Source: an uncultured Alphaproteobacteria bacterium (GTDB lineage Bacteria; Pseudomonadota; Alphaproteobacteria; Geminicoccales; Geminicoccaceae). Taken from it: 64,000 nucleotides of DNA. The stretch is from NCBI GenBank assembly GCA_937926445.1, contig CALBAK010000002.1, positions 62,001 to 126,000 of the forward strand. Direction: 5' to 3'. Position 1 is the stretch's first letter. Every line of letters starts with the position of its first letter. Shown here one piece after another: positions 1 through 64,000 of this stretch. The translations under genes were made by a program, and so were the position numbers. The notes under the pieces were generated by a model. That model was not told the DNA's origin. It did not search any database and saw only the letters and a program-made list of their open reading frames with translations.

Positions 1-2
1 CT

Positions 3-182
3 TGCGCCGTCCGCCTCGCCGAGCCGCCGGAGCCGAGCGACGAACCGCCGATCCGGGTCGGCAGCGCTTCTTTGTACGCGCTCGTGCCGGACTGGGACGA
101 AGAGCGGTTTTGGGACGGGCTCGCCGCGAGCCTCGATCCCGAGCGGCCGCCGGCAGCGGCGATGCTATCAATTATTGGTTGA
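3..182 (+). CDS. C-terminal end of an unidentified protein (partial)
   Basis: An open frame enters from the left edge and runs for 59 codons to a TGA. Its composition (acidic, with Trp-Asp-Glu-Glu and Phe-Trp-Asp-Gly segments) looks like a real protein tail, unlike the overlapping Arg/Pro-rich frames. The fragment is too short to assign a family. It lies upstream of, and on the same strand as, the polysaccharide glycosyltransferase genes, so it may be the preceding gene of that cluster; this is inference only. Confidence 0.5.
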   Translation, partial: CAVRLAEPPEPSDEPPIRVGSASLYALVPDWDEERFWDGLAASLDPERPPAAAMLSIIG

Positions 183-267
183 AACCTGAGGCGCGTGCGC
201 TACCATTACCACCGCACCGTCGATCCCGAGGAGAGCCCGCAGCTCGCGCGCGGGCGGGAGGCGAGCC

Positions 268-1236
268 ATGGCCGGAGCCGAGGGACGCAGTTCGGCGCCG
301 TCGGTGGGCGTGGTGGTGATCACCTGGCGGGCGCGTGCGATCCTTGAGCGCTGCCTCGCCCCGGTGCTGGCCTCGCCGCTGCGGCCGAAAGTGCTGGTCG
401 TCAACTCCTCCTCGAACGACGGTACGGTGGAGCTCGCCCGCGCGCTCGGGGCCCACACTTGGGTGATCCCCCGCACGGCCTTCAACCACGGCCTCACCCG
501 GGAAGTGGCGCGCCGCCGGCTCGCCACCGACATCGTCGTGATGCTAACCCCGGACTGCTTCGCCCGCTCGTCGGATTTCCTCGAGCGGCTCGTGGCACCG
601 ATCGCCGAGGGCCGGGCCGACATCGCCTACGCCCGCCAAGTGGCGGCCCCCGACGCCGACCTCCCGGCCCGTTTCGGCCGCCTCTTCTGCTACCCCGATC
701 GGTCGGAGATCCGCAGTGCCGCGGACGCCGGCCGGCTCGGCAGTGCGGTCCACTTCTGCTCGAACGCCTGTGCTGCCTGGTCGAACGCCGCGCTCGATCG
801 GATCGGCGGCTTCAAGCCCACCCTCGTGAGCGAGGAGACGATCGCCGTTTGCGAGCTGCTCGCCGCCGGCGGGCGGATCGCCTACGTCGCCGAGGCGATC
901 GTCGAGCACAGCCACCCGACCCGCCTGCGCGACAGCTTCCGCCGGCAGTTCGACGTGGGCTGGACGCGCGAGGTCTGGCGCCATCTGCTGCTCGCCCGGG
1001 GCGCCGACGAGGCCCGCGGCCTCGCTTACGTGCGCGGGCTCGTGCGTACCGTTCTCGCCGAGGCGCCGCATCTGTTGCCCTACGCACTGCTCGATACCGC
1101 CGTGCGGTTTCTGGGCTACCGGGCCGGGCGGCTCGCCGCGCATCTGCCGCCGCGGATCGCCGGCCGGCTCTCCGGGCAGGACTTCTTCTGGAACGGCGCC
1201 GGGCCGGGCCTGGTCCGTGCCGCTGCTCGCCCCTGA
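268..1236 (+). CDS. Glycosyltransferase family 2 (rhamnosyltransferase-like)
   Basis: Predicted inverting GT-A glycosyltransferase that adds a sugar to a growing surface polysaccharide on the cytoplasmic face of the membrane. The N-terminal Rossmann half starts with a beta strand (GVVVITW, residues 14-20). It has the nucleotide-sugar segment NSSSNDGT (46-53), the FNHG.TR motif common in this rhamnosyltransferase-like group (72-78), and a Pro-Asp-Cys motif (95-97) where the metal-binding acidic residues usually sit. The 322-residue length suits the group. The ATG has GGGAGG about 10 bases upstream. It is the first complete gene of a run of five co-directional polysaccharide genes. Donor and acceptor sugars cannot be read from sequence. 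Confidence 0.85.
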   Translation: MAGAEGRSSAPSVGVVVITWRARAILERCLAPVLASPLRPKVLVVNSSSNDGTVELARALGAHTWVIPRTAFNHGLTREVARRRLATDIVVMLTPDCFARSSDFLERLVAPIAEGRADIAYARQVAAPDADLPARFGRLFCYPDRSEIRSAADAGRLGSAVHFCSNACAAWSNAALDRIGGFKPTLVSEETIAVCELLAAGGRIAYVAEAIVEHSHPTRLRDSFRRQFDVGWTREVWRHLLLARGADEARGLAYVRGLVRTVLAEAPHLLPYALLDTAVRFLGYRAGRLAAHLPPRIAGRLSGQDFFWNGAGPGLVRAAARP

Positions 1237-1249
1237 GGGAGGCGGCCCC

Positions 1250-2380
1250 GTGCGCGTCGCACTCCTGACCAACAATTACCTGCCGCCCCGCGAAGGAATC
1301 GGCCGTCATCTGGTCGAGCTCGCCCGCCGGCTGCCGGCGTTCGGGATCGAGCCGCTCCTGATCGGTCGTGCTCCGCCGGGAACCACGGCCGGCCCGGCCA
1401 CGGTCGAAGGCGTGCCGGCACGGCTCGTCGCCTGGTCGGGCCCTCCGCCCCTCGGCCACGCCCGGGCACGCACCGCCCTCGAGCGCTGGCTCGCGCGGGG
1501 CGGCGACGGCGTCGAGCTCCTGCACGTCCACTTGCCGCTCCTGCCGCCTCTGCGCACCATCCTGCCGGTGTTCGTGACGGTCCACAGCCCGATGCTCGCC
1601 GACAGTGCGGCGATCGCCGAGCGCGGCCTCGAGCCGCTCGCCCTCAAGGCCTATGCCCGGTTCTTCAGTAGCCTCTGCGAGCAGCGTTGGCTCGATCGGG
1701 CCCGGCTCGTGATCGCCGTTTCGCAGGGTGTGCGCGAGGAGCTGGAAGCCCTCTACAGGCTACGGGGCAGCCGACCGCTCGTTCTCACGAACGGGGTCGA
1801 TACGGGCTTCTTCGCCGCCGCACCGGCCGGGCCGCGTCGCCGCGAAGTCCTCTATGTCGGCCGCCTCGGTTGGCGGAAGGGGCTGCATCGGCTGATCGAG
1901 GCCTTCGCCCGGCTACCCGCAGGTCTCGCCGACCGGCTGGTGCTCCTGGGCGAGGGGCCGTTGCGCGAGGAGCTTCTCGCCCGTGCCCGGGCGCTCGGCG
2001 TGGTCCATCGATTGGAGCTTCCGGGCTTCGCCGACCGGGAGGGTGTGCGCGCCCGGCTCGCCCGCGCGGCCGTCGCCGTCAATCCGGCCGACTACGAGAG
2101 CGGGCCCCTCACCCTCCTCGAAGCGATGGCCGCCGGCACGCCCGTGGTCTCGACCCGCACGGGGCTCGTGGCCGAGCTCGGGCAGGACCCGCCGCTCTCG
2201 GTCGTGGAGCGGAGCGTGGAGGCGCTCGCGGTCGGCCTCGAAGCGGCGCTCCGCGATCCCGAAGCCTCGGCGGCCCGAGCCCGACGAGCGCAGGCGCTCG
2301 TCCGTGCCCGCTTCGATTGGGCGGGGATCGCGGCCGGGCTCGCCGCCCTCTACCGCGAGCGGCGGTGGCTCGTGGCATGA
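1250..2380 (+). CDS. Glycosyltransferase family 4
   Basis: Retaining GT-B glycosyltransferase of the GT4/GT1 superfamily, expected to act in the cytoplasm on a polyprenyl-linked glycan. The start is set at the GTG at 1250, since the protein then begins MRVALLTNNYLPP, the usual first strand and glycine-rich region, and GAGGGAGG lies just upstream; an in-frame GTG at 1217 overlaps the previous gene. The C-terminal domain has the donor-binding stretch YVGRLGWRKG and the catalytic EX7E motif (Glu283 to Glu291, ESGPLTLLE). Length is 376 residues. It begins 13 bases after the GT2 gene and its last codons overlap the next start (ATGA), indicating one transcript and translational coupling. Confidence 0.9.
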   Translation: MRVALLTNNYLPPREGIGRHLVELARRLPAFGIEPLLIGRAPPGTTAGPATVEGVPARLVAWSGPPPLGHARARTALERWLARGGDGVELLHVHLPLLPPLRTILPVFVTVHSPMLADSAAIAERGLEPLALKAYARFFSSLCEQRWLDRARLVIAVSQGVREELEALYRLRGSRPLVLTNGVDTGFFAAAPAGPRRREVLYVGRLGWRKGLHRLIEAFARLPAGLADRLVLLGEGPLREELLARARALGVVHRLELPGFADREGVRARLARAAVAVNPADYESGPLTLLEAMAAGTPVVSTRTGLVAELGQDPPLSVVERSVEALAVGLEAALRDPEASAARARRAQALVRARFDWAGIAAGLAALYRERRWLVA

Positions 2381-4269
2381 GGCTGCCGCTCTACCGGGTC
2401 CTCGCGGGGCCACGACCGGCGGTTCCGGCGGCGACGACTGCGCGCCTCCCGGTCCCCTCGCGGCCCCGAAAGATCCAGCGCGCGCCCACGCCCGTCGGCA
2501 CGCGCCGCTTCGCCGTCGTCTGCTTCGGCCTCGAACGCGACCGGGTCCGCCGCCAGCCCTGGCACGTCGCCCTGGGCATCGCCCGTGGCCTCGCCTCCCG
2601 CGGGCACGCGGTGACCGTTCTGACCGACGCTGCCGACCCGCCCGTCGAGCCCGGGCTCGAGATCCTGCGGCTCCCGGTGCTGCTCGAGGCGGGTCGGGCG
2701 AGCGGAGAACTGCGGTCGGCGATCGCCGAGCGCGGTTGCGAGCGGATCTGGCTCGTCACCGGCGCGCTCGACCTCGCCCGCATGCGCTCGCTGGGTCTGC
2801 CCGCCCCCGTCACCCTCGTCCTAGCGAGCCCGCGCATCCGGCTGCGCGAGCTGCTCGCACCTGGTCCGGCCGCCCTTTGGCGGGAGCGCCGTTTCGTGGC
2901 GCTGCCGGCGGTCAACGCGCTCCTGCCCGGCTTCCTCCTGCGCCGCGGCCTCGCCCGCTCCGGAGCGGACGAGGTCCTCTATTTGAGCGCGGCCGCGCGC
3001 GAGCGCTACGGTGCCCTGGGCTTGCCGCAGGGCCGCCTTCTGCGTCCGCAAGTCGAGGCCGCGGTCTGCACCGGCCTGCCGCCGCCCGAAGGCCTCTGCC
3101 GGATCGCCTATCTCGGCCCCGCGCTCGCGCTTCGCGGCGTCGATCTCGCGATCGAGACTTTCGAGCGGGCCGCGACGCTCGGCTTCGAGGGCCGTCTCGA
3201 GCTCCTGATCCGCCCGGACGGCGGGCCCTCGGCTCTCGCCTGGCTGCAGCGGCGGATCGCCGCGAGCCCGGTCGCCGACCGGATCGAGCTCGAGACGCGG
3301 ATGCTCGCGGTCGAGGAGCTGCGCGACCGGCTCGCCCGCTGCCGCGCTTTCCTCCTACCCTTCCGCGCACCGGTGTCCGAAGTCCCGCTCGTCGTGATCG
3401 AGGCGGCCCTCTCGGGCCGGCCCGTGGTCGTGCTCGACGCACCCGGCGTGAGCGAGCACGCGAGCGCTCTCGGCGGCATCGTCGCACCGCGGCCCGAGGA
3501 TCTGCCGCATGCCCTTCTCCATGCGCTCCGTCGGCCCGCGGGCCCGCCCCCCGATCCGACCGGCTGGACCCGCTGGGACCGGGCGGTCGAGAGCCTCCTC
3601 GCACCCGCGCACCCGGCGGCCCGGTTCCGGCTGCTCGCGATCTGCGGTATCGACGGTGCCGGCAAGACCCTGCTCGTCGAGCGGCTCGCCGCTCGGCTCG
3701 CGACCTCGGGCATCCGCACCCGCCACGTCTGGAGCCGCTTTCGCAACTATCTCTCGAAGCCGCTCCTGGCGGCCGCCCGACTGACCGGCCACAACCGCAA
3801 GGAACGCCATCCGGGCTTCACGATCGGCTACCACGACTTCGCGGGTACGGCCTATGCACGACCGTTCCTGGCTCTCCAGGCGATCGATCTCGCACTCGAC
3901 ACGCTCGCCCGGTTCCGCGGGCCCGCCCCGATCCTGGCCGATCGCTGCCCACTCGACACGCTCGTCGATCTCTGTGTCGACACGGGCCTGGACGCGCTCG
4001 TGCTCGACCGGCTGGGGCCCCGGCTCCTCCGCCTCCTGCCGCGTCCGGCGGCGGCCGTGGTCGTCGAGCGCAGCCCGGAGCTGATCGCACCGCTCAGGCC
4101 CGATGCCGTGGCCGACCGCCATTTCGAGCGCAGGCGGCGGCTCTATCGACGGCTCGCCGCCGCGCTCGACCTGCCTCTCATCGACAACGACGGACCGATC
4201 GAAGCGACCGTCGAAGCCGTGCTGGAGGCGGTCCGCTCCGGTCGTGCCGAGCTCGCGAGGCCGGCATGA
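2377..4269 (+). CDS. Fused glycosyltransferase and P-loop (thymidylate-kinase-like) protein
   Basis: A 630-residue protein with two parts. Residues about 45-400 resemble a GT4 glycosyltransferase: a Rossmann N-half and a C-half with SEVPLVVIEAALSG followed by GRPVVV. The acidic pair is Glu335/Glu342, one residue closer than the canonical EX7E. Residues about 418-620 form a separate nucleotide-binding domain with a Walker A motif GIDGAGKT (424-431) and a later DRCPLDT segment, as in thymidylate-kinase-like proteins. The ATG overlaps the stop of the upstream GT4 (ATGA), and its own stop overlaps the next GT4 start. No frameshift separates the halves, so the fusion looks genuine. Kinase substrate is unknown; a sugar or lipid-carrier role is inferred from context. 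Confidence 0.75.
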   Translation: MRLPLYRVLAGPRPAVPAATTARLPVPSRPRKIQRAPTPVGTRRFAVVCFGLERDRVRRQPWHVALGIARGLASRGHAVTVLTDAADPPVEPGLEILRLPVLLEAGRASGELRSAIAERGCERIWLVTGALDLARMRSLGLPAPVTLVLASPRIRLRELLAPGPAALWRERRFVALPAVNALLPGFLLRRGLARSGADEVLYLSAAARERYGALGLPQGRLLRPQVEAAVCTGLPPPEGLCRIAYLGPALALRGVDLAIETFERAATLGFEGRLELLIRPDGGPSALAWLQRRIAASPVADRIELETRMLAVEELRDRLARCRAFLLPFRAPVSEVPLVVIEAALSGRPVVVLDAPGVSEHASALGGIVAPRPEDLPHALLHALRRPAGPPPDPTGWTRWDRAVESLLAPAHPAARFRLLAICGIDGAGKTLLVERLAARLATSGIRTRHVWSRFRNYLSKPLLAAARLTGHNRKERHPGFTIGYHDFAGTAYARPFLALQAIDLALDTLARFRGPAPILADRCPLDTLVDLCVDTGLDALVLDRLGPRLLRLLPRPAAAVVVERSPELIAPLRPDAVADRHFERRRRLYRRLAAALDLPLIDNDGPIEATVEAVLEAVRSGRAELARPA

Positions 4270-5375
4270 TCTACGTCTTCTACAACAACGATCCTCTGGC
4301 CCAGGACCTGGGCGGCGGAGCCGAGCATTTCCGCGGCCTGTTTCGCGCCCTCGACCGCTCGGGCGAGCCCTTCCTCCTGATCGGCTGCCGGCTGCAGGAC
4401 GAGCGCTGCGACCCGCGCGTCGTCTATGTCGCCCGGGGCTCGAACTTCCTGGGCTTCTGGCTCGGCCTCTGGGGCTGGTTCTGGCGCAATCGCCGGCGGA
4501 TCGGACCCGGCGACGTCCTTCATTTCCACCGCAACTACGCCGCTTGGCCCAAGCTCGTTTTGGCCCCGCGCCGAGGCCGAGTGGTGGTGAGCTACCACAA
4601 TGTCACGGGCCGGGTCCTCGAGGGCAAGCTCGGCCGGCTCTCCCGGCCGTTGCGCGCGCTCATGCTCGTCTTCGAGCGGTGGGTCGTCCGGCGGGCCGAT
4701 GCGATCGTCTGCGTGAGCGACCGCGACCGCCGCACTCTCGCCCGCGAGGTCGCTCCGGAACCGTTCGAGCGCGCCAGCGTGATCCCGGCCGGCTTCGACG
4801 CTCGCCTGTTCGCCGACCTGCCGGTCGGGCCGCCCGGCCCCGAACTCGCCCGCAAGCTCCTGCTGCTCGGCAGGATCAGCCGTCAGAAGAACGTGCCGCT
4901 CGCGATCGCCGTCCTGGAGCGCCTCGTGGCCGAAGGCGAGGACTACACGCTCACGATCGTGGGCGACGGAGAAGACGCCCGCGCGCTCGTCCGGCGAATC
5001 GCCGAGAGCCCGGTACGCGAGCGGATCCGCTGGCTCGGCCGCCAGCCGCACGACCGGGTCCCCCGGATCCTGGCGGCGCACGGAATCCTGCTCGTCACCA
5101 GCCGCTACGAGGCCTCGCCGACCGTGGTCAAGGAAGCTCTCGAGGCCTGCCGCCCGGTCGTCACGACCGATGTGGGCGATGTCCGCGAGTGGCTCGAGGA
5201 GGGGATGACGGGCTTCGTTCGGCCGGCCGAGGAAGGGCAGCTCGCCGAGGCGGTGCGGGCGGCGAGCGCGCTCGTGGCGAGCGGCTGCTATCGCTGTTCC
5301 GCTCCGGCGGCGCTCGACGAGCGGGCGATCATGGACCGGTTGCTCGGCCTCTACCGCCGGCTCGCCGCCGGTTGA
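4266..5375 (+). CDS. Glycosyltransferase family 4
   Basis: Retaining GT-B glycosyltransferase of 369 residues, third of its class in this cluster. The N-terminal domain carries a glycine-rich region (DLGGGAEH) soon after the first strand. The C-terminal domain has LLGRISRQKN, IVGDGED and the EX7E motif at Glu282-Glu290 (EASPTVVKE), followed by CRPVVTTDVGD. These are the classical donor-binding and catalytic elements of GT4. The start ATG overlaps the end of the preceding fusion gene by four bases (ATGA), and the gene ends in TTGA, shared with the flippase start, so all are probably co-translated. The transferred sugar is not predictable. Confidence 0.9.
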   Translation: MIYVFYNNDPLAQDLGGGAEHFRGLFRALDRSGEPFLLIGCRLQDERCDPRVVYVARGSNFLGFWLGLWGWFWRNRRRIGPGDVLHFHRNYAAWPKLVLAPRRGRVVVSYHNVTGRVLEGKLGRLSRPLRALMLVFERWVVRRADAIVCVSDRDRRTLAREVAPEPFERASVIPAGFDARLFADLPVGPPGPELARKLLLLGRISRQKNVPLAIAVLERLVAEGEDYTLTIVGDGEDARALVRRIAESPVRERIRWLGRQPHDRVPRILAAHGILLVTSRYEASPTVVKEALEACRPVVTTDVGDVREWLEEGMTGFVRPAEEGQLAEAVRAASALVASGCYRCSAPAALDERAIMDRLLGLYRRLAAG

Positions 5376-6667
5376 GCGCAATCGAGATCTCTCGCCGCGG
5401 CCTCCTCCGGCTCGCGGCCCTGGGCGGAGCGCGGGCCCTCGCCGCCGGCCTCGGCCTGCTCGCCACGCTCCAACTCGCCCCGGCCGCGGGCCCCGCCCTG
5501 CTCGGCGAGTGGTCGATGCTGCTCGCGGTCCAGGGGTGGGCGTTGCACGTCTCGGAGTGCGGGCTGCGCTCGGTGGTGACGGCCGAGGGTGCCGCCACCG
5601 CCGGCGGCCCGCGCCGCCTCCTGCCCGCCTATCTCGGCACGCGCCTTCTGCTCGCGAGCCTGGTCACGGGCCTGCTCCTGCTCGCGGTCGCCCGGCTCGC
5701 GCCCGACCGGCTGGAAGCCGCGGCGCTCGTGCTCTCGAGCCTCTTCGCGATCGCCCTCCAGCTCGACTGGCTGGCGCTGGTCGACGACCGGCCGGTCCTG
5801 GCGGGGGCTCTCCTCCTCGTCCGTCCGGCTGCCTGGTGCCTCCTGCTCGCGCTCGCCGGGACGGCCCTCGATCTCGAGCGGCTCGCCGCCCTGTTCGCGC
5901 TCGCCTGGGCGCTCGCCGCACTCGCCTCCTGGCCGCTTCTCCGTGCGAGCCCGGCCGCCACCGCACCCACCGGCGTTGCGGCGCCCCTGCCGCCAGCGCG
6001 CATGCTGCGGCTCGGCGTCCCGCTCGCCCTCGTGACGCTCACGAACCAGGCCCTGCTCGCGGCCGATCTCCTGCTCGTGGGTCTGGTCCTGGGCGCGGAG
6101 CGGGCGGGTGCCTATTATCTCGCCTCCTCGCTGGTCGTGGCCGGCCTCGTCCTGGCGAACGCCGCCAACCAGATCGCCACCGCGCGGATCGGGGCGTTGC
6201 GCGTCGACCCGGCGGCCGCACGCGCCGAGCTCGGCCGCCAGCTGCGGACGGCGACGCTGATCGGCGCGGGCCTCGCGGCCGCTGGCGCCCTTTCCGGCCC
6301 GCCGCTAGTGGCTCTGCTCTTCGGCCCGGCCTTCGCCGAGAGCGGCCCCCTACTCCTGGCACTCCTGCCCTGGCTCGCCCTCCAGCATCCGAGTGCGGTG
6401 CTGCAGGGTGCCCTTGCCGGTGCCCGCGGCCAGCGCGCCCTCCTGCTCGGCAATCTGGCGATGACGCTCGCCTTCGCGGTCGGCCTCGCGCTCGCGCTCG
6501 GCTTCGGCTCGGCGATTGGCTGTGGGCTCGCCCGCACGCTCGCGGAGGCCGTGCGGACGGTGATGCTCGCGCGCGCCGCCCGTGCGATCTTCGCTGCGCC
6601 GCAGCAGGAGACGGTTGCCGAGCGCCCATCGGTCGCCACATTGCCGGCGTCCGCCTCGAGCGGCTAG
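5372..6667 (+). CDS. Wzx-type polysaccharide flippase / MATE-like membrane exporter
   Basis: A 431-residue, strongly hydrophobic protein with about a dozen predicted membrane segments and long Leu/Ala stretches, matching in size and layout the oligosaccharide flippases (Wzx/RfbX, MVF superfamily). Such proteins move undecaprenyl-linked glycan units across the inner membrane. The start is TTG at 5372, overlapping the upstream TGA (TTGA), giving a short basic N-terminus (MSAIEISRRG) before the first helix. Its position right after four glycosyltransferase genes supports the assignment. A polymerase (Wzy) or chain-length regulator is not visible in the window. Confidence 0.8.
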   Translation: MSAIEISRRGLLRLAALGGARALAAGLGLLATLQLAPAAGPALLGEWSMLLAVQGWALHVSECGLRSVVTAEGAATAGGPRRLLPAYLGTRLLLASLVTGLLLLAVARLAPDRLEAAALVLSSLFAIALQLDWLALVDDRPVLAGALLLVRPAAWCLLLALAGTALDLERLAALFALAWALAALASWPLLRASPAATAPTGVAAPLPPARMLRLGVPLALVTLTNQALLAADLLLVGLVLGAERAGAYYLASSLVVAGLVLANAANQIATARIGALRVDPAAARAELGRQLRTATLIGAGLAAAGALSGPPLVALLFGPAFAESGPLLLALLPWLALQHPSAVLQGALAGARGQRALLLGNLAMTLAFAVGLALALGFGSAIGCGLARTLAEAVRTVMLARAARAIFAAPQQETVAERPSVATLPASASSG

Positions 6668-6695
6668 GGCTGCGGGGCGGATCAGGCGGTGACGA

Positions 6696-7577
6696 ATGCT
6701 CCTCGCGACTACGGCACCTTTGCGGGTATGGCTCGTGCTGGTCGTCGGCCTGGCGGCCGGCCTCGCGACGTCGCCGGCCGGAGCCGGCGATCGCCCGGCC
6801 CAGCTCGAGGCGCCGGAGATCGAGGAGGCTCTGGCCGACGAGGCTGCGATCGAGACTTTCGTCCTCGGCAACACGCTCGCCACCTTCGCGACCGAGCTCG
6901 CCCGGGCGCTGATCGCCGAGCTCGACCTCGAGCCCACCGCGCTCGCGTTCGAGGCGGTCGACGAGCTCGCCCTCCTCCTGCTCCTGCCGACCGAGCCCGA
7001 CCCGCAGCGCGACGAGCTCGTGCGCGCCGCCGCCGAGGGCTGGGCGATGGCCGCCGACCGCCGCGGCGAGCCCGAGGAGCCGGTCTATTGGGTGATGCAC
7101 GGGGTCGACGAGCAGCGCTTCGCCCGTCTCGTCTGCCTCCTGGTCGGCAGCGATCCCGCGACCTTCGCCGACCTCGCCGAGGAGCTCGGCCTCGACCAGG
7201 CCGAGATCGAGCGTTGCATCGACGAGTACGACCGGGTGCTCGAGACCTGGACGGCGCTCCTCGAGCCGTACGGCCGGGCCAAACGGAAGCGGACGCGCGG
7301 CGGCACGATCCGGGTGGTCTACGACGAAGTGCCGGAGTTCCGCCCCTTGCGCGACCTGTTGCGCAACGCGGGAGTGATCGAGACGGCGGTGGCCGAGATT
7401 CTCTCGAGCCTCGTGCTGCCGCGCACGCTCACCGTCCGGTTCTCCGCCTGCGGGGAGGAAAACGCCCGCTGGCTGCCGGCGGAGCGGCGCATCCTGATCT
7501 GCTACGAGCTCGTGCGGGCCTTCGACCGGCTGGCCCGCGACGAGGCGGTGCCGGAGGTCGAGCCGGCTCAGAAGTGA
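6696..7577 (+). CDS. DUF4344-type exported protein lacking the metallopeptidase histidines
   Basis: A 293-residue protein with an N-terminal signal-like hydrophobic segment (about residues 8-28). It resembles the DUF4344 putative metallopeptidase family: a long helix, an acidic AVDELA segment (87-92), and a C-terminal CGEENA...ILICYELV block. In the family the helix normally carries HELGH; here the corresponding residues 66-70 read TELAR, keeping the Glu but replacing both zinc-binding His. The protein is therefore probably not a working zinc peptidase, though a binding role is possible. It sits 28 bases after the flippase on the same strand and its 3' end overlaps the convergent sbtB by 10 bases. 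Confidence 0.65.
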   Translation: MLLATTAPLRVWLVLVVGLAAGLATSPAGAGDRPAQLEAPEIEEALADEAAIETFVLGNTLATFATELARALIAELDLEPTALAFEAVDELALLLLLPTEPDPQRDELVRAAAEGWAMAADRRGEPEEPVYWVMHGVDEQRFARLVCLLVGSDPATFADLAEELGLDQAEIERCIDEYDRVLETWTALLEPYGRAKRKRTRGGTIRVVYDEVPEFRPLRDLLRNAGVIETAVAEILSSLVLPRTLTVRFSACGEENARWLPAERRILICYELVRAFDRLARDEAVPEVEPAQK

Positions 7578-7879
7578 GCCGGCCGGGCGACCTCGACGTC
7601 GCTCAAGAGCACGATCCCGACATGCTCCGCAAGGAGCTCCAGGACCGCCGCCATGACCCGCTGCGCCACTGCCTCGCTCGTCACGACCAGGATCACGACG
7701 GTGTCGAGTGCGTCCGTGGCGCCCTCCGGCAGCCGGGTGCCGGTGTGCCCCCGCCCGCCGAGGCAGGGCAGCATGGTCCAGCCCGTCACCTCGGGGTCGC
7801 GGTCGAGCAGGTCGAGCACGGCAGCGGCGCGCTTCTTCTCGACCACGATCTCGAGCCGCTTGCGTCGATGCGTCTGCAC
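7568..7879 (-). CDS. sbtB: PII-like regulatory protein (SbtB-like)
   Basis: A 103-residue protein of PII size whose layout fits the alternating beta-alpha-beta fold of the PII superfamily: RKRLEIVVEKK as first strand, a mid-chain glycine-rich loop (LGGRGHTGTR) where PII proteins have the T-loop, and a last strand. In cyanobacteria SbtB binds adenine nucleotides and controls the bicarbonate transporter SbtA from the cytoplasmic side. It directly follows an SbtA-like gene (12-base gap, same strand), which is the main reason for choosing SbtB over a classical GlnB/GlnK; the typical PROSITE signatures of GlnB are absent. The ligand is not determinable here. Confidence 0.7.
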   Translation of the reverse strand: MQTHRRKRLEIVVEKKRAAAVLDLLDRDPEVTGWTMLPCLGGRGHTGTRLPEGATDALDTVVILVVTSEAVAQRVMAAVLELLAEHVGIVLLSDVEVARPAHF

Positions 7880-7891
7880 GCTCGCCTTCCC

Positions 7892-8860
7892 TCAGCCGAA
7901 GAGCCACCCGGCCGCCGCCAGGTAGAGCGGGATGCCGAGCAGCAAGTTGAAGGGGAAGGTGACGCCGAGGGCGAGCGAAAGCGAGAGGGACGGATCGGCC
8001 CGCGGTAGTGCGAGGCGCATCGCCGCCGGAACCGCGATGTAGGAGGCCGAGGCCGAGAGCGTCGCGAGAAGCGCCGTCCCGCCGAGCGAAAGGCCAACCA
8101 GCCGGCCGGCGAGCAGGCCCGTGGCGGCGCCCACGATCGGCATCAGGAGGCCGAAGAGGAGGAGGCCCGCCCCCATCGTCCGGAAACCCGTGAAACGCCG
8201 GGCCACGAGCAGGCCCATGTCCAAAAGGAAGAAGCAGAGCACGCCCTGGAAGCCGGAAGCGACCACGGGCTCGAGCCGGCGCATGCCCTCGGCACCGGTC
8301 AGAAGCCCGATCGCGAAGCTGCCGAGCAGAAGCACGACGGAACCGTTGGCCAGGATCTCGTGGAGGAGCTCGCGGCGCCTTCGGGCGTCCATGGCACCGC
8401 TCTTCCCGCTCCGCGCGAGCAAGAGCCCGGTCAGGATGGCCGGGGTCTCCATGACCGCCACCAGCGCCGCCATGAAGCCCTCGAAGCGGATCCCGCGAGC
8501 CTGCAGGAAGCTCGTGGCGGCAACGTAGGTCACGATGCTGACCGAGCCGTAGTGCGCGGCGATCGCGGCGGCATCGATCCGGCTCGCCCGCGTGAGCAGG
8601 CGCAGGAGCCCGAAGGCGGGCAGCGGCAGGAGGAGGCTCAAGCCGGCGGCGACCAGGAGCGGCGGCAGGAGCGCGCGCGGATCGCTCGTCCCGGCGAGCT
8701 CGACCCCGCCTTTGAAGCCGATCGAGAAGATCAGGTAGAGGGCGAGCGCCCGCGCCACGGCCTCGGGGATCTCAAGGTCGGAGCGGACGACCCCGGCGAG
8801 CAGGCCGAGCAGGAAGCACAGAACGGGCGGCGAGAGGAGATTGGCGAGGGCTGCGTCCAA
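7892..8860 (-). CDS. sbtA: Sodium-dependent bicarbonate transporter SbtA family
   Basis: A 322-residue integral membrane protein with about ten hydrophobic segments in two halves, as in the SbtA/DUF897 family, which imports bicarbonate with sodium. Recognisable family features are the N-terminal PPVLCFLLGLLAG, a GFKGGVEL segment, an AAHYGSVSIVTY segment, and near the end a LSASASYIAVPAAMR segment that is especially characteristic. The gene is transcribed away from pyrE and followed by sbtB, forming the usual transporter-regulator pair. In this organism it could supply bicarbonate for carboxylases; no Rubisco or carboxysome genes are in the window. Confidence 0.85.
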   Translation of the reverse strand: MDAALANLLSPPVLCFLLGLLAGVVRSDLEIPEAVARALALYLIFSIGFKGGVELAGTSDPRALLPPLLVAAGLSLLLPLPAFGLLRLLTRASRIDAAAIAAHYGSVSIVTYVAATSFLQARGIRFEGFMAALVAVMETPAILTGLLLARSGKSGAMDARRRRELLHEILANGSVVLLLGSFAIGLLTGAEGMRRLEPVVASGFQGVLCFFLLDMGLLVARRFTGFRTMGAGLLLFGLLMPIVGAATGLLAGRLVGLSLGGTALLATLSASASYIAVPAAMRLALPRADPSLSLSLALGVTFPFNLLLGIPLYLAAAGWLFG

Positions 8861-8940
8861 CTCGGTGTCCCGGTGCGACGGTGGACACCCTTCCGCGGGG
8901 TGCGGCGAGCGGCTAGCACGGACCTTGCGAGGTTGCGACC

Positions 8941-9627
8941 ATGACCGCGTTCGACCGCTCCTTCATCGCTTCGACCGTGGCCCGCATGCTCTGGGAGGTC
9001 GACGCCGTCGCCTTCCGGCCCGATCCACCCTTCAAATTCACTTCGGGCTGGGCGAGCCCGGTCTACATCGACGTCCGCAAGCTGATCTCCTACCCGCGTC
9101 TGCGCCGCACCCTGCTCGACCTCGCGGAAAAGACGATCCTGCACGCGATCGGCCACGAGCGGCTCGACGCGGTGGCGGGCGGCGAGACCGCCGGCATCCC
9201 CTACGCCGCCTGGCTCGCCGAGCGGCTCATGCTGCCGATGCAATACATCCGCAAGCAGCCGAAAGGCTTCGGCCGCAACGCCCGGATCGAGGGGGCGGTC
9301 AAGGAGGGCTGGCGGACCCTCCTGGTCGAAGACCTCGCCACCGACGGCCGCAGCAAGGTGGGGTTCGTGGGCGCGCTCCGAGATGCCGGCCAGACCTGCG
9401 AGCACGCCTTCGTGGTCTTCTATTACGACGTCTTTCCGCACGCCCGGGCGACGATCGAGAAGCTCGGCGTCACGCTCCACCATCTCTGCACCTGGCGGGA
9501 CGTGTTGGCGGTGGCCCGCAGCGAAGGGCGCTTCGCACCGGCGGTGCTCGGCGAGGTCGAGGCGTTCCTCTCCGACCCCGTGGGCTGGTCGGCACGCCAC
9601 GGCGGCCTCGACCACGTCCCGGACTGA
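8941..9627 (+). CDS. pyrE: Orotate phosphoribosyltransferase
   Basis: Catalyses orotate + PRPP to OMP in pyrimidine biosynthesis, cytoplasmic. The 228-residue protein has the orotate-binding FKFTSGWASPVYID segment (31-44), the catalytic Lys region RKQPKGFG (104-111) and the PRPP-binding loop VEDLATDGRSK (119-129). The acidic pair within this loop is Glu120-Asp121. The ATG is preceded by a GAGG at suitable spacing. It is divergent from sbtA across an 80-base shared promoter region and convergent with the ABC transporter ATPase gene. Slightly longer than typical bacterial PyrE, with a C-terminal extension of about 20 residues. Confidence 0.93.
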   Translation: MTAFDRSFIASTVARMLWEVDAVAFRPDPPFKFTSGWASPVYIDVRKLISYPRLRRTLLDLAEKTILHAIGHERLDAVAGGETAGIPYAAWLAERLMLPMQYIRKQPKGFGRNARIEGAVKEGWRTLLVEDLATDGRSKVGFVGALRDAGQTCEHAFVVFYYDVFPHARATIEKLGVTLHHLCTWRDVLAVARSEGRFAPAVLGEVEAFLSDPVGWSARHGGLDHVPD

Positions 9628-9631
9628 TGCC

Positions 9632-9649
9632 CCGCCTCTTTCGAGGCGG
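9632..9649. terminator. Possible bidirectional hairpin between pyrE and the ABC ATPase gene
   Basis: A 7-bp perfect stem (CCGCCTC / GAGGCGG) with a TTTC loop lies just after the pyrE stop and before the convergent ATPase stop. There is no clear T-run, so intrinsic terminator activity is uncertain. Confidence 0.4.
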
Positions 9650-9663
9650 TTCGATATGCCGCC

Positions 9664-11538
9664 CTAAGCGGCGTCGCGCACCACGAGATGGCCAGGGCCG
9701 ACCTCCTCGTAAACGGCGTGCGGCGGCTCGAAGCCCCAGGGTCGCAAGGGCGAGGGGATCTCCTCGGTGGCCAGGCGCAGCTCGCCGCGCCGTCGGCGCG
9801 GATCGGCCACCGGCACGGCCGCCAGCAGCTTCTTCGTGTAAGGATGCCGCGGATCCTCGAAAATGGCGGCACGCGGGCCGATCTCGACGATCCGGCCGAG
9901 ATACATGACCGCCACCCGGTGCGCGATCCGCTCGACCACCGCCAGATCGTGGCTCACGAAAAGATAGGAGAGCCCGAGCTCCTCCTGCAGGTCGATCAAA
10001 AGGTTGACGATCTGCGCCTGGATCGAGACGTCGAGTGCGGAGAGCGGCTCGTCGGCGACGATGAGGTCGGGCTCGAGGGCGAGCGCCCGGGCGATGCAGA
10101 GCCGCTGGCGCTGGCCGCCCGAAAATTCGTGCGGGTAGCGTGGCAGATGCTCGGGGCCGAGGCCGGTGCGGCGCAACAGGGCCACGACCCGATCGCGCAG
10201 CGCAGCACCGCGGGCGAGACCGTGAATGCGCAAAGGCTCGCCCACGAGCTCGACCGCAGGCAGGCGCGGGTTCAAGGAGGCGTAAGGGTCCTGGAAGATC
10301 ATCTGCATGCGCCGGCGCACGGGCGCGAGTGCGGCGCGCGGCAGGCTCGTGATGTCCCGCCCGGCGAACACCACCCGGCCTCGGGTCGGCTCCTGCAGGC
10401 GCAGGATGGTCCGCGCTGTGGTCGACTTGCCGCAGCCCGATTCGCCCACGAGCGCTAGGGTCTCGCCGCGGTCGAGGCTGAAGCTCACCCCCTCGACGGC
10501 GTGAACGGCCGCCCTCGGCCGGCCGAGGAAGCCGCCGCCCACGGCGAAGCGGGTGGTGAGCCCCTCGACCTCGAGGAGCGGACCGTCGGGCCGCAGGCCG
10601 CCCTCGCGCCGGGCTCCGTCCACCCGACCGGCCGAACCGGCCGAGGGCGGGCCGGTGCGAGCCGCCGGCTCCACCTCGACCGCCTCGACCCGCGGAAAGC
10701 GCTCGGGCCGGTCCTTGCCACGCATGCTGCCGAGCCGCGGCACGGCCGCGAGCAGCGCCCGCGTGTACGGGTGCTCCGGTGCTTCGAAGATCCGCTCGAC
10801 CGGCCCCTCCTCGACCTTGCGCCCGCGCCACATGACGACGACGCGGTCGGCCATCTCCGCCACCACCCCCATGTCGTGGGTGATGAAGAGCACCGCCATG
10901 CCGATCTCGCGCTGCAGGAGCTTGATGAGATCGAGGATCTGCGCCTGGATCGTGACGTCGAGCGCGGTCGTGGGTTCGTCGGCGATCAAGAGCGCCGGCC
11001 GACAAGCGAGCGCCATGGCGATCATCGCCCGCTGGCGCATGCCTCCCGAGAGCTGGTGCGGGTAGGAATCGAGCCGGCGCGCCGCCTCCGGGATCCGCAC
11101 CCGCTCGAGCGCCTCAAGGGCGAGGGCGCGCGCCTCCCGCCGGCTCTTCCTCTGGTGCAGCTCGATCGCCTCGGCGATCTGGTCGCCCACGGTGAGAACC
11201 GGGTTCAAAGAGGTCATCGGCTCCTGGAAGATCATCGAGATCTCGTTGCCGCGGATATCCCGCAGCACGGGCGCCGACGTTCGCACGAGATCGAGGCTCG
11301 AGCCGTCCTTGCGGCGAAACCGAACCGCACCTTGGACGATTCGCCCGCCGCCGAGCTCGACGAGCCGCATCACCGAGAGCGCGCTCACCGACTTGCCCGA
11401 GCCCGATTCGCCGACGATCGCGAGCGTCTCGCCCCGGTCGATGTGCCAGGAGACACCGTCCACCGCCCGGACGACCCCGTCGAGCGTGCGGAACTCGACC
11501 ACGAGCCCTTCGACCTCGAGGAGACGTTCGGGGGCCAT
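9664..11538 (-). CDS. Fused double ATPase of a peptide/nickel-type ABC importer (DppD-DppF-like)
   Basis: A single 624-residue polypeptide containing two complete ABC ATPase domains. The first has Walker A GESGSGKS (43-50) and signature LSGGMRQR (163-170); the second has Walker A GESGCGKS (365-372), an FSGGQRQR signature and a DEPLSALD Walker B region. Each domain is followed by the oligopeptide-transporter C-terminal element ([12 protein letters not shown] and [12 protein letters not shown]), which places it in the Opp/Dpp/Nik family rather than other importers. Similar tandem proteins are known (GsiA, YejF). It powers uptake through the two permeases encoded just upstream. No substrate-binding protein is encoded beside it, so the substrate is unknown. 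Confidence 0.92.
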
Positions 11539-11545
11539 CCTCGCT

Positions 11546-12430
11546 TCAGAGACTTCGGGCGGAGCGCCGCAGACGCGGATCGAGCGTCTCGCGCAACCCG
11601 TCGCCCAAGAGGTTCACGGCGAGCACCACGAGCGAGAGGAAAAGGCCCGGAAACACGAGGAGCCACCAGCCCACGAGCACGTAGGTTCGGCCCTCGGCCA
11701 TCATGTTGCCCCAGGAGGGGATGTCGGGCGGCGTGCCGGCGCCGAGGAAAGAGAGGATCGCCTCGATGATGATCGCCGAAGCGCAGACATAGGTCGCCTG
11801 GACGATCAAGGGGGCGAGCGTGTTCGGCATGATGTGGACCGCGAGGATCCGCGGCAATCGGGCGCCGAGCGAGACCGCGGCGTCGACGAAGAGCTGTTCC
11901 CGCAAGGTGAGCACGACGCTGCGCACGAGCCGGACCACGCGCGGGATCTCGGGGATCGTGATGGCGACGATCACGGTGCGGATCGAGGAGCGGGAGAGCG
12001 AGATCATGGCGATCGCCAAGAGGATCGCCGGGATCGCCATGAGGCCGTCCATGATGCGCATGACGACGGCATCGAGGCGCCTCAGAAAGCCGCTGACGAG
12101 ACCGATAGCGAGGCCGAGAACGGTGCTCGCGAGCGCCACCGCGAAGCCCACGAAGAGCGAGACGCGAGCTCCGTGGAGCACCCGCGAAAAGACGTCGCGC
12201 CCGAGATGGTCGGTGCCGAACCAGTTGGCGGCCGAAGGGGGCCGAAGCCGCATGCGCGGATTGATGCGCGCCGGGTCTTCGGGCGAAAGCCAGGGCGCGA
12301 AGACCGCGATCGCCACCATGAGGAACAGGATGGCGAGACCCGCCACGACGGTCGGGTAACGGCGAGCAAAGAACCACGCGCCCGCCCGGGCGGGCCGCGC
12401 TTCGCTTTCGAGAGGAGTCGCCGCGGCCAT
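11546..12430 (-). CDS. ABC importer permease, DppC/OppC type
   Basis: Inner-membrane permease of 294 residues with an N-terminal helix, a periplasmic segment containing [13 protein letters not shown] (hallmark of DppC/OppC proteins), and five further helices. The cytoplasmic coupling region, [16 protein letters not shown], matches the EAA loop that contacts the ATPase. It starts 3 bases after the stop of the upstream DppB-like gene and ends 7 bases before the fused ATPase, so the three form one operon. The pair of permeases makes the translocation channel. Confidence 0.92.
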
Positions 12431-12433
12431 CGC

Positions 12434-13375
12434 TCAGTAACGGATCCGCGGGTCGAGGAAGGTGTAAACGATGTCGATCACGAGATTGATCAGCACGTAG
12501 ACACCGCTGAAGATCAGGATCACACCCTGGATGATCGGATAGTCGCGGCGCAGGATCGCATCGACCGTGAGCCGGCCGAGGCCCGGAATCGCGAACACCG
12601 ATTCAGTGACCACCACCCCGCCGATCAGGAGCGCCACGCCGATGCCGATCGTGGTCACGATCGGCACCGAGGCGGGCTTGAGCGCATGGCGCAGGAGGAT
12701 CGGCGCGATAGCCAGGCCCTTGGCATGGGCGGTGCGGATATAGTCCTGGTGGATGACCTCGAGCATCGAGGCGCGGGTGATCCGGGCGATCAACGCGATG
12801 TAGGTCACGCCGAGAGCGAGCGTCGGCATGGCGAGGCTCTTGAAGAAGCCGACCGGATCCTCCCGTAAGGAGACGTAGCCCATCACCGGCAACCATTTGA
12901 GATTGACGGCGAAGAGGAGGATCAAGACGTAGGCGAAAACGAAGACCGGCACCGAGAAGCCGAGCACCGCGAAGCTCATGACCAGCCGGTCGATCCACGA
13001 GCCGGCGCGCCAGGCGGCGAGAATGCCCATCGGCACGGCGACCAGCACCGAGAAGAGCATGGTGGTGGTGGCGAGTGCGAGGGTGGGCTCCATGCGCTGG
13101 GCGATCAGCTCGGCCACCGGCCGGTCGGAGAAGATCGAGCGGCCGAGATCCCCCGAGAGGATGTGGCCGAGCCAGACCAGGAACTGCTCGACGAGGGGTC
13201 GGTCGAGGCCGAGCTTGGCGCGGATCCGGGCGATGTCCTCCTGGGTCGCGATGTCACCGGCGATGATCGCAGCGGGATCGCCCGGAGCGAGGTGCAGCAT
13301 GCCGAAGACGAAGAGTGCCACGACCGCCATGACGATCGCCGTGGAGGCGAGGCGGCGCAGGATCAGGCCCGCCAT
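12434..13375 (-). CDS. ABC importer permease, DppB/OppB type
   Basis: First gene of the importer operon: 313 residues, six predicted membrane helices. The N-terminal helix is followed by the typical LAPGDPA segment and the GLDRPLVEQFLVWLG stretch of DppB/OppB proteins. The EAA-type loop reads RTAHAKGLAIAPILLRHALK. Partner of the DppC-like permease directly downstream. A gene for the periplasmic binding protein would be expected next to this operon but the 173 bases upstream (to parC) hold no gene, so it is either encoded elsewhere or shared with another system. Confidence 0.92.
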   Translation of the reverse strand: MAGLILRRLASTAIVMAVVALFVFGMLHLAPGDPAAIIAGDIATQEDIARIRAKLGLDRPLVEQFLVWLGHILSGDLGRSIFSDRPVAELIAQRMEPTLALATTTMLFSVLVAVPMGILAAWRAGSWIDRLVMSFAVLGFSVPVFVFAYVLILLFAVNLKWLPVMGYVSLREDPVGFFKSLAMPTLALGVTYIALIARITRASMLEVIHQDYIRTAHAKGLAIAPILLRHALKPASVPIVTTIGIGVALLIGGVVVTESVFAIPGLGRLTVDAILRRDYPIIQGVILIFSGVYVLINLVIDIVYTFLDPRIRY

Positions 13376-13548
13376 CGGCCGCGACCTCCGACCCGAAACG
13401 CCCGCCCCCGGCCCGGCGCGGCTCGCCGCATACCTTTCCTCCCCTTCCTCCCCTGCCCTCGCCGCGTCCGACTATGGCGGCAGCCCGGCTACCGGTCGAG
13501 GGGCGAACCCCGCGCCCCGCCGAGCGCCGGTTCCACGCGATGTCGGGA

Positions 13549-15783
13549 TCAGAGACCGAAGCGGTGGTCCTTGGGAAAACCGCGCGGCGCCATTCGCCCG
13601 GCCCCGCCGCGCCGGCCGCGATAGGCCTCCCACTCCTTGAAGGTGCGGATCTGCTCGCCCGACCGCCAGGCGAGGCCCCGCTCGGCCGTGGTCGTCAGAA
13701 GATCGGCGAGCTCGGCCCCTTTGAGACGAATGAGTGTCACGCCCTTGCCGCGGGCCTGCTCGGGCAGTTCCTCGAGTGGGAAGAGCAGGATCTTGTGGTT
13801 GGTGCCGCTCACCGCTACGAGCTCGCCCTCGACCGGTGCCGCGACCGCGAGCGTGTCACCCTCGCCGAGATTGACGACTTGGCGACCGGTCCGCGTCTGG
13901 GCGACGATCTGCGCTTCCGGTGCGACGAAGCCCAGGCCCTTGCGGGTCGCGAGCACGAGCTTGCCGTCCGGGCGGTGGACGCGGGCCGTCACGATGTCCA
14001 CGCCTTTGGCGAGGTCGAGGAAGAGCGAGAGCGGCTCGCCGCTGCCGCGACCGCCCGGCAGCTTCTCGACCGGCACGCTGTAGGCCTTGCCGTCGGCGGT
14101 GAGGATCAGGAGCCGGTCGGTGTTCAGCCCTTCGAGGACGAAGCGGCCCGTATCCCCCTCCTTCCAGCGGACCTCGGCACTCGGCTCGAGCCGGCCCTTG
14201 AGCGCGCGCACCCAGCCCTTCTCGGAGACCAGCACCGTCACGGGCGTGCGCTCGACCGGCACCTCCAGGATCTCGGGGGCGAGCTCGACCGGGCGCTCGA
14301 TCCGGGTCCGCCGCGCCCCGAGCGGGCCCGAGCCGAAGCGCTTTTTCGCTTCCAGCATCTGAGCGCGCAGCGCGCCACGACGGGCGCCCTCGTCGGTCAA
14401 CAGATGCTCGAGTTCGGCCCGCTCGCGGCGCAGATCGGCCGCCTCTCTGCGCAGCCCCTCCTCCTCGAGCCGCCGCAAGTTGCGCAGACGCAGGTTCAAG
14501 ATCGCCTCGGCCTGCCGTTCGGAGAGCTCGAAAGCGGCCATCAGCATGGGCTTGGGCTCGTCCTCCTCGCGGATGATCCGGATCACCCGGTCGAGATCGA
14601 GGAAGACCTTGAGATAGCCGTCCAGGAGCTCGAGCCGGTCGGCGATCTGGGCGAGGCGGAAGCGGCTGCGGCGCTCGAGCACCTCCATCCGGTGCGCGAG
14701 ATAGCCGAGGAGCAGCTCGGCGAGGCTCATGACCCGCGGCACGCCCCGGGCATCGAGCACGTTCATGTTGACCGAAAGGCGCACCTCGAGGTCGCTCACC
14801 TTGAAGAGCTGCTCCATGAGCGCCTCGGGCGGCACCGAGCGGCTCTTGGGCACTAGCACGAGGCGCACGACGTCGGTCGATTCGTCGCGCAGATCGGCCA
14901 AAAGCGGCAGGCGCTTGGCGGCGAGGAGCTCGGCCAGCCGCTCGACCAGCCGGCTCTTCTGCACCTGCCAGGGGATCTCGCGGACCACGATCCGGTACTG
15001 GCCGTAAGGCAGATCCTCGCGCTCCCAGCGAGCGCGCAGGCGCAAGGAGCCGCGGCCCGTACGATAGGCCTCGATCAGGCTCTCGCGCGGCTCGACCAGA
15101 ACGCCGCCGGTCGGCAGATCGGGGCCCTGGACGAAGCGGAGGAGCTCCTCGGCCGAGGGTGGCGGCGCGTCGGCCGGGCGGCCCAGCATCCAAGCGAGCG
15201 CATCGAGGAGCTCGCCCGCATTGTGCGGCGGGATCGACGTCGCCATGCCCACGGCGATGCCGGTCGCACCGTTGGCCAGGAGATTCGGGAAGGCCGCCGG
15301 CAGGACCACCGGCTCCCGCTCGCTGCCGTCGTAGGTGGGCCGGAAATCGACCGTCTCCTGATCGATGCCGTCGAGCAGCGCCATGGCGACGGGGGTGAGC
15401 CGCGCCTCGGTGTAGCGCATCGCGGCGGCGGCATCGCCGTCCACATTGCCGAAATTGCCCTGGCCCTCGATCAGCGGGTAGCGCTGGGCGAAGTCCTGGG
15501 CGAGCCGGACCAGGGCCTCGTAGACCGCGGCGTCGCCGTGCGGGTGGAACTTGCCGATCACGTCGCCTACCACGCGCGCGCACTTCTTGAAGCCCGAGGC
15601 GGGGTCGAGGCGGAGCTGGAGCATCGCCCACAGCAGACGGCGCTGGACCGGCTTGAGGCCGTCCCGCAGATCGGGCAGCGAGCGGGCGGTGATCGTCGAG
15701 AGCGCATAGGCGAGATAGCGCTCGCCGAGCGCCCGGCCGAACTCGATCGGCTCGATCCGCGAGGCGGGCTCGGCGCGGCTCAT
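13549..15783 (-). CDS. parC: DNA topoisomerase IV subunit A
   Basis: 744-residue type IIA topoisomerase subunit that cuts and religates DNA to unlink daughter chromosomes; works with ParE (not in the window). The N-terminal breakage domain has [10 protein letters not shown], the quinolone-resistance-determining region [11 protein letters not shown] (80-90), and the active-site Tyr124 in AMRYTEARL. The C-terminal half shows the degenerate beta-pinwheel repeats of ParC and no GyrA box, favouring ParC over GyrA; the shorter length also fits. The ATG overlaps the recO stop by four bases, as in many Alphaproteobacteria where recO and parC are adjacent. Confidence 0.93.
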
Positions 15784-16517
15784 GCGGGCTCCTCGGAAGG
15801 GTTCAGGGCGAGCAGCGCGACGAGCCGCTCGCGGGCCGCCGGCATCGGCCGATCGACCGGCGCCAGGATATGCCGGGCGATGAAATGGCCGGCAAGCCGC
15901 AACCCCTGGGCGATCTGCGCCGGATCGGCCGTCCCGCCGCCGGCGAGGAAAGCAGGCAGGGGCAGGAGCCGGTCCACCCAGGGGCCGGCTGCCGTGGCGC
16001 TCACCGCCCGGCCGGTCCGCGGCGAGACGTAGGCGAGACCCTCGCGCATACCGGTGAGCGCACAGCGGTCGAGCTCGAGGGCAAAGCCGAGCTCGGCCAA
16101 AAGGAGGAGCTCGAAGCGGACATAGGCCTCGGGCCAGGCCTGATCGGCGGCGAGCCGGCCGAGCAGCGTCAAGAGGGCCGCGTAGAGCTTCGGGTGCGGC
16201 TCGCGCTCGGGCAGGCTCGCCTCGAGCAGGGCCGTGACGGCCGCCACGGCCTGCAGCCGACGCGGATCGTCGACGAGCGTGGCGGCGTAGAGCCGGCGCG
16301 GCTCGACCGCGAAATGGCCGAGCTGACTCTCGAGCCGGGCCCGCCAGAGGAGGTCGAGCCGGTTGCCGGGCTGGAGGAGCGGGGCCTTCTTCCGGCTCCT
16401 GCCGGCGATCACGAGGCCGGCGTGGCGGCCGTGCTCAAAGGTGAGCGCGGTGATCTTGAGATCGCGCTCGCCGAGCGGCCGGACCTCCAACACCACCCCC
16501 TCGTCACGCCACTCCAA
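15780..16517 (-). CDS. recO: DNA repair protein RecO
   Basis: Recombination mediator that anneals single-stranded DNA and helps RecR load RecA during RecF-pathway repair. The start is set at the TTG at 16517, giving [17 protein letters not shown], the canonical RecO beginning, with purine-rich GAGGGAGCGGAGG upstream; longer in-frame starts would run back through the opposite-strand gene. The N-terminal OB-fold is followed by a helical domain; the segment [25 protein letters not shown] matches in position the zinc-finger region of other RecO proteins but lacks the full Cys set. 245 residues. Overlaps parC. Confidence 0.88.
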
Positions 16518-16653
16518 GACCGCCTCCGCTCCCTCGCCCGCGAACTGGAGCCGTGCCGGGCGCGCGTTCGAGCTGCAGTGTACTCGAGCGCTCGCTAATG
16601 TCCCGCCCGGCGGCCGAACCGCGGTCGCCCGCGGCCGAAACCCGAAGGAGCCC

Positions 16654-16962
16654 ATGATGTACGATCCCGCGCTCTTGCAGAAGCTGCCCGAGCTCGGCGC
16701 GAGCGCGCCGTCCGCCTGGCAGGCCTTCCTCGCCTTCAACGAGGCGGCCTTCGCCGAGGGCGCCCTCTCGCGCAAGCAGAAGGAGCTGATTGCGCTCGCC
16801 GTGGCTCTCACCACCCAGTGCCCCTATTGTCTCGAGGTCCATCGCAAGGCCGCGGTCGAGGCGGGGGCGAGCGAGGCAGAGATCGCGGAGACGGTGTTCG
16901 TGGCGGCGGCGATCCGGGCGGGTGGTGCGGTCGCGCACGGACCGCATCTGTTGCCGCGCTGA
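16654..16962 (+). CDS. Carboxymuconolactone decarboxylase / AhpD-like protein
   Basis: Small 102-residue protein of the CMD/AhpD family. The signature is CPYCLEVH: Cys56, Cys59 and His63, which in AhpD-like proteins form a redox-active disulfide and proton relay. The surrounding helix ALSRKQKELIALAVAL and the trailing GASEAEIAETVFVAAAIRAGG are typical. The first of two adjacent ATGs is used; AAGGAG lies 5 bases upstream. Single-domain members of this group may act as alkylhydroperoxidase-like reductases, and the exact reaction is not assignable. It lies on the plus strand between era and recO, both on the minus strand. Confidence 0.88.
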   Translation: MMYDPALLQKLPELGASAPSAWQAFLAFNEAAFAEGALSRKQKELIALAVALTTQCPYCLEVHRKAAVEAGASEAEIAETVFVAAAIRAGGAVAHGPHLLPR

Positions 16963-16974
16963 GCCGGCTCAGCG
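16957..16974. repeat. 18-bp perfect palindrome spanning two convergent stop codons
   Basis: CGCTGAGCC followed by its exact reverse complement GGCTCAGCG. The left arm contains the TGA of the CMD-like gene and the right arm the TGA (on the minus strand) of era. It could form a stem on both transcripts, possibly a compact bidirectional terminator, although no T-run follows. Confidence 0.6.
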
Positions 16975-17880
16975 GCGCTTGAGCTCAAGGCCCATCTCGC
17001 GCCAGCGCTCGGCGTCCTCGCGCCAGTCCTCGCGGACCTTGACGAACAGGAAGAGGTGCACGCGCTGGCCGAGTTGGGCCTCGAGATCCTTGCGAGCGGC
17101 CTCGCCGATCGCCTTCAGCCGGGACCCGCCCTTGCCGATAACGATCGCCTTCTGGCCCGGTTTCTCGACATAGATGGTCTGGTCGATGCGGACCTCCTCG
17201 CCGTCCGGGCTCTCGACCCACTGGTCGGTTTCGACCGTCGTGGCGTAGGGCACTTCCTGCTGCAACTGCAGGAAGATCTTCTCGCGCGTGATCTCGGCCG
17301 CCATGGCCCGATTCGAGAGATCGGAAAGCTGGTCCTCGGGGTAGAGCCAGGGGCCCTCCGGGGCCCGCGCGGCCAGGCAATCGAGCAACTCCTCCACCCC
17401 CTCGCCCGTCTCGGCCGAGACGTAGAAAGTCTCCTCGAAGGGGCGGAGCGCGTTGGCCGCGGCGGTGAGCGGCAGAAGCGAGGGCGGTTTGACGAGGTCG
17501 ATCTTGTTGATCGCGAGCAGAACCGGCACCCGCACCTGGGCGAGGCCTTCGATCACTGCCCGCGAACGCCCGTCGAGGCCGCGCTTGGCGTCCAGGACCA
17601 GGATCGCGAGATCGGCATCCGCGGCGGCTTTCCAGGCGGCCTCGACCATCGCCCGCTCGAGCTTGCCGGCAGCGGCGAAGATACCCGGGGTGTCGACGAA
17701 GCAGAGCTGCGCCGGTCCGCGGATGGTGATGCCGACGATCCGCCTTCGGGTGGTCTGGGCTTTGGGCGTGACGATCGACACCTTGGCACCGACGAGTCGG
17801 TTGAGGAGGCTCGATTTGCCGACATTGGGCGCGCCCAGGATGGCGACGAAGGCGGCACGGCTGCTCTCGGGCGTGCTCAC
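16969..17880 (-). CDS. era: GTPase Era
   Basis: Essential GTPase that binds the 3' end of 16S rRNA during 30S maturation. The G1 motif is GAPNVGKS (16-23), G3 is DTPGI, G4 is NKID, and the C-terminal third is a KH RNA-binding domain containing the GKGGSRLKAIG loop. 303 residues, the usual Era length. The start is the GTG at 17880, which overlaps the rnc stop (GTGA), the common rnc-era coupling. A longer upstream reading lies wholly within rnc and is not used. Confidence 0.95.
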   Translation of the reverse strand: MSTPESSRAAFVAILGAPNVGKSSLLNRLVGAKVSIVTPKAQTTRRRIVGITIRGPAQLCFVDTPGIFAAAGKLERAMVEAAWKAAADADLAILVLDAKRGLDGRSRAVIEGLAQVRVPVLLAINKIDLVKPPSLLPLTAAANALRPFEETFYVSAETGEGVEELLDCLAARAPEGPWLYPEDQLSDLSNRAMAAEITREKIFLQLQQEVPYATTVETDQWVESPDGEEVRIDQTIYVEKPGQKAIVIGKGGSRLKAIGEAARKDLEAQLGQRVHLFLFVKVREDWREDAERWREMGLELKRR

Positions 17881-18653
17881 GGCTCTCCCCCCTGGAGCCG
17901 GGCGAGGAGCCGGGCCGCCGCCTCCTCCTCGGCGAGCCGCTTCGAGCCCCCCTGCCCGATCGCCTCGCCCACGCCTTCGACCGTCACCTTGACCGTGAAG
18001 CGCGGCGCGTGATCGGGCCCCTCGCGGGCGATCGGCTCGTACACCGGCAGCGGCCGCCCCTCGGCCGCGAGCCGCTCCTGCAAGAGCTGCTTGGGGTGCC
18101 GCGCCGGCGCACCACCCGCGGCGAGGCGCTCGGCCCACAGCCGCTCGATCACCGCGCGCGCCGCCTCGAGCCCGCCGTCGAGATGGACCGCCCCGATCAC
18201 CGCCTCGAGCGCGTCGCCGACCAGCGAGGGATGGCGCCGGTCGGCGGCCTTGCGGCCGACCCGACCACCGATCTCCAGCGCCGCGTCGACCCCGGCATCG
18301 AGACCGATCGCGGCGACCGTGTCGCCTTTGACCAGCGCCACGAGGCGGTGAGTGAGCTCGCCCTCGCTCGCCTCGGGGAAGCGCTCGAGGAGGAGTTCGG
18401 CCACGACGAGGGCCAGCACCCGATCGCCCAGGAACTCGAGCCGCTCGTTCGAGCGCCGCTCCGACGGCCGCGGCCGGGCCCGGCCGCGGGCGCCGGCTGC
18501 GGCACTCTCGTGGGTGAGAGCCTGATCCAGGAGGCGGGGGTCGCGGAAGCGGTAGCCGAGGCGGCGCTCGAGCGCGGCGCGAGCGGTGGCACGGCCGGCG
18601 CGGCTCAGCGGATCCGGCTCAACAGCCGCTCGTAGCGAATGCTCCACGGCCAT
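17877..18653 (-). CDS. rnc: Ribonuclease III
   Basis: Double-strand-specific endoribonuclease that processes rRNA precursors. The RNase III signature NERLEFLGDRVLALV contains the conserved acidic catalytic residues, a second acidic cluster is in GDALEAVIGAVHLDGG, and the C-terminal region with a GQGGSKRLAEEEAA motif is the dsRNA-binding domain. The start is uncertain: the ATG at 18653 with GGGAG upstream is preferred, overlapping lepB by about 50 bases; a TTG at 18668 or a CTG at the lepB stop are alternatives. Its 3' end overlaps era. Confidence 0.92.
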   Translation of the reverse strand: MAVEHSLRAAVEPDPLSRAGRATARAALERRLGYRFRDPRLLDQALTHESAAAGARGRARPRPSERRSNERLEFLGDRVLALVVAELLLERFPEASEGELTHRLVALVKGDTVAAIGLDAGVDAALEIGGRVGRKAADRRHPSLVGDALEAVIGAVHLDGGLEAARAVIERLWAERLAAGGAPARHPKQLLQERLAAEGRPLPVYEPIAREGPDHAPRFTVKVTVEGVGEAIGQGGSKRLAEEEAAARLLARLQGGEP

Positions 18654-19357
18654 TTCCAGGGCTCCCAAAGGGAGCCGTAGCCGTTGACCGAGAAAAAGAT
18701 GATCTCGGCCCGGCCGATCAGGTTCTCGAGCGGGATGAAGCCCACATGGTCGACCCGCGAATCGAGCGAATTGTCGCGATTGTCGCCCATCGCGAACACG
18801 TGCCCCGGCGGCACCTCGTAGACCCGGGTGTTGTCGAGCGGGCCCTGGCGAGTGATGTCGATGGTCATGTAGAAGCGGCCGCCCGGCAGGGTCTCCTCGA
18901 GGATCGGCACGGCGATTCCGCGCCCGTCGACGTCCTCGACGAAGCTGCCGGCGGGCTCGCGGCGGACCGGCTCGCCGTTGACGTAGAGCACCCCGTCCTT
19001 GACCTGGATCTTGTCGCCCGGCAGGCCGATCACCCGCTTGATGTAGTCGGTCCGATTGTCCGAGGGCAGCTTGAAGACCGCCACGTCGCCGCGTTCGGGC
19101 AGGCTCGCGAACAGCCGGCCCTCGAACACGGGTAGGCTGAAAGGCAGCGAGTAGCGGCTGTAACCATAGGCGAATTTCGAGACGAAGAGATAGTCGCCCA
19201 CGAGCAGCGTCGGCTTCATCGAGCCCGAGGGGATGTTGAAGGGCTCGTAGAGGAAGGTCCGGACGAAGAGGGCGATCGCGACCGCATAGACGAGCGTCTT
19301 GACGGTCTCGAGCAGGCTACCGCTTCGGCGCTCGGACATCGCGATGGGCTCGTGCAT
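18605..19357 (-). CDS. lepB: Signal peptidase I
   Basis: Inner-membrane serine protease that removes signal peptides from exported proteins. One N-terminal membrane helix (LLETVKTLVYAVAIALF) precedes the catalytic domain. The nucleophile Ser lies in PSGSMKPTLL, the general-base Lys in KRVIGLPGD, and the conserved GDNRDNSLDSR box is near the end. The start is placed at the ATG at 19357 (GGAG about 11 bases upstream); an ATG at 19339 is an alternative. 250 residues. Located between acpS and rnc as in many Alphaproteobacteria. Confidence 0.93.
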   Translation of the reverse strand: MHEPIAMSERRSGSLLETVKTLVYAVAIALFVRTFLYEPFNIPSGSMKPTLLVGDYLFVSKFAYGYSRYSLPFSLPVFEGRLFASLPERGDVAVFKLPSDNRTDYIKRVIGLPGDKIQVKDGVLYVNGEPVRREPAGSFVEDVDGRGIAVPILEETLPGGRFYMTIDITRQGPLDNTRVYEVPPGHVFAMGDNRDNSLDSRVDHVGFIPLENLIGRAEIIFFSVNGYGSLWEPWKWPWSIRYERLLSRIR

Positions 19358-19412
19358 CGATCCGCTCGCTCCGCGCCCCGGGTGAGCGGTCCGTCGCACG
19401 GCCGTCGTCGGA

Positions 19413-19907
19413 TCAGATCCCGCCGGTCCGCGCGCCCGGACCGGCCCGGTCGGCTCGCAACGGCGTGACACTAGCGGAGCCGGACGGGAGCGGCAAGTTC
19501 ACAGCGGTCTCGACGGGCACTGCGGTGATCACGACGATCGCTTGGGCGAGCGGCGGCTCGTCGGTCAGGCTCACCGCGATCTCGGCCCGCATACCGGGCG
19601 GGGTGATGGCGGCGAGCCGCGCCGCCGCTCCGCCCGTGAGCACGATCGTCGGCCGGCCGCCCAGCAGGTTGACCACCCCGATGTCGCGCCAGAAGACGCC
19701 GCGGCCGAAGCCGGTCCCGAGTGCCTTGGCGCAGGCCTCCTTGGCGGCGTAGCGACGGGCGTAGCCCTCGGCTCGGGCGAGGCGGGCATCGCAGCGGGCC
19801 CGCTCGAGTTCCGTGAAGCAGCGCCGGGTGAAGCGCTCGCCGAACCGCTCGAGGGTCCGCGCGATGCGCCGGATGTCCACGAGATCGCTGCCGAGCCCCA
19901 GGATCAC
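19413..19907 (-). CDS. acpS: Holo-[acyl-carrier-protein] synthase
   Basis: Transfers 4'-phosphopantetheine from CoA to acyl carrier protein. The N-terminus [12 protein letters not shown] carries the magnesium-binding Asp, and [15 protein letters not shown] contains the conserved Glu/Lys/Ala motif of AcpS. At 164 residues it is 25-40 longer than typical AcpS: after the last core strand (AQAIVVITA) there is a poorly conserved Pro/Ser/Arg-rich tail, perhaps readthrough of non-coding sequence rather than a functional domain. In related genomes pdxJ often precedes acpS; here comM takes that place. Confidence 0.9.
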
Positions 19908-20009
19908 GGCCCCGTCCCCCGGTGCCGACCGCCCGTTTCCGGTCGTCGCCCGGCCATGGAGCTAACGACCGGCGGTGTGCCCGGTCAACCGGCGATCGAA
20001 AGGGCCCGG

Positions 20010-21566
20010 TCAAGCCCGCGGCGGGGGCCGCCGGCGGAAGCCGATCGCCTCGGCCAGATGGGCCTTGCGGATCGTCTCCGAGCCTTCGAGGTCGGCGATC
20101 GTGCGCGCCACCCGGATCAGCCGGTGCCAGCCGCGCGCCGAAAGGTGGAAGGCCTCGCTTGCCCGCTTGAGGAGCGCCCGGCACCCGGCATCGAGCGGGG
20201 CGATACGGTCGAGGAGCTCGCCCTCGGCCTCGGCGTTGGTCCGCAGCTCCGGGCGGCCGAGCGCCTGGAACCGCTCGGCCTGGACTGCACGCGCCGCCGC
20301 CACCCGGGCCGCGATCTCGGCGGAGCCCTCGGCCGGCGGTGGCAGTTCGAGGTCGCTCGTCCGCACCGCCGGTACCTCGATCGCGAGGTCGATCCGATCG
20401 AGGAGCGGGCCCGAGATCCGGCTCTGATAGTCGGCGGCGCAGCGCGGCGCCCGCGGACAGGCGAGTGCGGGATTGTCGAGATGGCCACAGCGACAGGGGT
20501 TCATGGCCGCCACGAGCTGGAAGCGGGCGGGCCAGGTGACGTGCGCGGCGGCCCGGGCCACCTCGATCCGGCCGGTTTCGAGCGGCTGCCGGAGCGCCTC
20601 GAGCACGGGGCGCTGGAATTCCGGCAGCTCGTCGAGGAACAGAACGCCCTTGTGAGCCAGCGACACCTCGCCCGGTCGGGCCAGCGGGCCGCCCCCCACC
20701 ATCGCCGCCATCGAGGCCGCATGGTGCGGCGCCCGGAAGGGCCGGCGGCGGCTGAGCCTGCCCTCCACGAGCCGGCCGCCGAGGCTGTGCAACATACCGA
20801 CCTCGAGCACCTCGGCAGCATCGAGCGGCGGCAGAATCCCCGGCAGGCGGGCCGCGAGCATCGATTTGCCGGCACCGGGCGGGCCGATCATGAGGAGATT
20901 GTGGCCGCCCGCGGCGGCGATCTCGAGCGCCCGCTTGGCGGTCTCCTGACCCTTGACGTCCTTGAGGTCGGCGAGCGGCGCGGCATCCTCGATCGGCCGC
21001 GGCTCGGGTGGTGCCAAAACGCGCACCCCGCGGGCGTGTTCGAGCAGCGCCACGAGGCCCGAGGGGGCGAGGATCTCCACTTGCTCCGCGAGCCAGGCCG
21101 CCTCGCTCGCCGAGGCCGCGGGGCAGATCAGCCCCCGCCCCCTGGCGGCGGCGGCGATCGCGGCAGCCAGAACGCCGGCCACCGGCTGCAGCGAGCCGTC
21201 GAGCGCGAGCTCGCCGAGCGCGATCCGCCCTTCCACGAGATCGGCCGGCAGCACACCCATGACGATCAAGAGACCGAGCGCGATGGGCAGGTCGAAATGG
21301 CTGCCTTCTTTGACGAGATCGGCGGGCGCCAGATTGACCGTGACCCGCCGCGGCGGAAGCGCGAGGCCGAGCGCGTTCAAGGCCGCGCGCACCCGCTCGC
21401 GGCTCTCGCCGACCGCCTTGTCGGGCAGACCCACGAGGGTGAAGGCGGGCAGGCCCGCGGCGACCTGCACTTGCACCTCGATCTCGGGCGTCTCCATCCC
21501 GACGAAGGCGATCGAGTGGACCCGCGCCATGGTGAGCGCCGCCGCCTGGCCGTAGCCGCGCGTCAC
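20010..21566 (-). CDS. comM: YifB/ComM family Mg-chelatase-like AAA+ ATPase
   Basis: 518-residue hexameric helicase-type ATPase. In naturally competent bacteria ComM promotes branch migration during integration of incoming DNA. The N-terminal Lon-like fold (ARVHSIAFVGMETPEIEV) is followed by the AAA+ core with Walker A GPPGAGKS, Walker B LFLDELPEF, and the Mg-chelatase-like insert RRRPFRAPHHAAS. A cysteine cluster (NPCRCGHL...CPRAPRC) is also typical. Start GTG at 21566 is set by an excellent TAGGAGG Shine-Dalgarno 8 bases upstream. It lies between relA/spoT and acpS. Confidence 0.92.
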   Translation of the reverse strand: MTRGYGQAAALTMARVHSIAFVGMETPEIEVQVQVAAGLPAFTLVGLPDKAVGESRERVRAALNALGLALPPRRVTVNLAPADLVKEGSHFDLPIALGLLIVMGVLPADLVEGRIALGELALDGSLQPVAGVLAAAIAAAARGRGLICPAASASEAAWLAEQVEILAPSGLVALLEHARGVRVLAPPEPRPIEDAAPLADLKDVKGQETAKRALEIAAAGGHNLLMIGPPGAGKSMLAARLPGILPPLDAAEVLEVGMLHSLGGRLVEGRLSRRRPFRAPHHAASMAAMVGGGPLARPGEVSLAHKGVLFLDELPEFQRPVLEALRQPLETGRIEVARAAAHVTWPARFQLVAAMNPCRCGHLDNPALACPRAPRCAADYQSRISGPLLDRIDLAIEVPAVRTSDLELPPPAEGSAEIAARVAAARAVQAERFQALGRPELRTNAEAEGELLDRIAPLDAGCRALLKRASEAFHLSARGWHRLIRVARTIADLEGSETIRKAHLAEAIGFRRRPPPRA

Positions 21567-21652
21567 GCTTTTTCCTCCTAGGAGAGCGTTGACGCCAGAC
21601 TATCAACTAATCGGCGATAAGTCAGCCCCCGCGCGCCGCGCGCCCGAGAAGC

Positions 21653-23881
21653 TCAGTTGGCAGCCCGCTCGACCGCGGTGACGACGTTGGTGGCGCGGAG
21701 CGCCGCCAGGATCCGGTGCAGATGGTCGAGCCCGCCGACTTCGACGTCGAGCAGAATCTCGACCACGTCGGGCGCCCGGCGACCGAACTTGACGTCGACG
21801 ATGTTGGCCTCCTGCCGGCCTATGGTCGTCGAGATGGTGCCGAGGGTACCCGGCCGATTGAGCGTCATCACGCTCAGCCGGGCCACGGCGCGCGGCGCTT
21901 TGGCGCGGTCGTTCCAACCGATCTCGAGGGCGCGCTCGACGAGATCGCCCGCACGGGCGAGGAACGGGCAGTCGGCTCGGTGGATGCTGACCCCCTTGCC
22001 GGTCCGCACGATGCCGAGGATGGGGTCGCCCGGGACCGGGTGGCAGCAGCCGGCATAGTGGAAGGCCACACCCGGCGGCAGGCCGAGGATCGGTTGGTCG
22101 CCGGCGGGCTCGGGTGCGGCGCCCGGGCGGCGCAGCGGCAGGATGGTGGCGCTCGCCCGCCGCTTGGCCGCGTTCGCCCGCTTGAGCGCGGGTTCGACCG
22201 CCTCGAGCACGGTGCGCACGCCGAGCGTCCCCTCGCCGACCGCCGCGAGGAGGTCGTCGACCGACTTCTGCCGCAGCGTCTCGAGCACCCGCTCGAGGCG
22301 CCCTTCGCCGAGTTGGATCTGCTCCGCCCGAGCGGCCTTGGCCAGCAGCTCGCGGCCCTGCTCGATGTAGACGGCGCGTTGGCGGGTGCGCAGGAAGCGG
22401 CGGATCCGCGCCCGCGCCTTACCGGTGACCACGAAGCGTTCCCAGGCTGGCGAGGGCTGGGCGTTGCGCGCGGTGATGATCTCGACCTGATCGCCGTTCT
22501 CGAGCCGGTGGCGGAGCTGAACCAGCCGGCCGTCGACCTTGGCGCCGACACAGTGGTCGCCCACCTCCGAGTGCACGGCATAGGCGAAGTCGACCGGGGT
22601 GGCACCGCGCGGCAGGGCGATCAGATCACCCTTCGGCGTGAAACAGAAGACCTGGTCGGAATACATCTCGAGCTTGGTGTGCTCGAGGAATTCCTCGGGC
22701 TCCTGAGCGTGCTCCAGGATCTCGAGGAGCTCGCGGATCCAGCGGTAGCGCTTGCCCTCGGTGACCCCGGTCTCCTGTTTGTAGACCCAGTGCGCCGCGA
22801 CCCCGAGCTCGCAGACCTCGTGCATCTCGCGGGTGCGGATTTGCACCTCGATCTTGCGCCGCTCGGGCCCCAGGATGGTGGTGTGCAGCGAGCGGTAGCC
22901 GTTCGGCTTGGGGGTGCTGATGAAGTCCTTGAAGCGCCCGGGCAGCATCGCGTAGCGCGCGTGCACCGCCCCGAGCGCGGCGTAGCAGGCGCTCACCGAA
23001 TCGACGAGCACCCGGAAGGCCATGATGTCCGAGAGCTGCTCGAAGGCGACGTTTTTGCGCTCCATCTTGCGCCAGATCGACCAGGGCGCCTTCTCGCGGC
23101 CCGTCACCTCGGCCTCGATACCGGCCTCGGCGAGCGTCGCCTCGAGCTCCTGGACGATCCGCTCGATAACCGCGGAGCCGGCCGGTCGCAACTGCTCGAG
23201 CCGGTGGACGATCGAGGCCCGCGCGTCGGGCCAGAGCTCGGCGAAGGCGAGGTCCTCGAGCTCGGCCTTCATCTGTTCCATGCCGATCCGCTCGGCGAGC
23301 GGGGCGTAGATCTCCATCGTCTCGACTGCGATCCGCCGCCGCTTTTCCGCATCCTTGATGAAATGCAGCGTCCGCATGTTGTGCAGGCGGTCGGCCAGCT
23401 TCACCAGCAAGACCCGGATGTCCTCGGACATCGCGAGCAACAGCTTGCGGAAGTTCTCGGCCTGCTCGGTGCGCGGTGACTGCAGCTCGAGCTTGTTGAG
23501 CTTGGTGACCCCGTCGACCAGGCGGGCGACGGTGGGGCCGAACAGCCTGCGAATCTCGTCGAGGGTGGCGCCGGTGTCCTCGACCGTGTCGTGCAGGAGC
23601 GCAGTGGCGATCGAGGCGCTGTCGAGCCGGAGGCTCGTGAGGATCCCGGCGACCTCGACCGGATGATGGAAATAGGGATCGCCCGAGGCCCGCAACTGGG
23701 CACCGTGGGCCTTCATGGCGAAGACGTAGGCGCGATTGAGCAGATCCTCGTCGGCACTCGGGTCGTAAGCTTTGACCCGCTCGACGAGTTCGTACTGGCG
23801 CAGGGGCGCGCGCCGCTGCGCCTTGCCGGTTTCGGGCACCGGCTCCGGCGTCGGGGCCCCGGTGGCGAGCGCCGCGGTCAC
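21653..23881 (-). CDS. rsh: Bifunctional (p)ppGpp synthetase/hydrolase (RelA/SpoT homolog)
   Basis: 742-residue stringent-response enzyme that makes and degrades (p)ppGpp. Domains in order: HD hydrolase with FHHPVEVAGIL and LLHDTVEDTG (catalytic HD), nucleotidyltransferase with YRSLHTTILGP, TGS domain (CFTPKGDLIALPRGATPVDFAYA), helical region and C-terminal ACT domain (ARLSVMTLNRPGTLGTI). The intact HD motif indicates a long, bifunctional Rel rather than synthetase-only RelA. Start GTG at 23881 has GGGAGG 8 bases upstream. It follows rpoZ by 36 bases, the conserved rpoZ-spoT arrangement. Confidence 0.94.
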   Translation of the reverse strand: MTAALATGAPTPEPVPETGKAQRRAPLRQYELVERVKAYDPSADEDLLNRAYVFAMKAHGAQLRASGDPYFHHPVEVAGILTSLRLDSASIATALLHDTVEDTGATLDEIRRLFGPTVARLVDGVTKLNKLELQSPRTEQAENFRKLLLAMSEDIRVLLVKLADRLHNMRTLHFIKDAEKRRRIAVETMEIYAPLAERIGMEQMKAELEDLAFAELWPDARASIVHRLEQLRPAGSAVIERIVQELEATLAEAGIEAEVTGREKAPWSIWRKMERKNVAFEQLSDIMAFRVLVDSVSACYAALGAVHARYAMLPGRFKDFISTPKPNGYRSLHTTILGPERRKIEVQIRTREMHEVCELGVAAHWVYKQETGVTEGKRYRWIRELLEILEHAQEPEEFLEHTKLEMYSDQVFCFTPKGDLIALPRGATPVDFAYAVHSEVGDHCVGAKVDGRLVQLRHRLENGDQVEIITARNAQPSPAWERFVVTGKARARIRRFLRTRQRAVYIEQGRELLAKAARAEQIQLGEGRLERVLETLRQKSVDDLLAAVGEGTLGVRTVLEAVEPALKRANAAKRRASATILPLRRPGAAPEPAGDQPILGLPPGVAFHYAGCCHPVPGDPILGIVRTGKGVSIHRADCPFLARAGDLVERALEIGWNDRAKAPRAVARLSVMTLNRPGTLGTISTTIGRQEANIVDVKFGRRAPDVVEILLDVEVGGLDHLHRILAALRATNVVTAVERAAN

Positions 23882-23917
23882 AGCACCCGCCTCCCGGGCC
23901 GGCGACCCGCGGCCGGC

Positions 23918-24277
23918 TCAGTCCTGATCCGGAACGTCGTGCTCCGCATAAGAGATGCCGGCCGGCATCGGCGCCACCGCACCCACCTCGGGCGGCGGCA
24001 GGAGCGCCTCGAGCTCCTTGGCGAGATCGCTCGGCTCCTCGCTCTCCACCTCGACGTGCCGGCGCAGCCCGTGCACCAGCTCGTAACGCAGATGATCGAG
24101 GTCGATCGTGCCTTCTGCGATCTCTCGCAGCGCCACCACAGGATTCTTGTCGTTGTCGCGGTCGACCGTCAGCGGCGCGCCGGCGGAGATGTCGCGCGCC
24201 CGTTGGGCGGCGAGCATCACGAGCTCGAAACGCGACGGCACCCGCTCGATGCAGTCCTCGACCGTGATCCTGGCCAT
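23918..24277 (-). CDS. rpoZ: RNA polymerase omega subunit
   Basis: Small subunit that helps assemble RNA polymerase and forms part of the ppGpp site. The 119-residue protein begins [19 protein letters not shown], continues with LAAQRARDI and [12 protein letters not shown], all hallmark omega segments. The C-terminal half is an acidic, Pro-rich extension often seen in Alphaproteobacteria. The ATG at 24277 is chosen over an upstream reading because of this start. First gene of the rpoZ-rsh operon. Confidence 0.95.
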
Positions 24278-24501
24278 TGGGTCCCCGTTGCTCCTGCGAC
24301 CGTGTTCGTTCCACAAGTAGGTAGCGCGGGCGGCGAGCGGAAGCCAGCCGCGGACCGTCGGCTCTGGCCACGGGGGTAGCGACGTGCTAGCGCACCACGC
24401 GCGCGCCAAGAACGCGGCGAACCGGGCCGGCCGACGGCCCCGGGACCGCCGCCAGCAACGGGCCGGAGCTCGGCTCCGGCGTTCATGGAGGACTGTTCGC
24501 C

Positions 24502-25113
24502 ATGGCCACTACCGGGCCGGCTCGCTGGTTCAACCCGCACGAGCGGATCGCCGTGTTCATCGACGGCGCCAATCTCTACCAGGCCGCACGCGCCCTCGCC
24601 TTCGATATCGATTATCGCCGGCTCCTCGACGTCTTCGCGAGCCGCGGCCGGTTGATCCGCGCCTATTATTACACGGCGCTGCTCGACGAGCAGGAATACT
24701 CGCCGATCCGGCCGCTGGTCGACTGGCTCGACTACAACGGCTACACGATGGTCACCAAACCGCTCAAGGAATTCAGCCAGGCGACCGGCCGGCGCAAGTA
24801 CAAGGGCAACATGGACGTCGACATCGCCGTCGACGTGATGGAGCTGGCGCCGCACGTCGACCACGTAGTGCTGGTGACCGGCGACGGCGACTTCAAGCGC
24901 CTCGTCGAGGCGGTCCAGCGGCGCGGGGTCCGCGTCTCCACGATCAGCACGATCCGCACCACACCGCCCTTGATCGCCGACGAGCTCCGCCGGCAGTCCG
25001 ACCAGTTCATCGATCTGGCCGAACTCCACGCCTACATCGCCCGCCAGCGGGCGACCGAGCCGGCGGCCGAGCGCGACGAACCGATCGAAGAAGAAGAGGA
25101 CGATCTCGGCTGA
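24502..25113 (+). CDS. NYN/LabA-type (DUF88) nuclease-like protein
   Basis: 203-residue protein of the NYN domain family, PIN-like metal-dependent RNases. The first acidic motif is FIDGANLY (Asp21), the second cluster is [13 protein letters not shown], and the third is [11 protein letters not shown], the standard arrangement of the active-site Asp residues. A Gly-rich linker and an acidic tail follow. GGAGG lies 10 bases before the ATG. It is divergent from rpoZ; in many Alphaproteobacteria this gene type lies between smpB and rpoZ, but here a 6.7-kb block separates it from smpB. RNA target unknown. Confidence 0.88.
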
Positions 25114-27979
25114 GCGTTTGGGCCGGCGCGTCCGCCCCGCCGTCGGGCCGCAGCCTTCCGGGATCCGTCGACGCCCGGTAGCTGCCGCCGCGGATGGACC
25201 GCTCCCGGCGTTCTGTTGTCCGTGCTGCGCGGGCGGGCCCGGCCCCGAGTGGCCTCGCGGGGTATCGACCTCCTCGGCCGACGGCAGGCCCGTTTCGGGC
25301 CCGCGCGCGAGCGTCCGGCCGCGGCCCGGCTAGCGATGCCTCAAGGCGCCCCACTCGCTCCGCATCCGGATGCGAGTACGCGGCGGGTGCGAGTACGCGC
25401 AAAGTGCGTGGGTGGGGGCCGCGAGCTCTCCCGGCGACGCCCCCGTCGAGCTCGAGCGGAAGTGCGCTCGACGACCGCGGCCGTCACGGGAGCCTCGCGA
25501 GCGACTGCTCTCTCCGCGGCTCGGCGCGAGCCGTGTGGACCCGGGTACGGATCGGCCTCCTCGAACCGCTCCCGAAGCCCAGGCGCGCGTGTGCGGGGGT
25601 GCGGAGTTGGGGGCCGCGAGCTTTCTCGGCGCCGCTCGCTCGGCGCAGGGGCGGCATCGCGCGGCCCGGCGTTCGCCGCGAAGCGGATGGCGCCGGGTGG
25701 GGTACGTTTCGCCCGCCGGGTGCGACCGCGCGGTGACGCGGCGTGGTCGGCGCACGGCGAAGTCGGGCCGCTCCCGGAAAGTTCCGCTGCGCCCCCGAGA
25801 GGGCGTCTCGGGCCCGGCACCGGGCCCTCGCTGCCCCTCACGGCTTCGGTCGTATCCCTCCGCGCACGCGGTAGGTGCGCCCGGCGCTTCGCCGTCGCGT
25901 GCCGATCGCGAGCGGCCCCGGGCCGGACAACCGATCCCGGCCGAAGATCCGCCGTTCGTCCGCCGAGCGAGCCGGCACTCCGGCGCCTTCGCTCGCCTCC
26001 GCGGGATCGGCAGGCGAGTTCCGCCGGCTCGGCTCCGAGCCGCCATCCGGACCGGCATTGCCGCGCCGAAACGCGAGGTCCGACCGGCGAGACACGGGGT
26101 GGGGACGAGCCGCGGTCGTCCGCGCGCAGCGGTCGCCGGTCGCACCTGTGCCGTTTCGCGGGCCCGCCCCCCGGTCGCCGCTCCGACCGCAGCGGCTGCG
26201 GCCGGGCCGGGGCGTCGCCACGAGCGAGCACCCGCCACCGCTTCGACCAGGGTCCGTTCGCGGCCGACCCCGGGGTGGAAAGCGAAAGTCACTGCGACCG
26301 TCCACGGTCCGAAAGGGGCGCTGCCGGGGCGAGGCCCCCGTCTCGCCCTGCGATGCGACGGACCGGCCTCCGGGCGTCGGACGAGGCGCGGACGTCGACG
26401 GTCCGGTACTCCCGCGGGCCCTGCCGGCGAGCGCCTTGGCGGGAGCCTAGGGCCTCGCTCCACCGTCCGCCCGAAGAGGATCCGGTCCCCGGGGGATCCG
26501 GCGGCGCCGGCACTCCCTCCCCGTGCCACACCGGGGTCGCGTCCCCTGGTCCGCGAGTCTGCTGCCGCATCCGTCACGGCGCGGGCGGCCGTGTCCACGT
26601 CTTTTCCCGGCGGCGCGAGAGCGGCCGCTGGAGCGGCGACGCCCGCCTCGCGGGCGCTCGCGCGCGGCGTCGCCGCCTCGAACGTCCGATGCTCGCCGGA
26701 GCAGCCCTCGCCTGCGGACCGTTGCGGACCGGGATTCTCCGGGCGAGTCGGGCGGTGGCACCCCTCGCTCCCGATGCGCGGCCCGATGTGCCGTTCGAGC
26801 CCATCATGCGCTCGGCCCACGGCGGATTTCCCCCGCCTTCCGGCCCGAGGTGCCGGAGGCCTCGGCGCGAGCAGGTCGGCCGATCCGGGGGGGGTCCGGC
26901 GCACCCCTCGACGGACCGCCGGGCGCCCCCTCGGCGCTTCCCGGCGCCGCTCCGCGCCGGCCGGCCGCGAACGAATGCCGGCGACGGGCAACCGTTGGCC
27001 GCAGCTCCGTTCGTACCATCCGCAGCGGGCGCCACTTCGGTGGCATCCCTCGGCCCGGCGACCCACTCGGCAGCGGACGGCCGCAAAGCTCGATCGGAAC
27101 GGCCGAACCATCGCGCGGGGCCGCGATCCTTTCCGCCGCCTGTCGGCCCTCCCCGTTTCGGAGGCCCAGCGGACGAGACGTCGCTCTGGCCGACCATGCC
27201 CGACTAGTCTCGGTCGACACGCGAGCCCGATCGGAAGCCACCCGCGCCTTCTCCGGCCGTGGCCGTCCAGGGTCGCGATTCGAGTGGCGCGAGTGCGACC
27301 GATCCGTACCGACGACACGGGCACATCCTCGCGGCCCCGATCGGGCTGTCGGCCGGACCGAGCGTCCGCGCCGTAGCCGCGCCGGCACGTCGGTCGGCTC
27401 GGCGCGACCGCGTGGATTTGCCGCCGAGGAAGGGCGTCCCACGAACGAGCGGCCGCCGAGCCCGTCGCCCGTCCCGCCCGGGAGCCGCTTCGCAGCCGAC
27501 GATCTCCTTCTCTCGCGCCTCGGTCGGATGTGCGAGGCGCGCGAGTTGGCGCCCCGGGTCGGTGGCCGATCCGATCCCGGGCCCACGCTCGCCCCGCGCG
27601 GACGAAAGGCACGCGTTCGATGGATCCCGACCGCGGGACGACCGTCCCGTCGGCGCAAGCGTGCACGGGGCCGTGAAGGTGCCGCCCTCCGGTCGGACCA
27701 GGGACCATCGCGAACGGGCCCGTTCGGCGCGGCGGGCCCGTTTCCTCGCCCCACCGCACCGCCGGTACGACCGACCGCCGACCGGCGTGTTGGAGCGCTC
27801 GGTCGTGCCGACGCGACGAAACCGTCGGCCGCTACCGCCCGGTGGTTTCCGGCACGATTCGAATCGCCGACGTCGGTCCGCCCGCGCCGCCGCCGACCGA
27901 GGCGGCGGCTCGAGGGGCTGGAAGGGCCGGTGGGCCGCGCGGTCGGATCCGATCGAAAGCGCTCGACCGCGCGGTGCCC
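25114..27979. other. 2.9-kb region without a convincing gene
   Basis: The whole stretch is extremely GC-rich and stop-codon-poor, so frames stay open for 600-800 codons on both strands. Their translations are dominated by Arg, Gly, Pro, Ala and Ser with few hydrophobic residues, without domain motifs, periodic structure or Shine-Dalgarno sites, unlike the neighbours. It is treated as non-coding. Visible structure is limited: a 12-bp palindrome GCATCCGGATGC (25362-25373), a directly repeated TGCGAGTACGCG (25371 and 25388), a degenerate pair of about 35 bp with a shared GGGGCCGCGAGCT core (about 25403 and 25597), and an 8-G run (about 26887-26894). No tRNA, CRISPR or insertion sequence was seen. 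Confidence 0.6.
25362..25632. repeat. Short degenerate direct repeats and a palindrome in the gene-free region
   Basis: TGCGAGTACGCG occurs at 25371-25382 and 25388-25399, the first copy overlapping the palindrome GCATCCGGATGC. A longer, imperfect unit with core GGGGCCGCGAGCT recurs about 195 bases apart (near 25413 and 25609), followed in both copies by T/C-rich sequence and CGGCG. These may be relics of a duplication or an RNA or protein-binding element. Confidence 0.4.
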
Positions 27980-28957
27980 TCAGATCGGGGCGGTCGCCGC
28001 GCGGGCGGTCCACGTGGTTCGGGGCGAAGCCTCCTCGGCCTGCCCGGCGAAGAAGGCGACGAGATCGGTCCAGAGCCGTTCTCGGATCGCGGGTCGTTCG
28101 AAGAACAGATCGTGGCGGGCTCCGGGATGGTCGACCAGCCGGGCCCGCGGCAGTCGCCGGGCGAACCGCTCGATCGCCCGGTTGCAGACGATCCGCTCCT
28201 CTCCGGCCCGCACCAGCAGCAGAGGGACCTCGATCGATTCGGCGAAGCCCGGCGCGCGGGTCGCCTCGATCGAGCGCAGGGCCGCGGCGAGCCACCCCCA
28301 CGTCACCCCACCGACCCGCCGCTCCGGATGCCGGCGCAGAAGTTCCCAGGCAGCGGCGAATCCTTCCGGGCAGGAGGTAGCGGGATTGCCTTCGAAGGAG
28401 CAGGACGGCCGAGGGTCGCGCTGGCCCGGCGCGTAGCGACGTGCGGCACCGAGCCGGACCGCGGTCTCGGCGAGGAAGCGCGCCATCGGTCGCGGCGGCG
28501 GGACGAGCCGGATGTCGAACATGGGCGTGACCAGCGCCGCCCGGGCGACCGGACGGGACCCGCGGCCGAGCCAGCGCAGCGCGACGTGCCCCCCCATCGA
28601 GTGCCCGAGCAGCATCCAAGGCTGCGGCAGGCCGAGCGCGGCCACCCGAGCCACCAACAGGTCGACGTCCTCGAGATAGGCTTCGAAATCGTCGACATGG
28701 CCACGCGCTGTGCCGGGGACGAGACGCGGCGAGCCGCCCTGACCGCGCCAATCGAGACCGATCACCACGAACCTCGCCGCCACGAGCCGCTCGACCGTGG
28801 CGGCGTATTTCTCGAGGAACTCGCCGCGCCCCTGGAGCAGGAACACGGTACCGTGCACGGCCCGCCCTCGGGGCCGCGCGAGGCCGGCCCGCAACGGTCC
28901 GACCGGCGAAGGAACGATCAGGGTCTCGGCGGCGGGTGCGGGCCAGGGTGACGGCAT
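27980..28957 (-). CDS. Alpha/beta hydrolase, lysophospholipase-like
   Basis: 325-residue hydrolase of the PldB/monoglyceride lipase type. The oxyanion region is FLLQGRGEFLEKY, GLDWRGQGGS is the strand-3 loop, and the nucleophile elbow is GHSMGG (Ser120). The last block HDLFFERPAIRERLW supplies the catalytic His. The expected acid sits in AGEERIV, where Glu occupies the place of the usual Asp; either can serve. Start is the ATG at 28957 at the front of the conserved part; longer upstream readings are Arg-rich. The gene is isolated, with long gene-free stretches on both sides. Confidence 0.85.
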   Translation of the reverse strand: MPSPWPAPAAETLIVPSPVGPLRAGLARPRGRAVHGTVFLLQGRGEFLEKYAATVERLVAARFVVIGLDWRGQGGSPRLVPGTARGHVDDFEAYLEDVDLLVARVAALGLPQPWMLLGHSMGGHVALRWLGRGSRPVARAALVTPMFDIRLVPPPRPMARFLAETAVRLGAARRYAPGQRDPRPSCSFEGNPATSCPEGFAAAWELLRRHPERRVGGVTWGWLAAALRSIEATRAPGFAESIEVPLLLVRAGEERIVCNRAIERFARRLPRARLVDHPGARHDLFFERPAIRERLWTDLVAFFAGQAEEASPRTTWTARAATAPI

Positions 28958-29941
28958 CGATCCTCGAGCGGCGGGAAAGCGGTGCCGTCTCTCTAGCCGA
29001 GCCCTCGCCCGGGCGCGAGACGGCGCGGCCTCGCCGGATCCGCGACACCAGATCGCTTTGCGGGCCTCGCCACGCCCCGAGGCACGGAATGCCGCTGGTC
29101 GGGTCGGCCGCTGCCGGGTCGTTCGAGACCTCACTTTCGTTCGCGAAGAGCGCTCGGTCGTTTGGCAGCATCGCTGCCACGACAGGCCCGCGGGCTTCCG
29201 TTCGATACTGGATCGGGAACACCGCGTTCCGTCGCGGGGTCTTCTGCAGAGCCTTCACAGCGGGCGACCGTGCCGCACGGTCGGCCCCGCCACCGACCCG
29301 TTTGCGGAGGTTGCGCCTGCCGATAGTGCAACGGGCTCCCGCGGCGCCGCCCTCGCCCCGCGACCTTCGCGGTCGACCCGCCCCACGCACCGTCGACCGA
29401 TCCTGGTCGGGTTCGCCCGAGGCTTAGGCACAGGAGGCCCCGATGCGACGGCCGAAGGCTGTTCCGTTTCGGCGGCCCGCGCGCAGGTTCGCGCGGGAAC
29501 ACCGGGGTGGATGGACTTCGCCCTCGGGTCGTTCGGCGTCCCGCGCGTTGCGGGGCGCTCGAGTCTCGACGGATGCGGCTCGCGCTCGCGGCCCTCCACC
29601 CGCGCGGCGGACAACGGCCCTCTCGCCGAGCGTCACCGGCTTTCCCGCGACGATGCCCGGTGACGTCCCGCTGAAACGAGCGGTGCGGCGCGTGTCGAAG
29701 TCGCGGCGGGTCCGGCCCCCGACCTAAGCACACCCGGTGCCGGCCGACGCCGGCGGCGACGCCGGCCCACACCGCCGCCTTTCCGAGGCCGCCCAATCCC
29801 CCGATCCTCCGTTCGACCTCGAACCGTTTCCCGTCGATGCGTTCCGCTGTGCGTCGACCCGGACGGCTCCGCAGCTCGCTCGTTCGCGTTACGCCGGCTG
29901 TCACTCGACCGCCGGCCGCCGAGGAACGTCGTGCCGTTCCG
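28958..29941. other. 1-kb stretch between the hydrolase and motB with no convincing gene
   Basis: Both flanking genes are on the minus strand. Open frames here have the same Arg/Pro-rich, motif-free look as the larger gene-free region. The only element with a proper start context is a 94-codon reading at 29443-29727, listed separately. Nothing else is seen. Confidence 0.55.
29443..29727 (+). CDS. Possible small arginine-rich protein
   Basis: 94-codon frame starting with ATG and preceded by CAGGAGG at 6-base spacing, close to an ideal Shine-Dalgarno sequence. The product is strongly basic and low in hydrophobic residues (many Arg, Pro, Ala), with no recognisable family or membrane segment. 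The composition is the same as that of random open frames in this GC-rich DNA, so the good ribosome site is the only positive evidence. Listed as a candidate; it may be spurious. Confidence 0.25.
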   Translation: MRRPKAVPFRRPARRFAREHRGGWTSPSGRSASRALRGARVSTDAARARGPPPARRTTALSPSVTGFPATMPGDVPLKRAVRRVSKSRRVRPPT

Positions 29942-30856
29942 TTACCGCCCGGACCGACCGGGCGGCCGGTCGTGCAACAAGACGAGCGAGATCCGACGGT
30001 TGCGCGGATCGTAGGGATCCGCCGGGAAGAGCGGGTCGGCGTCCGCTCGGCCGACCACCTCGGCGATCCGGCCAGGATCGAGCCCGGCCTCGAGCAATGC
30101 CTGCCGTGTGGCATGCGCCCGATCGCTCGACAGGCGCCAATTGTCGTAGCCGGCACGCGGTGCGAACGGGCGCGCGTCGGTGTGGCCGCGGATCGACAAC
30201 CGGTTCGGCATGCCGCGCACGGCCTGTGCGACCACCGCGAGGAGGCGGCGCGTGTGCGGATACATCGCGTCGCTGCCGAGCGGGAACATGGCGTATTGCT
30301 CCCGATCGACGATCTGGATCCGCAGGCCTTCGGGCGTCTGGTCGAAGACGAGGCTCTCCTTGAGCCGCTGCAGTTCCGGGACGCTCGACAGCGCCTGCTC
30401 GATGGCCGTTTTCGCCGCCTCGAAGCGCTCGCGGTCGCGTCCTTCCCCGGCCTCGCCGCCGTCGCCCGGGTCGGCCGCCTTCACCGCGCCGAGTTCGAGC
30501 TCCTGCGCATCTTCCCGATCGGCGCGGCCAACCGGTGCCGTCGGCTGGAGATCAAGCGGCGAGGCCGGCGTGCGCGGCACCGTGTCCGGCACCACGGTGA
30601 GCCCCTGCAGGGCACCGCCCACCCCACCCGGAGGACCGACCTGGGCGATGGACTCACTGAAATACTCCGCCAGACCCTTGAGTGTCTCCTCGCTCGAGGT
30701 ACTCAACAGCCACAGCAGGAGAAAGAAGGCCATCATCGCCGTGACGAAGTCGGCGTAGGCGACCTTCCATGCACCACCGTGGTGTCCGTGACCGCCGCCC
30801 TCGACGACCTTTTTGACAATCGGCCGGCGGCCGGAAGTCTTGCTCTTGGCGGACAC
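29942..30856 (-). CDS. motB: Flagellar stator protein MotB
   Basis: 304-residue stator subunit that anchors the motor to peptidoglycan. A basic cytoplasmic N-terminus is followed by the single membrane helix with the proton-binding Asp in AYADFVTAMMAFFLLLWLL. The periplasmic part carries an OmpA-like peptidoglycan-binding domain with LSIRGHTDARPF and NWRLSSDRAHATRQAL. Directly downstream of motA (3-base gap), so co-transcribed. The last codons lie on an 8-bp hairpin (29945-29965). No other flagellar genes are in the window, as is usual when motAB lies apart from the main cluster. Confidence 0.92.
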   Translation of the reverse strand: MSAKSKTSGRRPIVKKVVEGGGHGHHGGAWKVAYADFVTAMMAFFLLLWLLSTSSEETLKGLAEYFSESIAQVGPPGGVGGALQGLTVVPDTVPRTPASPLDLQPTAPVGRADREDAQELELGAVKAADPGDGGEAGEGRDRERFEAAKTAIEQALSSVPELQRLKESLVFDQTPEGLRIQIVDREQYAMFPLGSDAMYPHTRRLLAVVAQAVRGMPNRLSIRGHTDARPFAPRAGYDNWRLSSDRAHATRQALLEAGLDPGRIAEVVGRADADPLFPADPYDPRNRRISLVLLHDRPPGRSGR

Positions 30857-30859
30857 GGA

Positions 30860-31738
30860 TCAAGCCGCGAGCGGGTCGGCCGGTACCGCGGCCAGGATCT
30901 CGTCGAGCTCCTGGAATGTCGGCTGCAGTTCGCTCGGAACATTGCCGCGCGCGAGCTCGACCGCCACCGAGGGCGAATGACCCTGCAGGTATGCGACCAG
31001 GCAGTCGCGGATGATCGCGTAGAACTGACCGTCCTGTTCGTAAGTCTGGTTGAGCTTGGCCGCGAAGGGTCCAACGAACCCGTAGGCCAGAAAGACACCC
31101 AGAAAGGTGCCGACCAGCGCACCGCCGATCATTTTACCGAGGATCTCGACCGGTTCGTTGATGGAAGCCATGGTCTTCACGACACCGAGCACGGCGGCGA
31201 CGATTCCGAGCGCGGGTAGCGCGTCCGCCACGCTCTGCAGCGCCGCCGCCCGGGCGTGGACCTCGGCGTGATGCTTCTTGAGCTGGCGTTGCATGCAGTC
31301 CTCGACCTGGTGCGGATCGTCCATACTCATCGTCATCATGCGAAGCGTGTCGGCGATGAACGGAAGCGCGAAATGGTCGTGTTGGATTTTCGGGAACTTG
31401 CCGAACAGCGCGCTCTCGTGCGGATTGTCGAGATGTGGCTCGAGCGCGAGAACGCCCTTGCTCTTCAGGGTCTTGACCAACATGAACATGAGTGTGAGCA
31501 GATCCCGATAGTCGTCTCTCGTCCATTTCGGCCCGGAGAACACGTGCTTGAGATCTACCAGCGCACCCTTGACCACGTGGGGATTGTTGGCGACCAGAAA
31601 GGTTCCAGCCGCAGCACCACCGATCATCATCAATTCGAACGGCAACGCCTTGACGATGATCGCGAACTTGCCACCGGCGAGCAGATAGCCGCCGAACACC
31701 ATGGCGAAGACCACGACGATCCCGACGATCGCGAGCAT
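30860..31738 (-). CDS. motA: Flagellar stator protein MotA
   Basis: 292-residue membrane protein of the proton-driven stator with four helices. N-terminal GIVVVFAMVFGGYLLAGG and FELMMIGGAAAGTFLVAN helices precede a long cytoplasmic loop containing charged residues that contact FliG. The second helix pair, ALPALGIVAAVLGVVKTM and IGGALVGTFLGVFLAYGFVGP, is the family hallmark. ATG start with a weak GGG-rich upstream site. Operon with motB. The 82 bases upstream to smpB contain AT-rich elements (GTTAAC, TCTAACGG) that may belong to its promoter. Confidence 0.93.
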   Translation of the reverse strand: MLAIVGIVVVFAMVFGGYLLAGGKFAIIVKALPFELMMIGGAAAGTFLVANNPHVVKGALVDLKHVFSGPKWTRDDYRDLLTLMFMLVKTLKSKGVLALEPHLDNPHESALFGKFPKIQHDHFALPFIADTLRMMTMSMDDPHQVEDCMQRQLKKHHAEVHARAAALQSVADALPALGIVAAVLGVVKTMASINEPVEILGKMIGGALVGTFLGVFLAYGFVGPFAAKLNQTYEQDGQFYAIIRDCLVAYLQGHSPSVAVELARGNVPSELQPTFQELDEILAAVPADPLAA

Positions 31739-31820
31739 CCGAGGGGCCCTTCGTCCGTCCCGGTCGAACCGTTAGACGACGAGGGTTAACGATTCGTGTA
31801 GGTCGACGCGGTCCTCGGCC

Positions 31821-32306
31821 TCAGTCGCCGCGCCGATCGCCCTTGAGGAGCCGTTCGCGTTCGCGTTGCCAGTCCCGGTCGCGGGTGGCGGCGCGCTTGT
31901 CGTAGAGGGTCTTGCCGCGCGCCAGGCCGAGCTCGACCTTGGCCCAGCCGCGCGGCGAGAAATAGAGCTGCAGCGGAACGAGCGTCATGCCCTTGCGCTG
32001 CACCGCCCCTTTGAGCCGCTCGATCTCGCGCCGGCGCAAGAGCAACTTACGGGGCCGCCGCGTCTCGTGGTTGAAACGGTTCGCCGCACCGTATTCGGGT
32101 ATGTAGGCGTTGAAGAGCCAGAGCTCGCCGCCCATCTCGCCGGCATGCGCCTCGGCGATCTGGGCGCGGCCTTGGCGCAACGACTTCACCTCGCTGCCGG
32201 CGAGCTCGAGGCCGGCCTCGATGCGCTCCTCGATCGTGTAATCGTGGGTCGCGCGCCGGTTGACCGCGACGACCCTGCGCTCGCCGCCCTTGCCGCTCGT
32301 CGCCAC
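31821..32306 (-). CDS. smpB: SsrA-binding protein SmpB
   Basis: 161-residue partner of tmRNA in rescue of stalled ribosomes. Hallmarks are [22 protein letters not shown] near the N-terminus, KSLRQGR, and the C-terminal [13 protein letters not shown], whose basic tail ([14 protein letters not shown]) enters the ribosomal mRNA channel. Located directly downstream of dapA (4-base gap), the usual alphaproteobacterial arrangement. The tmRNA gene itself was not found in the window. Confidence 0.95.
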
Positions 32307-32310
32307 CGGC

Positions 32311-33186
32311 TCAGCTCAGAAGCCCGACCGCCGCCAGTGCCTCGTCGATCAGCGCCCGCGATCGCTCGCTCGGCTCGACGAGCGGCAGCCGCACCGTCGG
32401 GGCGCAGCGGCCGAGCCGGCTAAGCGCGTACTTGACCGGCCCGGGATTGGTCTCGCAGAAGAGCGCGCGATGGAGCGGCATCAACTTACGGTGGATAGCC
32501 AGGGCCTCGGCCGGGTTCCCGGCGGCCCATGCCGCGTGCACCGCCGCGCACAGCGCGGGTGCCACGTTGGCGGTCACCGAGATGCAACCGTGGCCACCAT
32601 GCGCCAGGAAGGCCACCGTGTTGGCGTCCTCGCCCGAGAGCTGGCAGAAGGCCGGGCCGCAGACCTCGGCCGTAACGAGCGGACGCACGATGTCGTTGCT
32701 GGCGTCCTTCACACCCACGATGTTCGGCAGGCGGGCCAGCCGGCCCATGGTCTCCGGCGTCATGTCGATCGCGCAGCGGCCGGGAATGTTGTAGATGACG
32801 ATCGGCAGGTCGACCGCGTCGTGGATCGCCGCGTAGTGACGGTACAGCCCCTCTTGCGTGGGCTTATTGTAGTAAGGTGTCACGACGAGAGCGGCGTCCG
32901 CGCCGACTTTCTTGGCGTGACGGGTGAGGCTGATCGCCTCCTCGGTCGAGTTCGAGCCAGTGCCGGCGATGACGGGCGCGCGACCGGCCACCGCCTCGAC
33001 GCACAACTCGATCACCCGGGCGTGCTCGGCATGGGTCAGGGTCGGGCTCTCGCCGGTGGTACCGACCGGAACGAAGCCCGCGGTGCCCTGGCCGAGATGC
33101 CACTCGACGAGATCCTGCAAGGCACGTGCGTCCACCTCGCCGTTGCGGAACGGGGTGACCAGCGCCACGATCGAGCCGCGGAACAT
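32311..33186 (-). CDS. dapA: 4-hydroxy-tetrahydrodipicolinate synthase
   Basis: Condenses pyruvate with aspartate semialdehyde, first step of the lysine/diaminopimelate branch. 291 residues forming a TIM barrel: GTTGESPTL contains the conserved Thr-Thr pair, VIYNIPGRC the catalytic Tyr, and GVKDAS the Schiff-base Lys. The start is the ATG at 33186, giving [13 protein letters not shown], the usual DapA opening; an open frame continues upstream but lacks similarity. Divergent from slt, convergent with nothing; followed by smpB on the same strand. Confidence 0.95.
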
Positions 33187-33302
33187 CGTTTCGGCCCTCG
33201 ACGTCAACCGGATTTCAACCGACGGAGCACGACCATAGTGAGCGACGATCGGGGCGACAAGCGGCCGTCGCCGAGGCACGGGTGCGCGAACGTGGAGCGG
33301 GC

Positions 33303-35306
33303 GTGAAGCGCTGGGGTCCGATCCTGCTCGTGGCACTGGCGTTCGCCTGCCTTCTGCCGCGGCCGAGCCCGGCGGCCGACGATCCGGCGGTCGTGCGGGT
33401 GCTCGTGGCCGCCGCCGAACGGCGCGACTGGATCGCCGCCGAGGCCGCCGCACGCGGCACCGGCGAGCCGGCGCTCCTCGCCTGGGTCGAATGGCGGCGC
33501 CTGCGGGAGGGCGAGGTCGAGGATTTCGCAGCCTATCGAACGTTCCTCGCGGCACGCCCGGACTGGCCCGAGGCGGCTCGATTGCAGGCCCGCGCCGAGG
33601 AGCTGCTCGACGAAAGTCTGCCGCCGAGCGAGATCCTGGCCTTCTTCGTCGACCGCGAGCCACGCACGCGGCTCGGCCGCCTGCGGCTCGCGCAAGCCTT
33701 GCTCGCCGCCGGGCGGGTCGACGAGGGGCGAGCGGTGCTGCGCCGGACCTGGATCGGCGACGACCACCCGCCGGCGGACGAGCGGATGATCCTCGAGCGG
33801 TACCGCGGGCATTTGCGGCGCCAGGACCACGAGCAGCGGCTCGACCGGTTGCTCTGGGACGGGGCCGCCGGCGCCGCCCGGCGGATGCTGCCCCTGGTCG
33901 ATGCTCGCCGGCGCGCGGTCGCCGAGGCCCGTCTCGCGCTGCAGGCCGGTGGCAAGTCCGCCGATCGAGCGATCCGCAGCATGGCGGCCGAGATCGCGGC
34001 CGATCCGGGCGTGCTCTTCGAGCGGATCCGCCTCGAGCGGCGCCGAGGACGGCACGGAACGGCCCGCGCCCTTCTCCTCTCGGTGCGCCAGGAGCCGACC
34101 CGGCCGGACGCCTGGTGGGCCGAACGCGGCCATTACGCACGCGCTGCGCTCGACGCCGGCGACGCCCGAACGGCCTACCGGCTGGCGGCCGGCCACCGTC
34201 TGCCCGAAGGGCCGGCCATGGCCGAGGCCGAGTGGCTCGCCGGCTGGCTCGCGCTACGCTTCCTCGATCGCCCGGCCGACGCCCTCGGCCACTTCGCGCG
34301 CCTGTTCGAGCGGGTCGGCACCCCCTTGAGCCGTAGCCGCGCCGCCTACTGGGCCGGACGGGCGGCGACCGCCGCCGGCCGCCCCGAAGACGCCCGCGCC
34401 TGGCTCGAGCGGGCGAGCCGCTGGCCCGTCACCTGGTACGGCCAGCTCGCTGCCGCCGAGCTCGGCCGCACCGCTCCTCTCCAACACGGCTCGACCCCCG
34501 CCGACCCGGGGCTGCGCCGGGCCTTCGCCGGCAAGGAGTTGGTGCGCCTCGCCGAGATCTTCTGCCGGGCCGGAGCCGTGAGCGAGGCCGGCCCGCCGAT
34601 CCGCAGGCTCGCGGAGGAGGCGGAGAACGATCCGCCGCGCCTCGCGCTCGCCCTCGAGCTCGCCGTCCGCTGCGGCCGCCTCGACCTCGCGACCGCCCTC
34701 GGCCGCGCCCCGGTGCGCGACGGCCGGGTCGACCCGCTCCTGGCGTTCCCCGTACCACGGCTCGACGGCTTTCTGCGGCCGAGGAACGGCGAACCGGAGC
34801 CCGCCCTCCTGCTCGCCGTCGCCCGCCAGGAGAGCCAGTTCGATCCGCGCGCGGTGAGCCCGGCCGGCGCGCGCGGCCTCATGCAGCTCATGCCCGCCAC
34901 CGCCCGCGCGGTCGCCCGCGAGCTGGCGATCGACTACCGGCCGGAAGCGCTGCTCGCCGAACCGGCCTTCAATCTGCGCCTTGGTGCCCACTATCTCGGC
35001 CGCCAGCTCGAGCGGTTCGGCGAGCCCGCACTCGCCCTCGCCGCCTACAACGCTGGGCCGGGCCGGGTCGTTGCCTGGCTCGCCCAGTACGGCGATCCAC
35101 GCGGCCGCGGCCGGCACGCTCTCGTCGACTGGATCGAGCGCATTCCCTTTCGCGAGACGCGCAACTACGTCCAGCGCGTCCTCGAAGGAGCGGAGGTCTA
35201 TCGCCGGCTGCTCGCCGAACGCGCGCCGCCGGCTCTGCCGCTGGCGGCGCCTCTGTCCGCAGCCGGCCTCGCGGCGGACCGGCCCGAGCGAAGGGATCGC
35301 TCTTGA
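33303..35306 (+). CDS. slt: Soluble lytic murein transglycosylase
   Basis: Periplasmic enzyme that cleaves peptidoglycan glycan strands with 1,6-anhydro-muramyl ends. A signal peptide (MKRWGPILLVALAFACLLP...) is followed by about 400 residues of alpha-helical superhelix and a C-terminal lysozyme-like domain. The catalytic Glu is in ARQESQFDPRA, followed by GARGLMQLMPATA and ALAAYNAGPGRV motifs of family 1 transglycosylases. The GTG at 33303, with GGAG upstream and giving the signal peptide directly, is preferred to a GTG at 33282. 667 residues. Divergent from dapA. Confidence 0.92.
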   Translation: MKRWGPILLVALAFACLLPRPSPAADDPAVVRVLVAAAERRDWIAAEAAARGTGEPALLAWVEWRRLREGEVEDFAAYRTFLAARPDWPEAARLQARAEELLDESLPPSEILAFFVDREPRTRLGRLRLAQALLAAGRVDEGRAVLRRTWIGDDHPPADERMILERYRGHLRRQDHEQRLDRLLWDGAAGAARRMLPLVDARRRAVAEARLALQAGGKSADRAIRSMAAEIAADPGVLFERIRLERRRGRHGTARALLLSVRQEPTRPDAWWAERGHYARAALDAGDARTAYRLAAGHRLPEGPAMAEAEWLAGWLALRFLDRPADALGHFARLFERVGTPLSRSRAAYWAGRAATAAGRPEDARAWLERASRWPVTWYGQLAAAELGRTAPLQHGSTPADPGLRRAFAGKELVRLAEIFCRAGAVSEAGPPIRRLAEEAENDPPRLALALELAVRCGRLDLATALGRAPVRDGRVDPLLAFPVPRLDGFLRPRNGEPEPALLLAVARQESQFDPRAVSPAGARGLMQLMPATARAVARELAIDYRPEALLAEPAFNLRLGAHYLGRQLERFGEPALALAAYNAGPGRVVAWLAQYGDPRGRGRHALVDWIERIPFRETRNYVQRVLEGAEVYRRLLAERAPPALPLAAPLSAAGLAADRPERRDRS

Positions 35307-35537
35307 TCGCTGCTGTCCATGTCCGCGAGACGGCGTTCGTCCGGCGCAACGGCGAAAGCAGCCGATGCCCCATGGCCCGGACGGCCCCGTCCCGGCCGCC
35401 GAGCCACGGACAGGCCCGCTCGACCGGCGTCCGCCGCGAACCCGACCCCCAGGGCGACACACGGCCGAGCGGGCGGCGGACGGTGCACCGGCCGAACCAC
35501 CCCTGCGCCCCTTCGCGCCGTCACGGAGGCGAGCCTC

Positions 35538-36569
35538 TTGAGCCCGGACCCCGACACCGTCGACTCGGCCCCGACCCCGCCCGCGACGCTCGGGCCATTG
35601 ACGATCGGTCTCGTGACGCTCGGCGAAGTGCGGGCAGCCGCCGCCAGGCTGCGCGGCGTGGCCGTTCGCACACCGCTCCTGCACGACACTCCCCTCGACC
35701 GCTTGGTCGGCGGGCGCCTCTTGATCAAGGCGGAGCCTTTGCAGCGCACCGGCTCCTTCAAGTTCCGCGGCGCCTACAACGCGATCGCCGGGACCGACGC
35801 CGACTCGGTGGTGGCCTGGTCCTCGGGGAACCACGCCCAGGGGGTGGCGCTCGCGGCCTCCCTCCTCGGTCGCCGGGCCACGATCGTGATGCCGGCCGAC
35901 GCGCCGCGCATCAAACAGGAGCGCACCCGCGGGCTCGGCGCCGAGATCGTGTTCTACGACCGGGCACGCGAATCGCGGGAGGTGGTCGGCGCCGCGATCG
36001 CCGAGCGGACGGGGGCGGCGATCGTCCGGCCCTACGACGATCCGAAAGTAATCGCGGGCCAGGGCACGGTCGGCCTCGAGATCGTCGAGCAGGCGGCCGA
36101 ACTCGGCCTGCTGCCGGATGCGGTCGTGGTCTGCTGCGGCGGCGGCGGGCTCGTGGCCGGCTGCGCCACCGCTTTGCGCGCGCTCCTGCCTTCGGTGCGA
36201 GTCTGGGCCGCCGAGCCCGAGGGCCACGACGACACCGCCCGCTCCCTCGCCCTGGGCGAGCGGGTCGCCAACGCGCCGGGCGTACGCTCCTTCTGCGACG
36301 CGCTCCTGGCACCCGAACCGGGCGAGCTCACCTTCGCGATCAACCGCACCCTCCTGGCGGGCGGGCTCGTCGCCAGCGACGCCGAGGTCCGCCGGGCGAT
36401 TCGGCTGGCCTTCGCCGAGCTCAAGCTCGTGGTGGAGCCCGGCGGGGCCGTGGCGCTCGCCGCGGTGCTCGCCGGCCGGCTGGACTGCCGCGACCGGACG
36501 GTGGCCGTGGTGCTGTCCGGCGGCAACGTCGATCCGGAACTCTACGCCGGGATCCTGAGCGAGGGCTGA
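35538..36569 (+). CDS. PLP-dependent threonine dehydratase-like enzyme
   Basis: 343-residue fold-type II PLP enzyme: deaminates threonine/serine, or acts on hydroxyaspartate, or racemises serine. The PLP Lys lies in GSFKFRGAYN; SSGNHAQGVALAA and the glycine-rich phosphate loop CGGGGLVAG are the other cofactor-binding segments; the late VVLSGGNVD is also conserved. The protein stops after the catalytic domain with no ACT/IlvA regulatory domain, so it is not the large biosynthetic IlvA. The start is uncertain: TTG at 35538, with GGAGG upstream, is preferred; upstream reading is Arg/Pro-rich and unconserved. Confidence 0.87.
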   Translation: MSPDPDTVDSAPTPPATLGPLTIGLVTLGEVRAAAARLRGVAVRTPLLHDTPLDRLVGGRLLIKAEPLQRTGSFKFRGAYNAIAGTDADSVVAWSSGNHAQGVALAASLLGRRATIVMPADAPRIKQERTRGLGAEIVFYDRARESREVVGAAIAERTGAAIVRPYDDPKVIAGQGTVGLEIVEQAAELGLLPDAVVVCCGGGGLVAGCATALRALLPSVRVWAAEPEGHDDTARSLALGERVANAPGVRSFCDALLAPEPGELTFAINRTLLAGGLVASDAEVRRAIRLAFAELKLVVEPGGAVALAAVLAGRLDCRDRTVAVVLSGGNVDPELYAGILSEG

Positions 36570-36745
36570 GACGCGCGGCGGGGCGCCGCGGCCGCATGGA
36601 CAGGCTCGCGGCCGGTCGTTAAACGGGAGCACCCCGAGCGGCCTGGCGCCGTTCGGGCACGTCCCTCGATCGAACTTCGACGTCGCGTACCGAGGCGGCC
36701 GCCCGCTGGGCGCCCGCCGGACCGCCGAAGCCGGGATCTTCGTGC

Positions 36746-38863
<2,118 letters not shown>

Positions 38864-38874
38864 CACGAGCCGAG

Positions 38875-38898
38875 CCCGGGGCCGGCTCCGGCCCCGGG
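38875..38898 (+). terminator. GC-rich hairpin after hppA
   Basis: A 10-bp perfect stem (CCCGGGGCCG / CGGCCCCGGG) around a 4-base loop, beginning 12 bases after the hppA stop. No T-run follows, so it may be a Rho-assisted terminator or an mRNA 3' stabilising stem. Confidence 0.55.
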
Positions 38899-39051
38899 GT
38901 GGAGTTCGCTCGCCTCGGCGATGCCGGACGAAGGCGGCCGCGGATCGCCCACGGCCCGCGATCCGCGGTCGAAGGGCTCGGAAAGTTCGGGATCGGATCG
39001 ATGTCGGCTGCCGAAGCGCATCCCCGCCGGTTCGCCGGCCCGAAGTTCGGC

Positions 39052-39528
39052 TCAGAAGGGCGGCTGGCTCTGCCGGCGGCTCAACGGATCGGTACCCGAG
39101 TTGAAGCGACCGATGTTGGAGACGACCTGCTCGAGGAGCGTGAGCTCGTTGCCGCGGGTGGGCGTCTTTTCGGCGACCGGTGTCACCGCCTCGGCACTCT
39201 CGAGGCCGTTGCGGTCCACCCGCTCGACGATACCGCGCGCGTCGAAACGGATCGCGACCACCTCCTGGTCGACCAATCGCTCGCTGTAGAAGTTGGCGCG
39301 CTCCCGCCGCTGCGCCACATAATACCAGGTCCCGTCCTCGAGGGTCGCCCGGGTCGAAGGCGAACCCAACAGGCGTAGGACCTCTTCGCGGCTCGTGACA
39401 CCCGGCCGGATCTGCTCGAGTCGGGCGTTGTCGAGTCGATGGCCGTGGTTGGAAACCGTCGGTGAGCAGGCTGCGAGCGCCAGCAACGCGATCGCCGAGA
39501 GTCCGGCGAGCCGGGCGGGTCGCGACAT
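39052..39528 (-). CDS. bamE: Outer membrane assembly lipoprotein BamE (SmpA/OmlA)
   Basis: 158-residue lipoprotein accessory to the BAM complex. The N-terminus has a signal peptide ending in lipobox LAACS, so the mature protein starts at Cys. The SmpA/OmlA domain follows, with IRPGVTSREEVLRLLGSPS, then TWYYVAQRRE. The ATG at 39528 has GGAGGTG 6 bases upstream. It is divergent from the ubiquinol-cytochrome c chaperone gene, an arrangement seen in many Alphaproteobacteria. A Pro/Thr-rich linker and a tail of about 30 residues follow the domain. Confidence 0.9.
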   Translation of the reverse strand: MSRPARLAGLSAIALLALAACSPTVSNHGHRLDNARLEQIRPGVTSREEVLRLLGSPSTRATLEDGTWYYVAQRRERANFYSERLVDQEVVAIRFDARGIVERVDRNGLESAEAVTPVAEKTPTRGNELTLLEQVVSNIGRFNSGTDPLSRRQSQPPF

Positions 39529-39577
39529 GGTGCACCTCCGTGGCCGGTTCGCGCGCACGCGCGGGGATCTAGCAGCG

Positions 39578-40165
39578 ATGGCGACTGCCGAACAGACCGA
39601 GGAACCGCGTGGCTGGCTGGCCCGCCGCCGGGCCGAACGGGCCCGGGCGGCGACCGCCCGCCGGCTCTACCACGCGGTGGTGGCCCGCGCCCGGCGGCCC
39701 GAGCCCTACGCGCGGATGGGCGTTCCCGACACCCCCGACGGTCGCTTCGAGATGCTCGGCCTCGAGACCGCGCTCGTGCTGCGCCGCCTGCGCGGGCTCG
39801 GCGGTGAGGGCGAGCGGCTCGGCCGGGCGTTGCTCGAGGCGATGGTCGAGGATCTCGACCGGAACTTGCGCGAGATGGGCGTGGGAGACCTCTCGGTCGG
39901 CCGGTGGGTCAAGCGGTTGACGGCGAGCGTTCTGGCTCGGGCCGCGGCCCTCGACGAGGCGCTCGCCGGAGGCGGGCGGGCCGCCCTCGAGGGGCTCCTC
40001 CAGCGTGCCTTCTATCCCGAGGAACCGCCGCCCCCGGGCGGACTCGAGGCGCTCGCGGCCGAGGTCGAGGAGGCCGTGTCGAGGCTCGAGGCGCTGGCAC
40101 CGGCGGCCCTGCTCGACGGCCGGCTCGACGGGTCGAGCCCCGGCCGCGAACTTCAAAGTCGTTGA
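39578..40165 (+). CDS. Ubiquinol-cytochrome c chaperone (CBP3-like)
   Basis: 195-residue cytoplasmic/peripheral protein of the CBP3 family that assists assembly of the cytochrome bc1 complex. Family features: LYHAVVARARRPEPYARMGVPDTPDGRFEML split by short linker, and later EAMVEDLDRNLREMGVGDLSVGRWVK. These segments are highly characteristic. No membrane helix. The ATG at 39578 is 49 bases downstream of the divergent bamE start region. It is followed on the same strand by DUF177 and plsX genes. Confidence 0.85.
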   Translation: MATAEQTEEPRGWLARRRAERARAATARRLYHAVVARARRPEPYARMGVPDTPDGRFEMLGLETALVLRRLRGLGGEGERLGRALLEAMVEDLDRNLREMGVGDLSVGRWVKRLTASVLARAAALDEALAGGGRAALEGLLQRAFYPEEPPPPGGLEALAAEVEEAVSRLEALAPAALLDGRLDGSSPGRELQSR

Positions 40166-40260
40166 CCCTCTCGGGCCGCGGCCCTAGCGTCCTCGGCCGT
40201 CGCTCGCGCGACCGGGCGGATGGCGACGGGCGCGGACCGGCGAGCGCAGACGGGGGACTT

Positions 40261-40788
40261 GTGATCGCCGAGCGCGAATTCAGCCGCGAGATCGAGATCG
40301 ATCGAGTGCCGGTTGGCGGTCGCCCGTTCGCGATTGCCGCCGAACCGAGCGAACGGGTGGCGCTCGCCCGGAGGTTCGGCCTCGAGCGGATCGATCGGTT
40401 GCGGGCCGAGGGCACGGTGGCGCGGGCTCCGGGCGAGCCGCTCGTCACGCTCACCGGCCGTCTCGAGGCGGAGGTGACGCAGCTCTGCGTGGTCACTCTC
40501 GAGCCCGTCGCGAGCCGGCTCGAGGTCGAGCTGCAGCGGCTGTTCGCCCTCGGCCGGGGGTCGCAAAAAGAAGAGATCTTGGTCGATCCGCTGCGCGAGG
40601 AGCCCGAGCCGCTCGAGGGCGAGCTGCTCGACCTCGGCGAGATCGTGGCGGAGGAGCTGGCCCTGGCGCTCGATCCCTACCCGCGCTCCCCGGGCGTCGG
40701 CCTCGCCGATGGCGGCCCCGACGCCGGGGAGGAGGGCGAGCCCGTGGCGACGACGCCCATCGCCATCGAGCGGAGAGGACGTCCTTGA
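40261..40788 (+). CDS. DUF177/YceD family protein
   Basis: 175-residue soluble protein of the DUF177 family (YceD), linked in bacteria to 23S rRNA or to early steps of fatty-acid gene clusters; its precise role is uncertain. The central region VTQLCVVTLEPVASRLEVELQ carries the typical C-x-V-T-L-E-P motif and the end has the acidic ELLDLGEIVAEELALALDPYPR. GTG at 40261 has GGGGGA upstream and is preferred. The stop overlaps the plsX start (TTGA). The ribosomal protein gene rpmF, often between these two, is missing here. Confidence 0.87.
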   Translation: MIAEREFSREIEIDRVPVGGRPFAIAAEPSERVALARRFGLERIDRLRAEGTVARAPGEPLVTLTGRLEAEVTQLCVVTLEPVASRLEVELQRLFALGRGSQKEEILVDPLREEPEPLEGELLDLGEIVAEELALALDPYPRSPGVGLADGGPDAGEEGEPVATTPIAIERRGRP

Positions 40789-41828
40789 GCCTGCCGATCG
40801 CGCTCGACGGGATGGGCGGCGACGCGGCACCGGCGATGGTCGTCGAGGGAGCGGCCCTCGCCCTCGCCCGCGATCCCGAACTGCGCTTCGTCCTGTTGGG
40901 CGACGAGACCCGGCTGCGACCGCTGCTCGACCGCCATCCGGCCCTGCGCGCCGCGGTCGAGCTCGTCCACACGCCCGACTTCGTGGCGGCCGACGCGAAG
41001 CCCTCCCTGGCGCTCCGCCAGGGCCGCACGAGCAGCATGCGCCTCGCGATCGACGCGGTGAAGGAGGGGCGCGCGGCAGCCGCCGTCTCGGCCGGCAACA
41101 CCGGCGCGCTCATGGCCATGGCCAAGTTCGTGCTGCGCACCCTTCCCGGCATCGACCGTCCGGCGATCTGCGGCGTCTTCCCCTCCCGCTCGCGGCCGGT
41201 GGTGATCCTCGACCTCGGCGCCAACGTCGCCTGCGACGCCGACGCGCTCGTCCAGTTCGCGGTCATGGGCACGGTCTTCGCCCGTGCCATCCTAGGCCTC
41301 GACCAGCCGCGGATCGGCCTCCTCAACGTCGGCACCGAGGAGCTCAAGGGCGACGACGTCGTCCGCCGGGCGGCCGACATGCTGCGGGCGAGCCCGCCGC
41401 CGATTCGCTTCGGCGGCTTCGTAGAAGGCACCGACCTCGTCGAGGGCTCGGTCGACGTCGTGGTGACCGACGGCTTCACCGGCAACGTCGCGCTCAAGAT
41501 CGCCGAGGGTGTCGCGCGCATGTTCCGCGACGCGCTCAAGGAGACTTTCGCCTCGAGCTTGCGCGGCAAGCTCGGCTATGTCGTCGCCCGGCCGGCGCTC
41601 GCCGCGCTGCGCGAGCGATTCGACCCGCGCCGGCACAACGGCGCCATGTTCCTCGGCCTCAACGGAGTGGTCGTGAAGAGCCACGGCGGCACCGATGCGC
41701 TCGGTTTCTCCTGGGCCGTGAAAGTGGCGGCCGACCTCGTTCGGCAGAACACAAACGCGCGCATCACCGAGGAGATGCGCGCGGTCAGCCACGCGCTCGA
41801 ACCCGTCGCGCGCGCCGCCGCCTCCTGA
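40785..41828 (+). CDS. plsX: Phosphate acyltransferase PlsX
   Basis: Converts acyl-ACP to acyl-phosphate, first step of membrane phospholipid synthesis in the PlsX/PlsY pathway. The 347-residue protein has the family start [29 protein letters not shown], and later [12 protein letters not shown]. The start TTG at 40785 overlaps the upstream TGA (TTGA). The following fabH gene, 13 bases downstream, uses a related substrate pool, as in most bacteria. Confidence 0.94.
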
Positions 41829-41841
41829 GCGAGCCGCTGCC

Positions 41842-42813
41842 GTGATCCGCTCCCTCGTGGCCGGTGTCGGCGCCTACCTGCCCGCGCGTGTGGTTTCCAA
41901 CGACGAGCTCGCCGGCCGGCTCGACACCTCCGATGCCTGGATCCGCGAGCGGACCGGCATCACCCGTCGGCACATCGCCGCAGAGGACGAGCTGACCTCC
42001 GACCTCGCGGTCGAAGCGGCGCGCCGGGCGCTCGACCGCGCCGCCCTCCCGCCCTCGGCGATCGAGGCGATCGTGCTCGCCACGAGTACGCCCGATCACA
42101 CCTTCCCGGCCACCGCCACGGCGGTCCAGCGCAAGCTCGGCGCACCGCCGGGCATCGCCTTCGACGTCCAGGCGGTCTGCGCCGGCTTCGCCTACGCGCT
42201 CGCGCTCGCCGACGGGCTCCTGCGTCTGGGCCAGGCTCGCACCGCCCTCGTGATCGGTGCCGAGACCTTCTCCCGCCTGCTCGACTGGACCGACCGCTCG
42301 ACCGCGGTCCTGTTCGGGGACGGCGCCGGGGCCCTGCTCCTGCGCGCCGATCGGCAGGCCGGAACGCTCGCCGATCGCGGGCTGCTCGCCACCCGGCTCT
42401 CCGCCGACGGCCGCCATTACGAGGACCTCTACGTCGACGGAGGGCCTTCGGCCACCCGCAGCACGGGCCATCTGCGCATGAACGGCCGCGAAGTCTTCCG
42501 CCACGCCGTGGCGCGCCTGGCCGGATCGGTGCTGACCGTGTTGGCCGACACCGGGCTCTCGGTCGGCGACCTCGAACTCCTGGTCCCGCATCAGGCCAAT
42601 CTGCGGATCATCGAAGCGGTCGGCAAACGGCTGGGCTTGCCGCCCGAGCGGATCGTCGTCACCGTCGACCGCCACGCAAACACGTCTGCGGCCTCGATCC
42701 CGCTCGCCTTGAACGTGGCGGTGGAAGAGGGTCGCCTCGTGCCCGGCCGGCTCGTGGCACTCAACGCGCTCGGCGGCGGCTTCGCTTGGGGGGCCTCGCT
42801 CTTGCGTTGGTGA
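41842..42813 (+). CDS. fabH: 3-oxoacyl-[ACP] synthase III
   Basis: Initiates fatty-acid synthesis by condensing acyl-CoA with malonyl-ACP. 323 residues; catalytic triad: Cys113 in [10 protein letters not shown], His in VPHQANLRI and Asn in [13 protein letters not shown] start at 41842 immediately follows plsX by 13 bases. The usual GERTGITRR-like start region is present as [10 protein letters not shown]. Followed, after a short promoter-containing gap, by ihfA. Confidence 0.94.
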
Positions 42814-42850
42814 GCCGCCCCTTCCCGGTTCCCGCAGCCGCCTTTCTTCG

Positions 42851-42879
42851 TTGACGGAACCGATTGTCGGGTCTAGCGT
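42851..42879 (+). promoter_or_regulatory. Candidate sigma-70 promoter for ihfA
   Basis: TTGACG (-35) at 42851-42856 and TAGCGT (-10 candidate) at 42874-42879 with a 17-base spacer, 29 bases before the ihfA start. The -35 is a near-consensus match; the -10 is weak. Confidence 0.4.
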
Positions 42880-42907
42880 TTTCCGGAAAATGTGGGAGGA
42901 GGCGGCG

Positions 42908-43216
42908 GTGGCCGGTCGAACAGTCACGCGGGCGCAGCTCGCGGAGGCGGTCTATCAGGAAGTCGGCCTGTCGCGCAGCGAGTCCGCCGCCCTGGTCGAC
43001 CAGGTTCTGAGCGAGATCGTCGAATCGGTCCTGCAGTCGGGCACGGTCAAAATCTCCTCCTTCGGCACCTTCGCGGTCCGCGAGAAGGGCAAGAGGGTGG
43101 GCCGCAACCCCAAGACCGGCGAAGAAGTGCCGATCCCGCCCCGCAAGGTCCTCGTCTTCCGCGCCTCCCAGGTCCTCAAGGACCGGATCAACGCGGCCGC
43201 CGGGCGGAGCAGGTGA
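42908..43216 (+). CDS. ihfA: Integration host factor alpha subunit
   Basis: DNA-bending nucleoid protein of the HU family, 102 residues. The N-terminus [20 protein letters not shown] is typical of IhfA, and the beta-arm has [17 protein letters not shown]. The start GTG at 42908 has GGAGG about 9 bases upstream; an upstream ATG at 42890 lies inside the Shine-Dalgarno context and is less likely. The stop overlaps the GTG of the next gene (GTGA). Confidence 0.92.
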
Positions 43217-43644
43217 GCGAGCAGCCGGCCCCGACCTCGGCCGCCGAGGAGCGGCCGGCCAAGGCCGCGACGGCGTTCCGCACGATCAGCGAAGTCGCCG
43301 AGGAGCTCGACGTCGCCCAGCACGTGCTGCGCTTCTGGGAAAGCAAGTTTCCCGCCGTGCGACCGCTCAAGCGCGGGGGAGGCCGCCGCTACTACCGACC
43401 CGAGGACGTCGAGCTCCTGCGCCGAATCCGCAAGCTCCTCTACGAAGAGGGCTACACGATCAAGGGCGCACAGAAGGTGCTGCGCGCCGAGCGCGCCGGC
43501 AGCCGGACCGCACGTCCCGCCGAGCCCGCGGAGCCGGTGACCGAGCTCGGGCCGCAGCTCGGCGGTGGCGCCCGCCACCGTCTGGCCGCGATCCGGGCCG
43601 AGCTCGAGGAGCTGCGCGCCCGCCTGCGCCGCGCGCTCGCCTGA
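43213..43644 (+). CDS. MerR family regulator
   Basis: 143-residue MerR-type DNA-binding protein. The winged HTH is at about residues 26-85: [25 protein letters not shown], then [19 protein letters not shown], followed by [13 protein letters not shown] Pro/Ala linker and a coiled-coil-like C-terminal segment ([14 protein letters not shown]) for dimerisation complete it. There is no metal-binding domain. MerR regulators next to ihfA are common in Alphaproteobacteria. It is translationally coupled to ihfA. Confidence 0.88.
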
Positions 43645-43821
43645 GCGGCCCGGCCGCTCGGGTGCCGTCCGCGCGAGGGGGCGATCCGCCTTGCTCCCCG
43701 GTGCCGGCCTCGATCGCCGAGCGGCGACCCACCGCATCCTTCGCACCCCTCGACCGCCGGCGGCGATTGCCCCGCCCCCCTGCCCCCTCTATAGTCCGCC
43801 AGCCGCCCGGTGGCGGCCGGT

Positions 43822-43898
43822 CGGAGCGTGGCGCAGCCTGGTAGCGCACCAGCATGGGGCGCTGGGGGTCGTGGGTTCGAATCCCGCCGCTCCGACCA
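43822..43898 (+). tRNA. tRNA-Pro(GGG), CCA encoded
   Basis: The 7-bp acceptor stem CGGAGCG/CGCTCCG, the D-arm, the anticodon stem CCAGC/GCTGG with a 7-base loop (ATGGGGC, anticodon GGG) and the T-arm GGTTCGAATCC are all visible. Discriminator base is A and CCA is encoded. The 77-nt span lies just downstream of merR, as in related genomes. Confidence 0.95.
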
Positions 43899-43991
43899 CC
43901 CTTTTCTGCTTCCGCGCCTCTCCTCCTTTCGCGGACTCGCGCTCGACCCGGTCGCGACCCGGTCCCCGCAGTCGGAGAACGAGCCTCGCCC

Positions 43992-45439
43992 GTGCCGGCC
44001 GACCTCGTGCTCCGCAACGGCACGATCCGGCGCGGTCGGGGAGCCCGGCCGCTGCATCGCCCTCGCCGTCCGGGCCGAGCGGGTCTTCGCGACGGGCGAC
44101 GGGCACGCGATGGCGGCCCTCCGGGGTCCCGGCACCCGGGTGATCGATCTCGCCGGCCGCCTCACGGTTCCCGGGCCGAACGACGCCCATCTCCACCTCC
44201 TGCCGCCACCCTCGCGATGCTCGCGGTCGACGTGCGACCCGAGGTCGCGTCGGCCCTCGACGCCCTCCTTGGCCGGATCGCCGCGGCCGCCGCGGGCCGG
44301 CCGCCGGGCAGCTGGATCGTCGCCCGCGGCTACGACCATTTCGCCCTCGACGTCCGCCGGCATCCCACCGCCGACGAGCTCGAGCGGGCCGCTCGGGGCC
44401 GGCCCTGCGTCCTGGCCCGCGTCTCCGGCCACCTCCGGGCGGCGGCCGCTCGGCCCTCGCGGCGGCCGGCCTCGACGATACGGCCGAATCGCCGCCCGGC
44501 GGCCTCGTCGAGAAGCGCGACGGCCGCCTCACCGGGCTTCTCGCTGAGCATGACCGTGCCCCCGTCGAGCGGGTTATGCCGGCTGCGGGCGACGCCGAAC
44601 TCGTGGACGCCATCGAGCGCGCCGGCCGGCTGCCCGTCCGCACCCACCTCTGCCTGTCGGGCGAGGCGCAGGGACTCGTCGAGGACTGCTGGCGGGCTCG
44701 TGACCGGCGCCGGCGACGCGATGCTCGGCATCGGCCCGGTCGAGATCTTCACCGACGGCTCGGTCGGGAGCCGGACCGCGGCGATGAGCGAGCCCCGTCT
44801 CGGCGAGCTGGCCGGCGTCGTCATTCTCTGCCTGCCTGACGAGGACCTCCGGGCGCTCGTCGCCTCCTACCACGTCCGCGGCTATCGACTCGCCCCTCGC
44901 GCGATCGGCGATCGACCGGGTCCTCGATGCCCACGCGCGGGCGTTCGAGGCTCGGCCGGCGCACGCGCGGCGGCACCGGATCGAGCATTGCGGCTTCGTC
45001 CGCGTCGACCAGCTCGGCTGGATGCGCGCTCTCGGCGTCGAGCCCTCGCCCCGGCCCGTCTTCGTCCGCGACTTCGGGGATCTCTACCTCGCGGTTCTGG
45101 GCGAAGCGCGGGCCGCCCGCCCCTATCCGCTCCGCACCTGGCTCGAGCGGGGCTTCCAGCCGGCGGTCGGGACCGATGCGCCGGTCTGTACGGTCGATCC
45201 CCTGCCCAAACTGCACGCCATGCTCACCCGACTGACCCGAAGCAGCAGCGTCCTCGGACCGGAGGAGCGGGTCGGGAGCGAGGACGCGCTGTCTTGCTAC
45301 ACCGAGGCCGGCGCCTGCCTCGAGGGTGCCGAGGCCGTCGAGGGGCGGCTGCCTCGCGATCGGCGCCGACAAACTCCTGGAAGCACGCTGCGATCTCGAG
45401 ATCCGCGGCGGGGCGGTGCTCTTCGACCGCTGTGGCTGA
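43992..45439 (+). pseudogene. Broken amidohydrolase (YtcJ-like) gene
   Basis: Conserved pieces of an amidohydrolase appear in changing frames in the right order. Frame 3 starts [13 protein letters not shown]; frame 1 continues [17 protein letters not shown] and NDAHLHL, the metal-binding segment; frame 3 resumes [12 protein letters not shown]; frame 2 has AGDAELVDAIERAG; frame 3 again IGPVEIFTDGSVGSRTAAM; frame 1 has RRHRIEHCGFV and AVGTDAPV; and the last 30 codons end in frame 2 (LAIGADKLLEARCDLEI) at 45439. At least six frame switches are needed, so the gene is not functional as it stands. The downstream part is well conserved, suggesting recent decay. Confidence 0.85.
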
Positions 45440-45517
45440 GCCGGGTCGACCGGCCGAGCCGAACCCGCCCGCCGCGCCCGCGGTCCCGCGAGGGCCTCTC
45501 TGCCTCGAGCCGCGGGC

Positions 45518-46921
45518 CTAGCCTTCGACCCGCGCCGGCAGCGTCGTCCGCTCGACCAACCGCTCTCGCCCGGCCAGCAGCTTCTCGACGGCCCGAGCGT
45601 GCACGAGCTCGCCCTCGACGAACAGCTCGTGGTTCTGCTCGATCCGGGCCGGATCGTAGGCGTAGTTGACCATGAGCCCGTGCGATTCGGCGAGGCCTTT
45701 GGGCGAGGTGTCGGCCAGCCAATTGATCCGCTCGAGGCGGGCACCGTTCCCGAGATGGAAGCGGGCGACGGGGTCGATCGGCCGGCCGTTGCGACGCGCC
45801 CTGAGAAGATACCAGGCGCAGAGCCCGGTGAGCACCGGCCGGAGCGCGTCGGCGAGCTCGCCCTCTTCGTGCCAGCCGGGCTCGGCCAGGCGGGCGAGCA
45901 GGGCCCGCTCCTCCTCGCTCACGGGTGCGGTACCGGCGGCGAGCTCGGCCGCGAGCCAGCGGGCGAAGCCCGGTACCGGCGAGAGCGTGGCGAAACGACC
46001 GATGCGCGGGAGTTCGGCCTGGATCGTCGCCACCACGAGCTTGATCAGGAAATTGCCGAGCGTGACGCCCCTGAGCCCGTCCTGGCAGTTGCTGATCGAG
46101 TAGAAGATCGCGCTGTCGGCCTCGGCCGGTGCGGCGATCGGCTCGGCCGGGTCGATCAAGGGCCCGATCCGCTCGGCGAGCCCGGTCGTGAGCGCCACCT
46201 GGACGAAGATCAACGGCTCCTCGGGCAGCACCGGGTGGAAGAAGGCGAAGCAGCGCCGATCGGCCGCGAGCCGCCGCTTGAAGGCCTCGAGCGAATCGAG
46301 CCTGTGCACCTTCTCGTAGCCCTTGAGCTTCTCGAGGAGTGCGGCGGGGCTGTTCCAGTCGATCCGGGCGAGCGTGAGAAAACCCGGGTTGAACCAGGAG
46401 ACCAGGAGGGCGTGCAGGTCGCGGTCGAGCTCGGAAAGCGCCGGATCCTCGCCGAGTGCGCGCAAAAGCTCGGCCCGGAGCTCGACGATGGCCCGGGTGC
46501 CGCCCGGGGCGGTGTTCATCCGCCGGAAAAGCTCGACCCGCGGCGCCTCACCCACCCGCCGCAGCTCGGCGAGCGCGGCGAGCCCGGGATCGCGCACGAA
46601 GGCCTCGGCGGCCCGCCGCACCGCCTCGAGGTCGGGTCCGAACTCGACCGCCAGAATCCGCAGGAACGCCGCCCGCTCGGCCGCCGGCATGGTCCGCCAG
46701 GTCTCGACCAGCTCGCGCGCGAGAGCGAGGGTCGAGGCCTCGCCGCGAACCGAGAGGAGCTCGCGGCAGAGCGGCTCGACCGCGCGCCGGCGCGGTCCCA
46801 GCCGCCGCCGCAACAGATCGCGTCCGGCGTCGGCGATCGAGGCCCAGAGCTGATCGAGCCGACCCGCCCGGGCGCGCGCGGCTTCGACGACCACCGACGT
46901 TCCCGCCACCATCTGCTCCAT
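45518..46921 (-). CDS. Malonyl-CoA decarboxylase
   Basis: Converts malonyl-CoA to acetyl-CoA and CO2. The roughly 467-residue protein resembles the MCD family along its length: an N-terminal helical domain, then HPVLPEEPLIFVQVALT, SISNCQDGLRGVTLGNFLIK and a C-terminal domain with HLGNGARLERINWLAD and HGLMVNYAY. The conserved Ser and His of the acyl-transferase-like catalytic domain lie within these blocks. Start is the ATG at 46921; a GTG at 46942 is possible. It precedes the amidohydrolase remnant on the opposite strand. Confidence 0.9.
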   Translation of the reverse strand: MEQMVAGTSVVVEAARARAGRLDQLWASIADAGRDLLRRRLGPRRRAVEPLCRELLSVRGEASTLALARELVETWRTMPAAERAAFLRILAVEFGPDLEAVRRAAEAFVRDPGLAALAELRRVGEAPRVELFRRMNTAPGGTRAIVELRAELLRALGEDPALSELDRDLHALLVSWFNPGFLTLARIDWNSPAALLEKLKGYEKVHRLDSLEAFKRRLAADRRCFAFFHPVLPEEPLIFVQVALTTGLAERIGPLIDPAEPIAAPAEADSAIFYSISNCQDGLRGVTLGNFLIKLVVATIQAELPRIGRFATLSPVPGFARWLAAELAAGTAPVSEEERALLARLAEPGWHEEGELADALRPVLTGLCAWYLLRARRNGRPIDPVARFHLGNGARLERINWLADTSPKGLAESHGLMVNYAYDPARIEQNHELFVEGELVHARAVEKLLAGRERLVERTTLPARVEG

Positions 46922-46988
46922 CCGCCGGCGACGGCCTGCCACGACTATGCCGCAAGCCGGAACCGGCGCCCAGCCCCGTCCGCAGCGC

Positions 46989-47429
46989 TCAGTCGATGGT
47001 GACGCCCTGGCGTGCGAGCCAGCGCTCGATGGCGGCGAGCGTCGGCTCGCTCACATGGTGCTCGATGCCCTCGGCGTCCTGCTCGGCGGTGGCGGCATCG
47101 ACCCCGAGGGCGGCAAGGAGCGCGAGCACGATCCGATGCCGCCTACGGCAGTAGGCGGCGAGCGCCCGGCCCCGCTCGGTGAGGAAGATCGCTCGGTAGG
47201 GCTCGCTTCGCACATAGCCGTCGCGCTGCAGGCGGGCGATCGCGTTGGCGACCGTGGCGGCGGTCACACCGAGCCGGCCGGCGAGATCGACGGCGCGTGC
47301 CTCTCCGGTCGCCTCGGTCAGTTCGGCGATCAGCTCGACATAGTCCTCGGCGAGCTCCTGGCGGTGATCGGCGCGGGTCCGATCGAAGCGCGCCGCCCCG
47401 CCCGAAGCCCGCTGGCGCTCGCCCTTCAC
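46989..47429 (-). CDS. DtxR/MntR family metal-responsive repressor
   Basis: 146-residue regulator with an N-terminal winged HTH (DLAGRLGVTAATVANAIARLQRDGYV) and a C-terminal metal-binding/dimerisation domain (RHRIVLALLAALGVD...DAEGIEHHVSEPTL). It lacks the SH3-like third domain of DtxR, so it belongs to the MntR subgroup. The GTG overlaps the stop of the permease gene upstream, making it the last gene of the metal-import operon. It likely represses that operon when manganese (or zinc/iron) is sufficient; the probable operator is at 51208-51221. Confidence 0.88.
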   Translation of the reverse strand: MKGERQRASGGAARFDRTRADHRQELAEDYVELIAELTEATGEARAVDLAGRLGVTAATVANAIARLQRDGYVRSEPYRAIFLTERGRALAAYCRRRHRIVLALLAALGVDAATAEQDAEGIEHHVSEPTLAAIERWLARQGVTID

Positions 47430-48406
47430 CGTCCGGCTCCGGCCTCTCCTCCCACATCCCCCCGCGCGCCGCTCGAACCGGCACGCGCCCGGGCCAGCGC
47501 TCCGTAGCGCGGGGCGAAGAGGATCGAAAGGGCCAAGAACCCGCCCGCCACCACCGCGATCGTCCCGGCCGCCCCGAGCCCGCGCTCGAGGCCGAGGGCG
47601 AGCGGCGCCCAGGCGGCGAGTCCATAGCCCAGTACGCCGGCCAGCACCGCCGCGAGTGCGCTGAGCCCGATCTGCATGCTCAGCCGGTCGGTCAGCATGC
47701 GGGCGGTTGCGGGCGGGCAGACGAACATGGCGATCGTCAAGATCGCCCCCACCGCGTCGAAGGACGCCACCGCGGCTGCGGCACTCGCGAGCAGGAGCAA
47801 CTGGCCGATCCCGCGAGCCGGGATGCCGAGGCTCCTCGCGTGATCCGGATCGAAGCTCGCGATCGCGAGCTCCTTGCGCAGGAGGAGCAGAAAGAGCAGG
47901 ACCCCGACCGTGACGAACGCGAGGCGGAGGAGCGGCTCCGGCAGGGTCGCGAGCCGTGCCGGATCGAGCAGGTCCGAAGCGTCACGAGCACCCAACCAGA
48001 CGATGCCCTCGAGCGAGCCCATGAGCGCGTGCTGCACGTCGAGATGGACCGCGCGTGCCCCGCTCTGCTCGAGCAGCACGACGCCGAGCGCGAACAGGGT
48101 CGTGAGCACCATACCCATGGCGGCCCCGGGCTCGATCCGCGCCGCCCGCTGGACCAGGTCGATCAGAAGGACGCTCGCCACCGCGGCGGCACCGCCACCG
48201 AGCATCATGGGCCAGGTGCCGACACTGCCGGTCAGCAGGAATGCGATCACGATGCCCGGCAGGACGACGTGGCTCACCGCGTCGCCGAGAAGGCTTCGCC
48301 GCTGCAGCAGCAGGAAATTGCCGAGCAGGCCGCAAGCGAGGGCGGCGAGCGTGCCGGTGGCGAGCGCCGGCAGGTCGATCTCGAGGAAGTCGCGCAGGTC
48401 GATCAC
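47426..48406 (-). CDS. Metal ABC importer permease (MntB/ZnuB family)
   Basis: 326-residue membrane permease of the cluster-9 metal importers (Mn/Zn/Fe). It has eight or nine helices with the typical YPLL-type opening replaced by LACGLLGNFLLLQRRSLLGD, followed by AVSHVVLPGIVIAFLL. GTG at 48406 overlaps the stop of the other permease gene (GTGA). It is the second of two related permeases, which could form a heterodimer or act with separate ATPase pairs. The stop overlaps the repressor gene start. Confidence 0.85.
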   Translation of the reverse strand: MIDLRDFLEIDLPALATGTLAALACGLLGNFLLLQRRSLLGDAVSHVVLPGIVIAFLLTGSVGTWPMMLGGGAAAVASVLLIDLVQRAARIEPGAAMGMVLTTLFALGVVLLEQSGARAVHLDVQHALMGSLEGIVWLGARDASDLLDPARLATLPEPLLRLAFVTVGVLLFLLLLRKELAIASFDPDHARSLGIPARGIGQLLLLASAAAAVASFDAVGAILTIAMFVCPPATARMLTDRLSMQIGLSALAAVLAGVLGYGLAAWAPLALGLERGLGAAGTIAVVAGGFLALSILFAPRYGALARARAGSSGARGDVGGEAGAGR

Positions 48407-49341
48407 GGCACGAGCGGCTCCGAGCCCGGGCCCGCCGCTCGTAGGGCCCGGGCGAGCCGGGCCCGGCGCAGCGCGACGGCGAGGATACCTCGCTTTGGGG
48501 CGAGGAGGAGGCTCGCGAGAAAGAAGCCCGCGAGCACGAGCACGATCGCGGGTCCGGTCGGCAGCCGCGGCAGGGCTGCCGAGAGAGCGGCACCGAGCCA
48601 GCCGCCCACCGCCCCGAAGCCGGCCGCGAGGAGCATCATCCGGCCGAGCCGGGCGGTCCAGAGCCGGGCGGTCGCCGGCGGAACGACCACGAGGGCGAGC
48701 GCGAGCACGAGTCCCACGATCTGCAACCCGATTACGAGGAGCGCCAGGAGAAGGCCCAGGAGAAGGAGATCGAGCCGAGCGGCCGGCCAGCCGTGCGCCT
48801 CGCCGAAGCCCGGGTCGAAGCAGAGAAGCCGCAGCTCCTTGAGGAGAAGGAGGGTGACGAGCACGAGGAGCCCGGCCAAAAGCGCGACGAGCTCCGCCTC
48901 CTGCCGCAGCATACCCGCGGCCGAGCCCAGAAGGAACCGCTCGAGCCCGGCCTGGCCACCGGTCGGCAAGCTCTGGACATGGCTCAGGAGAACCGTGCCC
49001 GCACCGTAGAAGACCGCGAGCACGCTCGCGATCGCGGTGTCCTCGGCGAGCCGGCGGCCGGCCACGATGGCCTGGACGGCAAGGCCACCCACGGCCGCGC
49101 TCGCTGCGGCCCCGGCGAGCAACGGCCCGAGCAGGCGTCCCTCGCCCCAGAGAGCCTGGCCACACAGGAAGGCCGCCACGAGCCCGGGCAAGGTGGCGTG
49201 GCTCAGGGCGTCGGTCAGCATGACCCGCCGGCGCAGGAGCAGAAAGGTTCCGACGAGGCCGCCGGCGCCACCCAGGAACGCTGCCCCGACCGTGGCCACC
49301 GCGCTGTTGTAGCCGGCGCCCAGAAGGAGCGCCTGCACCAC
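48403..49341 (-). CDS. Metal ABC importer permease (MntB/ZnuB family)
   Basis: 312-residue permease related to the downstream one. The N-terminal helix pair GGLVGTFLLLRRRVMLTD and ALSHATLPGLVAAFL, and late VVVPPATARLW, are typical of this family. The start is set at a GTG (49341) with GGAGGG at close spacing; an earlier in-frame start would overlap the ATPase gene. It follows the ATPase gene by 22 bases. Two different permease genes in one operon are common among MntABCD/SitABCD systems. Confidence 0.87.
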   Translation of the reverse strand: MVQALLLGAGYNSAVATVGAAFLGGAGGLVGTFLLLRRRVMLTDALSHATLPGLVAAFLCGQALWGEGRLLGPLLAGAAASAAVGGLAVQAIVAGRRLAEDTAIASVLAVFYGAGTVLLSHVQSLPTGGQAGLERFLLGSAAGMLRQEAELVALLAGLLVLVTLLLLKELRLLCFDPGFGEAHGWPAARLDLLLLGLLLALLVIGLQIVGLVLALALVVVPPATARLWTARLGRMMLLAAGFGAVGGWLGAALSAALPRLPTGPAIVLVLAGFFLASLLLAPKRGILAVALRRARLARALRAAGPGSEPLVP

Positions 49342-49363
49342 GCCCTCCAAGCGACCCTCCCGC

Positions 49364-50170
49364 TCAGCCGGGCGAGGCGACCGCCACGGGCCCGCCGAGC
49401 CGAAACGCACTACCATAGGCACGGGCGAGGTTGCCGGCCGTCAGCACCTCGGCCACGGGTCCCTCGGCGATGCGGCGGACGTTCAACAGCATCGCCCGAT
49501 CGAAGACGTCGGCCACGCTCTCGAGGTCGTGATGGACCGCGATCACGGTGCGGCCGGCCGCGGCGAGTTCGCGCATGAGCCCGATGACGACCCGCTCGCT
49601 CGCCGCGTCGATCCCGGCGAGCGGCTCGTCCAGGAGATAGAGCCGGGCGTCCTGGGCGAGCGCCCGGGCGAGGAACACCCGCTGCTGTTGGCCGCCAGAG
49701 AGCTGGCCGATCTGCCGGTCGGCGAGATCGGCGAGACCGACCCGGTCGAGTTGCGCGCGCGCTGCCTCGAGGTGCCGGCGGCGGACCGGCCGGAACCAGC
49801 CGATCCGATGGTAGAGCCCCATCGCGACCACCTCGAGCGCGGTGATCGGAAACTCCCAATCGACGCTCGAGCGCTGCGGCACATAGGCGACGAGGCCACT
49901 TCTCCGGTCGAGCGGCCGGCCGAAGGAGCGGATCTCGCCCGCGAGCGCCGGCACGAGACCGAGCACCGCTTTGAGGAACGTCGATTTACCGGCCCCGTTG
50001 GGCCCGAGGATCGCGACGAGCCCCGATCGGGGTGCCACGAAGTCGACGTTCCAGAGCACCGGCCGGTCGTGATAGGCGACCGAGAGGCCGCTCACCGCGA
50101 GCGGACGTTCGGGGTCGAGCCGGTGGCGGAGCCCCACCCCGCCCTCGACCGGCTGCAGGGGTGGTGCCAT
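49364..50170 (-). CDS. Metal ABC importer ATPase
   Basis: 268-residue ABC ATPase with Walker A GPNGAGKST, Q-loop YVPQRSSVDW, signature LSGGQQQRVFLARALAQ, Walker B LYLLDEPLAGID and switch His in VIAVHHD. The segment DWEFPITALEVV is characteristic of Mn/Zn cluster-9 ATPases. Start ATG at 50170 with GGGGAG 8 bases upstream is chosen; GTG at 50179, overlapping the SBP stop, is also possible. It couples with the two permeases downstream. Confidence 0.92.
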   Translation of the reverse strand: MAPPLQPVEGGVGLRHRLDPERPLAVSGLSVAYHDRPVLWNVDFVAPRSGLVAILGPNGAGKSTFLKAVLGLVPALAGEIRSFGRPLDRRSGLVAYVPQRSSVDWEFPITALEVVAMGLYHRIGWFRPVRRRHLEAARAQLDRVGLADLADRQIGQLSGGQQQRVFLARALAQDARLYLLDEPLAGIDAASERVVIGLMRELAAAGRTVIAVHHDLESVADVFDRAMLLNVRRIAEGPVAEVLTAGNLARAYGSAFRLGGPVAVASPG

Positions 50171-50175
50171 CGGCC

Positions 50176-51132
50176 TCACTCCCCGCTCGCGAGCCGCCCG
50201 GCCATGCCGCGCGCCGGCGCCTCGCCGCCCAGGGCCCGGGCGATCAGCGTGACATTGTGGTCGATCATCCCGACATAGGTGCCCTGCCAGGTGCCCGGAG
50301 CTCCCATCGCGTCGGAGAACAGCCGGCCGCCGATCCGCACCGTCCAGCCGCGCGCCGCCGCCCCCTCGACGAGCGCCTTCACGTTGCGCTCGGCGACCGA
50401 GCTCTCGACGAACACCGCGCCGATGCCACGTTCCACGATCAGCCGCACGAGCCTTTCGATCTCGGAAAGCCCGGCCTCGCTCTCGGTCGAGAGCCCCTGG
50501 ATCCCGCGCACCTCGAAGCCGTAGGCGCGGCCGAAATAGCCGAAGGCGTCGTGCGCGGTGATCAGCACGCGACGCTCCGACGGCACGCTCGCGAGCACGC
50601 TGCGCGCGTAGGCCTCGAGCGCATCGAGCTCGGTCCGATAGGCCCGGGCCCGCTCGGCGTAGCCGGCCGCATCCGCTGGATCGAGCCGGGCGAGCTCGTC
50701 GCGAACGACGTCCACGAGCTCGCGCCAGAGGGCCACGTCCATCCAGACGTGCGGGTCGAACTTGGAGACGAACTCGGGATGCGCCAGAAGCCGCTGCACG
50801 GGCAGCCGCTCTGCCAGCCGGATCACCGGTTTCTCGCGGGCCAGGGCACCCAGGAGATCCTCGAGCTGGGCCTCGAGCCCGAGACCGTTGGCGAGCACGA
50901 GATCGGCCCGCCGCAGGGCCAGGACGTCGGGTCGGGTCTGTCGGTAGGTGTGCGGATCCACTCCCTCGCCCATGAGCGAGCGGACCTCCGCGCGAACGCC
51001 GGCGATCCGCCCGGCGAGATCGGCGATCTGGGCGATGGTCGTGACGATCGTGAGCCGACGCGTCGCGCCGAGGGCCACGGCCGAAAAGAGGCTCGTCGCG
51101 AGAAGGGTCGGGAGGACGCGACGGCGCAACAT
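50176..51132 (-). CDS. Metal ABC importer substrate-binding protein
   Basis: 318-residue periplasmic protein of the cluster A-I metal-binding family. It has a signal peptide (RRRVLPTLLATSLFSAVALG). Metal ligands expected from the family are His in GVDPHTYR, His in DPHVWMD, and later Glu/Asp residues. A His-rich loop typical of zinc-specific ZnuA is absent, which favours manganese or iron over zinc, as does the MntR-like repressor. ATG at 51132 has GGAGGAG upstream. First gene of the operon, preceded by the promoter/operator listed next. Confidence 0.88.
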   Translation of the reverse strand: MLRRRVLPTLLATSLFSAVALGATRRLTIVTTIAQIADLAGRIAGVRAEVRSLMGEGVDPHTYRQTRPDVLALRRADLVLANGLGLEAQLEDLLGALAREKPVIRLAERLPVQRLLAHPEFVSKFDPHVWMDVALWRELVDVVRDELARLDPADAAGYAERARAYRTELDALEAYARSVLASVPSERRVLITAHDAFGYFGRAYGFEVRGIQGLSTESEAGLSEIERLVRLIVERGIGAVFVESSVAERNVKALVEGAAARGWTVRIGGRLFSDAMGAPGTWQGTYVGMIDHNVTLIARALGGEAPARGMAGRLASGE

Positions 51133-51204
51133 CGAGCGGCTCCTCCGATCCGACAACGCTCGCACGCTCGCCGAGCGCCTGCGAGGATCCAGCACACGCT
51201 CGAA

Positions 51205-51233
51205 AAGTTAGCGTAGGCTAAAATGTTCGTCAA
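51205..51233 (-). promoter_or_regulatory. Promoter with overlapping palindromic operator for the metal-import operon
   Basis: Minus strand: TTGACG (-35) at 51233-51228, 17-base spacer, TAACTT (-10) at 51210-51205. The inverted repeat TTAGC-N4-GCTAA (51208-51221) overlaps the -10 element and spacer. This is the expected layout for a DtxR/MntR-type repressor site, and the cognate repressor is the last gene of the operon. Confidence 0.65.
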
Positions 51234-51292
51234 CGACTGAACACCGAGCCGTTCCAAGAAGTTTCGGCCGCGGCCGGTCCGCGCCGCGCGGC

Positions 51293-52048
51293 TCAGCGCC
51301 GGGCCGAGGCGAGGGCTCCACCCCGGGCCAAGAGGCCGCGGGCCTGCTCGTTGCCCTCGGCGGCGGCCGCTTCGCACAGATTCCGCGCCCGCACGGGGTC
51401 CTTGGCGGTGCCGATCCCCCACAAGTAGCGGGCGCAGAGCTCGGCCTTGGCGGCGGTCCAGCCGTCGGCCGCGGCGGCTTCGAGCAGCTTCACCGCCTCC
51501 TCGCGGTCGCCAGGCTGGGCCCGTTCGGAGAGCGCGCGGGCGAGCTGGAAACGCCGCTTGGCCGAGCCGGGTTCGAAGGCGAGTGCGGCGCGGCAGTCGG
51601 CGATCACTTCGGCGAGCGCGGTACCCGCCTCTCCCTTCCGGGTTCCGGGCACCACGCCGCGGTCGCAGGGCCGGGGCTCGCCGGCCGGCCGTATCGGCGC
51701 CGGTTCCACGGGCCGGGAGGCCGCCGGGCGTACGCCGACGGCCACCCGGGCCTCGGCCAAACGCTGCTCGACCGCCTTCGGATCGAGGGCACCGATCGGC
51801 TGGCCGGCCGCGAGGCGCAGCCCGACATAGGTCGAGGCATAATCGCGGGTCAGCCGTTCGATCGTCGCCGCCACCGCCTCGAGGGCCTGCACCCGAGCCT
51901 CGGGGGTCGGAGCCGTGTCGGCTCTCCCGAGCCCGGCGAGGGCCTCCCGCAGCAACGCCGCCGCCTCGGCCCGCTCGTCGGCGAGGCTGCTCGCGCCAGT
52001 CGCCGACAAAGCGAGCAAGAGCATCGCTATAGAAAACAACCGGCGCAT
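51293..52048 (-). CDS. Exported protein with SEL1/TPR-like repeats
   Basis: 251-residue protein with an N-terminal signal peptide (FSIAMLLLALSATGAS). The second half has helical repeat elements: AEVIADCRAALAFEPGSAKRRF like a TPR, then AVKLLEAAAADGWTAAKAELCARYLWGIG and KDPVRARNLCEAAAAEG, which are SEL1-type. Such proteins often serve as periplasmic scaffolds; no enzyme motif is visible. A strong GAGGAGG lies 7 bases before the ATG. It is the first gene of its strand after the metal operon promoter and divergent from the TAXI gene. Confidence 0.75.
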   Translation of the reverse strand: MRRLFSIAMLLLALSATGASSLADERAEAAALLREALAGLGRADTAPTPEARVQALEAVAATIERLTRDYASTYVGLRLAAGQPIGALDPKAVEQRLAEARVAVGVRPAASRPVEPAPIRPAGEPRPCDRGVVPGTRKGEAGTALAEVIADCRAALAFEPGSAKRRFQLARALSERAQPGDREEAVKLLEAAAADGWTAAKAELCARYLWGIGTAKDPVRARNLCEAAAAEGNEQARGLLARGGALASARR

Positions 52049-52185
52049 CGGGCGTCCTCCTCTTTTCCCCTACACCACTTTATTGAAGACGCCTGCGCCT
52101 TTCCAGCGCGGAGCGACGCCGGTGCCGGTTGCGCGCGCGAGCCGGCTCGGGCAGAAGTGTGCCGATCGGCAGGTGGGGAGAAACG

Positions 52186-53151
52186 ATGCGACGGCGTGCG
52201 ATCCTGGGGCTCGCTACGGCGGCCCTCGTCTTGTTCGGGGGAGTACCGGGCGACGGTCGAGGTGCTCGGGCAGCAGGCGAGGTCGAGCGCGCCAACCGCG
52301 ACACGGTCGGCATCGTCTCGGGCAGCGTGCACGGCACCTACGCCCGCTTCGCCCAGGACCTCTCCGACGCGCTCGATGCACCGGGCGAGCTTCGCGTGGT
52401 GGCGATGCTCGGCAAGGGAGCCGTCCAGAATCTCGCCGACCTGCTCTATCTTCGCAACGTCGACGTCGCGATCGTGCAGTCCGACGTGCTGCGCTTCCTG
52501 CGAGAGGACAAGGTCTTCCCGGGCCTCGAGAGCAAGGTGCGTTACGCCGTCCGGCTCTACGACGAAGAGGTCCACATCCTCGCCCGGCCGGAGATCAGGA
52601 GCATCAAGGATCTCGCCGGCCGCCGGGTGAACACGGGCCCCAAGGGCTCCGGTACGGCGATGACCGCGAAGATCTTGTTCGACGCCGAGGACATTCCGAT
52701 CGAGCCTTTGAACCTGTCGAACTCCGAGGCGCTCGCCGCGCTCAAGGCCGGGAGCATCGCCGCGGCCGTCTTCGTGGTCGGCAAGCCCGCTACCTATTTC
52801 CGCGAGATCGGCGGCGAGCACGGCCTGCACTTCCTGCCCATCGAGCTGAGCAAGGGGCTCGAGGAGACCTATCTCGATGCCGAACTCCGCACCGCCGATT
52901 ATCCCAACCTGATCCCCGAGGGCGAGCGGGTGCCGACGATCGCGGTGGGCGCGGTCATGGCGGTCTACAACTGGAAGCCCGGCACGAGCCGGTACGACCG
53001 GGTGGTCCGCTTCGTCCGCCGGATGCTCGACTCCCTGCCGCTCCTGCAGACCGACGCTTATCATCCCAAATGGCGGTTCGTAGACCCGCGGGCGACGGTG
53101 CCGGGCTGGCAGCGCTTGGAGGTGGTCGAGCAGTGGCTCGCCGGCAATTGA
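52186..53151 (+). CDS. TAXI-type TRAP transporter solute-binding protein
   Basis: 321-residue periplasmic solute-binding protein. A signal peptide (RRRAILGLATAALVLFGG) is followed by the TAXI-family profile: IVSGSVHGTYARFAQDLSD at the front, DVAIVQSDVLRFL, and GRRVNTGPKGSGTAMTA. Members deliver ligands to TRAP transporters, but no TRAP membrane component is encoded in the window. GGGGAG lies just upstream of the ATG. The 3' end overlaps the next gene, a cytochrome c. Ligand unknown. Confidence 0.88.
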   Translation: MRRRAILGLATAALVLFGGVPGDGRGARAAGEVERANRDTVGIVSGSVHGTYARFAQDLSDALDAPGELRVVAMLGKGAVQNLADLLYLRNVDVAIVQSDVLRFLREDKVFPGLESKVRYAVRLYDEEVHILARPEIRSIKDLAGRRVNTGPKGSGTAMTAKILFDAEDIPIEPLNLSNSEALAALKAGSIAAAVFVVGKPATYFREIGGEHGLHFLPIELSKGLEETYLDAELRTADYPNLIPEGERVPTIAVGAVMAVYNWKPGTSRYDRVVRFVRRMLDSLPLLQTDAYHPKWRFVDPRATVPGWQRLEVVEQWLAGN

Positions 53152-53489
53152 GGGTCGCGAGCGCGCTCTCTTCCCTTCCCCTCGTCTTGCTCCTCGCCGT
53201 CGGCGGAGACGCCAGCGAAGGCGATCCGGCCAGAGGGCGGGCGCTCGCGGTCGCCCTCTGCAGTCGTTGCCACGCGGTCGAGACGAAAGGCGCGAGCCCT
53301 CTGCCCGCGGCCCCGCCCTTCCGTACACTCGAGGAACGCTACCCGATCGAGAGCCTCGCGGAGGGGCTGGCCGAGGGTCTCGTCACGGGCCACGCTTCGA
53401 TGCCCGAAGTCCGCTTCGAGCCCGAGGCGATCGCCGACTTCCTGGCCTTTCTGCGCGGCTTGCAGGCGCCATCCGGCAGCCGGCGCTGA
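53133..53489 (+). CDS. Small exported cytochrome c
   Basis: About 118-residue periplasmic protein with an N-terminal signal peptide (ALSSLPLVLLLAVGG) and one heme-binding motif CSRCH. Distal Met is likely in HASMPEV near the C-terminus. It looks like a class I cytochrome c of minimal size. The start is uncertain: a GTG at 53133 with GGAGG upstream is preferred, and a TTG at 53148 overlapping the TAXI gene stop (TTGA) is also plausible. In both cases it overlaps the TAXI gene, so they are translationally coupled. Confidence 0.85.
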   Translation: MARRQLRVASALSSLPLVLLLAVGGDASEGDPARGRALAVALCSRCHAVETKGASPLPAAPPFRTLEERYPIESLAEGLAEGLVTGHASMPEVRFEPEAIADFLAFLRGLQAPSGSRR

Positions 53490-53529
53490 GCGCCCGCCCC
53501 CGAGGCGAGCGCCGGCCGGCGCGCGAGGC

Positions 53530-54276
53530 TCAGCGCCCGCCGCTCACGTTGAAGATCGTGGCCGCGACGTAGCTCGCCTTGTCGGAGAGCAACCAGACGA
53601 TCGCTTCGGCCACTTCCTCGGGCCTCCCGGCCCGACCGAGGGGCACGGTCGGACCGAAGCGCTGGATCCGCTCCGGCACCCCCGTATCGTGCTGCATGTC
53701 GGTGTCGATCAGGCCCGGGCGGATCCCGTTCACCCGGATCCCCTCGTGGGCGACCTCTTTACCGAGCCCTTCGGTCAAAACGTCGATCCCGGCCTTGGCC
53801 GCGGCGTAGGGGATGAAGCCGCCCGCGCCCTTGAGCTCGGGTGCCATCGAGGAGACGTTGACGATGACCCCGCCACGGCCGCCGCGCGAGCGAGCCATCC
53901 GACGGACCGCCTCGCGGTTGCACACGATGTGGGCCACGAGGTCGGTCTCGACGATCCGGCGGATCTCCTCCGGCGGGATGTCGACCAGCGGAGCGGCCCG
54001 GTGGATCACGCCGGCGTTGCTGACCAGCGCCTCGACATAGCCGAGCTCGGCCGCGATCCGCTCGAAGAGGGCGGACACCTGGCGCGGGTCGGTGATGTCG
54101 CAAGCGAGCGCGATCACCCGCCGGCCGAACGAGCGGACGTCTTCGGCCACCCGGGCCGCCGCCTCCGCCCGCTCGCGATAGGCGATCGCCACGTCCCAAC
54201 CGTCGCGCGCCGCCAGCCGGCAGACCGCCGCGCCGATGCCGCGCGATCCGCCGGTCACCAGAACCACCTTCGCCAT
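53530..54276 (-). CDS. Short-chain dehydrogenase/reductase
   Basis: 248-residue NAD(P)-dependent oxidoreductase. TGGSRGIG (residues 8-15) binds the cofactor, NAG is present, the active-site Ser lies in NVSSMAPEL, and Tyr/Lys are in PYAAAKAG. The end INVSGGR-type motif reads IFNVSGGR. The N-terminal Arg in the loop after the Gly motif suggests NADP preference, not certain. Substrate not predictable. Located between the cytochrome c gene (opposite strand) and the cupin gene (same strand). Confidence 0.9.
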   Translation of the reverse strand: MAKVVLVTGGSRGIGAAVCRLAARDGWDVAIAYRERAEAAARVAEDVRSFGRRVIALACDITDPRQVSALFERIAAELGYVEALVSNAGVIHRAAPLVDIPPEEIRRIVETDLVAHIVCNREAVRRMARSRGGRGGVIVNVSSMAPELKGAGGFIPYAAAKAGIDVLTEGLGKEVAHEGIRVNGIRPGLIDTDMQHDTGVPERIQRFGPTVPLGRAGRPEEVAEAIVWLLSDKASYVAATIFNVSGGR

Positions 54277-54390
54277 ATGCTGCCCTCCGCGGATGGATGG
54301 TCCGCGTTACGCTGGCGTAACGAAGGCGGCAACCGGTCGTCCTGCCGCGGGCCCGGGCGGCCCGCGCAGTCCCGGCGTCGGGTGCGGGGC

Positions 54391-54756
54391 TCATTTGCGC
54401 CCGTAGCGGTCCTCGAGCCGGACGATGTCGGCCTCGTCGAGCCGCTCACCGTGCTGCACCTCGATCAGCTCGAGCGGCTCGCTGCCGGGATTGGCGACCC
54501 GATGCGCGGTGCCGACCGGGATGTCGACGTGGCCGCCCGCGGGCACCTCGAAACTGCGCTCGCCGAGCGTCACCCGCGCCGTGCCGAGAGCGACGAACCA
54601 GTGCTCGGCCCGATGCCGGTGGAGCTGGAGCGACAGGATCCCGCCCGGGGCCACCGTGATCCGCTTGACCGCGAAACCGGGGCCGACGTCGAGGACCCGC
54701 CAGCTGCCCCAAGGCCGCTCGTCCCTGTCACCCGGCCGATAGGTGATCTCGCTCAT
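54391..54756 (-). CDS. Stand-alone cupin (mannose-6-phosphate isomerase type II domain)
   Basis: 121-residue cupin resembling the C-terminal isomerase domain of bifunctional ManC/AlgA, but without the guanylyltransferase part. RPWGSWRVLD, FAVKRITVAPGG, and the metal-binding HRHRAEHWFVALGTARV block are the characteristic segments, with the second cupin motif near VDIPVGTAHRVANPG. It may isomerise mannose-6-phosphate or a similar sugar. ATG at 54756 has GAGGAG about 8 bases upstream. It lies 63 bases after the T2SS gene gspM, same strand. Confidence 0.85.
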   Translation of the reverse strand: MSEITYRPGDRDERPWGSWRVLDVGPGFAVKRITVAPGGILSLQLHRHRAEHWFVALGTARVTLGERSFEVPAGGHVDIPVGTAHRVANPGSEPLELIEVQHGERLDEADIVRLEDRYGRK

Positions 54757-54819
54757 CCGTTCCGCTCCTCGCCGTAGCCCTCGCCGCCCGTGCACGGCCG
54801 CCGTCCTGCTCGCCGAGGG

Positions 54820-55428
54820 TTACCGTTCCGTCAAATCGGCCCCGAGGCTCGTGCGACCCTGTCCGCCGCCTCGGCCGTGCCGGGCGAAGGCCACGAGCTC
54901 GACGACCGTTGCGAGCGGCGGGTCCTCGTCCGCCCGCGCCTCCGTCCCGACCGAAAGCCGCAGCGAGCGGACGAGCAGGAGCGGCCGGTTGGTCTCGATC
55001 GCGTGCAACAGGCCGGCCAGTGCCCGCAAGCCGGCGCGCAGCTCGAGCCTGAGGCCGATCTCTAGGAAGGGCGGGGCGTCGATCGGCTCCAGGACCTGGG
55101 CCGTCAGGAGCTCGCCGCCGTTGGCGCGGACCGCGGCGCTCACGAGCCCCTGCAGCTCGGCCGCGGCGAGCGCCGGGGTGGCGGCCCGCACGAACAGGGT
55201 CTCGTCGCCGAGCGCCGATTCGAGCAGCCGCCGCTCGGCGAGCAGCTGCTCGCGCTCGGCGATGCGATCGCGCAGCCCTGCGATGCGCTCCTCGAGGGCG
55301 ACCAGACGCGCTTCTTGATAGCCGATCCAGCGCAACGGCAGCCAAGCGACGAGCCCCAGGGCGGCGACCGCCGCGCCCAGGAGGGCGACAGCCAGGAGCC
55401 GCCGGAGGCCGGCCGGCAGCCGTCTCAC
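54820..55428 (-). CDS. gspM: Type II secretion system protein GspM-like
   Basis: 202-residue inner-membrane protein: one helix (LLAVALLGAAVAALGLVAW) followed by a coiled-coil region (EERIAGLRDRIAEREQLLAE) and a small periplasmic ferredoxin-like domain. Sequence conservation in this family is low, so the call depends on position after gspL. The GTG overlaps the gspL stop (GTGA). It would stabilise GspL at the secretion platform. Confidence 0.7.
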   Translation of the reverse strand: MRRLPAGLRRLLAVALLGAAVAALGLVAWLPLRWIGYQEARLVALEERIAGLRDRIAEREQLLAERRLLESALGDETLFVRAATPALAAAELQGLVSAAVRANGGELLTAQVLEPIDAPPFLEIGLRLELRAGLRALAGLLHAIETNRPLLLVRSLRLSVGTEARADEDPPLATVVELVAFARHGRGGGQGRTSLGADLTER

Positions 55429-56555
55429 GGTAGTGCTCCGCGCAGCCCGACCACGCGCGCCGCGAGCACGAACCGCTCGACCTCGCGCCGGCCGCCGGCC
55501 TCTTCGAGGACGGTGCGGGCCGAAGGTGCCTGGAAGCGGACGTCCTCGAGCGCGCCCAGATCCTCGAGCAGCGGCACGAGCGGGGCGGCGTCGGGCGCAT
55601 AGCCCGCGATCCGCAGCCGATCGCCCACGAGCTCGAGATCGCTCAAAAAGGCCTCGTCCGGCAGGCTGCGGCTCAGCTCCTCGAGGAGTGCCAAGGCGGA
55701 GGGCGCGGCGGCGAAGCGACCGGCCAGGAGCCCGGCCTCCCGGCGCAGGGCCTCGAGCCGCTCGCGCAGCTCGGCGAGGTCGGCGAGGCGCGCCTCGAGG
55801 ACCGCCGCGGCCCGCTCGCGCTCGGCGAGTACCACCCCGCGGGCGTGGATCTCCGAGCCGGCCAGCGCCGCGCCGGCGAGGACCAGGGCGCCGAGCAGCA
55901 CCGCGCCCGCGACGCGCAGCGCCGAGCCGGCGTCCCGCTCGGCCTTGTCCGCGAGATCGAAGCGGGCCACGGGCGGCGCGTCCGCCTCGCCGAGATCGAC
56001 CGCCTCGACCTCGATGCCGAGCTCGGCGAGCCGCTCGCGGACCCGCTCGAGGAAAGCGCGCGGCACTGCCGCCACCGTCACCTCGAGACGACCGTCGGCG
56101 CGCCGATCGCTGATCTCGACGTCGAAGCAAGCCCGCTCGGCCGTCCAGGGGGTGAGCGTGTCGAGCCGGTGCTCGACGATCGCCCGCAGGTCCGGCTCGG
56201 CGCCGGCCGGCAAGAGGTCGCGAGCGAGAAGCCCGTGCTCGCCGGCGAGCCGCAGGAGGAGCTTTTTTCGCCGGCGCAGGCGGGCGAGAAGAGCCGTGTG
56301 GGCGATCCTGTCGATCGGCGCCGGTAGCCGCCCCGCCGCCCAGCGCGGCGCTTCAAGGACGAAGGAGCCGATCTCCTCGAGGCCGGTTCGACGCGCCTCC
56401 AGGACCCGCACCACCCCGTCGCGGTAGAACAGGACCGCGGGGTGACGGCGGACCGAGCGCCGAGCCGCCCGGCGCGGCAGAAGATCCTTCAGCTCGTCCA
56501 GCCACCAGGCGAAGAAGCCGTCGTCGCGGCTGCTCACGGCGCCGGCGAGCGCCAT
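55425..56555 (-). CDS. gspL: Type II secretion system protein GspL/PilN-like
   Basis: 376-residue membrane protein with a cytoplasmic actin-like region, a single central helix (VAGAVLLGALVLAGAALA), and a C-terminal periplasmic domain with coiled-coil (LADLAELRERLEALRRE). GspL links the ATPase GspE to the envelope. This ATPase gene is not in the window. It starts right after gspK and overlaps gspM. Confidence 0.75.
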   Translation of the reverse strand: MALAGAVSSRDDGFFAWWLDELKDLLPRRAARRSVRRHPAVLFYRDGVVRVLEARRTGLEEIGSFVLEAPRWAAGRLPAPIDRIAHTALLARLRRRKKLLLRLAGEHGLLARDLLPAGAEPDLRAIVEHRLDTLTPWTAERACFDVEISDRRADGRLEVTVAAVPRAFLERVRERLAELGIEVEAVDLGEADAPPVARFDLADKAERDAGSALRVAGAVLLGALVLAGAALAGSEIHARGVVLAERERAAAVLEARLADLAELRERLEALRREAGLLAGRFAAAPSALALLEELSRSLPDEAFLSDLELVGDRLRIAGYAPDAAPLVPLLEDLGALEDVRFQAPSARTVLEEAGGRREVERFVLAARVVGLRGALP

Positions 56556-57512
56556 TCAGAATCCCTCCTCGAGCGCCGAGCCCTCCGCTACCACCAGCGG
56601 CGCCGACCAGTCCACGATTCGCACCGGCCGCGCGTCGCCCGCCCGCAGCGCGAGCCGTACCAAGCGGGCCGCGCGCCGGCCACCGGCGGTGGCGGCCACG
56701 ATCTCGAGCCGGTAGAATCCGGCGGGATCGGCGCGCCGGCCGGCCGTCCGGCTCTCCGTCCCCGCCATCGCGCCGGGCGCCCCGGCTGGCCGCTCGCGGA
56801 GCCCTTCGACGCGCTCCTCCCGCGCCTGCACGGCGAGCCCGGCGAGAGCCGCCCGCACGAGCGACGGGGCCAGCTCCGGCACGGGCTCGTCCCGCCCGGT
56901 ACCGAGCGCAGTGACGCCCAGCAAGCGCTCGACCACCGCCGGATCGGCCGGCCCCGGGAGCGCCGCCAAGAGCTCGACCGGGTGGTCGAGACCTGGGCGG
57001 GCCGGCGGCCGGAGCGCCTCCCCCGCAGCGCGAATAGCGCCGACCGCGCCGGCCGGCCCCTCCTCGCGCCGCCCGACGCGCAGCCGTTCGATCCGCTCGA
57101 CCAGTGCTCGAGCCGGCTCGTCGGCGAGCCCGCTGGCCCGAGCGAGCGCCCGCAGCAGGCCCGGCGAGGCTGCGGCCGGATCGACGAGCCCGCTCTCGCC
57201 CAGGACGCGGACCCGGACCGCCACACCGTCGAGCTCGAAGCGCAGCGTGCCGCCCTCGGGGCCGAGCTCGAGTCGCTCGGCGAGCAGCCGCTCGGCGGTC
57301 AGATGGACCGCCCCACGAAGGGCGGCCCGCAGGCGTACGGCGTCGACCGCCCGTCGACTCTCGGGCAGCGCTTCCCGGCTGGTCTCGAGAAGCGAGAGGG
57401 CGAGCCCGGCCGCCGCCACCGCGAGCCACAGCACGACCAGGAGGGCGGCACCGCGCCGGCCGTCCGGCGCGGGACCGGCGGCCGGCGGAGCGAGCCGGTC
57501 GCTCAGCGACAC
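56556..57512 (-). CDS. gspK: Type II secretion system minor pseudopilin GspK
   Basis: 318-residue pseudopilin. The N-terminus DGRRGAALLVVLWLAVAAAG is a short prepilin leader and hydrophobic segment; instead of Glu, the +5 position is occupied by an uncharged residue, as in GspK, the pilus-tip component. The central region shows a GspK-like helical domain (ALARASGLADEPARALVERI). Start GTG at 57512 overlaps the end of gspJ, with GAGGGGG upstream. Followed immediately by gspL. Confidence 0.78.
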   Translation of the reverse strand: MSLSDRLAPPAAGPAPDGRRGAALLVVLWLAVAAAGLALSLLETSREALPESRRAVDAVRLRAALRGAVHLTAERLLAERLELGPEGGTLRFELDGVAVRVRVLGESGLVDPAAASPGLLRALARASGLADEPARALVERIERLRVGRREEGPAGAVGAIRAAGEALRPPARPGLDHPVELLAALPGPADPAVVERLLGVTALGTGRDEPVPELAPSLVRAALAGLAVQAREERVEGLRERPAGAPGAMAGTESRTAGRRADPAGFYRLEIVAATAGGRRAARLVRLALRAGDARPVRIVDWSAPLVVAEGSALEEGF

Positions 57513-58144
57513 GCCGCACCCCCTCCGGCGCGCTGGCCGAGGCAGGCGAGCGGGGTGTCGACCGCGAGCCGGACCACGAGCCCCGGCCCGTCGCCATCGC
57601 CCGCGAGCCGGACCGCTGCCGGCAGCCGCGGTCCGGCCGGCCAGTCCGGCCACCAGCGCGCCTCGCGGCGTCCCTCGCGGACGCCGAAATAGCCGAAGGC
57701 GGCACCGGCCCCGACCGTCGCGAGCGGCACGGGCTCGGCCTCGGCGAGCCGGGCGAAGCCGGAGCCGTCGCGCACGAGGCCGGTCCGGCGCAGGACCAGG
57801 AGGCGACTGCCGGCCCGCTCCTCGAGCGCGAGCTCGACGAGGACGAGGCCCTCCTCGGCCCGGAACGGCCCGGCCGCGTTCACGAAGCGGACCCGTTCGG
57901 GCTCGCCCAGGAAGGCCGAAAGCGGCCGCTGCGGGGGGCCCCAGTCGAGCGGCAGCGCGCGGGCCAGCTCGAGCCGGACACGCTCGTGCGCGAGTGCCGA
58001 CGCCCGCGTCTCGGCCGCGGCCCGCCGCTCGCGGGCGAGCGCCCGGCCCAGCACGTCGAGCCCGCCACCGGCGACCGCCGCGGCGAGCGCCACGACGGCG
58101 AGCGCCACGAGGAGCTCCAGCAAAGTGAAGCCGCGCCGGCTCAA
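57503..58144 (-). CDS. gspJ: Type II secretion system minor pseudopilin GspJ
   Basis: 213-residue pseudopilin with prepilin cleavage motif RRGFTLLELLVALAVVALA (Glu5 present), recognised by the prepilin peptidase. The downstream domain is beta-rich, as in GspJ. It uses a TTG start overlapping the gspI stop (TTGA). Minor pseudopilins I, J and K form the tip of the pseudopilus. Confidence 0.85.
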   Translation of the reverse strand: MSRRGFTLLELLVALAVVALAAAVAGGGLDVLGRALARERRAAAETRASALAHERVRLELARALPLDWGPPQRPLSAFLGEPERVRFVNAAGPFRAEEGLVLVELALEERAGSRLLVLRRTGLVRDGSGFARLAEAEPVPLATVGAGAAFGYFGVREGRREARWWPDWPAGPRLPAAVRLAGDGDGPGLVVRLAVDTPLACLGQRAGGGAACR

Positions 58145-58530
58145 GGCGAGAACGCCAGCTCGAACGTGGCGAGCGAGAAGCCGCCGCGGCCGTCTTCGAC
58201 CCGCGCCTCGATCCGCCAGAGCCGGGGCCGCGGCTCGCCCGGTCGCAGCGGCCGGGCCTCCGGCTCCGGCATGGGCGTGCGCTCGAGCCGCCAGTCGAAC
58301 CCCTCGGCCCTGCCCTCGGCCACGGTCTCTTCGACCAAGAGGTCGAGCCCGGCCCGCTCGAGGAGCGATTCGGCGAGCGCCGCCATGGCGAGCTCGCGTC
58401 GGGCCCGCTCCGCCACGCCGAGGCTCGAGCCCGTCGTGGCGAAGGCCCCGCCGAGCACGATGCCGAGCACGGCGAGCGTCACGACCGCCTCGATCAGGCC
58501 GAATCCGCCGCGGTTGGCGGGCTCAGCCAT
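58141..58530 (-). CDS. gspI: Type II secretion system minor pseudopilin GspI
   Basis: 129-residue prepilin-like protein. The start MAEPANRGGFGLIEAVVTLAVLG has the prepilin leader and Glu5. The C-terminal part (DWRLERTPMPEP..., GGFSLATFELAF) resembles GspI. Its first bases overlap the gspH stop by 8. The +1 residue of the mature form is expected to be Phe after GG. Confidence 0.83.
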   Translation of the reverse strand: MAEPANRGGFGLIEAVVTLAVLGIVLGGAFATTGSSLGVAERARRELAMAALAESLLERAGLDLLVEETVAEGRAEGFDWRLERTPMPEPEARPLRPGEPRPRLWRIEARVEDGRGGFSLATFELAFSP

Positions 58531-58912
58531 CGACGCGGCCGATCCGGCCGGTGCCGGGCTCGACCGCGAGAGCGGCGGCACCGCCCACGCCCTCGATCCG
58601 AAGCAGCGCCCCGCTCGCCGAGCCGTCGGGAAAGAACCGCAGCGGTGCCGCACCCTCCTGAACGAGGCGCATACCGGCAGGCAGCCGGGCGGCGAGCTCG
58701 CCCGGCGCGACGGACTCGATCCGGGCCCCGTCGATCGCCCGGCCGCGGGCCCGTTCGAGCTCGAGCGCGATCGCCCGGGCGGCCGCCTCGACACCGCCTT
58801 CGCGCCGGGCGAAGCGCGGCGCCGCGACCAGGAACGAGAGCCCCAGCACCACGAGAACCACCAGCAGCTCGAGCAGGGTAAAGCCGCGCTCAGCGCCGGC
58901 CGGCGACAACAT
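58523..58912 (-). CDS. gspH: Type II secretion system minor pseudopilin GspH
   Basis: 129-residue prepilin with AERGFTLLELLVVLVVLGLS (type IV pilin leader, Glu5) and a small C-terminal globular domain including LRFFPDGSASG, which is characteristic of GspH. ATG at 58912 is inside the gspG coding region, overlapping by 23 bases. Part of the pseudopilus initiation complex. Confidence 0.83.
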   Translation of the reverse strand: MLSPAGAERGFTLLELLVVLVVLGLSFLVAAPRFARREGGVEAAARAIALELERARGRAIDGARIESVAPGELAARLPAGMRLVQEGAAPLRFFPDGSASGALLRIEGVGGAAALAVEPGTGRIGRVDG

Positions 58913-59345
58913 CGGCGGCCTCCCCGGTGCCGCCGGGAGCCCGGTCGGACCCGAGCGAGAGGAGATCGTAGGCGCCCCGTTCGCCGGGGCTCTTGTAGAC
59001 ATAGGGATTGCCCCAGGGGTCGAGCGGTACGCTCGCCGCCTCGAGATAGGGGCCGCGCCAGCCACGCACGCCTCCGGGATCGCGAATCAGCGCCTGCAGG
59101 CCCTGCTGGGTCGTGGGGTAGGTCCCGGTATCGAGCCGGTAGAGATCGAGTGCCTGTTCGAGGCTCTGCAGCTGCAGCCGCGCCGCCTCGCTGCGCGCAC
59201 CACCCAGATAGCCCAGCACCCGCGGCCCGGCGAGAGCCGCGAGGAGGCCCAGGATCACGAGCACCACCAGAAGCTCGATGAGCGTGAAGCCGCGCTCGCC
59301 CGAGCGGCCGCCGACACGGCCCGGCGGGACCTCCGCTGCTGGCAT
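58890..59345 (-). CDS. gspG: Type II secretion system major pseudopilin GspG
   Basis: 151-residue major pseudopilin. Leader and hydrophobic stretch GERGFTLIELLVVLVILG, then LDLYRLDTGTYPTTQQGLQAL, DPWGNPYVYKSPG and DLLSLGSD, the signature GspG segments, including the calcium-binding C-terminal loop. ATG at 59345 used. It follows the GspC-like gene and precedes gspH. Confidence 0.93.
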   Translation of the reverse strand: MPAAEVPPGRVGGRSGERGFTLIELLVVLVILGLLAALAGPRVLGYLGGARSEAARLQLQSLEQALDLYRLDTGTYPTTQQGLQALIRDPGGVRGWRGPYLEAASVPLDPWGNPYVYKSPGERGAYDLLSLGSDRAPGGTGEAADVVAGRR

Positions 59346-59383
59346 CGACGTCGCCGCTCGGTGTCGCACCGGCGTTCCACCCG

Positions 59384-59917
59384 TCAATGGAGTATCCGCA
59401 TGCGACGGCGCTCGCCGTCGCGCTCGACCTCGAGATGGTCGGGGCCGATCTCGACCACGACCCAGCCCGCGAATTCCGCACCCGGTTCGAGCCGGGCGAG
59501 CCCGTTGTCGCCTTCGAGCGCGACGAGCGCTTCACTGCGGCCACGTCGGCTGACCGTGCCGACCAGCCGAAAGGGTGGCCCGGCCGTACCGTTCTCGAGG
59601 ATCGGCTGCGGCTCGGGCTCCGGCTCGGCCGCGGCGAGCGAGGGGCGCGGCGTCGCGGGCCGTCGCCCGGGCGCGAACAGCGGCCGCTCGACCATCGCCC
59701 GGAAGGCCTCCCGCGGTGGCAAGTCGAGTCGCGCGGCGAGGCCGGCCAGTGCCGCGAGGGTCGGATCGGGTGCGATCGCGGCGGCTGTCGCCGCGGGCCG
59801 CGCGCGGGCGGCCGCGACCGTCGCCGGAGCCTCGCTCGGGCCACTGATAAGGAGCCAGCCGATCGCCAACGTGCCGCAGGCGACCACGAGCTTGGTTATG
59901 GGATGCCAGGCGGTCAT
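59384..59917 (-). CDS. Type II secretion system GspC/GspN-like protein
   Basis: 177-residue bitopic inner-membrane protein: N-terminal helix (ITKLVVACGTLAIGWLLIS), Pro/Ala-rich periplasmic linker, and a small HR-like domain (FRLVGTVSRRGRSEALVAL ... GWVVVEIGPDHLEV) resembling GspC, which contacts the secretin GspD. The C-terminal PDZ domain of larger GspC proteins is missing. ATG at 59917 is preferred. It is the first gene of the T2SS run on the minus strand. Confidence 0.72.
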   Translation of the reverse strand: MTAWHPITKLVVACGTLAIGWLLISGPSEAPATVAAARARPAATAAAIAPDPTLAALAGLAARLDLPPREAFRAMVERPLFAPGRRPATPRPSLAAAEPEPEPQPILENGTAGPPFRLVGTVSRRGRSEALVALEGDNGLARLEPGAEFAGWVVVEIGPDHLEVERDGERRRMRILH

Positions 59918-60098
59918 CGGACGGTCGGCGTCCACGGTCCCCGCGACTAGCCACAGCGGCGCCCGCGGCGTCAATCCCGCACGCGCGGCCGGATCATCGC
60001 AGGCAAAGGTTGACGAACCCTTCACAGGCGTCGCTCGCCCGCCACACTATGGACGTCGGAGGCCGCTCGATCATCCCGCGGCCGCGGAGGCAGCCCCC

Positions 60099-60797
60099 AT
60101 GATCCACGAACCACCCCTCTTGACCGCCCGGCGCTTCTTCCCGAGACCGACGCCGGCCCAGCTCGCCGCGGTCGCCGCCGCCACCACCGGCTGGCTGGTC
60201 GACGCCCAGAACGGCCGCGGCTCGCTCGGTCCGCGCATCAAGCCCCTCTTCCCGCACGACCCCGAACTCAACCGCTGCTCCGGCACCGTGCTCACCTGCT
60301 GGTGCGGCCCGGACGACAATCTGGCACTCGTCGCCGCCACCGCCCTCGCCCGCCCGGGCCATGTGATCGTCGCCGCCGCCGATGGCTTCGAGGGCAGCGC
60401 GGTCTGCGGCGATCTCCTCGCCCGGATGATGAAGAACAAGGGAATCGCCGGCCTCGTGGTCGACGGTGCGGTGCGCGACATCGCGGGGCTGCGCGAGGTC
60501 GGCCTGCCGGTCTTCGCCGCCGCCGTCAACCCGGCTTCCTGCGTCCGCTCCGGGCCCGGCACCGTGGGCCTGCCGATCGTGGTGGCCGGCCGTGCCGTCC
60601 AGAGCGGCGATCTCTTGCTCGCCGACGAGGACGGCGTCGTCACCGTCCCGCTCGCCGAGGCGGATGCGGTCCTCGCCCGGTTGAAGGAGATCGAGGCGGC
60701 CGAGGCCGAGACCCTGGCCGAAGTGCGCGCGGGCCTCCAGGTCCCGGGCTGGGTCGAGGCCCTGCTCGCCTCCGAGCGGGTCCGCTGGCTCGACTGA
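60099..60797 (+). CDS. RraA-like / 4-hydroxy-4-methyl-2-oxoglutarate aldolase family protein
   Basis: 232-residue protein of the RraA family. The conserved core runs GDLLARMMKNKGIAGLVVDG, followed by AVRDIAGLREVGLPVFAA and later LLADEDGVVTVPL. The Arg/Asp pair (RD in AVRD) and DxxG elements are those that bind metal and substrate in the HMG/CHA aldolases. Enzymatic members cleave 4-carboxy-4-hydroxy-2-oxoadipate or oxaloacetate; RraA itself regulates RNase E. ATG at 60099 has GGAGG 9 bases upstream. Confidence 0.85.
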   Translation: MIHEPPLLTARRFFPRPTPAQLAAVAAATTGWLVDAQNGRGSLGPRIKPLFPHDPELNRCSGTVLTCWCGPDDNLALVAATALARPGHVIVAAADGFEGSAVCGDLLARMMKNKGIAGLVVDGAVRDIAGLREVGLPVFAAAVNPASCVRSGPGTVGLPIVVAGRAVQSGDLLLADEDGVVTVPLAEADAVLARLKEIEAAEAETLAEVRAGLQVPGWVEALLASERVRWLD

Positions 60798-60804
60798 GCC
60801 GGCC

Positions 60805-61500
60805 GTGGCGCGCCCGGGCACGGACCCGACCGCGACCGACGCAGCCGCCACGCTTCGCGGCCTGCGGGTCGTCGCGCTCGCCGTGGCCCTGGCACTCCTC
60901 GCCCTCGTGATCGACGCCCGTTCCCGGCCGCCACCGCCCGAGCCCATGGCCCTCCTGCCAGTCCCGCTCGCGTCGTCGCGGCCCTCCGTCCCGCTGCCGG
61001 CCCCGCCCTCGCCGCCCGGCGGCGCCGAGCCCGCGGCGAGCGAGGGAGGCGCCTCACCCGCACCGGCTCGTGCCCCCGGCGAGCGGGAACCGGCACCGGC
61101 TGCGGAGCACGCGCCGACCGAAGCACCTCCGGCGGGCGCGGGCACGGGCGAGCCCGCGGCGACCGGCTCGGCTCTCCCGCCGCAGCCCGGCCCGACGCCG
61201 AGCAGCGGGGCGAGCGTGCGCGACGGGGTGCTCGCCTACCAGGCGGGCGACTTCGAGCGGGCGCTCGCCATCTGGCGGCTGCTCGCCGAGGCCGGCGACG
61301 CCCGCGCCCGCTTTCATCTCGGTGCCCTCCTCCTCGAGGGTCGGTTTGGGCCGAGCGATCCGGCGGCGGCCTATCGCTGGCTCGCGCTCGCCGCCGAGGC
61401 CGGCCAGACCGCTGCGCTCCCCTTGCGCGACCAGGCGGCAGCGCGGCTGCCGGTCGAGACGGTCGGAGCGATCCGCCGCGACCTCGGCCTGCCGCCCTGA
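60805..61500 (+). CDS. Membrane-anchored SEL1-repeat protein
   Basis: 231-residue protein with one N-terminal membrane helix (VVALAVALALLALVIDA), a long low-complexity Pro/Ala-rich segment (residues about 40-130), and a C-terminal pair of SEL1-like repeats (GDFERALAIWRLLAEAGDAR, then AAYRWLALAAEAGQTAA). GTG start at 60805 follows the RraA-like gene by 7 bases. Probably a periplasmic scaffold protein. Confidence 0.7.
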   Translation: MARPGTDPTATDAAATLRGLRVVALAVALALLALVIDARSRPPPPEPMALLPVPLASSRPSVPLPAPPSPPGGAEPAASEGGASPAPARAPGEREPAPAAEHAPTEAPPAGAGTGEPAATGSALPPQPGPTPSSGASVRDGVLAYQAGDFERALAIWRLLAEAGDARARFHLGALLLEGRFGPSDPAAAYRWLALAAEAGQTAALPLRDQAAARLPVETVGAIRRDLGLPP

Positions 61501-61613
61501 GTGCGCGGCTGGAGCCCGCACCCCCGGCCGGCGGTCGGGCGGCGTCGCGCCACGTGGACCGCGACGACCGGCCGAGTTAGACGACGCGGCACAGAGATCG
61601 AGCGGAGACCCCC

Positions 61614-62909
61614 ATGGCCGATGCCCTGCGCGCGAGCCCCGCGACCTCGAGCTCCTTCTTCCGGGCCGGGCTCGCCGAGGTCGATCCCGAGGTCGCAGCG
61701 GCGATCGCGGGCGAGCTCGCCCGGCAGCGCGACGGCATCGAGCTGATCGCGTCGGAGAACATCGTGAGCCGGGCGGTGCTCGAGGCGCAGGGCTCGGTGC
61801 TAACCAACAAATACGCCGAAGGCTATCCCGGCCGGCGCTACTACGGCGGCTGCGAGCAGGTCGACCGGGCCGAAGCCCTTGCCATCGAGCGCGCCAAGCG
61901 GCTCTTCGGCTGCGCTTTCGCAAACGTCCAGCCGCATTCGGGCGCCCAGGCCAACGGCGCCGTCTTCCTGGCGCTGCTCGAGCCCGGCGACACGATCTTG
62001 GGCATGGATCTCGCAGCCGGCGGCCACCTCACCCACGGCGCCAAGGCGGCCCTTTCCGGCAAATGGTTCAAGGCCGTCCACTACGGGCTCGACGCGAACG
62101 GCTGGATCGACCACGACGAGGTTCTGCGCCTCGCTCGCGAACACCGGCCGCGGCTGATCATCGCCGGGGCCTCGGCCTATTCGCGGATCATCGATTTCGC
62201 CCGCTTCCGGGCGATCGCCGACGAGGTCGGCGCCTGGCTCATGGTCGACATGGCGCACATCGCCGGGCTCGTAGCCGCCGGCGTGCACCCCTCGCCCTTC
62301 CCGCACGCCCACATCGTCACCTCGACCACCCACAAGACCCTGCGCGGGCCGCGCGGCGGCCTCATCCTGACCGACGACGAGGCCCTCGCGAAGCGGATCA
62401 ACAGCGCCGTCTTCCCGGGTCTGCAGGGCGGTCCGCTCATGCACGTGATCGCCGCCAAAGCGGTCGCCTTCGGCGAGGCGCTCCGGCCGGAGTTCAAGCT
62501 CTACGCGCAGAACGTGGTGGCGACCGCCAAGGCGCTCGCCGCGGTGATGGTCGAGCGCGGCGCCGCGATCGTCTCGGGCGGCACCGACAATCACCTCATG
62601 CTGGTCGATCTCCGGCCCAAGAAGGTGACCGGCAAGGCGGCCCAGGAGGCCCTCGAGCGAGCGCACATCACCTGCAACAAGAACGGTGTGCCGAACGATC
62701 CCGAGAAGCCGATCGTGACCTCGGGCATCCGGCTCGGCACGCCCGCCGGCTGCACGCGCGGCTTCGGCATCGCCGAGTTCCAGCGGATCGGCCATCTCGT
62801 GGCCGACGTGCTCGATGCCCTCGCCGCCCGCCCGGAGGGCGATCCCGCGGTCGAGGCCCGGGTGCGGGAAGAGGTGGCGGCCCTCTGCGCCCGCTTCCCG
62901 ATCTACTGA
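61614..62909 (+). CDS. glyA: Serine hydroxymethyltransferase
   Basis: 431-residue PLP enzyme that interconverts serine and glycine with tetrahydrofolate. Family segments are present: [52 protein letters not shown], and the PLP lysine in [14 protein letters not shown]. The active C1 and folate-binding residues lie in these blocks. ATG at 61614 has a purine-rich GCGGAGA upstream. The 3' end overlaps that of the convergent deacetylase by 7 bases. Confidence 0.96.
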
Positions 62910-64000
62910 TCGACCGACCCGTCGCGACTGGCCGGGCCGGCCTCGGTGGCGCCGGCTCGGGGTGCAGCTCTCGCCGCCGGGCAATCCGTCCCGCAAGCCG
63001 GCAGCCGCTCGCCGGCATCCGGCTCGCTCGTCGCCCGCAACAGGCAGCCGCCGCGGCCGGCCGCCTCGACCGCACAGCCGCGCAGTTCGATCACCGCGGT
63101 CGCCGGCACGAGCCGCAGGCCTCGTTCGACCGCACCCGGCAGCCAGTGGGCCAGCACCTGGAGCGTCGAGGGATAGGGGTGGCCGATCGCCACTGCCGAG
63201 CCGGTCCGCCGGGCGAGCCTCTCGGCCCGCTCGAGCTGGGCCAGAATCGCCGCCGGCGCCGGATCGTTGTCGAGAAAGACGTCCCGGACAGTGGTCGGTA
63301 CCCCGCCCGCGAGCGCCACCCGAGCGGCCACACTGGCGCCGGTCGTCAAGCTGTCGACGAAGGGCAGCCCCAACCGGCCGAGTTCACCCATCACCACGGC
63401 CATGGCGCGTGCATCGGCGGTGAGCCGGCTGCCCATGTGGTTGTTGACCCCCGCCGCCCCCGGCACCCGACCGAGCGCCCACGAGAGCCGTCGCCGGAGC
63501 TCTTCGGGAGCGAGCGAGGAGAGGAGCGCCATGGGGCCCGGATCCTCGCCGCCGAGCGGCTCCATCGCGAGGTGCAGGAAGACCTGGTGGCCGGCCGCCC
63601 TGGCCTCGCGGGCGAGCTCGGGCGTGCTCTCCCCGTAAGGCAGAAAGGCCAGGGTCAAAGGACCGGGCAGGCGAATGGTCCGCCGGGTCGCGGGCGCATT
63701 CGGACCGAGATCGTCGACGATCACGGCGAGCGCCGGCCGAGGCCCGGGCGGTGGGCGGACGACCGGCCCGGGAAAGGCGACCGGCAGCGGCCGGACGAGC
63801 TCGAGCGTCGGCACCGGCAGCGGCCGCCGGACCACGGGCGCCGGCTCGCCCGCCGGCCGCTCCCGCGCTGACGGCAGGAGCCCGGCGAGCCGCACCCGCT
63901 CTTCTCCCGTCCCCGGCGCGGGCTCGCCGGCCGGCACGGGCGCCCGCGCGCTCGGAGCCTCGCCGGCCTGGACGGACGACGCAGTGGCCGGCGTCGCCTC
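62903..64000 (-). CDS. Divergent polysaccharide deacetylase family protein (5' end beyond window)
   Basis: At least 365 codons remain open to the right edge, so the N-terminus is not in the window. The catalytic domain is like YibQ/DUF610: [55 protein letters not shown] and a [11 protein letters not shown] segment, with later [15 protein letters not shown]. The first acidic pair (Asp-Asp) and His residues fit metal binding. The upstream Pro-rich part, probably following a membrane anchor, is low-complexity. Possible sites of action are peptidoglycan or surface glycan. Confidence 0.85.

What the first reader, a model, noticed from the sequence alone, without database searches (positions are those of the whole stretch)
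25114..27979. 2.9-kb gene-free stretch in otherwise dense chromosome
No frame shows the composition, start signals or family motifs of a gene, although frames stay open over hundreds of codons because stops are rare. A non-coding region this long is exceptional in such a compact genome. It could be decayed coding DNA, a recombination junction or an unknown RNA-rich locus.
Basis: partly seen in the sequence, partly recalled or inferred. Interest (0 to 1): 0.6.

Follow-up and report, generated by a model that had tools for sequence, protein, structure and literature searches.

The report
GC-rich spacer at lost repair-gene slot
This 2.9-kb stretch really carries no gene; it is one of many long, GC-rich, unconserved spacers in this bacterium's genome, and it fills the slot where related bacteria keep a DNA-repair gene (a uracil-DNA glycosylase) that this lineage has lost.

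Summary
Window 25114-27979 lies exactly between two convergent genes (NYN-domain protein, alpha/beta hydrolase). G+C is flat at all three positions (0.76-0.77); there is no codon periodicity, no protein or RNA family match, and folding is no better than shuffled sequence. Frames are more open than chance (18 stop trinucleotides against 43 expected), but the cause is a genome-wide avoidance of T-A at distances 1 and 2, also seen at synonymous sites of genes. 'Exceptional' does not hold: 1.18 Mb sampled (32% of the genome) contains 17 non-coding stretches over 1 kb, one of them longer, and 8 of the 17 lie between convergent genes (p=0.001). Synteny explains the place: most relatives carry a family-5-type uracil-DNA glycosylase between the same two genes. 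It is absent genome-wide in four of six sampled species of this genus (about two losses), and no remnant survives here. The spacer is not conserved even within the genus, where synonymous sites are nearly saturated. A faint tandem duplication (195-bp offset, p=0.003), and clearer 181-292-bp ones in a sister species' spacers, suggest growth partly by local duplication and decay. Best reading: unconstrained, lineage-specific spacer DNA at a gene-loss site. Modest interest.

The parts
25114..27979 (.). GC-rich (76.6%) non-coding spacer, 2866 bp
   Evidence: flat position GC and no period 3; HMM non-coding call; no Pfam/NCBIfam/PHROGs/PADLOC match for the long ORFs; no Rfam match at gathering scores; fold z mean 0.03
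24502..25113 (+). left flank: NYN-domain (PF01936) protein gene, conserved in synteny
   Evidence: Pfam E 1.8e-40; orthologues in 42 of 60 relatives
27980..29134 (-). right flank: alpha/beta hydrolase (PF12146, lysophospholipase-like); true start probably near 29083 or downstream, inferred from where orthologues align
   Evidence: Pfam E 8.8e-40; orthologues in synteny
25404..25467 (+). copy 1 of a decayed tandem duplication (195-bp offset)
   Evidence: 72% over 64 nt; p=0.003 against Markov shuffles
25599..25662 (+). copy 2 of the decayed tandem duplication
29135..29941 (.). second long GC-rich non-coding spacer, between the hydrolase and motB; the same interval is 188-315 bp in relatives
   Evidence: weak or absent period 3; HMM segment 28862-29968, which includes part of the hydrolase N-terminus

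Best explanation
The stretch is unconstrained, lineage-specific spacer DNA. Ancestors had a family-5-type uracil-DNA glycosylase gene between the NYN gene and the hydrolase. The common ancestor of this species and its two nearest sampled relatives lost it, and the slot is now filled by non-coding DNA whose length (1.07 kb, at least 1.5 kb, 2.87 kb) and sequence differ between the species. The DNA is GC-rich and poor in stop codons because the genome's substitution bias (towards G/C, against T-A at distances 1 and 2) has free play there. It persists between two convergent genes because no promoter is disturbed. Shown: non-coding state, the synteny, the loss, the lack of detectable conservation, the genome-wide context bias, the convergent enrichment. 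Inferred: that growth was partly by local tandem duplication followed by decay, why it persists, and that the spacer has no function.
For: No codon signal and no protein or RNA family. Fold energy equals shuffles, mean z 0.03 over 92 windows. The slot carries a glycosylase in G001, G002, G006, G011, G015, G017, G018, G020 and in further family members including Geminicoccus harenae. The best solved match is 2d3y, a uracil-DNA glycosylase, E 2.3e-41. No match anywhere in G000, G003, G004, G005, which keep only the other PF03167 gene. The tree places G000, G004, G005 together and G003 with G001, hence about two losses. Spacers do not align between species and there are no convincing homologues in 31 family genomes, while four-fold sites are 64% identical to G005 against 46% by chance. 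The same class of spacer occurs across the genome, 8 of 17 over 1 kb between convergent genes against 13.7% of pairs, p=0.001. The T-A context bias also shows at four-fold sites in genes. Tandem duplication traces.
Against: No glycosylase remnant is detectable, so the loss could have been a clean deletion followed by unrelated insertion. The duplication explains only some 130 of 2866 bp, and only 5 of 17 long spacers show such traces at p of 0.015 or less. Mutation in bacteria is thought to be AT-biased (PMC2936535), so neutral DNA at 77% GC needs a counter-force that was not measured here. The lack of conservation was judged at near-saturated distances, so weak or very recent constraint cannot be excluded.
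Confidence: 0.75

Rival explanations
1. The spacer is a decayed mobile element or other imported DNA that landed in the slot, perhaps removing the glycosylase gene, and has since lost every recognisable feature.
For: Length grew by kilobases with no recognisable source inside the genome. In G005 another expanded slot is 5.2 kb and includes extra sequence.
Against: No match in phage or plasmid collections, no PHROG in the ORFs, no convincing homologue in the family. Composition and T-A context match other spacers of this genome.
Confidence: 0.15
2. The stretch is a functional but fast-evolving non-coding locus, for example a long RNA or a structural chromosomal spacer.
For: Long spacers recur at the same syntenic positions in G000 and G005 (2257 and 927 bp here; 151 and 137 bp in G003).
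Against: No excess RNA structure, no conserved segment between species, no sigma-70-like promoter and only two overlapping terminator-like sites. Recurrence can be a single ancestral expansion.
Confidence: 0.07
3. One of the long open frames (663, 668 or 809 codons) is a real gene with unusual composition.
For: Frames are open beyond dinucleotide expectation.
Against: Stops are depleted in all six frames at once, as in other spacers. There is no period 3, no family match and no relatives.
Confidence: 0.03

Closest known systems
Lineage-specific intergenic DNA left at a gene-loss site (pseudogene-remnant type)
   Same: A gene conserved in relatives is missing at this exact slot, and the space is filled with unconserved DNA
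   Different: No pseudogene sequence remains; the space is more than four times the size of the lost gene, and it is GC-rich rather than AT-drifting
GC-rich intergenic DNA under GC-biased gene conversion or selection for GC (Lassalle et al. 2015, PMC4450053)
   Same: Unconstrained DNA with GC above what AT-biased mutation predicts
   Different: Spacer GC (0.766) exceeds the coding mean (0.716); recombination was not measured here
Family-5 uracil-DNA glycosylase (UDGb, Thermus thermophilus 2d3y)
   Same: The protein that relatives encode at this slot matches it at E 2.3e-41
   Different: The window's genome has lost it; the spacer contains no trace

Membership tests
Protein-coding gene | three-base periodicity or codon-position GC pattern | tested here: not met
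Protein-coding gene | similarity to any protein family or to relatives | tested here: not met
Structured RNA | known family match | tested here: not met
   (one sub-threshold chance hit, E 0.53)
Structured RNA | folding more stable than shuffled sequence | tested here: not met
   mean z 0.03, minimum -1.96 over 92 windows
Structured RNA | conserved sequence or covariation in relatives | tested here: inconclusive
   no alignable spacer in the genus, so covariation could not be counted
Pseudogene of the glycosylase | position at the syntenic slot | tested here: met
Pseudogene of the glycosylase | recognisable remnant of the protein in any frame | tested here: not met
Mobile element | element genes, terminal repeats or copies elsewhere | tested here: not met
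Local tandem duplication product | diverged internal direct repeats beyond chance | tested here: inconclusive
   one 64-nt pair, p=0.003; most of the length unexplained

The most novel reading that the evidence does not exclude
In this clade of Geminicoccaceae, intergenic spacers, chiefly between convergent genes, actively grow by kilobases through repeated local duplication and rapid decay, while staying at 74-78% GC: a bacterial counterpart of expanding non-coding DNA that runs against the usual deletion and AT biases.
Probability: 0.25. Interest if true: 0.5.

Novelty: new member of a known kind. Interest (0 to 1): 0.27.

Why it matters
It shows how a gene-loss slot in a bacterial chromosome can end up larger, not smaller, and still GC-rich. 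That bears on why non-coding DNA persists in bacteria and what sets its base composition. It also warns that long six-frame-open ORFs in very GC-rich genomes can come from sequence-context bias alone, which inflates false gene calls.

Tried and rejected
Coding in any frame, from family scans and HMM. RNA families and structure. Repeat family elsewhere in the genome (only 31-53 bp matches) and cross-spacer similarity (nothing beyond simulation except one 95-bp match that lies next to the start of a downstream gene; no Rfam family). Mobile DNA. Selection against stops as a sign of translation: rejected because A..T pairs at distance 2 are also depleted in the other spacers and the same bias shows at four-fold sites of genes. 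A hidden out-of-phase coding signal: no lag-3 autocorrelation. Recombination junction: flanks syntenic.

Full report
What is there. The window is bases 62001-126000 of contig C2 of a 3.71-Mb, 120-contig genome. The nearest named records are two Geminicoccaceae MAGs and a Pseudomonadota MAG (SKYG96, SKYB19, SRBZ.bins.76); that they come from hot springs is my reading of the isolate names, not a tool result. The stretch 25114-27979 lies between the stop codons of two convergent genes: an NYN-domain gene (24502-25113 +) and an alpha/beta hydrolase (27980-29134 -).

It is non-coding. GC is 0.768/0.758/0.772 by position against strongly uneven values in neighbouring genes, and the period-3 signal is at background. 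A seven-state coding/non-coding HMM trained on this genome calls 2920 bp non-coding here. The long ORFs match nothing in Pfam, NCBIfam, PHROGs or PADLOC. No RNA family reaches threshold. Predicted folding is exactly as stable as dinucleotide shuffles (mean z 0.03).

Why the frames are open. Stop trinucleotides on both strands number 18 against 43.0 +/- 5.3 in shuffles. Most other long GC-rich spacers of the genome show the same tendency. The depletion is of T and A at distance 1 and 2 (T.A at distance 2 is 0.21 of expectation here, 0.43 in the other spacers), but A.T pairs are also depleted in the other spacers, and there is no lag-3 signal. At four-fold sites in genes the same contexts are avoided: T is used 2.2% of the time before S-A against 5.4-5.7% before other contexts, and A in TCN 0.8% against 2.0-3.7% in CCN, ACN and GCN. 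So a genome-wide substitution context effect, not translation, is the simplest cause.

It is one of a class. In 606 kb there are 12 non-coding stretches over 1 kb and 4 over 2 kb. A held-out sample of about 570 kb adds 5 and 2, including one of 3016 bp (leaving out a contig that reads N). Of these 17, 8 lie between convergent genes, which make up 13.7% of gene pairs (p=0.001).

What the slot used to hold. Relatives keep the NYN gene and the hydrolase adjacent, 564-1069 bp apart stop to stop. In most of them that gap encodes one conserved protein that matches PF03167 and, best among solved structures, the Thermus uracil-DNA glycosylase 2d3y (E 2.3e-41). That 2d3y is the family-5 (UDGb) enzyme is from my own knowledge. 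The gene is present in G001, G002, G006, G011, G015, G017, G018, G020 and not found anywhere in G000 (this one), G003, G004 and G005. All nine genomes checked keep another UDG-superfamily gene. On a five-protein tree G000 groups with G004 and G005, and G003 with G001, so about two losses. No remnant is detectable in the spacer with a profile made from intact relatives.

How it changed. The emptied slot is 564 bp in G003, 1069 bp in G005, at least 1.5 kb in G004 (contigs break inside it) and 2866 bp here. Three other spacers of this genome, 1107, 2257 and 927 bp by the HMM, correspond to 188, 151 and 137 bp in G003, and to 315, 5216 and 822 bp in G005. Spacer sequences at this slot do not align between species, but four-fold sites are also near saturation, so this only says that no strong constraint is visible. 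The window spacer holds one decayed tandem duplication with a 195-bp offset (p=0.003); the G005 spacer at the same slot has one at 181 bp, and other G005 spacers have 5.3 copies of 189 bp and 2 copies of 292 bp. Five of 17 long spacers here show internal duplications at p of 0.015 or less. Growth by local duplication is therefore plausible but explains only part of the length.

Composition. Spacer GC (0.766) is above the coding mean (0.716) and below four-fold sites (0.92). Given that bacterial mutation is generally AT-biased (PMC2936535, known here from its title and abstract only), this fits GC-biased gene conversion or selection for GC (PMC4450053); neither was tested here.

Verdict. A real but ordinary kind of feature: unconstrained spacer DNA in a gene-loss slot. 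The unusual parts are its size, GC richness and recurrence in this clade.

Noticed in passing
window 29135-29941: A second long non-coding GC-rich spacer between the hydrolase and motB; the same interval is 188-315 bp in relatives.
   Followed up: partly
window 24502-27979 and genomes G003, G004, G005: A family-5-type uracil-DNA glycosylase gene has been lost about twice within one genus while the other UDG-superfamily gene is kept.
   Followed up: yes
L163:998-2542 (G005): Non-coding spacer with 5.3 copies of a degenerate 189-bp tandem unit, about 73% alike.
   Followed up: partly
L170:12539-13421 (G005): Non-coding spacer with two 292-bp tandem copies, 91% matches.
   Followed up: no
L152:9-7752 (G005) and L262 (G000:C45): Stretches that read as runs of N, at least in large part, so not examined.
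   Followed up: no
G001:C88:62481-63467 (L038): The hydrolase orthologue in G001 has an internal TAA in the matched range, possibly only a C-terminal difference.
   Followed up: no
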